DNA from: Spizellomyces punctatus DAOM BR117
Taxonomy: Eukaryota; Chytridiomycota; Chytridiomycetes; Spizellomycetales; Spizellomycetaceae
Assembly: GCF_000182565.1 (NCBI RefSeq)
Contig: NW_015971544.1
Location: forward strand, 122,622 to 186,621
DNA: 64,000 nt
Direction of reading: 5' to 3'
Shown in pieces: positions 1-64,000 of the stretch (its first letter is position 1; each line of letters starts with the position of its first letter). The position numbers and the translations under genes are program-made. The notes below the pieces were generated by a model. The model ran no database searches. It saw nothing but the letters and a program-made list of their open reading frames with translations, and was not told the DNA's origin.

Positions 1-12
1 ACAAGTTCCAGT

Positions 13-414
13 CTACATCCTACCACCTCCCTCCATCTGGTCTGCATTTCCTGTCTGAGCCACTCTTTTCTTTTCAAAATCCTCCTGCAGAGCCTCCACT
101 GTCAAGCGTGCACTTCTCAGCGCTTCCATCCGCTCAGTGTAAGTCCCCAGCATTTGATCTGCGATCCTCCGAGCCTTTGCATCTTCGCTTTGTGCTTGAG
201 CGGCCTCAGAACCTTTGGGTACAATGCCGTGGGTTGCTTTCTCAGTTTTCTGCGTCAAGTCGCTTGCAATTTCATGGATATGCTGGGAGACGGCGATGGC
301 TTCGGCTCGCTCCTTGTTGTAACCTGCCCCTTGTAGCACATCCTGCATCGATGGATGCACTGTGAAGGCATCTCTTTTGGCGGCTTTATAGTCGGGGTCG
401 TTGGGCTTTGGCAT
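13..414 (-). CDS. Small hypothetical protein (133 aa)
   Basis: An uninterrupted frame with an ATG at 412-414 and a TAG at 13-15 encodes 133 residues. I do not recognise the family. The protein is hydrophilic and rich in Ala, Glu, Lys and Gln, and its second half looks helical (many Arg/Glu/Ala with spaced Leu and Met), so a short coiled coil is plausible. The C-terminus ends in a Gly-rich tail. No signal peptide or membrane segment is visible. It lies on the same strand as the FSP1-like gene to its right, about 480 bp away. It could be a real small gene or the last part of a longer spliced gene whose 5' exons lie to the right. Confidence 0.5.
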   Translation of the reverse strand: MPKPNDPDYKAAKRDAFTVHPSMQDVLQGAGYNKERAEAIAVSQHIHEIASDLTQKTEKATHGIVPKGSEAAQAQSEDAKARRIADQMLGTYTERMEALRSARLTVEALQEDFEKKRVAQTGNADQMEGGGRM

Positions 415-893
415 CCCAAGTTAATTCGATTTTAGATAGGACTGCTTTGCAATGTTACGAGTAGGACTGCTATTTGAGAGTACCACTTTTGTATTTTTTA
501 CGTAACATTAGCCATCATAGGAGAAACGCGTTCGATCAAGATTACGAAATTCAACCACGGATATTACACACAAGAACTCGCACTGCCAGAATTCACCTCC
601 CTTCTCTACTCAAGTACTCGGAACCCTCTATGCACTCATTGCGGAAATTCCTTTGCTAATCCAAGGTCGGCCCAATATCTCTTCACAAAAAGATCCTTAC
701 TTTTCAACATCTTTACCACCCAATCCCCCCAAACGCCTAGCAATTGAGCAACACCTCCGTTACGTCCTATTGACACAACTGCGAGGACGGATGTGCTTGG
801 CTTGTACGCTGCAAGTTTTGCATCAGGTCCAGACTCTGCAGACAAAGTTCAGATTCAGAGCGACTTTCAAAATTCAGCAAAGCCGCAGCAAGT
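415..893. other. Intergenic stretch, no gene seen
   Basis: This stretch lies between the small hypothetical protein and the stop codon of the FSP1-like gene. Short frames occur on both strands, but none shows a recognisable motif or a convincing start. It would hold the 3' end of the FSP1-like transcript and the promoter of the small protein. Confidence 0.4.
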
Positions 894-2049
894 TCACTTA
901 CTGATCAACTTTAGAATGTTATCGGCAGCAAGTTCGGCTTGTGGCTTTGCAAGATATGCCAGCTTCATATCAGCATTTGTGACATCACCGGCTGCAAAGA
1001 TGTGTGGGAAAGCATCATTGTCGAGTTGAAGGGTCGGCCGCACTTTAAGTTGTCCCTTTGCATCAATCAGGTCTTCACTCAGCGATTGGACCAAGTGAGA
1101 GTTGAACAATGAGTTGCCGGTAGCTAGTAATATCACGTCGGCATTGATTTCACGACCCTTGTTGGTTTTGACAAAAGTTTCTCCAACGTGCCATCCTTTC
1201 TGCGTTGGATCGGGAAAGAGCGCTTTCAACCCTTCGACCTTCTCGCCAAGGACGACATTAACCTTGCGTTGCTGGAGCGTTGATAGCAAACGCGCTTTAA
1301 ACTTGTCCGAATAAGGTCCATTCATGAGGGTTGTGCTGGCGTGCACCAAGGTCACTTTCTTTTCGGGGTAATCAGTAGCCACTTCCCCTGCGATCTCGAT
1401 TCCGACTGGACCGCCACCCACAATCAGAACGCTCTTTGCTTCTTTTATGGCTGTTGCAATTTCCTGGAGCTCGGCAATACTCTCGGTACGTGCGTCCTTA
1501 CTGCTTTTACTTGGACTACATAGCGGTATCCGGTGACTATTATTAGCAAGTTTTTGGCTGGACGCATGATACGATCACATACCTAGGATAAGAGGAGCCA
1601 GTCGCAATAACCAGATAATCGAAAGGGACATTGCTTCCTCCAGCCAGAACTACATGGTTAGGATGAATGGCGACAACGGTTCCTTGCACTATTTTTCCGT
1701 TCGAGGAAGTGAAAATCTTGGAATATGGTATGAAAAGCTTTTCTGCAAAAGATGGTTCAACGAGCGCACGGAAAGATCCTCTAACAAAGGCATCTGATGA
1801 GTGTCGAATAGATTAACACCGATGAACGGATCTCTTACAGGTTATGCTGGAAATAATCTTCCTTGGTAATAAGTGTAAGATCAACATTTTCCTGATGCCC
1901 GAGCCCGGCATTCAGGCGCATGGCTATAGAGATCCATGGTGAATACTATGAGATCATCATCATTCCATGTATGAGAGTACCAGTTACCTACCAGCTGCCA
2001 CACCGGCATAGCGTCCTCCAATGACGACAACCTTTTTTGTTGAGAGCAT
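894..2049 (-). CDS. FSP1/AIFM2-like FAD-dependent NADH:quinone oxidoreductase
   Basis: Four exons are readable on the minus strand. Exon 1 starts at ATG 2049 and encodes a hydrophobic beta strand followed by a Gly-rich dinucleotide-binding turn (VVVIGGRYAGVAAG). Exon 2 (about 1923-1839) carries the ITKEDYFQHNL segment typical of the family. Exon 3 (about 1793-1583) ends in the second FAD motif, VIATGSSYP. Exon 4 (about 1515-894) holds the NAD(P)H-binding turn VGGGPVGIE and the late FAD-binding motif FAAGDV. Proteins of this AIF/NDH-2-like family reduce quinones at membranes, and animal members suppress lipid peroxidation; that role is inferred here. Total length is about 325 residues, close to the family norm. 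With canonical splice sites the exon 2/3 join is off by one base, so that junction is unresolved. Confidence 0.85.
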
Positions 2050-2697
2050 CGTTCACGTAATGAAAGTAAATGTGCTTGTATATTGTACAAATAATATTGT
2101 AATGCTGGACAGAATGGAATAGTGCGATGAGGACGACATGTTTTGTCTCTGAACGATTGTCGTTTTAAAAAGAAAACAAGTGTTCATCATTTCGGAGACC
2201 GGCATCGCGTGGCTTGGCCGGATGAGCTAACGTAATCTTCGGAGGTGTGTGATTCCAAAGCAGTTTTGAAATCTTCTTCATAAATGTCCGTGACCCTGGA
2301 ACAGGGATCGGATTTCGGTTCGGACCTATGTCCTGCATTGAAATGTTTACGGATGACTTTATTAATGTGCGAATGATTTAGGATTCTAACGCTTTCAAGT
2401 CTCAGAACACTGCAAGATGGAATTTCGAATACGTCAAAAAAGGGCTGGGGGCATGTCTACCAGGTTTGGCGCGCCAATGTAAACCATGCTTTTCGCTCAT
2501 TGCGACCATCACCAGTTACCTTCATAAGCGTTTTTATTGGTGAAAAAACTCTAAACATATCTAGGCTACAGTGTGTCCGTCTACAAAATCCAAACCAAAA
2601 GAGAACGTGTTCTAAAAAGAACAAAAATGAACTATACAATACACACAAATGATGGACTAAGAGAATATACAAGAAGAAAGTTTCATGAATCGACCCA
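2050..2697. other. Intergenic stretch, no gene seen
   Basis: This is the space between the FSP1-like start and the stop of the PH-domain gene, both on the minus strand. It should contain the FSP1-like promoter and the 3' UTR of the PH gene. Frames here are short and overlap each other on both strands, and I see no motif in any of them. Confidence 0.4.
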
Positions 2698-5580
2698 TCA
2701 CACTGAAAGAGTTGACACGCTCTCCCGCTTCTGCTCCTCGGCAAGCATACTGTCCAACAAGTTGATTGCTGAATTGATCGTTGCGCGATTGGATGATGTT
2801 CGCGGCAGCGAATGGCTTCGGATTTCATCCGAGTGTCGGTGATAGTTGGATGGTAAGGAAGGAACTGGAGCGGAGATGGATTGGTGTGGGAAGGACACAT
2901 TTGGTGTCGACGCTCTTCGCATTACGGCTCTTGGATGGGGTAATATCCCCGACTGGATGGTGTGTCGCCAGGGATTGAATTGATCTTCCAACGACGTTTT
3001 GGGCGGAACCGGGGGAAGTGGAGCAGTTGGTGGCGGGGATGCTGGTGACATTGGGTCCGGACTCAGCTTGCTAGTCAAAAGTAGACGCGCAGATGAGGTC
3101 GAAACGCCTGAATCCTCCCTCTTCAACGTAATGGGACTCTTTTCAGATTCTGCACTCTTTGGCCTCCCCAATGATGCTTTTTTGGGACTTAGCTCCTTGG
3201 AAAACGCATCGACAACCCCAAACCATTGCATGTCATCGCACCAAAAGTACCAAACCTTCGCCCCACTCTTGACGGAAAATCCAAAACCTGCTCGTGAGCC
3301 CCTTCCTCGTCCTTCCTCCGTAATTTTGACTTCTGTGCCAACTCCGACGTACAAAACATCACTCGCGTCCTTATCCTTGATCGGGTCTGGGACACGCGGC
3401 TCATGATACAGGTAGAGAAACCCAGGAGTCAGCACGCAATATCGGCGTTTCCATGAGCGAATAAAGTTTTGTGGGGGATGCTTTGTCGTATGGAGAAATC
3501 CAGAGAAGATGATTTGATGTGAAGCTTGCTCAACAGGATTGATCGCGGACAACACTTTCGGAGTGACCGTAGCTGGAGCGGATGAGTTAAGCGAAAACCG
3601 CCTGATGGCTTTGCTATTCTTGATGGCTTCATCGACAGATTTGGATATCCTGTTCAATGTCCCCGTAGAACTGAAGCGCTTGGTCCTCTCCAGTGTACCT
3701 CCCAAAATAATGGACGTCCTCGCAGCGCTTTTCGAGCTGCCATTCTCGTCATCCATGCCCAAAACTTTCATGGCCTTCTGATTTACTAACAATTTGTTGT
3801 CCGCTTCATCATCAGCGAGTATTCCAAGCGTCTTAAGAGCCTTTGTGTTTGACCGTGGTGGGGTTGGGCTCGTCTCTAAGGTGATGGAAGACAAGGGAGC
3901 TTTGGGCGATGACTTGGGGTGCGGTTGTGGTCGGTCCAGCGACTCGCCGCTGATTGAGGCGATTTTGATATTACCTGCATCATCGTCCATGCCCAGTATT
4001 TTCATTGCCTTTTGATTGACCACTATTCCTGAACCAGCTTCCCTTTCAGATATAATCCCGAGCGTCTTAAGAGCCTTTGTATTTGATCTCGGCGGGGTTG
4101 GTATTGTCTCTGATGCGACGGGAGAAACCGGGGATTTGGGTGATGGCTTCGGGGGCGGCTGTGGTGCGTCAAGTGATTCTTCACTCACTGTAACCGTTTC
4201 AATACCAGACGATTCCGTCCCCTCCTGATTGGCTGCCATAGCAGATTTTGCAAGCATATTAGGCATGTTTGCATCGTCACTAGTTGCAGTGGAATTCGCC
4301 TCTGGAGCGACAGGAGACCAAGGCGTGTCCGGCAGCGGCTTGCTGACCCTTTTCGGACGCTCCAAAGAACCACCAATTATGAAAGACTCCGTTTTTGACC
4401 TTCTGAGGGTTCTAATGTTCATCCTTGTTGGAGACTTGTCGAGAGCCGAGTCATCGCTCATCCCTAAAATGCGCATCGCCTTTTCATTGATTGCAATTCC
4501 ATGATCAGCATCAGTAATGATACCAAGGGTCTTTAGAGCTTTCGAATTTGAACGGGGCGGAGTGGGAAACGAGGTAATCAATGGCGACGAAATGGGAGAC
4601 ACTGCCTCGGTACTGCTCTGTGAAGATGGAAGTTGGAGAGCTGCCATTTCTGACGGGCTCGATGGCGGAGTTGGCAGTGGCGCAAGTGGGGGAGCAGTTT
4701 GATGAGCTTGATGATCTACGGGTTGAGACAGCGGTGATCGCACAGATCCCGCACTTTGCTCTTCTGAAGCGGTAAGCTCTGTGGACTTGTCTTCCACAAT
4801 AGGAGGTAATGGTGCGGAGGGCGGGGGATGCGTAGGTTCATTTTTCTCATCTTCGAAAAAGATGCGATGTATAGGTACCGGGGATGAGGGTGGAGTTTCA
4901 TCTTCCGCTATGGTGGGTAGTGTGCGTCCGTGTCTGCCGACAATTCCATCCCCTTGATGATACTGCATCGTTCTGCCGACTGCCTCCGCATCAGCTGCCG
5001 CGCTGCCACTCTTTTGAGTCGTATCCTCAGGTTCCACGTCCTCCACCAATGTGCTGGTACGACTATTGCAAGTCGTAAAGGAAGACCGATTCGACTCGGA
5101 ATCTTCCTCGACAACGGGTCCAGCTGTTGCCAACTTTGCCTTGATAGCTTTGAGTTCTTCCAACGTTGCACATAGAGTTTGCAAATGTGCCAAAGATGTG
5201 GTGCGAAGGTAGACAGGGGCGAAAAGTGATACTTCGGGAGTCAGCGGGGACATGGCAGAGTCACCACCGACGTGGGTTTCAATTACATTCTCTTCGTTGT
5301 CGTCCTCAGGAATGGTTGGGAGACCAAGATACGCGTCCAGCAACGACGAGCATGACTGTACACGATGGAGTTCTGACTCTGGAGTAGTACTGTCGCCTTT
5401 GGTTTCGGTGATTACAAGGTCCGGAGCGGTTGACATTACTTGGTCAACAAGTGTTTCTAAAGTATCAACTTCCTCTGAGAGAGGCTCCATTTTGGTGGTG
5501 CCAGCATCACCTTTTGTCGTCGATCGATCCTCCTCTCCTAGCTGCTGTCTGTCTTGCAGCTGCTCTCTTTGCTCTGACAT
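2698..5580 (-). CDS. PH-domain protein with three internal repeats (960 aa)
   Basis: This is a single uninterrupted frame. The frame is open further upstream, but the first ATG is at 5578-5580 (MSEQREQ...), so I start there. Most of the protein is low-complexity, rich in Ser, Pro, Thr and Glu, with acidic patches and many SP/TP sites. Three copies of a ~40-residue unit (PTPPRSN-x-KALKTLGI ... KAMKILGM) lie at about 4569-4440, 4104-3990 and 3866-3765. A pleckstrin-homology domain follows at about 3525-3190, with a basic beta-1/beta-2 region (SWKRRYCVL), Tyr-rich strands, and a C-terminal helix containing the usual Trp. The tail is again Pro/Ser-rich. It is probably a phosphoinositide-binding cortical or signalling scaffold. 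No catalytic domain is seen and I cannot name an orthologue. Confidence 0.85.
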   Translation of the reverse strand: MSEQREQLQDRQQLGEEDRSTTKGDAGTTKMEPLSEEVDTLETLVDQVMSTAPDLVITETKGDSTTPESELHRVQSCSSLLDAYLGLPTIPEDDNEENVIETHVGGDSAMSPLTPEVSLFAPVYLRTTSLAHLQTLCATLEELKAIKAKLATAGPVVEEDSESNRSSFTTCNSRTSTLVEDVEPEDTTQKSGSAAADAEAVGRTMQYHQGDGIVGRHGRTLPTIAEDETPPSSPVPIHRIFFEDEKNEPTHPPPSAPLPPIVEDKSTELTASEEQSAGSVRSPLSQPVDHQAHQTAPPLAPLPTPPSSPSEMAALQLPSSQSSTEAVSPISSPLITSFPTPPRSNSKALKTLGIITDADHGIAINEKAMRILGMSDDSALDKSPTRMNIRTLRRSKTESFIIGGSLERPKRVSKPLPDTPWSPVAPEANSTATSDDANMPNMLAKSAMAANQEGTESSGIETVTVSEESLDAPQPPPKPSPKSPVSPVASETIPTPPRSNTKALKTLGIISEREAGSGIVVNQKAMKILGMDDDAGNIKIASISGESLDRPQPHPKSSPKAPLSSITLETSPTPPRSNTKALKTLGILADDEADNKLLVNQKAMKVLGMDDENGSSKSAARTSIILGGTLERTKRFSSTGTLNRISKSVDEAIKNSKAIRRFSLNSSAPATVTPKVLSAINPVEQASHQIIFSGFLHTTKHPPQNFIRSWKRRYCVLTPGFLYLYHEPRVPDPIKDKDASDVLYVGVGTEVKITEEGRGRGSRAGFGFSVKSGAKVWYFWCDDMQWFGVVDAFSKELSPKKASLGRPKSAESEKSPITLKREDSGVSTSSARLLLTSKLSPDPMSPASPPPTAPLPPVPPKTSLEDQFNPWRHTIQSGILPHPRAVMRRASTPNVSFPHQSISAPVPSLPSNYHRHSDEIRSHSLPRTSSNRATINSAINLLDSMLAEEQKRESVSTLSV
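3765..4569 (-). repeat. Three degenerate protein repeats within the PH-domain gene
   Basis: Three in-frame units of about 40 residues each contain a PTPPRSN motif, KALKTLGI, an acidic spacer, and a second motif of the form N-x-KAM-x-(I/V)-LGM. They are separated by Ser/Pro-rich linkers of unequal length. The two halves of each unit (KALKTLGI and KAM-x-ILGM) resemble each other and may be an older duplication. Confidence 0.85.
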
Positions 5581-5612
5581 GCGGATCAGCTCAATGTTTG
5601 TTGCATTTCCTA

Positions 5613-5689
5613 AAGTTTTCTTCAACGAAGTCCAATGCTACAAGTGTGAAATTTGGGTCCCAAGTGTGACCAATCTTTCGTGTACAGCT
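5613..5689. repeat. Duplicated segment, copy A
   Basis: This segment matches 8078-8151 in the same orientation with small gaps. Shared blocks include aagttttcttc, gtgtgaaatttgg, agtgtgaccaatctt and cgtgtacagct. Copy A is the region immediately 5' of the PH-domain start codon on the minus strand. Confidence 0.75.
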
Positions 5690-6653
5690 GTGAATGTTGC
5701 ACTGTGCCGCTCTTTGTCCGAATGAGTAAACGCACTTTAAATAATTGGTCCAAAAGTGACAAGAAAATCATGTGGGATATATATGTTTATGCTGTGCTTT
5801 AAAGGAAGTTGCAATTTCCACCATTCAAGATGTGAAGAGGTGTGGCAAATGTCTCGCTGGTGCTGTCGCTGATTAGGGGCTTCCATGCACTAGCCAAAGA
5901 TTGAACACTGCTGGACAAAGTGTGAACAAGGTCTATTTGTGGGATGTCAGGTCCACCAGCAGCATGACAATGACAGAAGTCCTCTTCACAAACGGTTCCT
6001 CTCTTACCAAGTTAAATTACCTCTTCCATGGTACAGGCAGAACAGATGTAACTGAACTGAGATTGTCCAGTATGAGGACCCTGCTATCATCGGAAAGTGA
6101 AAAATAAAGGGAATGAAGGTCACCATGTGCGCCGCTACATGTAAGTTTAGTACATAGAGTACATAGCGTGCTCGCGGGGCTCTCCTCTGTTCCTGTGAAG
6201 CCAAGGCAAGCAATTCTCTTGCATCAAATGTAATACTACAGGTTTGAAGGATCGGATCTCGTTATTGAGCTGTTCCAAAGCAATCGTTTGGAATTTAAAA
6301 AGAATTATCGCTATGACAAGAAGACGGAATCTCTTTTGGACGCAGTTGTCAAAACCAAGGAGACTTTGAACGATTACGACTGGAACTCACAGCTGCAGCA
6401 ACGATCGCGGGTGCGAACGCACAACATACGTAAACGCATGAATGCATGCCACATACGCCTTTTGTCCAAGTCAACGGAGAAAGGTGGTTGAACCGCATAG
6501 GACTGGCAAATCGCAACATATCTTCCTTTGCGTGGGGTTGACTGTAGTGGCATTCGAGATGCAGAGAGCAATGGGACTGGATCAGAGAAGCACTACATTC
6601 AAAGCGGCTTCATTCAGACGATAATAAAGTGACGCTAAACAGATGGCTTCTCG

Positions 6654-6762
6654 ATGAGGGACATTATTGTTGACGGCAAATGCATCACTGTTTCGATCGA
6701 CCAGTTTCAGGCTAAAGTTTTCCCTGCATTTGCAATGACGGTGCATGTCGTTCAAGGGTAAA
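6654..6762 (+). pseudogene. Helicase-like fragment (SF1, Pif1/Dda-type motif VI region), decayed
   Basis: A 35-codon frame ends in PAFAMTVHVVQG and then a TAA at 6760-6762. The segment ...F-A-(M/L/I)-T-(V/I)-H-x-x-Q-G is the hallmark of the C-terminal RecA lobe in Pif1/RecD/Dda-type superfamily 1 helicases. It is normally preceded by a short beta-barrel, as the DGKCITVSIDQF segment seems to be. In an intact protein the chain would continue past QG, and here it stops. No Walker A motif is visible upstream in the same frame. I read it as a remnant of a mobile-element or viral-type helicase gene. Confidence 0.4.
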
Positions 6763-7337
6763 CGACAAAAGGTAGTTACTCTTTTAAGAACCCTGGGACT
6801 GGAACAATCAAATGCTGTACCCAGCGTTAAGCAGATGCACAAAACTGGAAGCAGATATACAATAAAAAAGGACGAATCCGAAAGTTTTTCAGAACAAGAT
6901 TGGAACAATTTGGCGGAACGACTGAAGACAAACGTTGAGATATTTACGGATATACATGGAAACAGTTTATACGCAGTGCAAAGTTACCGAACGGATATAC
7001 ATAACAATTCAGAATTGCACTATCGAACAGATCAATCATGTAAGCAATGTGCGAGTCCTGGTAGCGTCGCTTGATGTGTCGATATACTCTCAACGCCGAC
7101 TGAAAGCCGGTCGACGGATTGTAGTAGACATTTTTTATTGTCGCTTTCAGTATTTTGAACCTCCATTTTTTTGACTGCCACGGCGGGACATCCGCAGACA
7201 CCCCTGCACATATCACTGGCTTTTATTAAGACAATGATATGTTCATCGCGGTATATCAATAACTCGCATCGAATATTTGATCGGACAGAACACAGCGGTT
7301 AACACAACGGTTTGAATCTCATGTTACATATTTACTC

Positions 7338-7359
7338 TAACCCTAACCCTAACCCTAAC
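7338..7359. repeat. Interstitial telomeric repeat tract (TAACCC)n
   Basis: Just over three perfect units of taaccc occur here, the complement of TTAGGG, in a chromosomal-internal context. Genes lie on both sides of the tract. Confidence 0.85.
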
Positions 7360-8077
7360 TGCTGATCTCGAACCCGATCTTAACGAAGACGAAACGGGAA
7401 TTCTAGACTCGCTAATTGGATTTTCCCGATTATCTTATCCATCTGTATAACAACTTTCACTTCTGCCCTTTCACTTTCCAATCCCTCTGGTATTGGGGAT
7501 GCCTCATGATCTGTGATCCTTTTCCAAACAGGATGCATAGTACATGTATTCCCACCATGAGTTCCGGCTTGTGCAAAAACTTGCCCACCACAAGTTCGCC
7601 CAGGAAATGTTCACCATTTGGAAAGTGCGTTTTGACAATTTCGTGTCAGTTTCCCTGTCAGTATACCTAGCACAGAAAATCAAATTAAGCAGCAGTCAAG
7701 ACGCAACTCACCCTCCTCAGGAAAGTGTAGCCCGATAGTGAGCTGAATGTCTCCACCAGATCTCTGCAGACGCTGGTTGCGCACGACGTGAGTCTGGGTG
7801 GAACAGCCTCTAGCGCAGGTCTTGGTGGTAGTAGCAAATATTTAAATGAGAACTGTGAAGACTGAAGTGGAGAAAGGTTCACATGGTCGAGTCCTACGGT
7901 ATCATGCACTATCATTATTCCTTAATGTACAAAGACTGTAATCACAAAGTTTAGGTGAAGGAAGCATATTCCTCTCCCCCCAACTGCGATTGTTCGGAAG
8001 GTTTTAGGGTCTGCCTTCTTCAAAGTAGCCGGTGATGTAGGCATCGCGAATCAGTTCTATCCAAAACAAAACTTTGT

Positions 8078-8151
8078 AAGTTTTCTTCACCAAAAGCCCA
8101 ATGCATTAGTGTGAAATTTGGTTGAGTGTGACCAATCTTACGTGTACAGCT
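8078..8151. repeat. Duplicated segment, copy B
   Basis: This is the partner of 5613-5689. Weaker similarity continues leftwards: on the minus strand both copies run on into a similar IELIR-encoding stretch, after which they diverge. The duplication may therefore include the start of a gene. Copy B lies about 220 bp beyond the Dicer stop codon. Confidence 0.7.
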
Positions 8152-8373
8152 TTAAAGCTTTGTAAGTCCATGAAGACTCAGAGGATACGTGTTTCTTCAG
8201 GTATGGAATATATAAAATTATGGGTCAAGGGGCCTCATCAGCACGAGATAATATTTGATACAACCGCAAATCTTAAGCTAAAAAAGGAACTACAATAAGC
8301 TACAAGCACAAGTACATTCGCCACGGGGTAGTGTAAGCAAAAGAGTACCCATATCACTACAATCTTACAAATC

Positions 8374-11300
8374 TTAACTGACGAGATGCATTGAAGCCTC
8401 GTCCTTTTCAAGAAACGGCTCCTCATCCCAATCACCTGGAACGAACTTAATACCACCGCAATCGCACTTGTTGGCGATTTCTACACCTTCCTCAATCATT
8501 TGCAAGACATTTTCTGCCAGTGCCCGGCGGGCTGCTTTTCGCGATGGGCCATAGTCCATCGCAATCACATTTTCATGCATGATCAAGTTTGCTACGAAAA
8601 GACCTTCTTCCAGATCATGCTTGGTGGGGACTCGCCACTTGTCGCAGCCCAGGACACTGCGCATATACATAGCCATCTCGCGGAATGGATGACGTCCAAC
8701 TAGCTGTGGTTGAATGTACTCATTGACCCAAGGTAACCAGAAGCGATCCAGAAACCCCCAGGCAACCTCCACATCGTAACCGCCGTCCTGGAAAATTGCC
8801 CCAAGGATTGCTTCAAACAAATCTGACACCGCCTTGGGAGTTTCAATATTGATCCAGTATTGCATCTCTGCTTCCAATTCTCGCTGTAATTTGGCTCTGG
8901 CTCCTTTACCCTCAGGAAGATGTGTAATAGACTCTAACTTGTTCTGTCGCGCTTCAGCCCCTTCAACATGCTGTTGCGCCGCCTCGTACAAGTCCGTACA
9001 GTACTCTCCTATTGCCTGGGCGAGCGGAACCGACGAAGCCTCGATGAAGGTGTGGAGCCCCAAATTCGCAGAAACACACGCTAAAAATGAGTTGTTTACG
9101 GCCGCATCCTTGAGATCACTCAACCGACCCGGTGGTAAGTCCGGGTAGGTATAGAAAAAGTATCGCACTGCCAGAAGGCCAAGTACGGCATCACCTAACA
9201 AATGAAGAAACCAGTTTTGACATACAGTGTAGATGTTTACTCAGCTTCTACCATGACTTACCGAGGAACTCTAATCTTTGGTAATTCAAAACATTTGGAT
9301 CTTTCGAACTAGGATGCGTGAGCGCCTCCATCAGTAACATCGGATCCTTGAATTGATAATGAATGAGATCTTGCAGAGACTGCAATTTGGCCATCTTGGC
9401 AGCAGTAAGAGGATTTGACTTTGGTCGTTGTTCTGAGATCTGTTGTTGGGCTTTTATATAACCAGCCCAATCAATCAAAAAAGCGTCGCTGTAAATGTTA
9501 CGGAGAGCTTGCGCCGCGCCCTTCACCCCACTGCAATCAAGACAGGCACCCAATATGGATTCCACGGTGTCAGCAATTTGTTTGTCAGACAGCAGCTGAG
9601 ATCCAGTCTCGGGGTTCTCGTCCGTTTTGTTCACCTCCTTTTTGGCATTCTCTTCGAGCTTTTCAAGTTTCATTGGCGCCCATTCGGTTCTTTGAAATGA
9701 TTGAGGAGTATAGTAACGGTACATTTAAGAATTAAATTTGAATGTTACCTTGAAAGTTTTGTCCCAACAATGTACCCAGGAATGCCATGTTTCCAACCTC
9801 TGACGAATAGCTTGTAGTTCGACAACAAGCTATGTGTCATCATCGTCATTACTCCTTCTCCGCGATGAGGATACAGGACGTAGATATGTAACGTAATGGC
9901 GAGCTTGAGAAATGCGTCGCCAAGAGTCTCGTACCGCTCATAGTTGGTTTGCAATGTAGCGGAGGGTGCAGAAAGGGCGGTTATGAGCTGCGGCAGGGCA
10001 GCTGGGAGACTCAACTTTTCTTGCAGCTCGCTTGTTCGGCAGGCTAGTTCGACGTAATAAAGAATCGACGGTAAAATTACCGCCGCTTTGATCGTGTTTT
10101 GGTCGATAGGGTATATTTGACAATACTAAAGAATGTGAACTTGTCAATAAAGTGGCCAGTCAGACGTTATGAGACTAGCAATACCTGAGGAAGCAGAAAA
10201 ACATCTTGATCTCTTTTGGCTTCGACACTTTCGTTCTCCGCAATATTGTGGTACGCCAACATATTGAACTTTCGCGTGACGAGCCTCGCACGAATAACAG
10301 GCTGGTCGGGCTTGATCAATCTCCTGTTCTTGATCAACTGGTAGTAATCCGCCGCGCATTTAAACTTGTCATCCCCAAATGGCACTGGGTCAAAGGGTCC
10401 TTTGTCAGCGCATAATTCCAAAGCACGAAATTTTCTGCCCCAGTGTCTCATATCAACCACTACACGATCGACAACATCCGGCTTGTAAAGAAGGCTCTGA
10501 AACTTCTCGGGATCGAAACTCTCAACGGATGCAGTCGCCTTCCAGTCAATCAGCTCTGATGCTTTGAATAATTGAAAATCCACTGGGCGCGATCCCGGGC
10601 GAATTCGAAGCGGCACGACCAGGAAAGCGTAATCTTCATCTTCTTTGAATAAGGTGTGCTTCAACATTGGTGATAAAACACAATGATTGTATGCCCGCGC
10701 CCAGCGATATTGTTCCAACGTCATCTTAAGTGGTTTGGGGGATGCTTGAATGCGGACAGTCACTTCCGCCAAGTTAGGCCAAAGGGAAAACTCCATAGGC
10801 GATATAGGTAGACCGGAAACTGTAAGAAAACCAAGAGGGTTCGACATTGGAGGGTCGTGAAGTGCTTTCACTTCAATAACATTTAGGTAACCCGAGACAT
10901 AATCATTCGTTAAGTCCCATGGTTGGTGAAGAATTTGAGGCTGTTTAACTATAAGCTCAAAATAAGTATGGAGGGACAAACCAACAGGGCTCAATTCAAT
11001 TGCATGCTCTCACTTCTGAAAAATCGCTTGTTCCTCTTAGATTTAAGTGTGTTTAAACCTTTTTGGAGCTCCTCTCGTAGTTGACCCTCCTCATCATGTC
11101 TTGACTTAAAGAGTATGTCCCCTCGGGCAGGTCGAAGAGTGTCATTGAGATACCTGCGCTGATGCAATAGTTTGACGGCTTCCCACGCTGAATGTGTAAT
11201 CTCGTGTCATGGAACCCTCCTAGCAGACCAGAAAATCATATTACGTTGACCTACCGGCATGTCTAAAGGCCAGCGCTTTGGATCGCATGGGCCGACCAAC

Positions 11301-13736
11301 CGTAAGCCTAATCTCTGGCGGCACACAGTTTGGGAGAGTGACACTGGCCTATGAACACGGATAACTGTAAGAATCCTCGGCCAGACGATCCATTTCGGAA
11401 AGATAACCTACTTGAAAACGCTCGTCCCCCGTGCTGGCGAGATGCGTTAAGGCGTATTCAGGCCGCGAATGAACAAACTGATCGCACAGTTGAACGGTGC
11501 AGAATTCTTCGACTAGCTGCAATGCTGATGTAAGGGTAGCTTTAGCTCCTGTGTTCTCCACCGTATATGTGTATGGTGAGGTTTGCAATGGCTCCTCCTC
11601 ATCATTCAGAGCATATGATGTTGGAATGTTGTTTTCGTGGCTCACTAGCGCAGTCCGAATCTCGCTCTCGCGGATGCGCAACTCCCGTAAATGTAAAAGA
11701 TGCTCCCAATTGTCTTCTTCGCACATCAATATAAACCTGGAATCTGGGGCCCGTGCTCGCCCACGGCTCTGAAAGGGTTAGAGTTTTTTCAATGAAGACA
11801 GTTCGACAGGTGGATGGCGTGCCATTGCATGTACCTGAATGAAGTTCACCAAGTTCATACTCTCCTTGCCCATATCGAATCGTATCACAAGCTTGCAAAC
11901 CCTGATGTCCAGGCCCTCCTCTGCTACCTATGTGGAATGTGAATTCAGATGCTTGTGCTCGTTTGGGGATACAACATATCCGTACCTTGGTCGCAACCAG
12001 CAAGTTGATCCGATTGTGTCCAAACTCCTGCACAATGTTTTGTTGAGCGGTTACTCTCATGGCGGTTTGCAGGACATCGGCATTGTCGCCGCCGTGACCA
12101 ACGAGCACATCTACTCTGAGGAAATCTTTGAGTCGATCGATACTGCACAGAATGTCACGTAACCGTTCGGCTGTTTCTCGTCTTTGCACAAACACGATCC
12201 CAGAAAATACATGATCATCTCGGTATTGCTCCAGGATTTCGATGAGCTTCACAACCTTCGGGGACAGCTCGGATAACGCCGGCGAATCAGCCGGCCCGGC
12301 CACTCTAAGCTCTTCCAGCAACTGTCGGCGTATATCTTCAGTCTGCATAAGCCGGCGGACCTTGCTGGTCATAATCCCGTCCGCTAACATTGCTCTGTCC
12401 GCCTTCTTTTGCAAAGTGTATATGGCCGCCAATATGGATCGAGCACAAGCCCAGGAGCCGAGTTGTTTGAGAATATAGATGCCGTCCTTGAGAACCTTTG
12501 TTAAGTTGGCGTCGGCCGGCATCATCGACGACCATCCCTTAACGATTTCATATGCGCGAGGATATGTGGCGATCTCGTCGTTCTGGGGATATTCGATCTT
12601 TTCAGGCTTCGCGCGAGCTGCATACCTCAATGACTTTTCTTCACTCATTACTGTTACCGCTCGACAGTCGAGAATTTTCTGGAGATTTCTGTTATTGAGA
12701 AAACACAATAAGCAGGGGAAAATATGACAGCTGTGGACGACTATAGAGCTCGTACTCAATGGCGATGAGCGCATGGCTGTCTGAATTTACAGGTGATGCT
12801 GTTAATCCAAGGATGCGTGGCCGAGCATTTGATGGCAAACAAGAAACATGCTCCTTCATAAGAACAGCATATGCTACAGATGCAAGAAAATTTTAGAGAA
12901 ATCCCCGTACCCATATGGCATAACTAAAACGACCCAATTACGATGATCGCCGAGTGCATGATGAGCCTCGTCAAACACAATCAAGCAAATCTGAGATTTT
13001 CAGGATTATTTAGTCATCAAACCCGGATCTTATAACCTTCTTACTTGATCAATGTTTATAAAAGCATGAATCAAAGCTTCGACAAGCGTCTGAGGTGTGG
13101 CACATAAGACGTCATTTTCTTTGAGGATTTTCTCCCAATCAGACTGTTTCTATTATTGCATGCTTGGATTTATGGCTGTCCAGTGGAAAGTGGAACTTAT
13201 TAAGTGGACGTACCTCGTTAAGTAGTTCTCCACATATTGGCACTACATTCCCTGCGATCTGATGACGGAGATACTCCTGTTGCTGAAATACAAGTGGAAC
13301 TGTGGGGACAAGAAAGGCGACCACCCTTTTCTATTTTGGATTTTTCTTCATTGTAATTGCATGTACCACCATTTGTGTGCTGCAGTCTTTAACCTACCTT
13401 CCCACCAGCGAGACGAGACGCATGCTCGACCTCCACCATGTGTTTAATGAGTAAGCCTGCGATAAGAGTCTTCCCCATTCCAGTATCCATTACAGCAATG
13501 ATATTACTATCTTTAGCCATCTCAAACAACTGCTGCTGATAGTCTCTGGCCACATCTGGCACAGTGTTAACCTCCTTAACGCTGAACTTGGCCGCGGCTT
13601 TCAACTCCCGGATGGTTTGTCGTGCTTTCTTCTGTTTTGTTTGTGTGGGCGTGATCGGCGGTTTCAAACCACTAGTTACCATGCGATAATGAGAGACAAA
13701 AGCCCTCTGCTGTGGAGGAGGTGCAGTTGGAATCAT
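8374..13736 (-). CDS. Dicer-like ribonuclease III (spliced)
   Basis: A complete Dicer architecture is readable in order on the minus strand. A DExD/H helicase opens the protein, with Walker A DTGMGKT (near 13480) and a DEAH box ([12 protein letters not shown], near 12970). The helicase C lobe follows (about 12650-11850) with the SRGRAR motif near 11760, then the dimerisation/DUF283 region (about 11730-11350), a platform plus PAZ region (10994-10167), RNase IIIa ([10 protein letters not shown], near 9930), RNase IIIb (RLEFLG split by an intron from DAVL, 9280-9190) and a C-terminal dsRNA-binding domain (about 8700-8510). Dicers cut dsRNA into small RNAs. The start is set at the ATG of [10 protein letters not shown] (13734-13736); a further 5' exon is possible. 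It is divergent from the EST1/SMG7 gene, 250 bp away. Confidence 0.93.
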
Positions 13737-13985
13737 CTTGCCCCAGATCTCCAAAAGCTTTCTGACAGCGTGAGAAGATAACCTGAAGCTTGCTGCTTAC
13801 TTGATTTCAGTCCACGTGATACACTGCTTTTGACACTGCAGCGTGACTCGAGGACTCGTTGGCAGATCTGCAGCATGCTGTCTGCTTAATCCGTAACACA
13901 ACTTCTGCCCTCCTCACCGACAGGTTTCCTTGAGCATTAGACCTCGTACTTTGTCTCGCTCTTGGATTTAGCCACCTGTACTTGC
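13737..13985. promoter_or_regulatory. Divergent promoter region, Dicer / EST1-SMG7
   Basis: The interval of about 250 bp separates two genes that start in opposite directions, so both promoters must lie here or inside first introns. I see no clear TATA box. The exact edges depend on the two uncertain start codons. Confidence 0.45.
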
Positions 13986-16900
13986 ATGCCGGGGGCTCCC
14001 GCGTTGGCTTTGCTGAGGTTCGGTGGCCTGACATATTGAGGGTTGCAAGCAGGGTCATTAAATGGCGTTCTTTTCATCACTGTAGCTCGACAGCTGAGCT
14101 TGAAAAGAAACTACGACAGCTTCTGAAGGTCAAAGGATCAGGGCCTTTCCAGGAAGATGTGCAGACAGTGCGCAGCAGGCTAAGGGGGGAATTGCAGGAT
14201 GTCATTTTGCTTGACTATGACCTGGCTGCTACCAACGATGCCGAAGCAAACCTTTGGAAGCTAGTGCATTACAAAACTATTGAAGAGTTTCGCAAGAAGC
14301 TTAAGGAGGTACTCTTCCTGAGTTTAGTACGTTAATCGCAATCTTTGCAGGAACTTAATTTTCCCCCTCCTTTTGCAGGCTACATCCCGTGCACGGCGGG
14401 CAGGGCGCTCCATTTCCGCGGAAGACCGTAAAGAGCTGCGTGTACTTACGTCTTCTTTCCGGAACTTCCTCGCTGATGCGACGGCTTTCTATCTCCGCTT
14501 CATATGGCGGTTAACCCATCACTTCAGTTTGCACACCGTGGAGCTGATTGTGTTGAAGAAACTAGATTTTGACCTTCCGGGAGAAAGTAGGTTACCTGCT
14601 GGATGTATATGGCAGAATGATGAACACCAATAACCCGATGCCCTTTTAAGACCCCGATGCTCTTCCACACAGTCAAATAACCCCTGAGCTTCAGCAAAGG
14701 GCGATTGCTACTTGCCATCGCAGCCTTATATATCTCGGTGATCTTGGTAATTTGGATGTAGTCCGTGCTTTTATAGGCAGAGATCTTGTCATTCATGCGG
14801 TGTTAATTGTAGCGCGGTATCGCGAAATTCATGCGGATCGAAAGGAGAAGAACTGGTTGCCCGCCAAAATGTTTTACAATATCGCAATTCGCTTGATTCC
14901 CAGCAATGGCAATCCTTTTAATCAACTTGCTGTGATTAACACATATGCTGGAAATGTGCTTGGTGCTGTTGAATGTTATTTTCGCAGGTACTTGTTTCCT
15001 CGTTCGTCACTATCACATTTTGTCATTTTGTGACAGTGATTCACCATCAATCTGCGTTAGCTTGGTTATTCAGCAACCGTTTTCGACAGCGCAAGATAAT
15101 CTCACGATACTATTCGAGAAGGTGCAAAAGAGAACCCTGACAGAGCAACGCGAGGTTTCTGATCCGAACGACCACGACTCTTTTGCTGAAGAGTTCATAG
15201 CCTTACACGGAGAGGTCATGGGAGTGAATAAAAGGTATGAAATTAGGAACCTTCATCTTCATTGTTAGATGTCTGACGATAATTCGGTTTTGCTCCAGTT
15301 TGGATGGTCTTCGACTCCGAGAACAAGCGTGGTTGAGCCACTTTCATCGCCTACTGATGGATACTTCATTCAATCGCGAGACGCTTATGAGGCTCTTTGT
15401 TGTCAACATGGCGGTTGGGCACATACTCCGCAGCCGCATGCAGGCTGATATAACTGAATCGCTTTCTCCAGCGTCGGTAGCGGCGACCAGAAGTTTACAA
15501 GCACAAAAGCTGGACGAGATAATTGTTTTTACTATCGACATGTTTCGAATGCTGCTCGAAACAACCCTGGAGCATTTGCAACCCTGCGAGCGCAACAGTA
15601 GTAGTGGACGATCCTTGGGAGCTGAGAATTCAGAATTTGATGGAGCGCTTGCAGTAATCAAGATTGTGTCGAGATGGTTGAAGAACCAATGGATGAGATT
15701 CGCCACGCTGTTGGCTGAAAAAAAAGACCTCTGGACTGTTTACGCGGCGTTTTTGACCGCGGTTTCTAGGATGGTTGAAAAAGATGCACTTCTTGAACAA
15801 GACCAGCTTCCCTTTTTAAGGGAAGATGAGGATCTCGAAGGGTTCCTTCCACTCCAACCCGATGTTATTCCTTCAAATAGGGCCACGTATCCCGTGCATT
15901 CGTTTGGAGATCATTTGGAACAGAGGAGACGTAGCTTATCTGCAGAGGCTGAGACGCGTGCTCGTTTGATTTCCATACTCCGGACTAGTCTCTTTTTCAC
16001 GGATGTAGAGGTAGGGTTTGAGGACTTTCGCTCGCATCGGGCAGGATAGCGTGAAAGCTAATCCACAATTCTCACAGCAAGCTCCTCTTTTTCTGAGGAC
16101 GGAGACACAGAATTCTGAAGAGACGTGGGTGTTCTCCGCGTCCTTTCCTGGTCGTACAGCATCATCTTGGACCACTTCTAGCGGTGCTAGCGGTTCGCTT
16201 TCTTCGTCGAAATCGATAGGATCAGCGACCGGGTTGCAACATCCGGAGATATCGGACGATGATGAGGACATTTTGATGTTTACACCACATCAGATACGCG
16301 AGGCCATTTCATCCTTCCCGGAACAGGTCATGGAAACTCCCCATGGACTTCCAGATTTCTTTCCTTCGGGCCCAATGGACCCATTGGGCGAGGCAGCAAG
16401 TATTCTTGTGCCGATCTCAAAGGGTACTGGGCAAGAACTTGCTCAAGGGAACACCCTCCATGGATACAAGCGTCCATTGGTCAGTATTTCCGGTGTAATT
16501 GCTCAGTACTGAACATGTGTGTTTTAATATCAATTCTGAACAGCAAGAGCTCAACTACTCGAAACCTATGGCAGTCCCGGGCGAGAGAGGAAAAACTGCC
16601 TTTGCGTCTGCTTCGCCTGATTCCAATGGAGTATTTGGAACAAGTGCGGACGCAGTCAACACCATGGCCTTTTTAGGCCTGGGAAGCCCATTGTGGAATA
16701 AAAGTAGACCCTCGCCAGACGCTACGGTGCATGAGGCGGCACGAGAAGCAGATTCAGGGGCGCCTGCATTTGTGCCGTGGAGCTCGTCATTGAGTACTGC
16801 TAGTACAGGCGGTTCCGCAGTACCGCGTCCAGCGTCATCTGCTTTGTCGAGTGGTCCACACATCAGGTACCGTAGCGACGTTTTCAGTTGTATCCCGGAT

Positions 16901-17361
16901 TGGACCCTAAAAATTTGCTTTGCAGTCTGACCTCCACAAATCCACTCTCTGCTCTACCCGCACTTGGAATGGGTACTTCAAGGCTGCCCAACACGACCGC
17001 AATGCCGAATTCGCCATTTGGCCTGGATCCATCTCCCAGTAGTTTATCTTCGCAGTGGAATGGAGAGTATAATTTCCCATTTGGCGGACCGATGGGGGCG
17101 TCAAAACCGTCTCCCCAAGGTACAGCCAATATAGGTCAACCGCTGCCACCGCTGGGAGATTCTATGCTGAGTTGGCTGGGCTCAGTCACTGATGCATTTG
17201 CCACGCCTCCTATGCAAGGAGTTAATACAAGCTGGTTGCATACGTCGCCCTTTGACGCATCAATCTCCCCAGTGTCACACACCCGTGAGAATCGGCAACT
17301 GGCGCTCGGCCTCTTTGCGTCAACATCGAGCCATGGAAAGGGAAAGGAGGAAACCGCATAG
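13986..17361 (+). CDS. EST1/SMG5-7 family protein (telomerase / nonsense-mediated decay factor)
   Basis: The N-terminal exon (from 14086) reads STAELEKKLRQLL... ILLDYDLAAT...EEFRKKLKE, the EST1/SMG7 14-3-3-like start. Later exons give the most conserved block, the TPR-like core with RYREIHADRKEKNWLPAKMF and IRLIPSNGNPFNQLAV (about 14816-14987). The long central helical region follows (15300-16000), with LREDEDLEGFLPL, a family signature. The C-terminal third is Ser/Pro/Gly-rich and probably disordered. SMG7-type proteins bind phosphorylated UPF1 and promote mRNA decay, while Est1 recruits telomerase; the sequence alone does not decide between them. No PIN domain is seen, so it is not SMG6-like. 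A plausible start is the ATG at 13986, with an intron of about 68 bp ending at 14085. At least six more introns interrupt the frame. Confidence 0.85.
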
Positions 17362-17408
17362 CGGTAACTGGATCGTATGAGTATCGTGAAATTTATCGAC
17401 GTTCCTCC

Positions 17409-18955
17409 TCAGCAACGTAAGCCATAACGCTGTGCGAGCATCCCATTCGCAACCGGAAGTTCTGCCGTTAAGATGTGCTTTGCAAACTTCGTGTCCTCCG
17501 CTTGTATGGACGCGATATCTAGTTCGACTGGTATGTCAAAGATAGCATTTGCTTCGATCGTCTCCCATACTTCACGGCGACGTCCTCGATGGAATTCTCC
17601 ATGGATCGTTGGCAAGGGCTCCACGCCCCTGTAGTTGAATGCTGAGGGAAGATCAGGGGTCCTTTCCATACGACAGGGCCGTCTTGCGGATGGTCGCCTT
17701 TTGCATTATCCTGTGGAATGAAACCCCGTATATTGCTAGCATTTCAGTGTCTCAATAGACAAGATTACGTTGACCTTCTATTTGTTCTAGTGTATTGACA
17801 TGATTAAACTGCGTGCCCTGCTCAGCATTACTAGCCGTCTCCATCTATCCACACATCCCATCTGTCTGCGTCATCTAGCCGTCCTGGTTACAAATGTTGA
17901 TGCTCCTCTCAATGTTCGCGTGTACGCTTGCCCATAAAGCTGTGTAACTTGTGTCTTTCTTCGTGGATGATGGGCGAATGGACAGTTTTCTTTGAGCTTT
18001 GTGCACCAAAAACAATACCAGAAACGTAATACATGAGAAGCTTGACCTTCACAGCATAGAGTCGGAAACATTGCTTACCAATGGTGAAGAATGCCATCCA
18101 TATTCCTGAGCAGAGGTGATTGGAGATGCGTACTTTGCTGGAGGCGGTCGATTGCAGCGTTGTACATATCGATTGCATTCAGCTGCCATAAGGGGAGCAA
18201 CACATTATTATGAGTAGCAGAGGTCCACGTATTACATGGCGTCCATCATACCGTCGACCGCCTCTCTCTGCCGTTCCTGAACATGCGAGTTTTGCGGGTT
18301 TTCCGTCAGGACGATGTCTGGGCAAGGTAAGATACCACTGTCTTTGCGATACAATAAAGAGAATTCGCTTACTTTTAACAAGTCCAGGTGTAATAATAAA
18401 CCTTTCTTGTGGTCTGGTACATCTGTCAAATTTCCGTATCGTTTCTTTGAAGACTGCATCGACATGGCTTGTCACGAGTCCTGTCGGATGTCCCTTTGCG
18501 GTCATGAATGATATGTGAGGGTTAACTGAGCTGCCAAAGTTGGCAGCGCTTGCAGACGGGGACATTCGTCGAGGCATTTCGAGATGGTAATCGGTAGGTT
18601 TTTGGCAGTTGCTGTTGAAGCATGGAAGTCAGTCGCTGGACTGGGATTGTCGGACATTTCTTTATGACTGTGCCGCTTTCGTATGTTATCACATCATGAT
18701 GGCAACATTTTCACCAAAGTGGCAGCTAATGTTGGCCATTAGGAGGTTTCGTTCAAGCGAGCCATGGGATGAAGCGATGAGGAAGCGAAGAGTATGGAGG
18801 AGACGGAGGATGGTCAGCTTGTAGCCCCGCTGCTTAGTCTCGCGTTGTCGCAAGATTGTGGTACGGAACGACGAGAGCTTAGGAAGAAGGTTGATTGTCA
18901 ACTTGTGGATAGCCGCTACATGGTCCTTGGGATTGGCCAACGAATTCTTAAACAT
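17409..18955 (-). CDS. Probable spliced gene of unknown function
   Basis: Several minus-strand stretches look coding and are separated by intron-like sequence. A helical N-terminus starts at ATG 18955 (MFKNSLANPKDHVAAIHK...). A Cys/Leu-rich segment is readable near 18610-18530 (ISKCLDECPRLQALP). A further segment near 18460-18390 reads DAVFKETIRKFDRCTRP. An amphipathic helical block near 18175-18080 reads AIDMYNAAIDRLQQSTHL. The last frame (17669-17409) ends in TAG or a related stop just past the EST1/SMG7 stop, so the two genes would be convergent. I could not join all exons in frame. The family is not recognised, and the feature might be two small genes. Confidence 0.4.
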
Positions 18956-19003
18956 ATCACTAATAGATCCTATATTCTAATGCTTCAAATACATTACTCA
19001 GGC

Positions 19004-19477
19004 TTATGAGCCAAGAATTACGCTAGTGTCCCCGACCGCCCATAGGTTATACACAAGAACATTTTTCATTTTCCACTCATTTCCAACTCTAACAACTGTC
19101 GCCTCGTATCTGTTCATCAAGGTAATATGCTTTACAGACTCTGCTTTAGGCCCTTCACCGCCAGGGTAATGCTCCGACTCGATGAGGCACGTCAGTTTCC
19201 CTTCATCCCCATGCAGATCAGTCTGAATGTTTGTTATCGTGTGGGAGGTGTCCAATGGACCAATCGTCGGAAGCATGACTGCTAGAATGGTGGGGAGTCC
19301 AGGCATGACCGGGAAAGAAATGCCAATTCTTGTGGCGGCTGGTGTAAAATCGAGTGTTGCGTCTTCGGTGAATGCAGAGGAGAGGGAGGCACTGTCATTT
19401 GCATCCAAACCATGGGCATAGCGGTGGATTGCGGTGGTAATTTGATGGTGGTCCAGTAGATCTTGCAGGCTTGCCAT
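19004..19477 (-). CDS. SnoaL-like / NTF2-fold protein (157 aa)
   Basis: This is a complete single-exon frame. The N-terminus (DLLDHHQITTAIHRYAHGLD) and the following AFTEDATLDF segment match the SnoaL-like/NTF2-fold pattern: an initial helix with a Tyr and the D-(A/x)-S-x-L-x-x-x-F-T-x-D-A motif. Later beta strands (ESEHYPGG, MNRYEATVVRVGNEWKMKN) fit the curved sheet. Length is typical for the superfamily. Members include polyketide cyclases, dehydratases, dehydrogenase partners and many uncharacterised small-molecule-binding proteins. The substrate cannot be told from sequence. There is no signal peptide. Confidence 0.75.
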   Translation of the reverse strand: MASLQDLLDHHQITTAIHRYAHGLDANDSASLSSAFTEDATLDFTPAATRIGISFPVMPGLPTILAVMLPTIGPLDTSHTITNIQTDLHGDEGKLTCLIESEHYPGGEGPKAESVKHITLMNRYEATVVRVGNEWKMKNVLVYNLWAVGDTSVILGS

Positions 19478-20100
19478 GATGATGCTTTCCCTTTGCAGCT
19501 GGCGCTCCTTTTGATGAGCTGCTTTATATGCCTGTCACCTATATCCAACCCATCGGATGTCGCCACCAACGCAAAATATTAAATTAACCTCTTACGCTGT
19601 CTCACGGACTTACGACTCAGCCGCAAACAGTTGGGGATAGCACGTTTATTAGGGCTGAAGTTTCTTTCCTCTGCTTTTATTCCTCCAAGCCAAAGGATGA
19701 GCGTCACACAAGCGGTAGGCCATCAACGTTTCGGAGATGATACTCAGCTTGGTACCTCCGTCGCGTTCACCCACTCGTTACAAACTGCCATTTACTTTGA
19801 GCGACAAACATGTAATCGCATGGTAGAAAACACACTAAACAGAACATGACCAAAATTAAAATCCTATGACGTTCATATTGAAATAAAGCTTTCACGAGTA
19901 CAATATTTCTGCAAAAGGTGCGAAGGATAGCTACTTCGATTCCAAAAGGCAGTCCATCCCATACCCCAAGCCCGCACTCTCAATTTTCTAAATAATGGTT
20001 TTTTTCTAGATTGAGTGGAACAACACATCTCCATCGACTCCAGGTCAAACAGAGAGACATAATCCAGATAAAGAAACGGAAGGGTGATCATGGTCCATGA
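19478..20100. other. Intergenic stretch, no gene seen
   Basis: This stretch lies between the SnoaL-like start and the septin stop. Frames on either strand are short and have unlikely composition. It should contain the SnoaL-like promoter and the septin 3' UTR. Confidence 0.4.
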
Positions 20101-21860
20101 CTATTTGAAAAGACCTTTATTCTTCTTTCCCTTTTCCGGCGTTCCAGGTCGACCCGACTCCAATCTCCGTTTCTTTTCCTCAAGTTCTAGTCGCTGCTTC
20201 TCAAGCTGTTCCTTCATTTCCCGGTGACGAGCATAGAGCTGAAGACGCAAAATGAGCAGATTAACTTTCCATACCCTTTCAATTTCACTCTTCCAAAAGA
20301 TAGGGCACTACACATACTTCTTCCTCGGACTGCTTCAATTTTGCTTCTTTCTCTGCAACCTTTTGCTGGAATACTGCTTTCATCTCCGCTTCCATCTTTG
20401 CCATCTTTTGCTCATGTGCAAGCTTCTCCTCCTCGAACTTTGAGAGAGGGCTGAATGAAGCAAAAGTGAGCAACGTGCTCTTCATTCTCAACGCTTCATG
20501 AGAATATTAGGAACCTACTTGAGAGCACTGCCATCGGATGAGACCTCGTATCCGCCCCGCGCCAGCTTGCTAATGCGGTAGCTCTCGTACAGGACTTCAT
20601 TAGTGTATTCCTTCAACTCCTCCATATGTGTCCTTCAAGTTGATAATCGCACATAATCAGCGTCATCATCTGCAGTAAGACTAACTTATCTGTACTCCTG
20701 TCCATACCTGACCAGCATCTGTCGCAACTTGACAAAGTCGCAGTGATCTTCATTGTCGACTTCGATAACACCCCATGGATACTTCCTTCCACGGACTTTT
20801 TTTCCACCAACGTCCACCTCCTTGTCACTACCAACAATGGCAAACGGAATCCGAGACTTTAAAGAATATAAGATCAGATTGGACTGACAAGTTAAAGGCG
20901 GGTTGCTGCCGGACACTTACAATGATGTCCTTGTTCTCTTGGACAGTTTCCGGATCATCGTTGTCGTACATGGGCGGCTGGTATATTTGAATCTTATTAT
21001 AAGCAATATCTTCCAAAATCCGGGCTTTGAAGGCTTTGATTTCATCTTCAGTCAGCGTATCGGATTTTGCAATGACAGGAATGAGGTTCACACGGCCGGC
21101 CAATTGTTTCATAAACTCAATATCGAGCGGCTTCAGACTATTGGTTTCCGAACAAAGGTTGCAATGAGACAAGAGGAATAGATAGATACGAAGGAAGGGG
21201 TGACACATACGAGTGGCCAGTTGGCGCAATGAAGTATAAACAAGCATGTACGCGGGTGTCCACGATTCTCTTACGGTTCACACGGTTCTCCTGCTCGAGG
21301 TAAGCGTCGTATCGCGCCTCGATGTTTTCCAAAATCGGGCGCCAGCTCTCCTCATTATTTACAAAATCACCGAACCCGGGAGTGTCAATGACGGTAAGCT
21401 TCAATTTCACACCATTTTCCTCGATATCTGTTTTTTATCGAATAAATGTGAGATTTACTTTCTTAAATATCCTTACGGTGTGTCCAAACATACCGGCGCT
21501 GATGGTCTGAATTTCTACAGTTTTGGGACTTTCGTGTGTGGGTTCCTTGTTCTCCTTATTTGGATAGAGAGAAGTGTTGAAAAGAGTATTGACAAGCGTA
21601 CTTTTGCCGAGACCCGATTCGCCTGCAATCATCAAAATATGTCAGTGTTCTGATATAGTCTGCCTGATCACAGGAGAAGCAACATACCAACGACCATCAG
21701 GGTAAACTGGAATCCCTTCTTGACGGATTTTCGGTGAACCTGGTTGGGCAGGTTATGGAAACCCACATATCCAGCAAGTTTCTTTTTTACGATTGGGATC
21801 TGTAATGCCTTCTTAGCCAATAGTCGACAATGAGAAAATGGAATTTAAAGAATACTCACA
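20101..21860 (-). CDS. Septin GTPase (Cdc3/SEPT7-like), 5' end unresolved
   Basis: Spliced exons give a near-complete septin. They encode the polybasic region ([20 protein letters not shown]), the P-loop GESGLGKST, the G3 motif DTPGFGD, G4 AKSDTLT and the septin-unique element ending near [19 protein letters not shown]-terminal coiled coil follows ([14 protein letters not shown]..., then [12 protein letters not shown]), ending GKKNKGLFK and TAG at 20101-20103. Septins polymerise into filaments at the cell cortex and at sites of division or germ-tube growth. The coiled-coil tail and the [13 protein letters not shown] stretch favour the Cdc3/SEPT7 group. The exon beginning at 21799 is certain. 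Upstream, only a very short exon before 21855 can be suggested, and the ATG is not identified. Confidence 0.92.
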
Positions 21861-23056
21861 GAAACGACGTCTGGAACAACACGTCGCGAAAGAAGCAATT
21901 GGAAAAAGACGAATATCAGTTACAGTTCACGCAAGCCATAAGTCTCAACTCCCATAGCAATGACCGCTATCCAACGACTAGTCATGTATGCGCAGCCTTT
22001 GGCGTAGCACCCTTCGCACGTTAGAAAGGAACCATCCCTTCGTGCATGATTTCTGCTGCCCGCACCGGAGACACCCAAAATGGTCGGGTGTGGGCTGCTC
22101 TGCTGGCGATACTTTGACCCTTTCCACTTTGCTACTAACCAGCCATTTCGAGAATGAAAGCGTGTCGCTGAAGATGTACGTCTGAGGAGTAGGTCAACAC
22201 TGGTTAGCGAACACGAAATGTCTAGGACCACGTCCTCAAGAAGCGCGGACAACGACGAAAAGAGCAGAATCCCAACGCGGCGCGATACCTGATGCGGCGA
22301 GTAATCAAATCCTCAATGTGCGCGGGTCGGAACAACGGGCAGGACTCTCTAGCAAAGATGAGACAAAGGGTGTCAGCTCGCGCGATCCTAGGCGAGTACG
22401 AACGGTGGGAAACGGCAGAGTTGGCGTTCAAAAGGCGTGACCATTCCGTCGGTTGTCGCACATGTGCACGTGACCACACGTTGGGCTCTTGTTTTATTAG
22501 CTGTCTGTAGTTGAGATTATCATTGGATTTTTACTTTTGGATTGGGAGCTTTGAGGCATTGTGATGTATTTTATTGGGATGTCAAGTATACACTGGCAAA
22601 ACGTTATCAAAAGACAACAACCCATGGGACTGCTTCATCTGAGATGCGATTACCAATCGGAATTGAAAGGACAACCGCGGCTCTGATTGATAGGGATCTT
22701 CATCAGTAAGCATGGGTAACATAACGACGGCGTTGCAAATTGCCAACAGCGCAAGAAATGCAAGATCTAGTCAACTGTCAGCCCATCGATGGTCATTTTA
22801 TTCCATTTGTGTTCGCATGTGGAAGAGTTCATCTATGTGCAAGGAGATTACTCCTTATGTCATCAAATGATTGGCTGTAAATCGTTGGCGGATGCGCCAC
22901 ATGTCCGAAGGACTGGACTGGAGATTGATTTCGCATGAGCTATAAACAACTTGGTGAGCTCGTCCAGCGCATATATGTATATGAGAGAGAGTACAGTAGA
23001 GTCCCACATCGATGGCATGAAATCCGAATGAACATCGTCGATCGCGGTTTCACGCA
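21861..23056. other. Gene-poor stretch
   Basis: The first few hundred bases must contain the septin start and promoter. The rest, up to the orphan exon at 23057, shows only short overlapping frames with no recognisable motif. Confidence 0.35.
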
Positions 23057-23254
23057 TCAGAGATCGCCGAGCAGGATTTCTGCCTTTTCGTCGAACGCCA
23101 TGGTCTCTCCAACTTGTCTTAATACCATTCCTGCACCGTTAATCACTGGGAACCCCAATTGATAGGGTATAATGCATTGATTCAAACCTTCATCCGGAAG
23201 GGAGGCAGTCGACCATATTAATGCTGTTGAGGATTCGACATGTCTTGTCAGAAA
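23057..23254 (-). pseudogene. Orphan 3'-terminal exon of an unrecognised gene, or remnant
   Basis: A minus-strand frame of 66 codons begins right after a good splice acceptor (pyrimidine run, then TTAG, at about 23259-23255) and ends at TGA 23057-23059. It contains PYQLGFPVINGAGM and AFDEKAEILLGDL, which look like real protein. Upstream exons cannot be joined: all three frames in 23340-23480 hit stops unless more introns are assumed. It may be the intact end of a gene with small exons, or a fragment. The family is not recognised. Confidence 0.3.
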
Positions 23255-24360
23255 CTAAGACAAAACAATTGCACATTGAAACATCAGCATCTGATTCTGA
23301 GTCCGACCACACAAACCATCCCAGACACTTTTTTCTCATTCTTCCTATACCATTATGCACTCATTGGTGGTGTTCGGGGGAGCACCTTCTACGACATGTC
23401 AGACATGTGTGCGGACAGCAATATGATGGGCTTGTTCTTCCAGGGCGCCTCCGATTTTCGCTGATCTGCTGGTCATCAATTTAACGATCGTTTTACCAAA
23501 TTTGTAGGTTGTGGTGATCGAAAGATTACATAAGGATTCCAAAGTTAAATGCTCCCGGGTCTGTATTTGACCAAACCGTTCCATTTCAACCACTTTCTTA
23601 CACCGCAGCCGACATTACTCTGTATGGAGTGAGTCGATGATGTGAATATCTCGGGGATTCCCGTGGACCGCATATTGAGATAGTTACCAGATCTTTGTTT
23701 TGGATGTATCTGAAGACAGATGTTGCAGGTTGGACGGGAGAGTGACATGCTGCGTCCCCTGTAGATCTTCTCCCATTTGCTCGTTCAAGAGGCCTTGCTT
23801 GACGGATTGATGAAATCTCCTGCAACAGGTGCAGAGGACGCAAGCGACATCACCGGTCCCCTACCTCCAGCACAGGCTTCGGTACCCCACCGAGTTTACC
23901 TCAAATTGATATTTGGAGCTCACCCGAGCACAATCACCCGTTCAATTGATCTAACCATTAATATAGCTATGGAAACCCATACTATGAAGATCTCGATGTC
24001 GGAAATAAAACATATCATGAGGTAATTATGACGGTATATGGAAAAGCATGCTTGCCAGCATGTCCTATCGAATATTGTGATTCAACAGCTGGATCACATT
24101 ACGCATCATGAGCCTATCTGTCGATCGCGGTTTGATGGATTACGATTAACAGATACATAAACATACATTCCGTTTAAAGGATGAAAACTTTGAGTTTGAG
24201 ACCATCGACATCAATTGAGTGCAGCATAACAATCTAACGACGGCCTCGGCAACGAGATCCTATCGAAGAAGGCTGTCACCATGGACTCCAATTGAGGGGC
24301 ACAGCAAACCCGCTTGTACAGCGTGTTGACTCTCGCTTTGGAAGCATTGCCGAGCAGAAC
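23255..24360. other. Gene-poor stretch upstream of LCMT1
   Basis: Short frames occur on the minus strand (for example near 23400-23590) and could belong to the gene whose last exon is at 23057-23254, but none carries a motif I recognise. The right end should hold the promoter of the LCMT1-like gene. Confidence 0.35.
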
Positions 24361-25843
24361 ATGTCCTCTTTATGGCCGCCTCCACTCGCTGCTCGCTCAG
24401 CTCCTGTATTTCACGAAAGCGGGCTTTCTGGAGACGATGCCGTTAGGGCCACCAACGACGACGCCGCTATTAGCAGACTGTAAAACCACGTCGCCTGCTT
24501 TCGAACTCGTCCCACTGCTAACCTTTGGCTTGTATAGTGCGGCTGTCAACCAAGGTTATCTTTCTGATCCCTACGCCAAGCATTTTGTTCGCCGACCGCA
24601 GCGTCGACCTCCAGTTATAAATCGAGGTGAGGTTTACGCGATTTCTCGTCCCCATCTGACCATGATCTTAAAAAAAGCGGGCTATTCTCTCTTTCCTTCC
24701 GGTCAGGATATCAGGATCCTACACTCGTTCTAAAGCTCTCGATACCCTTGTTCAACAATTTCTAAAAAGCGGCGATGGATCTCCGAAGACAAAGCAGATT
24801 GTTTCATTGGGTGCTGGGTCTGATACGCGGTGGTTCTTGCTGAAGGTGATTGGTTATGTATGTTCTGTCTGCTAGGAAACGCTAGTTTAAGTATGGTTGC
24901 ATGTAGGCCCAAGACTTGCATCCAGCTCGTTATTATGAGATCGACTTTCCTGAGATAACAGGAAGGAAGGCGCAGATCATCAAGAAGAATAACGAAATGA
25001 CGGAGCTTTTAGGCGAACACCTTTTGAGTAAGCGTCTTGTATGCAGGACTCCCTTTAGTAGTGCTACAGCCGCTTACTATTCATCCAGCATCCGGTGGAA
25101 CAGAACTTCATAGCGACAATTATCACCTTATCCCTGGCGATCTCCGGAATTTTTCAACCGAGATCTTGCCGCGTATTGCCTCTCTTGGGTTTGACAAAAG
25201 GTACAAGCTCATATTATCATCCCTCACTTTGTTACGAGGTTAAAATTTCTCTCTCCTCAATAGTCTTCCAACCCTTTTCCTTTCCGAGTGCGTCCTTATA
25301 TATATGTCCCCTCGCGACTCTGCGAATCTTGTACAAAGTGCGGCAGAAAGTATCGAATCAGGTGTGTTTGTAACTTACGAACAGATCTTACCTGATGATC
25401 CCTTCGGTGTCACAATGTTGCAAAATTTGAAAGTAAGGGTAATGTACCGTGCAACAAGATTGGCGATACATTCTAACTGGCTCCGATAGATGCGCGGGAT
25501 TGAATTGCTGGGCATCCGAGCTCACCCGAGTCTACAGAGTCAACGGGATAGATATTTGATCGCAGGCTGGGATGAAGCAGGTGCCGTAGATATGAATATG
25601 TTTTGGGAGCGGATATTGGACTCGGACGAACGTACCAGGTGAGTACATAACATCATAATCCAGCTCAATCCAACAGGTACCAATGTGATTATCATGTGCA
25701 GAGTATCCGCGTTGGAGATTTTTGATGAGGTAGAGGAGTGGAGATTACTTTCGGGACATTATTGTGTGTCATGGGGAATCAAAACTCGCAAGGGCGCGGA
25801 TAATGGCTTAAAAAATGTAGGGTTGTGGGAACTGTCCTCTTGA
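24361..25843 (+). CDS. Leucine carboxyl methyltransferase 1 (PPM1-like)
   Basis: The exons translate to a full LCMT1/Ppm1 protein. The N-terminus is MSSLWPPP... with the conserved DDAVRATNDDAAISRL. A second exon gives GYLSDPYAKHFV and RRPPVINRG. The SAM-binding loop reads VSLGAGSDTRWF (near 24805). The acidic motif ARYYEIDFPEITGRKA follows, then the post-I motifs (GDLRNF, LSECVLIYM-like) and PSLQSQRDRYL near the end. The enzyme methylates the C-terminal leucine of the PP2A catalytic subunit, controlling assembly of PP2A with its B subunits. At least five introns interrupt it. Start ATG 24361 fits the family length; a longer in-frame start at 24292 adds residues that look unconserved. Confidence 0.9.
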
Positions 25844-25946
25844 ACGGTTTAAGTGTACGCAACATGCATTGAATGAACTTTCATTTCTTCGCCATGGCGG
25901 AAATAATTGGAAACATTTATCTTATCTCTGTTTAAATGTTGCATAA

Positions 25947-27233
25947 TTATCCTTCTTGTACATCCAGTCCACCTTCTTTCCCTTCTTGTCGCAGAGAGGA
26001 AGTATGAGCTGGAGATGCTGAGCTGCTCTCGACATCGGGGTTTGTCTCAGTCCGTTGTGACGGTTGGAAAATATCTTCCTGTTTGCCCTGCGCATCTTGC
26101 GTAGATCCGGCATCTGGCGCATCTTGCTGCCCTTGCGATAGCCGGGAGTTATCACCTACAAGTTTTAAGCCCCTCTCGTTATCAATGAGGTCCTCATTCT
26201 GTTCGGCGACTTGAGCAACCTCTTCTGTCGTTGTAGACAATAGGGTCTTCGAATGATTCGATTCCACATTTGAATCCGATACGAACTCTGATGAATGGCT
26301 CGGCTTGTGCCTCTTGTTCTGCAAATCATCGGGCGGAAAATAGCGATCCATGAGTTCCAAGTAGGATTGGACATCAACGGACATGAAAAGACAGAACACT
26401 ATCTTGTCGACCTGGAGATCACAAATGAACAGTTAAAAGATGACAAGCGTCTAGAAATTTGCCAAACAGATCACTACTTTTTCAGCATTGCTGTCTGTTT
26501 CAAGCCATCTTCGGACGGTACCGAGCGCAACTTTGGCGGCTGGACGGTTTGGGTATCCATATATTCCAGTTGATATGCAAGGGAAGACAATAGTTCTCAA
26601 GCCATTCTCCACCAGAACCTCCAAGCATCTCTTATAGCAGCTTGCTAGAGCGGCACTATTTTCGCCGATTGGACCAACTGTGTGGATAACATGTCGTGCT
26701 GGGAGATCGTAACCGGCAGTAATTTTCGCGTCTCCAGTCTTGCATCCGCCGAGTGTTCGGCACTCGCGGAGGAGCCCTCGCCCTGCTGCACGGTGAATTG
26801 CTCCGTCCACTGCAGGCAAAGTTACACGGCATGCTTAATTAAACTCGACCGGACAGTTTTTACCTCCTCCACCTCCCAGCAATGATTTGTTTGCTGCATT
26901 TACAATCGCATCAACTTCGATCGTCGTAATGTCTCCCTTCCTTTGGGCGAGGGGCACATCGTCAGCCGTTTGATTCTCCGCGGGACATACAACGCCACCA
27001 TTACTCGGTCTCGTTTACCATAATAAAATCTTGTCCTTTAAGCGAGCATCAGCCGCATATTCGCCCTCTGCACGCTTGGACCGTTTCTCGCCCACCTTTA
27101 AATCCCCCGGGCGGAGCCTCGAGCAAGCGTCGTTGTGAGTGAAGGTCGTCATTCTGCGTGAAGAACGACAACACGAGGGAGAAGCGACGCGGTGGATCAA
27201 AGAAAAAGACTGGCGACAGATGTTGGGTAGCAT
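25947..27233 (-). CDS. Macrodomain protein (MacroD-type ADP-ribosylhydrolase)
   Basis: The exons give an N-terminal leader rich in Arg and Ser ([16 protein letters not shown]...), then [20 protein letters not shown] and LLGGGGVDGAIH spanning an intron near 26830-26870. These are followed by [20 protein letters not shown] and [14 protein letters not shown]. These are the ADP-ribose-binding loops of MacroD-type macrodomains: the NAAN Asn, the GGGGVDGAIH loop, and the STGIYGYP loop. Such enzymes remove mono-ADP-ribose from acidic residues. A long acidic, disordered C-terminal tail (26399-25947) is an unusual extension. The leader could be a mitochondrial presequence, which would be like animal MacroD1; an internal ATG ([10 protein letters not shown]) is an alternative start. 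The gene is convergent with LCMT1, about 100 bp apart. Confidence 0.9.
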
Positions 27234-27677
27234 GAAGGTTCAAGTGCAGAGACTCGTATCATCATCACGTAATATATAGTATGACTGTGCCACACCATGC
27301 TTCCATGACAACCATACTGCCACACGAATTTATCATCTGCAATTTATCATCTGACCCATTATCGGTGCGTGTGACCCGAACCCAGGATAGGGCACAAGTG
27401 GGCGCTTTGCTGAGAAAGAGACCTCCAACCATTTTTTGTAACAAGCTAATCTGGTCATCATTGGTGATTACTTTGACTACCCTACGGCACTGCCTGGCCT
27501 TTACAGATGACAACGATTGTCAGCCTAAAATTGGACACCTTACATATTTTTGACGGGGGAGCTGAGCCGGCCGCGAACTGCAGGGGGCGGGGCGGAAGGG
27601 TCGCTGATGACATGCGTCAAGTTGGGACGCTGTGCAATTTTGACAACTATGGATTATCAGACACCAGCACTCTGGCA

Positions 27678-29762
27678 ATGGATAAAGCTCGTACTCTCGC
27701 TACGCTCCCGCCGGAGCTCCTGACCGAAGTGTTCCATTGCCTTGATACCAAGTCCCTCCGCGCTGTTGCTACCACATGTCGTGCTCTCAGAAGAACGGCG
27801 GTACCTGTCCTTTGGGCGAATCCCATTATCCCTTCCCAACCTCCCATAACTCTGGAACGACTTATACAACAATATGGGGTTCATATTCGGTCGCTTTCCT
27901 TTCCAGACCCGACGTATATCGACCTTGTTTCTGTAGCACCTTACCTATGCGGCCTCCTGAGGATTGATCTCGGCGGATGTGCGCCATTCACCGTCGGGGA
28001 TCAGCAAGTCATGAGTCTTATCGCATGTTGCCCGTTACTAGTTGCAATTGATTTGAGGGACTGTATCGATATAACCGATGCAACATTGTTTGCATTGGCA
28101 AAGCATCCCAATGTAAAGTTTTTGGAAGAGCTATCCCTTGCTCGCTGCTGCGAGGTTACGGATGCTGGAATTGCTGCCATCGTCAGGGCAGCCAACGGGT
28201 TGAAGACGCTCAATGTGACTTGCGTTCCCTGTCTTAGCGAAACTGCTCTCCACCATGTCGCGAAGGAGTGTAGCAATCTAAGAGTTTTGATCGCTCGGGA
28301 TTCCGACGCAGTCTCTGATGAAGTCTTGCTGGAGCTTGCTTCTGGATGCCCGAAACTGACGCAGCTAGATGTGGACGAATGTTTAGGTGTCACGGAGAAA
28401 GGGTTACTGCAATTCGCACAAGTTCGCCAGGACCGGCTCGACGAAGCTCAAAAGTTTGGTTTACCGGACGTTGCCGGATCACTCTCGCTGTTGAAGCTAA
28501 ACGGAACCGCAAGTGATGCGATCACGGATCATTCTCTCATTGCCCTACTCCCGCCAATCGACTCCAAGCGCGCTGGTACATCCATTTGCCGTCCACGGTT
28601 GGACACCCTCGAGCTGGCCTTCGCACGCCACATAACGGCCACGACCTTCACACATCTTGCAAAGAATTACGCACATCAACTTACCCGCCTGAACCTCAGT
28701 AACGCCACCATCAGTGACATGCTCTCCACTGCGTCGCGAACCTTGTCTGACTTTCTAAGCGTTCAACCCCATATCCGACATCTGAACCTTATGGGAGCAG
28801 TGGAATTGGTTGACGATGCGAGCTGTCAAGTGATAGGCCAGACGCTTACAGAACTTGAAACCCTGGATCTGTCAGAATGTCGTCAGCTCACGGATGAAGG
28901 GACGGTTACGATTGCGAGAGGGTGCACCAAGTTGATTGACGTGAACCTCAAAGGATGTACAGAACTGGGCGATGCCACTGTCCGTGCCTTCGTGGAAGAT
29001 GGCTCAGCAGCCCTTCGCGTCCTAAATGTGGGACTATGTAGCAGAGTGACAGATGAGTCTGTAGGGTCTCTAGCGTCACTATATACCAAACCCGGCGGAG
29101 GTTTACATACACTCAAACTATCCGGATGCTTTAACCTGACCGATGCGGCTCTTGAACAATTCATCAACCTCGCACCTACTCCAAAATCCACACCACATCC
29201 TCTAATGCCCCTTTCCCTCCTCTGTCTTTCCGGCTGCTACCATATTACCGACAATTCTCTCGCCCGCCTAACGCCACACCTCCACTCCCTTGAAAGCATC
29301 AACTTCTATTCCTGCGAAGGTGTGACGGATGCGACGGTTAAAGTTATTGCTGAACATTGTCCGCGGCTTCAGTCTCTTGTTATGTCAAAGTGTCGAATCA
29401 CGGATGAGGGGTTCGAAGCTATCGGACAAAGATGCAGTCGACTGCATACGCTCTATGCGGGGTTTTTGAGTGGGGACGGGCCTAGTAATTCGGGTATAAG
29501 TAGTGTTCTTGGTGGGTGCAAGGAATTGAAACTTTTGGATATCAGTCGATGCGAGAAGATATCTGATTTGGCGTTTGGCGGAGACGGGATGTTACAAGTC
29601 CAAGTTTTGATGGTGCGATGTTGTCCCAGAGTTACATTCACAGGCTTGGCGGGATTCGTGGAGCGATGTCCGCGGTTGCAGAAGGTTGATATTACTGGGT
29701 GCTGTGGTATTTCGGTGGAGGAAAAGAACCAGTTGAAGGAGCTGGTGGATGGGAGGTGGTAA
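27678..29762 (+). CDS. F-box / leucine-rich-repeat protein (Grr1/FBXL type)
   Basis: This is an intronless gene. The N-terminus has an F-box (LPPELLTEVFHCLDTKSLRAV), the Skp1-binding module of SCF ubiquitin ligases. It is followed by about 16-18 Cys-containing leucine-rich repeats of the AMN1/FBXL kind, with units like LxxLxLxxCxxITDxxL. Repeat motifs run to the C-terminus (KVDITGCCGISVEEKNQ). About 695 residues from the chosen ATG (27678) is similar to Grr1-type proteins. The frame continues upstream to an ATG at 27507, but those 57 residues are Gly/Arg-rich and not family-like. It is likely the substrate receptor of an SCF complex; the targets are unknown. Confidence 0.9.
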   Translation: MDKARTLATLPPELLTEVFHCLDTKSLRAVATTCRALRRTAVPVLWANPIIPSQPPITLERLIQQYGVHIRSLSFPDPTYIDLVSVAPYLCGLLRIDLGGCAPFTVGDQQVMSLIACCPLLVAIDLRDCIDITDATLFALAKHPNVKFLEELSLARCCEVTDAGIAAIVRAANGLKTLNVTCVPCLSETALHHVAKECSNLRVLIARDSDAVSDEVLLELASGCPKLTQLDVDECLGVTEKGLLQFAQVRQDRLDEAQKFGLPDVAGSLSLLKLNGTASDAITDHSLIALLPPIDSKRAGTSICRPRLDTLELAFARHITATTFTHLAKNYAHQLTRLNLSNATISDMLSTASRTLSDFLSVQPHIRHLNLMGAVELVDDASCQVIGQTLTELETLDLSECRQLTDEGTVTIARGCTKLIDVNLKGCTELGDATVRAFVEDGSAALRVLNVGLCSRVTDESVGSLASLYTKPGGGLHTLKLSGCFNLTDAALEQFINLAPTPKSTPHPLMPLSLLCLSGCYHITDNSLARLTPHLHSLESINFYSCEGVTDATVKVIAEHCPRLQSLVMSKCRITDEGFEAIGQRCSRLHTLYAGFLSGDGPSNSGISSVLGGCKELKLLDISRCEKISDLAFGGDGMLQVQVLMVRCCPRVTFTGLAGFVERCPRLQKVDITGCCGISVEEKNQLKELVDGRW

Positions 29763-29960
29763 TGTACATATTTAAATATTTAGTTTACTTTTGTCGTGTT
29801 GGTTTTCTGTGTGAAATATATTGGCTTTGGTAATGTAACCCTGATCAAATTCCAATCTTGATGTGATTCCTTCTCTTTCAGATCACCGTTGGTATATATT
29901 CAAAATTACAGGAGGCAACCTGATACCACCTACACACTTATAATAAAGGACATTAAGTGT

Positions 29961-30718
29961 TCATGAGACACCCCCGCTCCAACCGTTCAAACCACCACTT
30001 TCCACAATCCCCATGTTCAAATCCTCTACCCAAAGGGCTACTTCCATGCAGTCCTTTCCTGTAAAAAGCTGCGGATTCTGCGAGACGAGGACTTTTGTCC
30101 TCGCTGCGAGTTTGAAGATGTCCATTGGAGAGACTTGGAGAGTATAATTGATGCCCTTTAGAAACTGCTCATCACCATTTGCAATGAGATCTCAGAATAT
30201 CAAAAGAAACAAATTGCTGCAAAACGCCAATTACCTCCCGCTCCATCTCTCTTGCCACCCTTCCTCGTCCGCACATCATCTCACCATCCGCTTCAGCTCC
30301 GTAGACTTTCCACGCCAGCACAAAAGCGGTCTTGAACAACCTCACCTCCACGCCCTCCTCGCCACTTGCCTCCGGAAATACCTCGCGGAGACGTGAAATG
30401 TATGTCGCTGCTATCAGGACGAGGGGGAAGCGAGCAGGATAGGGTGCAAGTTTGAGAAGGTTGTCAAGGAAAGTCGTGTAACAGGTAAAATGGCATTCAG
30501 GCGGCATTGGAATGCCCCATGTTTTGTAGGTGAGGAGGGCAGCAAGGGTGGGGAGCGGCTGATGGAGAGCGTGTTAGGCAAAGAGTGAGGCAAAAAGAAG
30601 GAGCGACTGAGACAACCTTAGCGCTTGTTAGTGACGGCCGGTAGTTGAAGCGTTTTAAAGGAGGAAGATTGTGAGACTGTCCAGTAACTTCCCGCTCGGT
30701 CGAGGTAGAAAAATGCAT
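29961..30718 (-). CDS. Cyclin-like protein (PHO80 / cyclin-Y-like box)
   Basis: Three exons are inferred, with a first intron near 30560-30620 and a second of about 46 bp near 30150-30195. The first exon encodes MHFSTSTEREV.... The main exon gives FTCYTTFLDNLLKLAPYPAR and FPLVLIAATYISRLREVFP, which is the cyclin-box pattern in which a hydrophobic helix is followed by a Tyr/Arg/Leu motif. The segment LFKTAFVLAWKVYGAEADGE (about 30315-30260) then resembles the Lys-rich helix of the box. The last exon ends GWSGGVS, TGA at 29961-29963. Such proteins bind cyclin-dependent kinases. The partner is unknown. The fold assignment is moderately confident. Confidence 0.65.
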
Positions 30719-32994
30719 TATATTGGCGAGTTATATGTACTATTTTAAAGGAAAACCAAAAATGAACGAAAATAGCTGGTTCAAGAGATCATGTCAGTGT
30801 CATGTCCGAATGGAAAAGGGTCTTTTTGCATCTTCAAGAAAACGACATGCTAAGCGTTTCGTCGAGGTGGCTATGCAATTCATATGTATTACATCATCCA
30901 TTTGCCAAAATCTTTAGTGTGGAGGTGATTGAAAATGGCACTAGAACTCATTATTATCCGGATTAATCCGGTTAGTCATATCGCACCCCCTCTATCGCCC
31001 AAAGCGGTGAGGCATGCAGCGGTGTGGCATGCTAAATGTTTTTTTTTTTAAACTGCGGTGAGGCGCATGCGGAAGGTCTATAAAAGGGGGGCCTTTTGCT
31101 GTCTCTTCCCTCTTGTTCGTTATCCCTCGACTCGCAAGCATCTGCCCAACAAGTCTCAGTCCATCATGAGAATACTGCTCTGGTGCCGAGGACCTCGCCC
31201 TCCCGACAAAAACAACATAACCCCTTGCAAACGCTGCTACTACTATACTGCAACGATCGCAGGTATGCATTATCTTTGTATTTTCCTATGCGTATTCCGA
31301 GTCTAATTCTGGTTTAATTAGTATCTGAACATCCTCCGACTAAGAATTTAGGAATCAAGGGCTTAGTAGGATTTCTCTCGTGTGGTGGGCTTAGTTACCC
31401 GGTTAGAACAACCGTGACGTTATCGCATGTGTAATTGGGCCTAGTGGTAGTTAGCTTTTCACGTACCCCAGTTCAACCCAGGCTGGAACCTGTAGCGAGT
31501 TAGGATAGGGGTGGGACTCGTTTGCAGGATAGGTTATGAAGGGTTGGACAGGCTGGCTAATTGTAAATTAGAACCGGCTGTAGTGGATTGGAGGGAGAAT
31601 TTGTCCCTAGTGACATTTTCTACCACCTGCACACTATCATGGCCCCCTGAATCACTGCAATCCTTTCAAAAGCATGTTTGCAATAAAAAATAGAAGTAGT
31701 CTCAATAGCGCTTTGGAATTGAAGGGTTTTTGGAGTGTCGACCGCCCTTTCCATGTCCCGCTATACGATGCCTTGAGAGCGAAGAGGGAAGGTAAGGACG
31801 AATATTATCATCTGCTATTTCTCAAAACTGAGACGGTATGTTTAATTTCTTGAAGAACGTGCATATGCAAAGGCATGCAGACATGGCAAAGTGTGTGATT
31901 GATTACGTGAACATAATGTAGTCTTTGTCAGAACATGCCAATCTTCATTGCTTTCACCATGCATTCCCCATATATCTGCTTCATTACGAAAGACCTTGCA
32001 CGCACCCATCGCACAACCGTCGTAAATCGAGCCAGGGCAGCGAGAACGGCATGAAAGTGCCAAAGACCAGGTTAGTGTACTCTAGGTCATTCGCAAGTTG
32101 TTGCGAAAGGAGGTGATGGCGGCCGCCGTAGGTTTGCGTGGAGGTTCTTTTGCAGCCTTCATATTCTCTCCCGTCTTTCCCATAGAACCCCATCGAAAGG
32201 ACCATTCATATGCCAGTCATATGGCATACGGTATGAGAGTAGGAGTACAGACAGTGAGCCAGTATTTGAGATGTTTTGCGTCCTCTGAAGGCATGTCACA
32301 GGGAGTTGTTTGGTCTTCTGTAGTTTTGTGTTCAATCGTCCACTGCAAATATGCAGAGGGTAACAAACAGCAAATGCAATATCCATTCATCCTTCAAGCC
32401 TAAATGTCCCATTTGCACTTGATGGAATCTTTCAATGCTTGTTTTACCAGGGCAATGGACGCGCTGTCGCAAAGTTTCATGGCCGCCAGTCGTTGAATAC
32501 AACATGCTTCTCTGACCACAACCCCTCGCAAGATGACGGAAACTCACACAAGCTTCTAGCAAACACCAACAGGCTTGCACAACTTGCAACAACGTGCATC
32601 TTCATTGTTCAACGCGGGTTGCACTTGTGGTGAAGGTACACACAATTGGGAATTCCCTAGTGCCACAGCTGCTGTCCAACCAGACTCTACCATTTATCCG
32701 ACGACAGCTTCGACAGTTCTTCCTCTGATACATGCCTGTGTGAGTAACTCGCATTCCGCTTGCTGTCCTTCTTCCATCGGGCTGCAACGAATGACCTTTG
32801 CGGCGTTTGTGCATCCGTCAAGGTCCCCCTTCTGACGCGTCTGGTGCTTTAGGATAGACGAACAGTTGTAGTAAGTTGGGAATATGCTGTAGATAGAGAT
32901 AGATGTTTTAAGGCTTTTTTTTTACCAATGTGAGACTCGGACTTTTAACGCATTTGCTGCCCTCAATCAGATAGATAGATTTGCATTTCCAAAT
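30719..32994. other. 2.3-kb gene-free stretch with an orphan promoter
   Basis: No convincing protein gene is present. Visible features are a palindrome (30958-30971), three copies of a GCGGTG-type motif (31004-31071), a TATA box at 31079-31086, a tRNA-like stretch near 31430-31490 and a polyadenylation-like aataaa near 31682. Frames between 31700 and 32900 overlap on both strands and look random. It may hold an ncRNA, a solo LTR or another repeat remnant. Confidence 0.4.
30958..31086 (+). promoter_or_regulatory. Candidate promoter: palindrome, repeated motifs and TATA box
   Basis: CCGGATTAATCCGG (30958-30971) is a perfect 14-bp palindrome. Downstream are gcggtgaggcatgca (31004-31018), gcggtgtggcatgct (31019-31033) and a diverged third copy (31055-31071), then tataaaag at 31079-31086. 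The downstream unit has a possible short reading frame (ATG 31166) that ends at a good splice donor near 31262. The product is unknown. Confidence 0.4.
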
Positions 32995-35900
32995 ATGCTC
33001 GCTACTACACCTATTCCCACGCCCATCAAAGAGCCTTCGATATACGAAATTGAAAAGCCTTTTACCTCCAAACCATTCCATGTCGCTCCTCCTCTCCCTC
33101 CACCACAAGAAAATCTAGATGTTCGATCGTACAAGCACCTCCAATCCTTGATCAGACAGGCATTGAAGGAGGTTTATGTGGACGTGGATACATGGGAGAA
33201 AGTACTGACGGAAGTTGCGTTAGAAATTGCTCAGGATGTGCCGTTTGCCCTTGAGATCATTGGTCGACCGTCGTCAAACGGAATGGCTGATGATGGCAGC
33301 ACCAGTCTTCATCATGTCATCAAAGTGACGACCGAACCGTTTGGCATGCCGCAGGAGTCGCGCTACGTTCCTGGTCCCGCTGAGGGAGAGATCCCTCCTG
33401 AAGTGGTGGCCATAGAACCAAATATTTTGGAGCTTGGAGGAACTGTCGTACTCAAAGGCACGGCCAAAGATCTCCCCAAAATCGAGAAAGTAATGGAACT
33501 TGTCGTCTTTGTCGTTTGTAACCTAAAGTTAGAGATGTACTTGTTTCGCGATCATTTTGCTGTTAGACCTGATTCCGCTGAAGCGAATGCAGTGCATCGC
33601 TCGCCACCACCTCCGAGGCGAGTAGGGAGATCCTTATGGAACTGGATACGTGGAGAGAATAGAAGTGGACACGGAAGCAATCCGCGGTCAGCTTCCCCAG
33701 AGGGTGTCGTGGATGGAAGTAATCGGTTCGATAGGGCGATCAGACAAATCGAAAAGACGATTATCAGTGCATCACCGGACGTGATTTTTCCTCCACCGCA
33801 TCTGCTCCTCCGATTACGAGATGAGGAGGTCAACTTGTATCCCGTAAGAATGCTGGATCAAGACGGTCGACGGATATCGTACGGTCCCGATGACGTGGAC
33901 TTTCCTTCTGGAAGCGGATCAGGCAAATTTAATAGCTGGGGTTCCAACTCACCCGGGCGACGCTATTCGAGTGCGTCGACCAAGTCCACAAGCAGTAGAA
34001 CCTCCCATATCTCCGTGGACTCAAAGGCGGGTCTGGGATATCTGATGACCAACAACAATAGCATAAGTGGCGTGATGAGGCATCAGAGTGTCACTTTCGC
34101 TTATTCCTACTACTTTTCCGGTTCCAATATTCCTTGCCGTCCTCCAGAAATCCTGACAATCGAATACTATCAGAAATTGGGGCAACACTTTCAAGATAGA
34201 TCTTTAGGACAGTTTGTGGAACTTCTATGTAACAAGGCAAAAGGACTTTGTCCGGATGCCATGTGCGGAAAGCCGATGGGTCAACATGTTATCACCTATA
34301 CTCACAATCATGGACGTATTAGCGTAAGCGTTCGAGAGGCTCCTCAGCGACTGGGCTCGCCGCCCGAACCGGATCAAATTTACATGTGGACTGGGTGTCG
34401 GGAGTGCGAATCAACCACTGATATAGTTCCAATGTCCACGGGTACTTGGCATTACTCATTTGCGAAATATCTGGAACTCTTATACTACAACCCGTACTTT
34501 GTGTGTGGAACCGTATGTTCTCATATCCACACCAGAGAGAACGTTCGGCGATTTTTCCGGCTGCGGAACGAAATTGTCGTGTTCGAGTACGATTACATCG
34601 ATTTGTTTGAGATGAGGGTTCCAAAGATCCAAGTCAGTCCGGACTACTATTTTGATGAAGCTTCCGATGATGCGCACTATGGTGCTGATGATGATTTGGA
34701 GCCGTTCGGAGTTGATGGACATGCGATCTTAGAGCAAACTCGGGGCGAAATCACCACTTTCTATAATTCTGTCAAGGAATACATGCAGGGGTTGGCATTT
34801 GCGACAGGTTCTGCTTTAGTGGCCCAGAATGAGGGATCAGCTGAGCAAGTTCAGTGCCAGATCATGTTGGATGAATTGGGAAAGAAGTTTGAGCAGGATG
34901 AGCAACAGCTGCGGGAGGAGTTGAAAGCGAAAAAAGTAGCAGAAGTGAATAATGTGAGACGGGAGTTGTTGGCCAAGATGAAGGAGACAGTGAAGACACT
35001 TGTAGAATGGCAGAAACTGCATGCGCCTGGCCACAAGGAGCAACCAGAATGGTCATTGCCAGATTATTGCAGGTAAATGCAGTGGTCCGCCGCTGCCAGT
35101 CTGGCGCGGTTTCGGTCTAAAGGTGGCTTTCACGCGCGGGTGTCTCATGAAATCTTTTTCCATAGCATCCCTGGTCACAAGCCCAAGACAGGTCATGTCT
35201 ATCCCAACTCTTTTGTCATTGTTCGGGAGGACGAACCCACATCGATCATCGCTTTCACTCTTAGGTAAGTTCTTCTCATCGACCCACTACCGTTGTATTA
35301 TACTAACTGGCTGATCCCCATTAAAGTTCCAAAGACTATATTCAACATATTCGTAACCAACGACAGTACCCATTCGGCGTGGACCCTGAAAGCCCTCCAC
35401 CCATCCCACAATGGGAAAATGTCGGGGGTGATTGCGAGGTCAAAATGAAAGTTTTTTCCCATGAACAGACGCCGGGTGGTCCAAAGCAGCACATCAAATA
35501 CAGTAAGTAGTTGATCGCAGCAAGCGTACGTAGTCTTCCTCCATTAATGGTTGTACCACTTAAGAATTCAGGCAAGGAAAGCATAATTTTTCTTGTACGG
35601 TGTACTATGCCGCGCAGTTTGATGGGCTGAGACGAAAGTGCGGCATGAGCGCCATGTATGTACGGTCTTTGATGCGGTGTTCTGAATGGAATGCGTCAGG
35701 AGGAAAATCTCGAGCTGGCTTCTTCAAAACATGCGGTACGTGTCTATCTCTCTGTTTTTACATTGCGCGTTATTGCCGCAGCACATTTAACGTTAGGTGT
35801 CTGGTGTAGATGATCAGCTCGTCGTGAAGCAGTTGGCGTCCAAGTGGTCCAACCAGGAAAAGGCCGCGTTGATGAAGTTTGCGCCAGCGTATTTTGAGTA

Positions 35901-36806
35901 TATGAATAATTCCGACAAGGTTGAGTGACGTTCTGACATTAGATGTAAGTTTGATTATCTCACCTTTGAAAAATATTTTTTCTTTAGAACCCCACCATTC
36001 TCGTCAAGATATTTGGGTTTTACACACTCAAACACAAGAATCTACAGACGGGCACTGTAAAAAAGTTGGATGTGTTGGTTATGGAGCACCTGTTTGCAAA
36101 CGTCAACATTTCGCGCGTAAGCATTGGCTATTTTTTCCTGCAAGTGCATAAAGGTTGTCACTCATCCACCCGTTCTGGCGGAAACAGAAATTTGATCTTA
36201 AAGGCGTTCCGGATCGGCACATCGTCAGTAAAAAGGACGGTGAAAACGATGTGATGTGGGATGGTGACTGGGTCGATGGTGAGAACCCGGCCTGAACCTT
36301 TCATAGTCATTGAACATTTCGAATGTAATCATTCCATGTTAGGGCGTTACAAGCAACTTCTCCGACTCCATGCCCACTCCAAAAAGATAATCGCCGAATC
36401 TGTCTGGAATGACACCCAATTCCTTAGCGACGCCAACGTAATGGACTACTCGCTCCTCGTGGGCGTCAATGACGATAAAAAAGAACTCGTCGTGGGCATT
36501 GTTGACTTCATTGGTCCCTACACATGGTATAAGATCTTGGAAACGAGAGCCAAGACGACGCTCAATGCAGCGTTGAAGGGTGGCAAGGATGTGACAGTGC
36601 TTCCTCCGGACCAGTATAGAGACCGGTTTAGGAAGGCGATGGAGCAGAACTTTTTGATGGTTCCAGGTGAGCTCTTGACTGTGATAGAAGCGGGCTTCTC
36701 ATAAAAATGCCCCGGACTGAATGAGGTGCTTTATCTAGACAAATGGATTAAGATACCTGGACTAGAACAAGGTATCTCGAGTAAAAAGCTTCCATCCGTA
36801 TTGTGA
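32995..36806 (+). CDS. Fab1/PIKfyve-type phosphatidylinositol phosphate kinase, short form
   Basis: The first exon (32995-35076) is long. After a Pro-rich start and Ser-rich linkers it contains the Cys-rich region typical of Fab1 (HNHGRISVSV; MWTGCRECESTTDIVPMS; TWHYSFAKYLELLYYNP). Its end is a coiled-coil-like stretch. The later exons encode the PIP-kinase fold: HIPGHKPKTG-like region, FFKTCDDQLVVKQL, ILVKIFGFYT, the KFDLKG motif, NVMDYSLLVG and the metal-binding IVDFIGPYTWYK, ending KKLPSVL. Fab1 makes PI(3,5)P2 on endosomes and vacuoles. No FYVE domain and no complete chaperonin-like domain precede the Cys-rich region, so this is shorter than canonical Fab1, either by lineage loss or as a paralogue. 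About six introns lie in the 3' half. Confidence 0.85.
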
Positions 36807-37149
36807 TGTGGTCCGCGTCGAAGGTGAACGTATATAGCTGGCTGTTAATGTTGTTTAAGGTTATTTCCTATTTCTTCGTTTGATACCTGGAGGCGAATGA
36901 GGTTCTTTTCGCCCATCCTTCTTTAGTTTAGCTACAGTATGATTAGTGAATACGTAGAGGTGACTGCGGGCCTTCTTGTCTATATGGTATATTTAGGGTT
37001 GTGATACAACCAATAATACTACAATCGCGAAGCGACAAACAATAATGTGATGGGTAATCTATAGTGTATATTCTATCCCTCCCAAAAATGTAATAAATAA
37101 ACATCCAAGCCATTGGTTTCGAGGGAGTCCATCACCGTCGTAAAGGATA
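36807..37149. other. Convergent intergenic stretch, no gene seen
   Basis: This is the 3' space between the lipid kinase gene (plus) and the F-box/ankyrin gene (minus). It is AT-rich, as expected for two terminators, with no reading frame of note. Confidence 0.5.
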
Positions 37150-38253
37150 TTAGCGCCCAACCGGATCTGGCGAGTGTCGCCCCGTGCAATGACCCATCCT
37201 GATCTCAGCACCAGCTTCGATTTCAGGCAGCTTTCCCTGTTCATCGTGTGCAGCAGCCGTCAGAAGGAATTGCATATCGATGGTTGGTATATTGGAGTCA
37301 ATAAGATGTTCAAAGCATTTGACTGCGCCGTTCATGCCCAGTTGCTTGGCGGACACGCTTGTGAAAAAAGGTGCGAATCCAAATTGGAGCAAATGTTCTA
37401 GTATGCTCGCATCGTCTTTGCGCGCAATCTCTGTCAGGATCCTGTCGGCATGTTGCTCAACACTGAACCCGCCACTCAAAAGGAGAAGCATCATGTCCGT
37501 GTCGCCACGCCACAGGGCCTCTTCGAACGCAGTAGATATCTTCTTGTCTGCCAACGGTCCATACAACGCCTTTTCTTGAGCTGTCACAATCTTCTTATGC
37601 TCCATTTTGCGGTTGTACTTGAGGTTCGGGTTTGCGCCAGCTTGGAGCAGGATAGCGACCAATTCGAGATTACCTCGCGCAGCCGCTTCTGAGAGCGGTG
37701 TCGCACCCCAATATGTCGTGAAGGCCGTCTTTTCAGACACTTTCCAATAGGAGCAATCCGCATCCCAGTCTTCAAACCCACGAGGAAACGCACGGTCGTC
37801 GAGGGACCAATCTCGACAATCAACAAAGGCACCAGCATCCAAAAGCATGCGAACGGCTTGCCTGGCCTTCTTCCATCCACTGCCGGCTTTATCCGTACAA
37901 GCTGCATACCGTATCGCCCTCCAACCCCAGCATGCCTCCCCGTCACCGCTCGCCCGAGGCACACGTTTTAGGCCAACAGGGGCACCGAGACGGTCGAGGT
38001 GAATGACAAGTGATGCAAAAAAGGTCGGAGGACCAAAGCACTCCTTCAAGATGGCCTCATCTTCGCTCCTTGGTGCACGCACCAACTTCTCCGCCTGAAA
38101 CCGGGCAATATCGGATTCCGTGAAAAGGGCATACAAGCTTTTGCACGTCGTCCGGAATCGAGTAGTATCGGCTGTCGCGAGGTATTGAGGGATGCAAAGA
38201 AGGACCTCTGCGGGGAGAGAGTGAATGGGAGCGATGAAGTGGTCTTTTGCCAT
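37150..38253 (-). CDS. F-box and ankyrin-repeat protein
   Basis: This single exon encodes about 367 residues from ATG 38253 (MAKDHFIAPIHSLPAEVLL...). The opening HSLPAEVLLCIPQYLATADT with FRTTCKSLYALF is an F-box. Ankyrin units follow: AVRMLLDAGAFVDCRDWSL, GATPLSEAAARGNLELVAIL plus LQAGANPNL, and weaker units with EEALWRGDTDMMLLLLSGGF and ASILEHLLQFGFAP. The fold suggests a substrate receptor for an SCF ubiquitin ligase. A longer start at 38319 (adding 22 basic/aromatic residues) is possible. The target is unknown. Proteins with this arrangement are often numerous and fast-evolving in fungi, but the copy number cannot be judged here. Confidence 0.8.
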   Translation of the reverse strand: MAKDHFIAPIHSLPAEVLLCIPQYLATADTTRFRTTCKSLYALFTESDIARFQAEKLVRAPRSEDEAILKECFGPPTFFASLVIHLDRLGAPVGLKRVPRASGDGEACWGWRAIRYAACTDKAGSGWKKARQAVRMLLDAGAFVDCRDWSLDDRAFPRGFEDWDADCSYWKVSEKTAFTTYWGATPLSEAAARGNLELVAILLQAGANPNLKYNRKMEHKKIVTAQEKALYGPLADKKISTAFEEALWRGDTDMMLLLLSGGFSVEQHADRILTEIARKDDASILEHLLQFGFAPFFTSVSAKQLGMNGAVKCFEHLIDSNIPTIDMQFLLTAAAHDEQGKLPEIEAGAEIRMGHCTGRHSPDPVGR

Positions 38254-38671
38254 AATGTTTCTATTGTAAGATGACAGACGAAAGGGGGGAAATGCTCTAT
38301 CTAATCTATTTAAATGCAATGAACACCTCCTCTAAAAATAAATAAAAAAAAAAGTCGAGACAAAGAAACCCCTCCTGCCCTTCATCCAGTCTAGATTCTA
38401 AAAAAAAAAAAAAAGACGCCAAAAATAAAAAAAAGAAAGACACGCTCCGGGTCTCGTTACGTAATCATAGTGGGGAACGTGGTTGTACGACTTCACTTGT
38501 ACAGTCACGTTGGAGCGACAGTCATGCAAGCGGTTGTTTGAGTTATCGCCAAGATACTGGCCAGAGGTTGAGGTTAAAGCTAGATCGCGGCATGCAAATC
38601 TTTGGTGACGGTATGTACATGCAAAGTATTCCTTCCTATTGCCATCTTTGTGACTCGCACTCTCTGCAGCA
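38254..38671. other. Divergent intergenic region with A-rich tracts
   Basis: The region lies between the F-box/ankyrin start (minus) and the uridine kinase start (plus). It contains runs of A (about 38344-38352, 38400-38414 and shorter ones). No gene is seen. It should carry both promoters. Confidence 0.45.
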
Positions 38672-39915
38672 ATGCCAGTACAGACGTCTACTCTGGAAAC
38701 TTCGGCCTCTTTGTCGTCACTGAATGAGCCACCTCTACTATTTCCACATTCGGGCAAAGGTACCCCATTCATTATCGGAGTCGCAGGTGGTGGAAGCAGC
38801 GGTAAAAAGACCGTATGTCAAATGATAATGGACCGGCTTTTGGAGAAGGACAAGAGTGTGGGAGTAAAAGTGGTTATCATTAGGTATGCGGGCTGTCTGA
38901 CTGAGATTCTATTCGTATTTGGGGTTTTCAACCTGTTCACCGCACCATTCGATAGAATGGAGGATTTTTATCGGGAGCTAAATCGGGAGGAAATGGAGTT
39001 GGCAAAGTCCGGTGACTATAATTTCGGTGTGTCTGACATTCACTCTTGCAAATTGCCAGAACGCTTAGCTAACAAAGCATCCGCTCAACGTCCAAGATCA
39101 CCCAAATGCAGTAGACTTTGGTTTAATGGAAGAGTGTTTAGAGGACATTTTGCACGGACGTCCAGTGGACATTCCACTTTATGATTTTCAAAATCACATT
39201 CGGTGCGGTTTTGTGTGTTCAACGATTCTTACTGGAGATCTGACAAAAACGGGCCTTCATCAGGTTACCAGAGACAATGCACATTGAGCGACCGGATGTA
39301 GTCATCTTCTCAGGAATCTATATGCTGTACAAGCGACGTGTGCGGGACGTGCTAAATCTAAAGGTTGCAGATCTGGTGACCAACTTCTCACAGAATGGTG
39401 CATTACTCACAAATGTAAACTCCCTTCCTGTACAGGTGTTTGTGGATGTTGACAGTGACGTACGACTGGCACGACAAGGTGGAGTATGCAATGTTCAATT
39501 CTGCTACTATAGATATTGTAGAGGCTTACACTTGATTGTCACCAGTTGTGCGCGACACTGAGGAGCGCTATCACAAACCGCTGGAGCAAGTACTACAGTA
39601 TTACGTGAAACATGTGAAGCCCTCCTTTGAGGATTTCATCCTTCCGGTAAGATCTTTATAACTACTGACTGGGGCAGACGCGAAAGTCGAACTAATCCCG
39701 CGCAGTCCAAAAAGTTTGCCGACGTCATCATCCCCCGTGGCCAGGAGAATACAGTGGCCATTGACCTCTTGACACAGCACATTGTCGATATCCTGGATGA
39801 GCGTGCATCACAAGCGAAGCAGACGCTGGAGGCCGCAGTTGAAGTGCGAACATCTACAACATCATTGGCCACACAAGTCGGGAATGTGGACAAATTTGGA
39901 TCTTTGCCCCAGTAG
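38672..39915 (+). CDS. Uridine kinase-like P-loop kinase
   Basis: Spliced exons give [19 protein letters not shown] (Walker A, near 38772), the catalytic-loop region [24 protein letters not shown]-like residues across an intron, DIPLYDF, and [14 protein letters not shown] (hydrophobic Walker B-like strand, from 39292). [33 protein letters not shown] and FADVIIPRG then follow in family order. The end is at TAG 39913-39915. Uridine kinases phosphorylate uridine and cytidine in pyrimidine salvage. About five introns are present. The residue after the P-loop Lys is another Lys, where Thr or Ser is expected, so activity needs checking. The gene is convergent with HEN1, about 105 bp apart. Confidence 0.87.
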
Positions 39916-40021
39916 GCTATACAGATGGTTAAGCAAGAAGGACGTACTATGTCATAGATTCAATGCAATTAGCCAATTTACTATCAATATGTACAGGAAG
40001 AATACGCAAATAAAATTAGAA

Positions 40022-41635
40022 TCAGATAGTGATCCCGTCGTTCCCCCCAGGATCCTCCAGCAACCGCACCTTCTTTGGTGGAGGATTTGCGGCACTTCCA
40101 TATATAGCAATCTCTTCACCCCAACCTGCTTGGCAATCCCACTCTGCAGTGATGTGTGCAGTGCCCCAGCCCTCTCCGTCGCTATCCCGAGAAGCCTTCC
40201 ATTTAGTGTCCTTCCAGGCGCTATCATCATCCCAGTCATCGTACGCAGGACTCCCGTAGCCCCAGTCTGCGTCCTCGGTTCCATCCTCCTCTGATTCATG
40301 TTCCTTCGGTATCTCAAAGAGGATCACCACTTTTCTTTCTTCATCATTCCAAATAAAACTCTCCTTGGCCGCCGACGACGTAAAGACCTCCTCAAGACGA
40401 CCCCGCGTCTTACATAATTGTCGTATTCGCAGTATGCTCCAATACCGTTCGAAAGGAAGACACCATGTCCCCACGGCAGGCCAAGAAAGCTTCGCAGCAA
40501 GTTGATCTCGTTTTGCATCTTCGATCATTGAATACCACTCGTTCCATATCAGTGGAAATGTTTTCTCCTTCAGTTCCTGGGTGATAGCCTCGCTACTAAA
40601 TCCGCTTTCGGTGAAGTAAGGGAATTCAATTTTTGCATAATGCTTGTATGGACTTTCCGAAAGGGCGGGACAGTCATCGAGACTACTGAGCGGCGAGTCA
40701 TAGTCGCAACGTTGACGAATGAAAATTGCCACTTGCGAACAGTGACCGACGGAGAGGTCGCCAGGTTTGGATGATAGGATACCAACTCCATCAAAGGAAA
40801 CGGTATAACCAAATTTCGTTGCGGCACTATTTGCCCTACCGCCATCTGTTAACACCTCATCAGATCTGCCATTGAGAGCGCAACGAACCAGCGTTGAAAT
40901 TCATCTCGTGTCCACTCAAACCGATGATCATAGTGACGGAAGCCTGCTTCCGGTGTACCCCATTTCAGATCCGGAAAGTTAACGTTGAAGTCGCCGTTTG
41001 GCGTAGTTACGACCATGATCCGCGGCCTGTAGCCCCCGAGCGTAACCGCGGGAAAGGCTGCCAATACAGGTGGGTCCAAGTGCTCGATTCTGTGAGAAAG
41101 TAAGATCAGAGTACATTGTTAAACTCAATTTCCTTAAGACAACTCACACTTCTACACTCGTAATCGCATCGAACCCGGTGAGACTCTTATCCAATTGATC
41201 AACCGAGCCTGAGCAGATGCAATGGATCTTAATAGGACATATTCAAAAACTATCGCAACTCCTCGAACGTAGTCGCACCCTCGTATAAATTGAACTCTAC
41301 GGGAAGCTCTCTAAGGTACTGCCTGTCATAGTCGGTAGGCGCACAATTAACAGAAGCGTAACGGAGGGATTCCCCGTCAATGTCAACCCCAGCCAGTTTA
41401 CTGAATGTAGGGTCATTGAGAAGGATTTCGAGAAGCGCCCCTTCTCCACACCCAAGATCTAGGACCTGGGTCAATGACAGTCAGCTGCCATTGAGGTGGA
41501 CAACTAGTAAATGAAAGCACGTACCGACTGCACTCCATTATTCTTCAATATATGTGAAACCAGTGCCCTCCTCTGAATCCATAGGGGTGGAGAGAATAGT
41601 TGAGCGCCGTCACATCCATCTCTGGAGGAGGCCAT
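40022..41635 (-). CDS. HEN1-type small-RNA 2'-O-methyltransferase
   Basis: The start ATG at 41633-41635 opens MASSRDGCDGAQLFSPPLW, which contains the family's FSPPLxxQR signature (QLFSPPLWIQRR). The next exon has the SAM motif VLDLGCGEGALLEIL and the acidic GVDID. Later exons give VEVIEHLDPPVL, with the Glu...Glu-His metal ligands, then YRPRIMVVTTPN and RHYDHRFEWTRDEF, which supplies the remaining His ligand. The C-terminal 275 residues carry a helical region and a Trp/Asp-rich acidic tail. HEN1 proteins methylate the 3' ends of small RNAs and protect them; Dicer lies about 26 kb away on the same strand. Its 5' neighbour is the Fanzor element, 205 bp upstream. The stop is TGA at 40022-40024. 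Confidence 0.92.
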
Positions 41636-41740
41636 TTGAGAGCCGAAAGCTTGGACTGGAAAAATGTAGTACACCAGGTGGCTGGTAAATCAATTAACTT
41701 GTCATCACCGACAGTGCAGATTTTGCAGCAGCGATATCTA
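41636..41740. promoter_or_regulatory. Probable ancestral HEN1/AASDH divergent promoter
   Basis: These 105 bp lie between the HEN1 start codon and the left copy of the 13-bp repeat. If the Fanzor element is removed together with one repeat copy, this stretch directly precedes the AASDH start codon. It would then have served both divergent genes. No TATA box is evident. Confidence 0.5.
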
Positions 41741-41753
41741 ATATGACTCTTTA
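41741..41753. repeat. 13-bp direct repeat, left copy
   Basis: The sequence atatgactcttta is identical to 43714-43726. The match ends on both sides at exactly 13 bases. It borders the structured 3' end of the Fanzor unit. Confidence 0.85.
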
Positions 41754-41860
41754 GTGCGGAGCCGATGGGTATTGGCACTAGCACCCGCACCAGGGATTGA
41801 ACCGGCGACAACCGGTTCGGAAAAGGTAATCTAACTAATCTACGCTACGGCTGGAACACC
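41754..41860 (-). ncRNA. Candidate Fanzor guide-RNA scaffold / element 3' end
   Basis: On the minus strand this segment overlaps the last codons of the Fanzor frame and runs to the left direct repeat. It holds a perfect 7-bp hairpin (arms 41812-41818 and 41799-41805, 6-nt loop). It also holds a B-box-like GGTTCAATCCC (about 41793-41803) in a tRNA T-arm-like context, and a 6-bp stem pairing 41785-41790 with 41754-41759, whose outer base abuts the repeat. In TnpB and Fanzor systems the guide RNA scaffold comes from the 3' end of the gene and the element end, with the guide read from the flanking DNA. The identification is by position and structure only. Confidence 0.5.
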
Positions 41861-43636
41861 CCTGCTGAACACTTTTGGTCTACCGTGTCCATCCAACATT
41901 GATTGCACGATTGTCAGCATATTACAGGTTGCCAGCATATCTCGGTTCCAGTAGCGCATCGTCCAGGCTTGCTGCAAACAGTTAGGGTTGGTACAACCCA
42001 GCAATCCGTGGACTTTTTCCATCTTGCCTTCGCGACGGCGCCAAGGTCTTGAATGAGGTCGTTCTTTGAATTCTTTCTCGACAAACTCAGAGGATGAACA
42101 GCGAGGGCAAACAGATGAGGTCTTGTGTTCATCAAGAAGAAAACAATCAATGCGGTTGCGCTTAAAGAGGGTGCGCCAGCCTTTTGTCTTGGATGAGGTC
42201 TGAAATCTCGCAGTTCTACCGGCATCGCTCCAATCTCCCATCATAATGGTAAAGTTCCCAAACTTGTTGCGCAAGTTGGATATGAGGTTCGATTCACTCT
42301 TCTGACGGTTTATAAATGCATGCCACTTCCACCGTGTGTGGGCAGGGTGGGAGTAGAATTCCTTGCGACGATCCGAATCTGCGCGACGAACGAGAAGGTA
42401 GCGAGTAAAGTCCATGAGGTTCATCGTCTTGTGGCTTGGGATACGTGATTCTATGAGGTCAATGCCGCCGGTTTTCATCCGCTGCCGTTCTTTTGCAAAT
42501 CGACGGCTTCCAGTCTCCTTGCAGCGTTGATTGGCGGTGTAACGGAAGATGGTGCCCTTGTTGTCTTGGCAGTAGAGAATGTCGCGCTTGTTTGGATCGA
42601 TAACGACAATGTTCTCTTGACAAGCAGATAAGTTGTTTTCCACATACAGCGCCTTCACCTCAGCTGCTAGAGCCTTTGCTGACTTTTTCCCTCTGCCGCT
42701 GCGCTTTCCATACTTGTCAGCTTCAGGATGTTTCAAGTAAACTGACACCGAGGTTCCGTCCGTCGTGATCGAGCCTTCAAAACACATTCCACGACGAGAT
42801 CTAAAAGCCTTGTTCTGCAGATTACAGACGCGCAACCATAAATCGACCTTTTCGACAGTTTCCGCTTCTCGTCGCGTGATGCAAAGAAGGTGAGAGTAGA
42901 GGATGATGGTGTCGATTCGCACGTGACTTTGAATGAGCGAGCGACGAAGAGGTATGGCGCTAAACCGTCGAAATCCGTGATGCTCATAGAGTCGGGAGAG
43001 TTTGCAGTATGCAGGAAAGAAGGCGAGAGGGTCTACAGCAACCGAATATGCGAGTGGCTGGTCGTCAGAAAGGGGAATGCTAAGGGACCAAATCTCTTCT
43101 AGAAGTTCACTCTCTTCAGCAGTCAAGTCATCGAGCGACTCAGGCACGATATCAAAAAGGAAAATTGACTTCAAGTAGCGAAGACGAGCAAAGAAAGCGT
43201 TTCGCGCATCGCTTTTCAGTGGCAGTCGCTGCTTCTGTCTCTTCACATCAAGCCGCAGATTAATGTACCGGAGCAGCATCATCATGAAGTGTTCCTGGAC
43301 ATTGACCTTCAGATTCGTCATCATACTCGCTGTCAGATAATTGACTGATTGCTGCTCTTTTTGTACATTTGGATGAACGAAGCCGACGATGTTGCAGTAC
43401 CGTTGGATGTATGGCAACAAGGATTCGCGTAACGCCTTCTTCGCACCGGTTTTTGGTTGCCATGATTCACCTTTGTTGAGAAGATAGAGGATGGCTTCAA
43501 TTGTCTCTTGATTTACTGTGGGAAAGGTTGGTGCAGATAGGATGTAGAATTTGAGAGCGTGGGAAGCGTGGTCAGCAATTTGATGGATGATGGCAATGTA
43601 ATCTAGAAGACGCTGCCGGTAGGTCTCATTAGGCAA
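41840..43636 (-). CDS. Fanzor-family RNA-guided endonuclease (TnpB-related)
   Basis: A frame of 598 codons is open from the stop at 41840-41842. The C-terminal half is a split RuvC nuclease with a zinc ribbon. RuvC-I is IVVIDPNKRD with Asp at residue 347 (codon 42596-42598). The alternative RuvC-II Glu is in CFLLDEHKTS at residue 503 (42128-42130). Zinc ligands are CPRC (510/513) and CTNPNC (548/553). RuvC-III is NRDMLATCN with Asp at residue 566 (41939-41941). The N-terminal half is helical and basic, as in Fanzor1 proteins. Fanzors are eukaryotic RNA-guided DNA endonucleases. The frame is open upstream to 43723 with no ATG, so a 5' exon, a non-ATG start or truncation must be considered. The catalytic residues are all present, so it could be active. 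Confidence 0.92.
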   Translation of the reverse strand: MPNETYRQRLLDYIAIIHQIADHASHALKFYILSAPTFPTVNQETIEAILYLLNKGESWQPKTGAKKALRESLLPYIQRYCNIVGFVHPNVQKEQQSVNYLTASMMTNLKVNVQEHFMMMLLRYINLRLDVKRQKQRLPLKSDARNAFFARLRYLKSIFLFDIVPESLDDLTAEESELLEEIWSLSIPLSDDQPLAYSVAVDPLAFFPAYCKLSRLYEHHGFRRFSAIPLRRSLIQSHVRIDTIILYSHLLCITRREAETVEKVDLWLRVCNLQNKAFRSRRGMCFEGSITTDGTSVSVYLKHPEADKYGKRSGRGKKSAKALAAEVKALYVENNLSACQENIVVIDPNKRDILYCQDNKGTIFRYTANQRCKETGSRRFAKERQRMKTGGIDLIESRIPSHKTMNLMDFTRYLLVRRADSDRRKEFYSHPAHTRWKWHAFINRQKSESNLISNLRNKFGNFTIMMGDWSDAGRTARFQTSSKTKGWRTLFKRNRIDCFLLDEHKTSSVCPRCSSSEFVEKEFKERPHSRPWRRREGKMEKVHGLLGCTNPNCLQQAWTMRYWNRDMLATCNMLTIVQSMLDGHGRPKVFSRGVPAVA

Positions 43637-43713
43637 GAAAGCCTTTCCAAAGGACGTTTTGTTACAGGTATGTAAGGTGGGTTTGTCGAGTTTTTCGAGT
43701 TTTAAGGAAAAGC

Positions 43714-43726
43714 ATATGACTCTTTA
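43714..43726. repeat. 13-bp direct repeat, right copy
   Basis: The sequence atatgactcttta here includes the ATG of AASDH (43717-43719). Because MTL is also how animal AASDH begins, this copy is probably the original target and the left copy the duplicate. Confidence 0.85.
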
Positions 43727-46700
43727 TGCAAAAATATTAACAAATGCGGGAATATGTCCGAATAATGTAGCGGTTATTGCGGAAGAAGAGACTACTGGCG
43801 ATGCACATCAGCGGCTTGTCAAGCTTACCTACCGGGATGTTGTCTCACAAGTTGAACAATTATCGTTAGAATTCAAGCGGTTTGGGGTGAGTGGACCAGA
43901 GACTGACGAGGGGCGACATTAAAATAACAGAACATCCAGATTCAACGCTTCAGCTATGTCGCAACGATAATGAGCAGCTCCTACTCACTTGTCATCACGC
44001 TATTAAGGTAAGCCTGGGCGGTCCTCTTCGTCAACTTGGTGGCAAAAATCCCTTATTCGTGCAGTCTTTTCCAGCTGGGTGCTACGTATTTCCCTTTATC
44101 TGCACACACTCGCTCGCTAATTCATAGCGCGGCTACGATACAACGGATGCCCAAGTTACGATATGTACTATGTAAACGTTCCACGGCGGAAGTAAGTCTT
44201 GATTGATCCTCATCGATTCGGCAAGTGTTTGATGTTGGCGTAGAGGGTCCCCAAGGAAATCGAGCGAGTACGCATTGAAAACGTCTTCTCACTTCCTGGA
44301 TACTGCCTTTTGGTGCGAGATGAAGTGATCAAAGGTACAGGAGTTCTCGAGTGTATTACTTGGGATCTAAAGTTTAATGAGCCTATTGGGCCAGACCATG
44401 AGGAAGCCTTTGAGTCAGTAAATCTCGCCTACATCATCCAAACTTCCGGAACTACCAGGAATGGAAGAGGCATGCCAGTTCGGGTGCCACATAAGTGTAT
44501 TGCCGGAAATATAACCGCCATAGGGTGCGTGCGATAGATCCGCGATTATCTGCCGAACGTATAGGACTAAATTCCTCATCAGCAAGCGTCTAAACGGAAA
44601 CTCTACTCCTATTGTGACCTTGCAAGTTTCCGCCCCGACGTTTGACCCATCTTTGGTAGAAATGCTACTTCCCTTAACCACGAAAGGCACCATTGTCATT
44701 CCTCTCCACGACACACTCTTGAATCCGCCAATGCTGTTCGATATGATTCGAAGAACTGCAGTGACCCATCTGTTCATGACTCCGTCGCTATTCATGCAAT
44801 TTGATTCGGCAGACCAATCAAAATTGCTGGCGGCTGAGACGACTGTCCGCGACATCATTCTTGGGGGAGAGCCATTCCCAATTAGTTTAGTGAACGAGCG
44901 AAGATCTTCACTGGTGAATTTGTGGAATATATATGGCACTACGGAGTGCTCCGTCTGGGCGACTTTACAAAAGGTCGATAAAACGCCGGTCAGCATTGGA
45001 GAGGCTTTAGACGATACAGAAATATGTGTGCCAAACATGCAGAGGAACACTGGCGAATTATGGATTGGAGGACCGAAGCGGATATGTTATGTAGGAGACG
45101 AAGTCAAAGGGGAAAGGTAGGACGCCAAAGCTACTTCGTTGATTCCAACATCTTACACGGAGCAGCCTTAGGCCTACTGGTGACCTTGTTCACATTGATT
45201 CTCTTACGAATGTAATGACCTATATGGGGCGAACGAGCAATTCAATTAAACGGCTAGGTTACCGAATAAATCTGGAAGTTATTGCAGGAGCGATTGATGT
45301 TGTTCCGGGGGTAGTTCGCAGCGAGTGAGTACCTGCTTCATCACACATTTTCAGAATATACTTAACCTTTGTAATGAATAGGGCCATCTATGTGGACCGT
45401 ACCCGGAGCTTTTGTCCTACTACTCTTGTAGCATTTGTGGTAGCCCAGTGCAGAGACCGGAACCCAGTGCAATTGAGACATGCTATTGGCCAGCTGCTCG
45501 AAAAAACCCTTCCTTTCTATGCGCGACCGGATTATGTATTTTTTATAGATGACATTCCCATGACCCACCATGGCAAGGTTCGTTGAGTCTCATTCGCTCT
45601 CAGTGTCGAATCAACTTACCAATCAGAAGCATAGACGGATAGGACTGCTCTTTTGAGGATCTGGGAGGACAGAAGGAGGGTAGTTCACGAGTCTGGTCCA
45701 AGTCAATCATTGTCCAGGACCGATGTAGAGCGTCACGTACTCACCACACTAGCAAACCAAGTACCCTCGAGCCCTCAAGGTCGCGATTGGTGGTTTTTGT
45801 CCGAAGGAGGAACTAGTATTGATGCAGCAAAAGTCACTGAGGACCTACTTCGCTGGATAGGTACCTCTTCGTTGAGCACCTGATACAGAAACAGCGTGTC
45901 TAATACTTTCCATCAGCACTATCAGCAGCAAAGAGAAATAAGCCCGATGTGGAGCTGGACATGATTCGTCCAATCCTCCTTACTCGCATTCTCCACAATG
46001 CGGCCAGCGAGGTGGTAGCATATGTTACTCAACTGCTGAATTCTGACGAACCTCTGTCATCCACCGTTCGAAAACGATCTCGCCCTTCTTCTGTAGGGGA
46101 TTCAATCACCTCATGCAGACAGCGTCAGTGTCTGGATGAGAGCGAAGATCGCGCTGGCATTCTCATCGTACGTCGTACAATGGAGGCTACAACACGCTCT
46201 CATGAACATCATGATCGACATCGAGAACTCCAGAAAAAACTCAAGCTTAGAGTTCAGTGGAAGGTCAATCTAGAGAAATGCGTGGATGCCTCCCCAGTTT
46301 TACTGATCAAAGCCGAGGATGAGCGGTTAGTGTGTTTCTGGTCTTCACTTCCTCCGAAATCATCTGATCTATCGCCGCTGTTCCAGGCAGGTTCTCATGA
46401 CTTATATCGGTTCCCATGCCGGTATTTTCAGTGCGATCGACGTGCTCACCGGAACATTGATTTGGCAAGCGCAAATACGAGGCAGGATTGAGAGTAGTGC
46501 GTGCGTCACACGTGATGGAAAGGTGGTTGTTGTCGGTAAGTCTTGCTTGCGAGGCCGTTCCAGCTAGGTGTCTAGTGGTAAATGTTTAGAGATAGGGTCC
46601 TACGATTTCCGAGTGTATGCTTTCAGTACGACGTCAGGAGCCATTATCGGGACTTATGCCACGGACGGTGAAGTCAAGAGTTCGCCTGTAACTGATAAAT

Positions 46701-47539
46701 GGAACCATATTTGGGTTGGGTCTCATGATGGCAACGTGTATTGTCTTCAAGTCAGTCCAGAGTCTGATGGACTAGTTTGTTTGTGGAAATATAGTATGGA
46801 TGCAGGTGTATTTGCGTCCTGTGTAGCCGACGACGCCAGAAGGTGCGAGCAGTTGGCGCTATGTGATCTGGCATACAATACTGATTTCCCGTAGCCGAAT
46901 ATTCGCATGCGCGCTTGGAGGCAAACTTGTATGCATCACAACATCATACTCGTCTGAGCCGACAGTCTCGTGGATCAGTAACAGCCCTACGAACAAACCG
47001 TTCTTCTCATCGCCGTCCATTGATCCTAAATCTGGAAATGTTATAGTCGGCTGTGTTGATGGAAGCATTTATTGTTTCGAAGAAGACGGTGGCAACTTGG
47101 TAAGTTGAATCAGTCAACATATCATGTGCGTTCAGCTTCATACCTAACACATGCCAACGCGCCGTAGGTTTGGAGTCACTCTACCGCTGGACCTGTCTTC
47201 TCGTCTCCATGCGTTAGCTCGTTGCTGGATGTACTTTTCATCGGTTCGCATGGATGTACGGTGACATGTCTAAACCTGACAACGGGTTTACCCCAATGGC
47301 AAGAACCTCTCCGCACTCCAGCGGCTGTATACGCTAGCCCGTTCTTATCATATGACGGAGTTGTAGTAGCCAGCATAGATGGTTGGATAGGAATTGTGAA
47401 TCCCCTAACGGGCAAACTGATTGCTGAGCATATGATTGGTGGAGGCGAGGGTATTTTTTCGAGCCCTGTATGCTACGAAAAGTGGATTGTGGTGGGAGCA
47501 AGAAACAACTTTGTATATGGAATATCGATTGACTCATAG
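43717..47539 (+). CDS. AASDH/ACSF4-like protein: adenylation domain, carrier domain, PQQ beta-propeller
   Basis: Many small exons can be joined by motif. The N-terminus MTLYAKILTNAGICPNNVAV matches AASDH. The adenylation domain follows, with LGATYFPLSAHTRSL, TSGTT (A3, 44442-44456), VRVPHK, TFDPSLVEM, ILGGEPFP and NIYGTTECSVWAT (A5), and MTHHGKVDRTALL (A10 Lys). A carrier domain has the phosphopantetheine Ser in SEGGTSIDAAKV (about 45808-45838). Seven or so PQQ-type beta-propeller blades run to the end, for example CVDASPVLL, IESSACVTRDGKVVVVG and GVFASCV. The animal protein (AASDH/U26) has the same order; its physiological substrate is unsettled. The A3 loop carries a 4-residue insertion and lacks the usual Lys. 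The first exon now lies next to the Fanzor element. Confidence 0.88.
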
Positions 47540-47854
47540 TACAACATATCGGTAGTTGCGGGACTATTTTGATGAAGCTGTGCGTATGCAGCTGATATAT
47601 TACCAACGTCCTTGGATGTGAAGACAAGCCAACAAGGGTAAAGCACCGGACTATCTATGATGTCGCTAAATACCTGGTTCAGCAGACCGTTCAGGCGCAG
47701 GCGACATCGGCATTAGCGCTGGCAACGCGGACTCGTCGTGGATGCACCTAACCACAACCGATTGTAGCATAAAAAGAACTATCAGAATGTATTTGCGTAC
47801 TCTTCCTCGTTTCCAACATAGACAAACTGGGCTAAGGTATTCCACGAGCCTCAA
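47540..47854. other. Convergent intergenic stretch, no gene seen
   Basis: This is the 3' space between AASDH (plus) and the BuGZ-like gene (minus). A short minus-strand frame at 47666-47854 is AT-poor and shows no motif. Confidence 0.5.
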
Positions 47855-49123
47855 TTAATTTTCACTGAAAGCGTATTTGGGGTTTAGGGCCCTTTTTTCT
47901 TCCTAGATAATTATAAGATAGGGACTGTCAAAAAAAGGGTATGTGGAGTAGCTAGGATTGCATACCACATACCACTGAAACATCGTTATCCGAGTACACC
48001 ATATAGATCGAGGCAGATCCAGCCTTACTCGTACTCATAGATGGTGTCACAGGGGATTCAGGTCCCGACACGGGAGGTGGGATAGTAGGTCCAGTAACAG
48101 CAGCAACTTCAGGGACAGCAGGTATGGCATCGCTGTAGCTTACTGCACCTGCCGGGGGTTCGCTGTATGCAGGTTGAGTCGGCGGAGGAGGCATAGGATG
48201 CATTGGTGGAGGCGGTGTCGGTCCTGCTGGTCTTGGGGGAAGCGGGGTTCCACCGACCGGCATAGGTGGCCGGGGTGGGCCCCAGTGCGGCCCCGGAGCA
48301 CCAAATGGAGGAGCACCGTACTGTGGTATACCTGCAGGAGGCATTCTATCCAAGAGGCGTCAGCACTAAGCGCATAATTATGACGAGAAGTTATTTATGA
48401 TAATTTACCCAGGTCGCGGGGAATATGGATAACCTCCACCCGGTGGCATGTAAGGTGCCGGTGGTGGCATACCGTAAGGCCCCGGCATTCCGTAAGGTGG
48501 CCCCCCGGCTTGGACGTGATATCCTGGAGCTGGTCCTGGAAATGGTCCCGCAGGAGGGGCGCCATACGGCGCAGGTGCCGGCGCTCCGTATGGTGCCATC
48601 TGCTGCTGTTGCTTGAAGGCCTCCATTTGCTGCTTGATTTGATCCGGCGTTAGCGCACTGACGTCTATCTTCGCTCGCTTGTTGCGCTGTCCGCCTCCTG
48701 ATACTTTGTCGTAGTGAGCTTGTAAATCTGCTTCTGGCACACCTTCCATTCCGAAAATTTCGATGTCTGTTGATTCTCGGCCAGGTAGAGCATTTGACAC
48801 ACTGAGAAGGAAACACCAAATAAGCAGCCGTTGAGCCTGTAGACTACCTGTCACAGAAAAACATACGTCATGCACTTCATTTTGTGAACCTGATCCATAT
48901 GCACCACCATTCCTCCTGCTGTGTTGAGCTTTTTGCCACACTCGGTACACTTGAAGTGCTTAATCCGCTGATGATCAAATAGGACCTTCTCATCCTCAAA
49001 TTCTCTATCGCAGTACCAGCACCAAGGCTTGAGTTCCTTTCTCTTTTTCTATGGAAAGGGGACACGTTACGTTGGTCAACCTTGCATAGCTGTTTGCAAG
49101 CTCGAACGAGTTACCTTGCCCAT
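47855..49123 (-). CDS. BuGZ/ZNF207-like zinc-finger protein with GLEBS motif
   Basis: The first exon encodes only MGK (ATG 49121-49123). The second gives [18 protein letters not shown] and [20 protein letters not shown], two C2H2 fingers in the exact ZNF207 arrangement. A third exon begins NALPGREST and [11 protein letters not shown] and continues into a long Pro/Gly/Ala/Tyr-rich low-complexity region. The last small exon (about 47903-47855) reads [15 protein letters not shown] after YSDNDVSV. This corresponds to the Bub3-binding GLEBS motif (family form D-x-S-x-E-E-x-R-A-x-x-P-K-Y). In animals BuGZ binds Bub3, loads it on kinetochores and phase-separates on spindle microtubules. Four or five exons; all family landmarks are present. 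Confidence 0.93.
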
Positions 49124-49409
49124 CGTTATAGCGCGTCCACCGAAAGCACACCAAGTCGGCGAATATCCAGACTATACTCTTTCAGTTAGCAACAAAACTC
49201 AAATTCCAATACATACGACAATCTCAGATCGCGCCATCTCACCTATTTTGCTCCAATGCGAACAAAACTGCTGAAGGAGCGAGTTCCTGGGATGGCAGGG
49301 GGACAAGGTAAACTGTGCCATCGTAGCGTGGCACAGACCATCACGTGAGCTAGGAATGCATGAAATGGACCTCTGCAGGATCGTCTCTCGAGAAAGAAAA
49401 CCAATAACC

Positions 49410-52400
49410 ATGGAAGAGTCATCGAACGGAAATGTGCACACCGGAGAGACGAAAGAGCCGGGGACGCCGCCGATTGCCATTGCGCCGACGGAAGAATTAC
49501 TAGATCTTGATGAGGAGCGGAAGCCGCTGACATCAGCGACAAGGAATGTATCTACTCCGTTAGCAGACGTACCACGTCCAGAGTCTGCTAGCGCTGGAAA
49601 GATGGACCGTCTTGAGAAACTTCGTATTAAGACTCAGAAAAATCCTTGGGATGCGGATTCTTGGCAAGCCATGCTTGCAGAGTCGCAACAGCGAGGTGAT
49701 GTGGATCTTATTCGGGAGACTTACGAGGTGCTACTCCGGCAGTTTCCCACTTCAGTAAGCAGTCAACCACCAGTGCCTTTCGAATCCAGTGTTTGCCGCT
49801 CAACTTCTCCCCCGCCTCTTCATAGGCAAGATACTGGATAGCATACGCTGAATTTGAGCAAAAGCAGCGTGCGTTCGATAGGATGGAAGCCATCTTTGAG
49901 CGCTGTCTCCGCTTGGTGCCATCTGTGGAATTGTGGAAATTCTATCTAACTCATGTGCGGCGGGTTCACACTGGGGCGGGTGGTCCTCCTGAAAAGAAGC
50001 AAGAAGCTCGGGCGAAGGTGTTGAAGGCGTATGAGTTCGTGCTTCAAAATGTTGGTGTCGATAAGGAAGCCGGGTTTATATGGAGCGACTATATTCAATT
50101 TATCAAAGCAGGAGAGGTAAGTTGGCGAATATTCCTATCTGTGCATGATCAAACTATTCTTTTCGGAAACATTGGGTCACCTATCGGTTCGCTTGTTGGT
50201 TTGTGCATATTTGGAAACAATATATCCTTGATTATCAATCCCCATTTTTTGGCTGTCCTACTTTCCATGTTTCTGCGGGATTATGGTGAAGATGTGTCCA
50301 CTCGCGATATTTGTATATGGCGTCTGTTCGGAAGGGTGGAATGCTTCTGATGAAGCCGTTGCTCTCAACGGTATCATACATCGCCCCGGGTTTCCTTAAG
50401 GATTGGTCTTTGCTCTATGATCAAAGAGTCTGCTTTGATGTTGGGTTTTATGAACTCAGGAAACCCGTCCTAATCCAGCAATTCGGCAGCATGATATTTT
50501 GTAACCAAACTTTTCCATTCAATTGCCCTTCCGCAGACATCCTCGATTTACGAAGACCAGCAGAAGATGGACTCACTGCGACGAGCATACCATCGAGCCA
50601 TTTGGATACCGTTAACGAACATTGAGCAGATTTGGAAAGACTACGATGCCTTCGAAAATGGCCTTAATAAGTTGACGGTATGGCACGACCCTGAATAGTG
50701 GAACCAGATTTAATTGCCATTCCTCATATTCTGCGGCAATCCACAGGCCAAAAAGTTTCTGTCCGAGAAGTCAGCGGGATACATGACGGCCCGCACCGCT
50801 CTACGGGAGGTGAAGAATCTATTAGATCCCATTGATAAAGCACAAAAGTTATGGATGGCCAAACCACCTTCATGGACTGAGAAGGAGCTACAAATTGTAC
50901 GTTAGTAAAGAGGATATTTTCGTTGAATGAAGTCACTAACCTTGTCGGGTCCAAGCTTGCCGCTTGGAAGAGATTGATTGCATGGGAACGATCAAACCCT
51001 CTTCGTCTCGATGACAGAGGAGCTTGGATTAATAGAGTCGTGTATGCGTACAAATCCGCCTTACTGATGTTGAGACATTATCCTGAGATATAGTAAGATG
51101 GTACGCGTGCATTGATTCGCAGAGCTTCTAAACTAAGAACGGTTCGTTCCGGATTTCAGTTACGACGCTGCGTCCTTTCTCAAGGAAGTGGGCAGAACGG
51201 ATGAAGCTGCCACGATGCTCCGATCAGGTATTGACACTCTTCCAACCAGGTATGGTCGATGAAGTGGTTTCTCGAACGGATACCCGTTAAACCTCAGATT
51301 GTAGTCTTCTCTTGAACCTTTCCTTCGCCGAGCTGGAGGAATCTCGTAAAAAGGATATGAACGAACTCCAAAAGATCTTCGATACCTTGATTTCGCACTT
51401 GGAACTGAGACTGGATGAGATCAACGCAAAGTACGACGCAGAAAGGGATAGGCTGATGGCCGGTATGAGCAAAGATGAAGAAGCCGGTGGGCCGGATGAC
51501 TGGGATGGGGAGAGAAGAGAACGAGAGAGAGAGAAACTGAAAGAAAAACAGAAGGAAGTTGAACAAAAAGTGGACGAGAGGCGAAAGAAGGAGTTGGAAA
51601 ATACCAAGAAGGCTCTTAGTCTTGTGTGGATAGTATATATGAGGACAGCTCGAAGGGCACAGGTTTGCAGCAGCTTGTGGAGTCAAGGGCATACACTATA
51701 TGCTGAAACCTTATCCCAAACAGAATGTCAAAGCATCTCGGGCAGTGTTTAGCAGAGCAAGAAAGTCAGCGCACTGCACATACCATATTTGGGTGGCGGG
51801 TGGTATGTCGTCCTTCTCGTACTCGTTTTGGGAAACTGGTTTTAGGTATACCCGCTGACGCACACTTCTGAGGGCAGCTTTAATGGAGTACTACAGCAAC
51901 AAAGACCGTGACGTTGCTGGAAGAATGTTTGAGGTCGGCCTGAAAACGTTCGCGCCGGCCGATGACCCACAGGCACCTGATTTCATCCTCAATTATCTGG
52001 ATTTTCTGATCAATCTGAATGACGAAAATAGTTGAGTGTCCGATTGCGAGATTGGCAGCAACGGATGACAATTTTGGGAAGCACCACGTTGACCAGATGA
52101 CTTCTTATATTCAGATACACGCGCGTTGTTCGAACGAGCTCTGTCGGCCCTACCATCAGCCCGTGCTAAGCCAATATGGGCCAAGTTCCTATCGTACGAG
52201 ATGTCATACGGGGACCTTGCGAATGTTTTAAAAATTGAGAAGCGTCGAGCTGATGCATATCCAACCGGTATGCGCGCTTTCTATTTCCGGCATTTGCACG
52301 CCGCGATGGTAACAGTTTTTGTTCCTATAGAGCAAAAGAACTCTTTGTCTTCTCTCTCAGACATAGCAGAGCGGTGGGGCTTCTTGGACATTGACCAGGT

Positions 52401-53490
52401 CGGAGAATTTGAGCTGGGACTGCCAGGTACAGGAGTCGAGGAAATCAAATTCAGAGATATGCAATGTATAAAGGCTCACTCGCAATGCAATCAGCCCAAC
52501 GCGCGTTCGAAAAGAAAACTCCGGGAATGACTGGACTACCTTTGTCTGCCACGAACCCGCTCTCTGGCATGCAAATGTCGAAATCTGAAGATCGGGCGGC
52601 TCAGCGAAAATTCCAAAGTTTAGAGCCAGTTCACCCAGAACGGTACCCAAGACCTGACCTGAATAAGTGGTCGTCCTATAAACCCGAGCCAGCTGCTTTG
52701 AAACCGCCAGCTGCATTTGGTGCTGGAGGATCCCCTGCTCCTACTGCCAGCCCCAGTCTAGCAGCTGGAGTGCCATCGCCTGCCCAGGTGACTGGAATTT
52801 CCGGATCGAGATTAGCGATGGTGCCAGAGGCCATCGCGACATTGATGTCGGTTCTCCCTCCCTCGTCCTTATACAATGGTATGTAACTGATTTCGATGAT
52901 GTTATCCATCTGGTCTCCCTTGACCTTTACTTGTTGCGCAGGACCTATCCTCCCAATTAATGATATTCTTGAACTATTCCGCCAAATACCTTTGCCCATC
53001 CCCTCGGTGCCTCCAAAAATGGTTCCACTCCAACCTAGTGTCCAGGGATCCAGTTCATCGGGTCCAACGTCTGATAGGCAATTGCCGCCGTTCGACCGGC
53101 AACGAGGGTACGGAGATCGCAACTATGGCAGGGATAGGACTAAGGATGAAAAGGGTGGTTCTAGAGGCAGAGGACGGGTAAGATGTTGTGTGTAAGGTGA
53201 ACTCCGTCGTAGGAGTCACCAACTGATGCTTTGACTTCTAGGGTGGGCGGTTTGATGGTGGACGGAGCAGCGTGAAACGCAGGGGAGGCTTTGACGAGGA
53301 TCAAGCATACGACGGTAAGCATGAAAAGGAAAGAGTGAGCCTTATGAATCACGGATGGTAATCATTCACATTTTCTGACCCATGTATTGAACTAGGGCCA
53401 ACGCACATCAATCGGCCACCCGAGAATGACATCTTCCGAGCTCGTCATCAGTTTAAACGTTTCCGGGAAAGTGCCGGATCTGATACATAG
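49410..53490 (+). CDS. CstF77/Rna14 pre-mRNA 3'-end processing factor
   Basis: HAT repeats run through the first two thirds: [92 protein letters not shown] and [15 protein letters not shown]. The Rna14-like C-terminal region has [17 protein letters not shown], the monkeytail segment that pairs with Rna15/CstF64. An Arg/Gly-rich tail follows. The protein scaffolds cleavage and polyadenylation. A highly charged Glu/Lys/Arg stretch (51500-51600) is inserted between HAT units and looks like an extended coil. The start is set at MEESS (49410); an in-frame ATG at 49356 also exists. A dozen or so introns. The stop is TAG at 53488-53490. Confidence 0.92.
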
Positions 53491-53726
53491 TGCATTTATT
53501 TTAGCCAAATTGCCACTCCTCTATCATGCGTCTCGTAATTGCACGAATTTGGGATGGGCGTAAATGTCTATGAGCGCGGGACAGTGGATGCTATCGCCAT
53601 ATTTAGCAAACAATCACACATCTTAAAACAACAACTATTGTACAGAAAGAGAACGCCAGGGATATTTGCTAATCCTCCGTTCTCTTGGCAAAGCTAATAC
53701 GATATGGAATATTTATTACTTTGTTT

Positions 53727-54539
53727 CTATTGCTCCATTGTGTCCTCCAATTCCTCAAACTTTCCATCATACCAATGACATGTAATTTTGACTTGGAAAT
53801 CTGCTTGCTGAATGTAAAAGTGTTTCTAAAATTTGACGTGAGTCAAATAGGAGTATGTACGAAAAGGTGCTACCGATAAAACTTACCAACAATTGTGCCT
53901 GATCTGGAGTCAACACGTCACCTGCCTTACAGATTGTATATTCACTTCTCAGTGTCACAACCCCATTAACGAGCGATGTGGGCATTCCCAAAGCCCTCAA
54001 TTGGGGCTCCATATTGTGCGGAAACCCCTCTTCTCCTCGCATCACCTTCCCTTCTGGTAGTTGCACTGTTTCCGTCGCGACACACCCCGACCGAGCATAA
54101 TCTGCCTTAACATAATCATCAAAGAACTTCTTCACGTCCTCCGGTCCTTCATTAGAAAACAATAGCCCAACGTCTCCCACTAATCTCTCGGAAATAAGAT
54201 GCAATCCTTCTCGTTCCTCTTCCTCAGCCGTGGTCCCGAGCGCCTTGGCCATGACTTTATTTCTGCCAAAGAAGAAGCGGTCATTGGACCGTTCGGCACG
54301 GACATCTTTCAGGAAGGTGTTCCGCATATTTGCAACCGAAAAGACGTAGATGTGAGAGTGTGTTGTGAGAGCTGTATGTATGGATTCTACTAGGGCAGTT
54401 TTGTGTAGCCGCGTTTTCTTCTCAGTTTTCGCGAGGTGCACTAGTTATTCGTTCGGTGAGTTAGCTTCGCTAGTACCCCGTGTAAGCGGGAAAAGGGTGT
54501 GTGTGACTTACCGACTTTTGCGCGCTTTGACTTTGGCAT
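53727..54539 (-). CDS. Mrt4-like ribosome assembly factor (P0-related)
   Basis: Exon 1 encodes MPKSKRAKV (ATG 54537-54539); exon 2 continues HLAKTEKKTRLHKTALVESI and VFSVANMRNTFLKDVR. RFFFGRNKVMAKALGTT then matches the L10/P0 rRNA-binding fold. The insertion domain follows (GLHLISERLVGDVGLLFSNE; DYARSGCVATETVQLPEG; EPQLRALGMPTSLVNGVV). The last exon begins ADFQVKITCHW and ends MEQ, TAG at 53727-53729. Mrt4 occupies the P0 site on pre-60S particles in the nucleolus and is later exchanged for P0. The C-terminus lacks the acidic P0 tail, as expected for Mrt4. Confidence 0.93.
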
Positions 54540-55499
54540 GTTGAGGGTGTGGTTAAACTGAAAGGTGAATTGCGAAGCGGAATGGAAAATAAACAAAATG
54601 CTGCAAGCGCAAGTGTGTTGCTGCAAACCCCACAATCGCTGCAAAAACAAAAATATTTCAGAAAGATTCACATTTCATCATAAATTGGAATTGTAAACGG
54701 GTGCCTAAGCATTCTGGCATATCATTCGAATGCGTTTTGTATGGCATTACATAATCTTTTCTGGGATCATTGGAATGTCAAATCATTCAACCTGATTTTT
54801 GAATGTGTTCATTCGTTCGTTCAAGCAGGGAGACTGGTAACCCTCCTTCATTCCTTGGATACCGAACCCTTCCCACGGCGTCGTCCATCAGCCCTATCCT
54901 CAAATAGAGGGTGTATTTCCTCCAGCCGGAAGTTACGATCGGATCGTATAGGCATTTACGTTTGGACGGACGGACTGCGTAGTGTGGAATAGCTGCCGAC
55001 CAACGTTGACCTGACGCTCACAGCAAGGACGGCTTCAACTCGATAAGCAAACTGTTCATATATACCGTTGAAGCGCTCTTATTTCTGCAAGTCCTTTGGG
55101 AATGTTCATGCCATTCCGAACCGCCACTCTTAATTGCAAGTAGAGCTATTTACAGTTCTCTTACTGGACGAGATATAAATAGGTCTCAGAGTCGTCCGCG
55201 ACAAGGACCTTCGATCGTTCCCTTGGGGTTTTACGCTTTGTAATAGCATCATTCTGACAGCGGTGCCTGTTTTGGAAAGTTCCGTCGGAGTCCAAGAAAA
55301 AGATAAAATTCCCCGGTATTGGTATTTCCCCCCCCCCCCCCCCCCCCACCGTTCCCCGCCCATCATCAAGAAGATTGGTATCTGAATTCTCGCAGTCGTG
55401 CAATCAATATGAAGCAATTTGATCCCTTTGTCTCCCATCCTACAACCATACAACGTACCTGTTCTCTGCTACGTGCCAGCATTTGCGCTCTTTTCCGCC
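54540..55499. other. Intergenic stretch between Mrt4 and ubiquitin protease genes
   Basis: This is the shared upstream region of two divergent genes. It contains the poly-C run at 55328-55347. No reading frame with a motif is seen. Confidence 0.45.
55328..55347. repeat. Poly-C homopolymer (20 bp)
   Basis: Twenty consecutive C residues lie about 150 bp upstream of the ubiquitin protease start. Tracts like this are prone to length change and sequencing error. Confidence 0.9.
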
Positions 55500-57825
55500 A
55501 TGCCTCACCATCAAAGTCCTTATGTGAAGACTCGACCGAGTATGGGTCAACCACGTCAAACCCCGCTTAATGAGACACTCCCGCAGCATCCCGGCAAGTC
55601 GGTAAATGTCCCAAGAGACCTGGTTGAAGCTGGTCTCCACACTAAATACACCAGCGCCGTCTTTGAACGTCGGATTGAATTCCGCGAGGTTCGAAAGCCG
55701 GATATTGTTCAAGATGCTCTCCGTCGAAAATATAAGCCCATCAATCTAGAACGTTGTCCAACGGAATTGAAAGTCTCAGCGGGCGGGCCCTCCTCAGTCG
55801 CTCTCAAGGTAGACGCGAAGGCTGATGGAGATCCGTTAGAACCTCCTCCTCGAGTTCTCTTCGACAAGCGGTTACTCCAGCACCAGTGGCTCAAATTTTG
55901 GGCGGCCGGTCCTGGCCTATACAACACCGGCACTTACTGTTATATGAATGCCGCTCTGCAGCCGCTCATCCACACTCGTCTGTTTGCTAACGCTTGTATC
56001 GACAAGCTGCATAGTAAAACCTGTAAGTCTCACCTTCATGGTGGATGCCGGCCAAAGACCGTCCTGCTGATACTGTACTCATCAATCTCGCAGGTCGAAT
56101 GTCAGGCGCTTGCTTTCTCTGCAAGCTCGAAGAGTATGTCATTCAGAATTGTGTCGCTGCAGAGGGTCGCTCAAGAAACGCCGTTCTGAATCCCACATAT
56201 TTCACAAAGAATATTAAATGTAAGTAGTTGCCAATCCGTACGCCCCTCTTGTCAATATAATCTAAAATCGATCTTTCAAGTGATCTGCCGGGACTTTAGA
56301 TATGGAAAGCAGGAAGATGCTCATGAGTTCCTGAGATGTCTGATGGACAAGTTTCAGGACTCTTGCCTTAAGGGCATGAAAAAGTAAGTCCATCACAGTG
56401 ACCATTTGGTTTACGTAGATGAGCTCACAGGACAATATTGTTGAGCAGCCTAGATCACCGAACAAAGACCACTACACTCATCCACCAAATATTTGGTGGT
56501 TATACCCGTTCACAAATACGATGTTCCCAGTGCCAATACAAGTCCAACACTTATGAGCCAATGTTGGACATGAGCTTGGAAGTCTGTTCATCCCTTCAAA
56601 AAGCCTTCGCATTACACACGAAAACGGAAAAACTTGACGGCGATAATAAATACAAATGTGACAGGTAAGGTTCGCGATGTTTCTGTTCGTTTGTCAGGTT
56701 CTGAATAATGACCGTATGTCAATTCGGCATGCTGGCAGATGTAAAAAGCTGGTCGATGCTCAGAAACGGATCTCCATTGAAGTAGCACCGGAAGTCTTGA
56801 CCGTTCAGCTGAAACGGTTTGACGTCTTTGGGAGGGGGAAAAATAACACCAAGGTTGAGTTCCCCGAGTACCTTGACCTCACGGCGTCCATGACCTCCAG
56901 ACAGGTATGTGCGTGTTGGGTGTGCAGAGCATCATACCAACCGGATGAAGCTCATCTGTCTATCCTGCAGCAACGGACGAGATACCAGCTTTATGCCATG
57001 ATTGCTCACCATGGCTCATCACCCAATCATGGACACTACACTGCCTTTGCCAAGGACCCCAACGGCACATGGCATTATTATGACGACGAGGATGTTACAC
57101 AGACCAAGTTAGAGTCCGTATTAGAAAAAAAGAGCCAAGCATATATGCTGTTTTACGCATTGCTGCATGAGGAGCAGGCACCCGAGGCAGGCGCAGCGGG
57201 GAAGACCAAGAGAGCAGAGAAAGAGCGGCCGGTCAGTAAACCTCAGCGCGACGACATGGGAGTGAAGATCAGCAGGGAAGAAGCAATGAAGAAGAGAAAG
57301 AAGACGGCGTCGCCTCCGGCGATCGCCAAGAATATATCAAAGGTTTCTCACGCTGAGCGGTCGTCGCCGCCGAAACCACAGGCACCAGCATCAATAGCAC
57401 CAACACCCGCAACATCAGTAACGACCTCAAACACCCCATCCACTATCCCATCGTCCGCACTCAAGCCCGCATCCTCACCAAAGCGGCGTCGCTCAACTGA
57501 TGAGGACGACAACTTGACGGTTCAGGACCTGGTCGACCCTGCAAAACCGTCATCCAAGCGCTCAAAGACCAGCCCTCCCCCGGCTGTTCCGGCGGACATT
57601 CCACATCCCATACCCCTTGATAACCAATATAACGCACCCATTGCTCAATGGGGCGGGCTGGACGTGCACATGGAGCGTGTCCGGCGGGACCGGGTGTTGG
57701 ACCTTTCGAAACCCAAATTGAAACGTCCAGCAAGGGACGAATTGGAGTATGATATAGGACGGGTAAAGAAGGTCAAGGTGAAGAAAGAGGGTAACGGGAC
57801 TTTTGGAATGAAGAGGGGCGTATAG
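55500..57825 (+). CDS. Ubiquitin-specific protease (USP36/42-like)
   Basis: The Cys box reads GPGLYNTGTYCYMNAALQPL with the catalytic Cys codon at 55938-55940. The His box is HHGSSPNHGHYTAFAKD (near 57010-57060), and WHYYDDEDVT supplies the Asp/Asn residue. In between are GKQEDAHEFL (near 56303), FGGYTRSQIRCSQCQYKS with a zinc-binding Cys pair, and YKCDRC...CKKLVDAQKR with the second pair. LTVQLKRFD is also present. USPs hydrolyse ubiquitin from proteins. Family placement near USP36/42 (nucleolar and histone deubiquitinases) rests on the order of the blocks and on the long basic Lys/Ser/Pro-rich C-terminal tail. The start is ATG 55500. Five to six introns. The usual Asn two residues before the Cys is replaced by Thr. 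Confidence 0.9.
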
Positions 57826-58144
57826 ATGGTGGAGCAAGAGCAATTTGTTGTCGGTAGTTTTTTTTATGTTTGTTTTGGTCCATCTGTCATTCAGTAGTAG
57901 TCAATAGTACACGCTCGGCGTCAAACCCATTCAAAAACGAGGTCAATTTTATTCATCGCGCATTTCACTGCACCCATTATAGGGTCATTTCAATCCATTA
58001 TAATATAACAGGCTCATGTTGGAAGTATCAAAGAGAAAGTGAATTCACCAAAACTTCACCAGCCCATTTTTCTTCAGTCTATGCACATTCTCCCACCATA
58101 CCCCCGTTCCTGTCGCTCTAGAATCCCCCTGTAGACGGATACTC
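57826..58144. other. Convergent intergenic stretch, no gene seen
   Basis: This is the 3' space between the ubiquitin protease gene (plus) and the succinyl-CoA ligase gene (minus). No convincing frame is visible. Confidence 0.5.
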
Positions 58145-59571
58145 TTACGCGAGTCCAGCGTCCTTCATAGCCTGTACAGATTTTGGATATTAATTGTAGG
58201 GCGACACATTTTTAACCATCGATAATGACACGGACCTTTTCCATATATACGCCAAGTTTTGCAGGAGAAGCAGATACGACAACGCCCGCCGCTTCCAAGG
58301 CAGCGACCTTGTCTTCTGCCTTACCCTTCCCACCCGCAATAATGGCACCAGCGTGACCTACAGAATTTGAGTAACATTAGGCCATGTCCTTGAGCGCGGT
58401 GTTCAACGTTCCAACATTCACACACCCATTCGCCGGCCGGGAGGAGCGGTACGTCCAGCAATGAACGAGACAACAGGCTTTGGCTGGTCACGCGACAAGT
58501 TGTGCTTTTTCAAGAACTCGGCAGCCTCCTCCTCAGCAGATCCACCAATCTCACCAATGAGGATAATGCCCTCTGTCTCCGGGTCGTTCAGGAACAGAGT
58601 CAAACAATCAACAAAGTTGGTTCCGTTGAATGGGTCACCACCAATACCGATGCAGAGAGATTGACCAAGACCAACAGCGGTGGTTTGCGCGACGGCTTCA
58701 TACGTTAGGGTACCCGATCGTGAAACAATACCAATCTTGCCCTTTTGGTGAATGTGGCCAGGCATAATGCCAATTTTGCATTCGCCAGGTTTGATGATTC
58801 CAGGACAGTTGGGACCGATGAGGCGCGTTTTATCCTGGTTTTTGAGGACCTTCATAACGCGGACCATGTCCTGTTGAGGAATACCCTCCGTGATAGCGAC
58901 AACTAATGGGATCTCAGCTTCGATGGCTTCAATGATGGCAGCGGCGGCACCAGGTGGTGGGACATAGATCACGGACGCGTCCGGCTTGGCTTCTTGCATG
59001 GCCTACACTAATGTAAGTCCAAGAGCTGTAGCCAAAGATATACAGGCTATGTCTCACCTCTTTGGCAGAAGCAAAAACAGGAAGACCCAAATGGGTGCTT
59101 CCAGCCTTTTTGGGGTTAACACCACCAATCAGGTTTGTGCCATACTCAAGAGCCTGTTTTGAGTGGAACGTGCCCTATCACATCACAAAGCTACAGTCAG
59201 CACGCCCGTTACATTTCCACTACCGCCCATTTCCAATGATTCACTAGAGCCCTCGGTTCGTTTCCTCACCTGCTTTCCAGTGAAACCCTGCGTGAGAACC
59301 TTCGTGTCCTTGTTGATAAGCATGTTCATTACGGTTTTGTCGTATACACCTGGCCCCGCGGACACAGTGTAGGAGCGAGCGAGAGCTAAAAAGGTAGTGG
59401 AAGCAAGGGAGTCAGCTTCGATTAACCAACAGCGCCAACCCATAGCTATTCAATCGTCTCGTTGGCAAGGCGATGCCTTCCAATGCCACAATTAACCGTA
59501 CGCGTCTTCATACCGGATTTCGACAACCGCATAGAGCGGACCATCATCCCGCAGGTTCTGATTCCGACCAT
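58145..59571 (-). CDS. Succinyl-CoA ligase alpha subunit, mitochondrial
   Basis: Exon 1 (59571 to about 59515) encodes [19 protein letters not shown], a basic amphipathic presequence. Later exons give the CoA-binding fold ([20 protein letters not shown]), [65 protein letters not shown] and [13 protein letters not shown], whose His is the one phosphorylated during catalysis. The end is MKDAGLA, TAA at 58145-58147. The enzyme forms ATP or GTP from succinyl-CoA in the TCA cycle, together with a beta subunit not in this window. About five introns. Confidence 0.93.
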
Positions 59572-60193
59572 TTTTGTTACGAACGGGAGAGTGGACTTGT
59601 GTTTAGCAAACAGGAAATGGACAGTGTGGAAAGCCTGTCCCTCGGTTGAAAATTGTGGCGGGATGAACTCGAGAACAGCCGCTGTTTCCTCGCACTTGCT
59701 GCACGCCAGCGGATTGGCGAGTTGTCATGGCAGCATCATTCGAATGTGGATATTCACGTGCAATTCTGTAGCACGTGACTTTTTTCAATTGGCTCCTTCT
59801 TTGCACAGCCCCTTCTGCCTCTCCGCTTTGTCAATCCCCCCTTCGCCACCCCACCACCCAACCACACCTTGGCCACAGCTACGCGCGCCCCGCCCTTACT
59901 CATCACCTTCTACCCATCTCACCTTCTCAACCATCTACTCTTTGTTGGTGTGTGGACCGGGCAAGACAGCAAGCAGGACGTGTTTGGTACGCTCTCTGTG
60001 AGTAAGGTTCATCAGCCACACGCTTCATCTGGTGCGGAAAGGGCCCTGGTGTTTCCGGCGGACGTCGGAAAGGTAAGGACGAAATGTGTTTTATTTCCTG
60101 TCTGCAGCCTTAGCTTACAGTCCCAGGACGCAACATTCTTGTAGACAACATTCTGATAACCTCCCGCACGAGAATATCATATATCCGAACATG
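59572..60193. other. Divergent upstream region, succinyl-CoA ligase / C2H2 gene
   Basis: No confident gene is seen. The region may contain one or more 5' exons of the C2H2 gene: good splice-donor-like sequences occur near 60000 and 60075. The ATG used for that gene is therefore tentative. Confidence 0.4.
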
Positions 60194-61941
60194 GCTGTAT
60201 GTGAGAGGCGGAACTTTCGGGGCTTTTTCACTTGTACGCTGACGCACGCCGATCACTTATACTTGTGTTTTCCACAGGATACTTCAACGCACACCACGAC
60301 ATCTTCTTCGATAGAAGACGCAGTGTCTGCACAAGATATACAAAGACTTTCCGAGTCGCAACAGCCCCCCTCGCTATCTCCGAGCCAGCCAACTGCGGAG
60401 TCCCTTTCAACACAATCGGCTCCTTCATTGGCCTCTCCTGGTTCAACATCAGTTCCTGCTGCGCCTACCACTCCTGGACAAGGAAACGGGATGGGACTTC
60501 CCCCTCTGTTTGATAACATGAACTCTGCTCTGTTTATGAGAGCTGCCCAAGCCATTCAAGGATTGGCCGCCCAGGCATTCACTTCCCAGCCCTCCGGAAA
60601 CACCACCCCGCACATTCCGGTGCCCCACCCTCCTCTAACTAGTCCTGCTCCACAAGTGGATACCAATGCCGCCACAATAGATAAAGGCAAAGAAACTCCG
60701 CGACATGAAGGTGCACCAAGCAGTGAATCATCTCCGACTGCCAATCCTCTGACATCTGTTCACGACGAGGCTACTCGCATGCTTCTTGCACCATTTGCCA
60801 ATAACCCCGCGGCTGCAGCCAACAGCCTATTACTGTTGAGCAGTACCGCTGCTGCTGCCAACGGAGGGAAACCCCCAGAGAACGCACCCGCACCACCAAA
60901 TGGTGCTGCCGCCGCGGCGCAATTGGCGGCATTATACCCACAATTGGCTGCAGCTGCAGCTCTGGACCCTTTTGCAGCCGTCATGGCCCGTGCCCATTTG
61001 GCACTCGCTGGTGCGGCTGGCTTCCCACATTTCCCTTATCCTCTTCCAACGCAGCTCCTACATGACGCGGCCATGGCTGCAGCTGCAGCTGCATCCGACG
61101 CAGCGAAACACAATGAAAACAATAACTTACATTCGCCAAATTCGCCTAATCATGGCTCCAATCAATCAGACCCTGCAATGGCGGCTCTACAAAATGTAAC
61201 TCCCGGAAAAGATGGAAAATTTATATGTGAGATGTGCGATCGTAGTTTTAGCAGGTACGTGTTATTAGCATGTATATGAGTCAAAGCTGAACTCTCACGC
61301 TTGGGTCCTCTATCTAGGATGTACAACCTAAAATCCCACATACGGACACATCAGAACCACCGACCTTACATTTGCAATACTTGTGACTTGCGTTTCACCA
61401 GGTGCGTTACCACTTCGAGTGTGCAGGTGATATAGTCATTTTGCTGATCCGTCGATATACTATTAGAAATCATGACTTGAACCGACATTTGAAAACGCAT
61501 TCAAAGGAGAAACCCCATATTTGTGACTGCTGTGGCCGTAAATTCGCCAGGTAGCCTAGTTGTATTGACCCTGTGTGAAGAGAACTTTTGCTAATGCATT
61601 TTAACGACAGACGAGATGCTTTGAGACGACACGAAAGAATGGATGCGGAAGGCAAAAAAGTCCATTGCGTTGTCAGTGGCGGGTCGCAAGATTCACAAGC
61701 CAATGCCGCCGCTCATGCGGCCGCCGTCGCCCAAATGCTTCAGAACGGTCCCGTTCAAGAGGCGTTGCATGCTGCGTTAGTGGCTGCTCAAGGCGGAGGG
61801 TCGTCTGGACAGTCACCTTCGGCGCAAGCGCAGGTCCAGGCCGCAGCACAGGCAGCTATTGCTGCCGCTCAAGCTCAAGCTCATGCTCAAGCTCAGGCGC
61901 AAATGGTGCACGCGGCCGGGTCGTCGGCTAACAGGTCTTGA
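60194..61941 (+). CDS. C2H2 zinc-finger transcription factor with Ala/Gln tracts
   Basis: The first long part is low-complexity: Ser/Pro/Thr-rich, then several Ala runs (for example near 60850-61100). Three C2H2 fingers follow across introns: ICEMCDRSFSRMYNLKSHIR, YICNTCDLRFTRNHDLNRHL and HICDCCGRKFARRDALRRHE (about 61225-61640). The C-terminus has Ala/Gln/His-rich stretches. The finger spacing and linkers resemble fungal DNA-binding regulators, but I cannot name an orthologue. It acts in the nucleus by inference. The chosen ATG (60194) has an intron-like boundary near 60279 (cag/GATACTTCAACG), so a different first exon may replace it. The end is TGA at 61939-61941. Confidence 0.8.
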
Positions 61942-62161
61942 GCAAGTCGGGGGCATTTTACTAGCTAATAGGCGACTACTGCTGCTTGTGGTGGATGAAA
62001 TGAAGTCATTGTATATAATGTCCGTTACAGAATATTTGTCATCATTTTTTTTTTTGCCTGATTTCCAAGATCTAACTATGATTTAGTTCCATATAATTAC
62101 ACTAGTTGGTCATACAAACCATGTAAACAAAATCCATTCAATGTTCATATCCCAACGTTAT

Positions 62162-64000
<1,839 letters not shown>

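What the first reader, a model, noticed from the sequence alone, without database searches (positions are those of the whole stretch)
41741..43726. Fanzor gene bracketed by a perfect 13-bp direct repeat that includes the AASDH start codon
The bases atatgactcttta occur at 41741-41753 and 43714-43726, on either side of the Fanzor gene. The right copy contains the ATG of AASDH, whose MTL start is conserved in animals. So the left copy looks like a target-site duplication or a copy carried by the element. Taken literally this defines a unit of about 1.96 kb (41754-43713). A chance 13-bp match between two ~100-bp flanks is expected about once in several thousand trials.
Basis: partly seen in the sequence, partly recalled or inferred. 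Interest (0 to 1): 0.9.

Follow-up and report, generated by a model that had tools for sequence, protein, structure and literature searches.

The report
Scar of a self-copying Fanzor element
A short repeat around a damaged fungal Fanzor gene looks like the scar left when the element's RNA-guided nuclease cut an uninserted copy of the same site and the cell copied the element in only partly, and five other scars of the same build lie elsewhere in the genome.

Summary
The 13-bp repeat is real and not chance, but it is not an ordinary target-site duplication. The genome is Spizellomyces punctatus DAOM BR117; the gene is a copy of its known SPu-1/SpuFz1 element, which normally duplicates only TA, at CATA (the SpuFz1 recognition motif). 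This copy has lost its 5' end. Read in the Fanzor direction, the repeat is TA plus the first 11 bases of the element's own guide: the AASDH side keeps an uninserted site, then 10 filler bases, then the cut-back element. I propose that Fanzor cut an empty allele inside the guide target, repair copied the element from its 3' end, stopped early, and the ends were joined. Of 78 element 3' ends read, 6 have such a repeat of at least 10 bp (0.03 expected); of 39 with a recognisable 5' inverted repeat, none. Five of the six are 'ghost' copies read after the model was written down; 5 of 6 have CATA. Tails (TA+8 to TA+13; one TA+15/16 with a mismatch) stay within SpuFz1's published cut at base 16-17. 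Five other cut-back copies lack a repeat. No empty allele was available; the mechanism is inferred.

The parts
41741..41753 (-). 3' copy of the 13-bp repeat: TA (41752-41753) plus guide bases 1-11 (41741-41751)
41737..41751 (-). guide stretch of the omega RNA, 15 nt directly after TA (AAGAGTCATATTAGA)
   Evidence: scaffold ending at the element's 3' end and guide length from PMC10432273; that the scaffold includes the TA is my reading of its nucleotide numbering
41752..41825 (-). omega RNA scaffold, 74 nt in this copy (75 in the published one), ending in TA
   Evidence: 33 of the 39 other copies scored align over all 111 bases of this end (88-99% identical)
41754..41786 (-). 3' terminal inverted repeat, 33 bp
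41840..43703 (-). Fanzor1 coding remnant, open to its stop but without start codon and about the first 7 codons; 86% identical to the S. punctatus protein P0016
43704..43713 (-). 10-bp filler at the 5' junction (GCTTTTCCTT)
43714..43726 (-). 5' copy of the 13-bp repeat: uninserted site, TA plus guide bases 1-11; on the + strand it carries the AASDH start codon (43716-43718)
43725..43728 (-). CATA, the SpuFz1 target-adjacent motif, at the ancestral insertion point (TA = 43725-43726, inside AASDH codon 4)
   Evidence: motif from PMC10432273; CATA before the 5' end in 30 of 39 copies with a 5' inverted repeat (counted from the list)
43716..43886 (+). AASDH first exon (start conserved in position)
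   Evidence: 3' border by eye from the GTGAGT donor

Best explanation
This is a 5'-truncated SPu-1 element left by incomplete Fanzor homing. Steps: (1) a full-length SPu-1 element sat at CA-TA inside AASDH codon 4 on one chromosome; (2) its omega RNA carries as guide the sequence just past its 3' end, so SpuFz1 can recognise the uninserted allele (CATA + guide target) but not the inserted one; (3) SpuFz1 cut the uninserted allele inside the guide target; (4) the TAM-distal broken end, which matches the inserted allele right up to the cut, primed copying of the element from 3' to 5'; (5) the TAM-proximal end carries an unmatched tail of up to 16-17 guide-target bases and cannot readily prime; (6) copying stopped before the 5' end and the new strand was joined, with filler or 0-3 bases of microhomology, to that tail. 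Result: CATA + guide prefix - truncated element - TA + guide. At AASDH the tail also restored the start codon and codon 4, which a full-length insertion would have split. Shown: the structure, its recurrence, its link with 5' truncation, the CATA anchor, the short lengths. Inferred: the cut, the copying direction, the joining.
For: Six of 78 element 3' ends have an exact upstream repeat of at least 10 bp starting at the TA next to the 3' end (15, 13, 13, 13, 11, 10 bp); 6006 mismatched pairs give 2, so 0.026 expected. None of 39 copies with a 5' inverted repeat (at most 2 errors in 16), 6 of the other 39 (counted from the list; Fisher two-sided p = 0.025; see evidence against for the looser cut-off). 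The 5' copy is preceded by CA in 5 of 6, against 474 of 5840 TA in the window. The guide starts after TA, and SpuFz1 cuts after bases 16-17 (non-target strand) and 20-21 (target strand), TAM CATA, with minimal activity at 10-nt guides and a plateau near 13 in human cells (PMC10432273, passages): all retained tails (TA+8 to TA+13 exact; L101 TA+15/16 with one mismatch) are shorter than the cut. Junctions look like end joining: 10-nt filler (window), blunt (L086), 1-3 nt microhomology (L088, L089, L101, L104) (by eye). Five of the six were read after the model was written down. Ghost omega RNAs from four loci work with SpuFz1 in human cells (PMC10432273), as action in trans needs. The same anatomy is reported for Chlamydomonas Fanzor elements: copies ending at the consensus 5' end without duplication, most others, especially 5'-truncated ones, with duplications of about 7-19 bp right after TTTT or T-rich motifs, some with extra bases; about 70% of CRe-1 (150 loci), but 1 of 200 of a Fanzor-less Helitron (PMC3627910 section 8).
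Against: No empty allele, related strain or cutting experiment was available. The 39/39 split uses a cut-off of 2 errors chosen after seeing the table; the script's own cut-off of 3 errors gave 2 of 46 against 4 of 32 (p = 0.22), because L089 and L104 have a loose chance match inside the element, not at its 5' end. Five other copies that I judged cleanly 5'-truncated (L071, C16:572456, L083 second copy, L113, L115) show no repeat even with 3 mismatches in 13 bases. L104 has GATA, not CATA, in a CGATA tract, so its 10-bp repeat is the weakest case. Three of five truncated ghosts have lost only about 39-49 bp, just past the inverted repeat, which the model does not predict without a further cause. 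No repeat reaches the cut position without a mismatch, so trimming must be assumed. Chlamydomonas also has a few duplications of 44-443 bp, and the authors note that the Fanzor-less Helitrons are short, which may explain their difference. Truncation classes were called by eye, and only 35 ghost loci were read.
Confidence: 0.7

Rival explanations
1. Repair of a transposase cut: the element's 5' end was cut by a Tc1/mariner-type transposase, the element side was chewed back, and the flank side briefly copied an uninserted homologue (8-16 bases) before being joined to the element. No Fanzor cut is needed.
For: Gives the same final structure; explains why several copies lost little more than the 5' inverted repeat (about 39-49 bp in L088, L089, L104).
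Against: Nothing limits the copied tract to 8-16 bases, yet all six fall there; and in Chlamydomonas such duplications are common in Fanzor elements and 1 in 200 in a Fanzor-less (but short) relative.
Confidence: 0.13
2. Truncated insertion with a staggered-cut duplication, as in LINE-type reverse transcription of a Fanzor/omega RNA transcript: the 13 bp is a true target-site duplication of a new insertion.
For: 5' truncation, intact 3' end and 10-18 bp duplications are typical of that process (general knowledge).
Against: The 3' junction is the exact DNA-transposon end plus TA in all six cases, with no tail, and the 5' copy follows CA in 5 of 6 (8% of TA in the window), i.e. the transposon's own site; omega RNA transcripts run 14-15 nt past the conserved region (PMC10432273), so their donor flank should be present at the junction.
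Confidence: 0.06
3. One-ended or rolling-circle transposition, as proposed by Bao and Jurka for the Chlamydomonas copies.
For: Same 3'-anchored truncation pattern.
Against: SPu-1 has inverted repeats and TA duplications and is not a Helitron; the same anatomy in two unrelated transposon backbones that share Fanzor argues for a Fanzor cause.
Confidence: 0.05
4. Coincidence or local duplication unrelated to the element.
For: None found.
Against: 6 observed against 0.026 expected; repeats start exactly at the element boundary.
Confidence: 0.01

Closest known systems
SPu-1 / SpuFz1 element of Spizellomyces punctatus (Bao and Jurka 2013; Saito et al. 2023)
   Same: Same genome, same protein family, same 3' inverted repeat and omega RNA, insertion at CATA with TA duplication
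   Different: This copy lacks the 5' inverted repeat and start codon and is flanked by TA + 11 guide bases; the papers, as far as read, do not describe such copies for SPu-1
Ghost Spu-1 elements (Saito et al. 2023)
   Same: Non-coding elements with omega RNA and CATA in the same genome; five of them carry the same kind of repeat
   Different: No Fanzor gene; truncation and repeat were not described in the passages read
CRe-1/2/3 Fanzor1 elements of Chlamydomonas reinhardtii (Bao and Jurka 2013)
   Same: 5' truncation, intact 3' end, duplications of about 7-19 bp right after the insertion motif, some filler; copies ending at the consensus 5' end without duplication
   Different: Helitron-type backbone; a few much longer duplications; explained in 2013 by one-ended transposition; no guide-RNA reading
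TnpB cut-and-copy of IS200/IS605 (bacteria)
   Same: Works like it: RNA-guided cut of the element-free site, repair from the element-bearing copy (as summarised in PMC10432273)
   Different: Eukaryote, inverted-repeat element with TA duplication, and incomplete repair sealed by end joining that leaves a readable scar

Membership tests
SPu-1 (Fanzor1 element) | Fanzor1 coding region of the SpuFz1 family | tested here: met
   (5'-truncated)
SPu-1 (Fanzor1 element) | 33-bp inverted repeats at both ends | tested here: not met
   3' repeat present; 5' repeat absent: a truncated derivative, not a complete element
SPu-1 (Fanzor1 element) | TA duplication at a CATA site | tested here: inconclusive
   TA and CATA are both at the expected places, but inside a longer 13-bp repeat
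SPu-1 (Fanzor1 element) | omega RNA scaffold ending at TA | tested here: met
   (sequence only; expression not tested)
SPu-1 (Fanzor1 element) | expression and nuclease activity of this copy | not testable with these tools
   start codon lost; guide RNA expression unknown
Fanzor homing scar (proposed here) | repeat starts exactly at the TA next to the 3' end and the other copy follows CA | tested here: met
   5 of 6 cases, window included; L104 fails the CA part
Fanzor homing scar (proposed here) | tail not longer than the cut position (16-17, at most 20-21) | tested here: met
   6 of 6
Fanzor homing scar (proposed here) | confined to 5'-truncated copies | tested here: met
   0 of 39 with 5' inverted repeat at 2 errors (list; 2 of 46 at 3 errors, both by a loose internal match); 5 truncated copies lack the repeat
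Fanzor homing scar (proposed here) | empty allele reads CATA + guide | not testable with these tools
   no strain or sister species held
Ordinary fixed-length target-site duplication of a DNA transposon | same length in all copies, including full-length ones | tested here: not met
LINE-type retrotransposition | 3' tail or variable 3' end | tested here: not met
   exact element end plus TA in all six

The most novel reading that the evidence does not exclude
Fanzor acts in nature as a homing nuclease: it cuts pristine uninserted alleles of its own and of ghost insertion sites, so that the element is copied in. TAM-anchored repeats on 5'-truncated copies are its diagnostic scars, and the 7-19 bp duplications of the Chlamydomonas Fanzor elements are the same scars in an unrelated transposon.
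Probability: 0.6. Interest if true: 0.92.

Novelty: new variant of a known kind. Interest (0 to 1): 0.85.

Why it matters
The papers read here (Saito 2023 discussion; one passage of Xu 2024) leave the natural role of Fanzor open. If right, ordinary genome sequence already records Fanzor cutting in its native host, at base-pair resolution, and the role becomes testable: scars can be counted in any genome with Fanzor elements. The scars separate homing into uninserted alleles from recovery after excision, since the retained tail is the footprint-free pre-insertion site. They also suggest that ghost elements are copied in trans, and they show a side effect that spares the host: at AASDH the incomplete repair kept the start codon in place.

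Tried and rejected
Other 3'-complete, 5'-incomplete Fanzor copies first looked like more truncations. Most of those looked at were set aside by eye because their 5' junctions are sequences shared between loci or foldback palindromes, i.e. other mobile elements inserted into the Fanzor, in several cases with the missing 5' half further upstream. Of the 39 ends without a 5' inverted repeat at 2 errors, 11 were judged cleanly truncated; the other 28 are interrupted, out of the range read, degenerate or unresolved.

A tRNA or SINE reading of the 3' end was tried and dropped: ARAGORN found no tRNA in the window and Rfam, at a loose threshold over 38000-46000, gave two sub-threshold matches outside the element. 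Some places found by pattern (L066, L067, L069, L070) were not clear elements and are not used as evidence; L066 stayed among the 78 ends because its end matched the filter, and has no repeat. L087 was not a ghost and was dropped. The 8-bp repeat of L099 was set aside as chance level (0.7 expected). My first repeat scan skipped the last 60 bases and so missed L101; it was found and counted. The six ghosts were picked because no exact 5' end was near, so they are not a random sample; none of the six has a repeat (the 5' end of L111 lies outside the stretch read).

Full report
OBSERVATION. The 13-mer ATATGACTCTTTA is at 41741-41753 and 43714-43726 and nowhere else in the window within two mismatches; the exact word occurs three times in the 24.0-Mb genome. 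The genome is Spizellomyces punctatus DAOM BR117: relatives of the protein come back named SPPG_ with contig lengths equal to those of G000. The gene between the repeats is a Fanzor1, closest in the PDB to SpuFz1. Left is HEN1 on the minus strand, right is AASDH. In the three of seven fetched AASDH relatives that reach the N terminus the start is within about one residue (by eye), so the right copy is the ancestral one.

WHAT THE ELEMENT IS. The family is known: SPu-1, about 2.1 kb, 33-bp inverted repeats, putative TA duplications (PMC3627910, passages); 42 Fanzor loci (19 full-length) and 134 ghost elements in this strain, conserved CA before the 5' end, omega RNA with a 75-nt scaffold at the element's 3' end and a 14-15 nt guide from the flank (PMC10432273, passages and discussion). 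PMC11423790 gives the TAMs of GtFz1 and SpuFz1 in the reverse order in one sentence and then calls TTAA the GtFz1 motif (passages); I follow PMC10432273 (CATA for SpuFz1). Here I found 72 protein matches and 40 scored 3' ends (the tool scored 40 of 157 candidates). Full-length copies read CATA|GTGCGGAGCC... and ...GGCTCCGCAC|TA + unique flank; of 13 that align from the first or second base, 12 have CATA (or CATAA) and one ATATA (the 3' flank of one is masked).

ANATOMY OF THE WINDOW COPY (Fanzor sense). TTTTTGCA - TAAAGAGTCATAT - GCTTTTCCTT - element from about position 182 of a full-length copy (5' inverted repeat, 5' leader, start codon and most of the basic MPPKKKQK start are gone) - intact 3' inverted repeat - TAAAGAGTCATAT - TAGATATCGC. 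The guide is AAGAGTCATATTAGA. So the 13-bp repeat is TA plus guide bases 1-11, and the AASDH side is the uninserted site up to guide base 11. The ancestral insertion point, TA at 43725-43726, lies in AASDH codon 4 (ATG ACT CTT TAT): a full-length element there splits the gene, while the observed product keeps the start codon and codon 4.

HYPOTHESIS AND OUT-OF-SAMPLE TEST. From this one copy I wrote down that Fanzor cut the empty allele, that copying from the 3' side stopped early, and that the tail of the broken site was joined to it; truncated copies elsewhere should then carry the same TA-anchored repeat and full-length ones should not. Most of the other 5'-incomplete Fanzor copies looked at proved to be interrupted by other elements (by eye). 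The test came from ghost elements, found by a pattern in the omega RNA (ten candidates; nine are ghosts) and then by their 3' end (144 matches, 25 in the reversed control; 100 places listed). I read 35 ghost loci: nine (3 with a repeat), twenty in list order, leaving out those already read and chance-like matches (2 with a repeat), and six, chosen because no exact 5' end was near (0 with a repeat).

RESULT. Over 78 unique 3' ends (39 ending like Fanzor copies, 39 like ghosts), the longest upstream match to the 3' flank, counted from TA, is 15 (L086), 13 (L088), 13 (L089), 13 (window), 11 (L101) and 10 bp (L104); then 8, 7, 7, and 6 or less. Pairing each flank with the wrong upstream gives 2 matches of 10 bp or more in 6006 pairs, hence 0.026 expected against 6. 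The 5' copy is preceded by CA in 5 of 6 (8% of TA in the window; p = 2e-5). Counted from the list, none of 39 copies with a 5' inverted repeat (at most 2 errors in 16 bases) has such a repeat and 6 of the other 39 do (Fisher two-sided p = 0.025). That cut-off was set after seeing the table: the script's own, 3 errors, gives 2 of 46 against 4 of 32 (p = 0.22); the two are L089 and L104, whose loose match lies inside the element (in L104 about 250 bases in) and not at its 5' end. Among copies that I judged by eye to be cleanly 5'-truncated, 6 of 11 have the repeat; L071, C16:572456 (L073/L074), L083 second copy, L113 and L115 do not, even with three mismatches in 13. L101 keeps only about the last 49 bp of a ghost; its repeat runs to 17-18 bp with one mismatch (TA + 15/16). 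Junctions: filler of 10 (window), blunt (L086), microhomology of 1 (L089), 2 (L088), 1 (L101), 3 (L104) (by eye).

MECHANISM. SpuFz1 cuts after bases 16-17 on the non-target and 20-21 on the target strand and makes 5' overhangs; 10-nt guides have minimal activity and about 13 nt reach the plateau in human cells (PMC10432273). All six tails are at or below 16. A cut in the empty allele gives two unequal ends. The TAM-distal end matches the element-bearing allele up to the break and can prime copying into the element's 3' end. The TAM-proximal end has a tail of up to 16-17 bases that the element-bearing allele does not match next to CATA. This asymmetry predicts 3'-to-5' copying, 5' truncation when it fails, and a tail of guide-target bases directly after the TAM (inference). 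Products that keep 13 or more guide bases would be cut again, which may be why five of the six tails have 11 or fewer exact bases (inference). Because the tail is the footprint-free pre-insertion site, the cut chromosome was probably never occupied, i.e. homing and not recovery after excision, unless excision is precise (inference).

COMPARISON. Bao and Jurka describe the same anatomy in Chlamydomonas CRe-1/2/3: no duplication in copies ending at the consensus 5' end; duplications of about 7-19 bp (a few of 44-443 bp) in most others, especially 5'-truncated ones, right after TTTT or T-rich motifs, some with extra bases; about 70% of CRe-1 (150 loci), 57% of CRe-2 (70 loci) and 10% of CRe-3 (35 loci); 1 of 200 in a Fanzor-less Helitron (section 8 read in full). 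They proposed one-ended transposition and left open whether Fanzor or the shortness of the Fanzor-less Helitrons causes the difference. The few long duplications do not fit a simple cut-limited tail. In my searches of the open library (listings and abstract starts; passages or sections of five papers) I saw no paper that reads such repeats as Fanzor scars; most subscription papers are outside that library.

LIMITS. L104 and the 39-49 bp truncations of L088, L089 and L104 are the weakest points. The transposase-cut rival gives the same structure and is separated from the homing model mainly by tail length and by the Chlamydomonas comparison.

Noticed in passing
window 41793-41803 and 41825-41842 (-): The omega RNA region holds sequences like the A and B boxes of a tRNA gene (TAGCGTAGATTAGTTAGA, GGTTCAATCCC; motifs recalled); it may be transcribed by RNA polymerase III. 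ARAGORN finds no tRNA.
   Followed up: no
L024/L050, L062, L040, L039 (5' junctions): Several Fanzor copies are interrupted by elements that end in long perfect or near-perfect palindromes of differing sequence (foldback-like).
   Followed up: no
L096, L098, L100, L104, L111; C10:4940; C9:735320: Mosaic elements: parts of different ghost families in one copy, and Fanzor copies with ghost-type 3' ends, as if copying had switched templates.
   Followed up: partly
L088, L089, L104: Three of five truncated ghosts with a repeat have lost only about 39-49 bp, just past the 5' inverted repeat; the reason is unclear.
   Followed up: partly
L071 (C14:356163): A decayed 143-bp 3' fragment of the Fanzor element ends about 16 bp before an ATG that looks like a gene start (by eye); no repeat was found.
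   Followed up: partly
L068 (C1:1430673-1431769): A Spu-1 element whose Fanzor interior is replaced by a foreign insert with ends TGTGAAAGGG and CCCTTTCACA.
   Followed up: no
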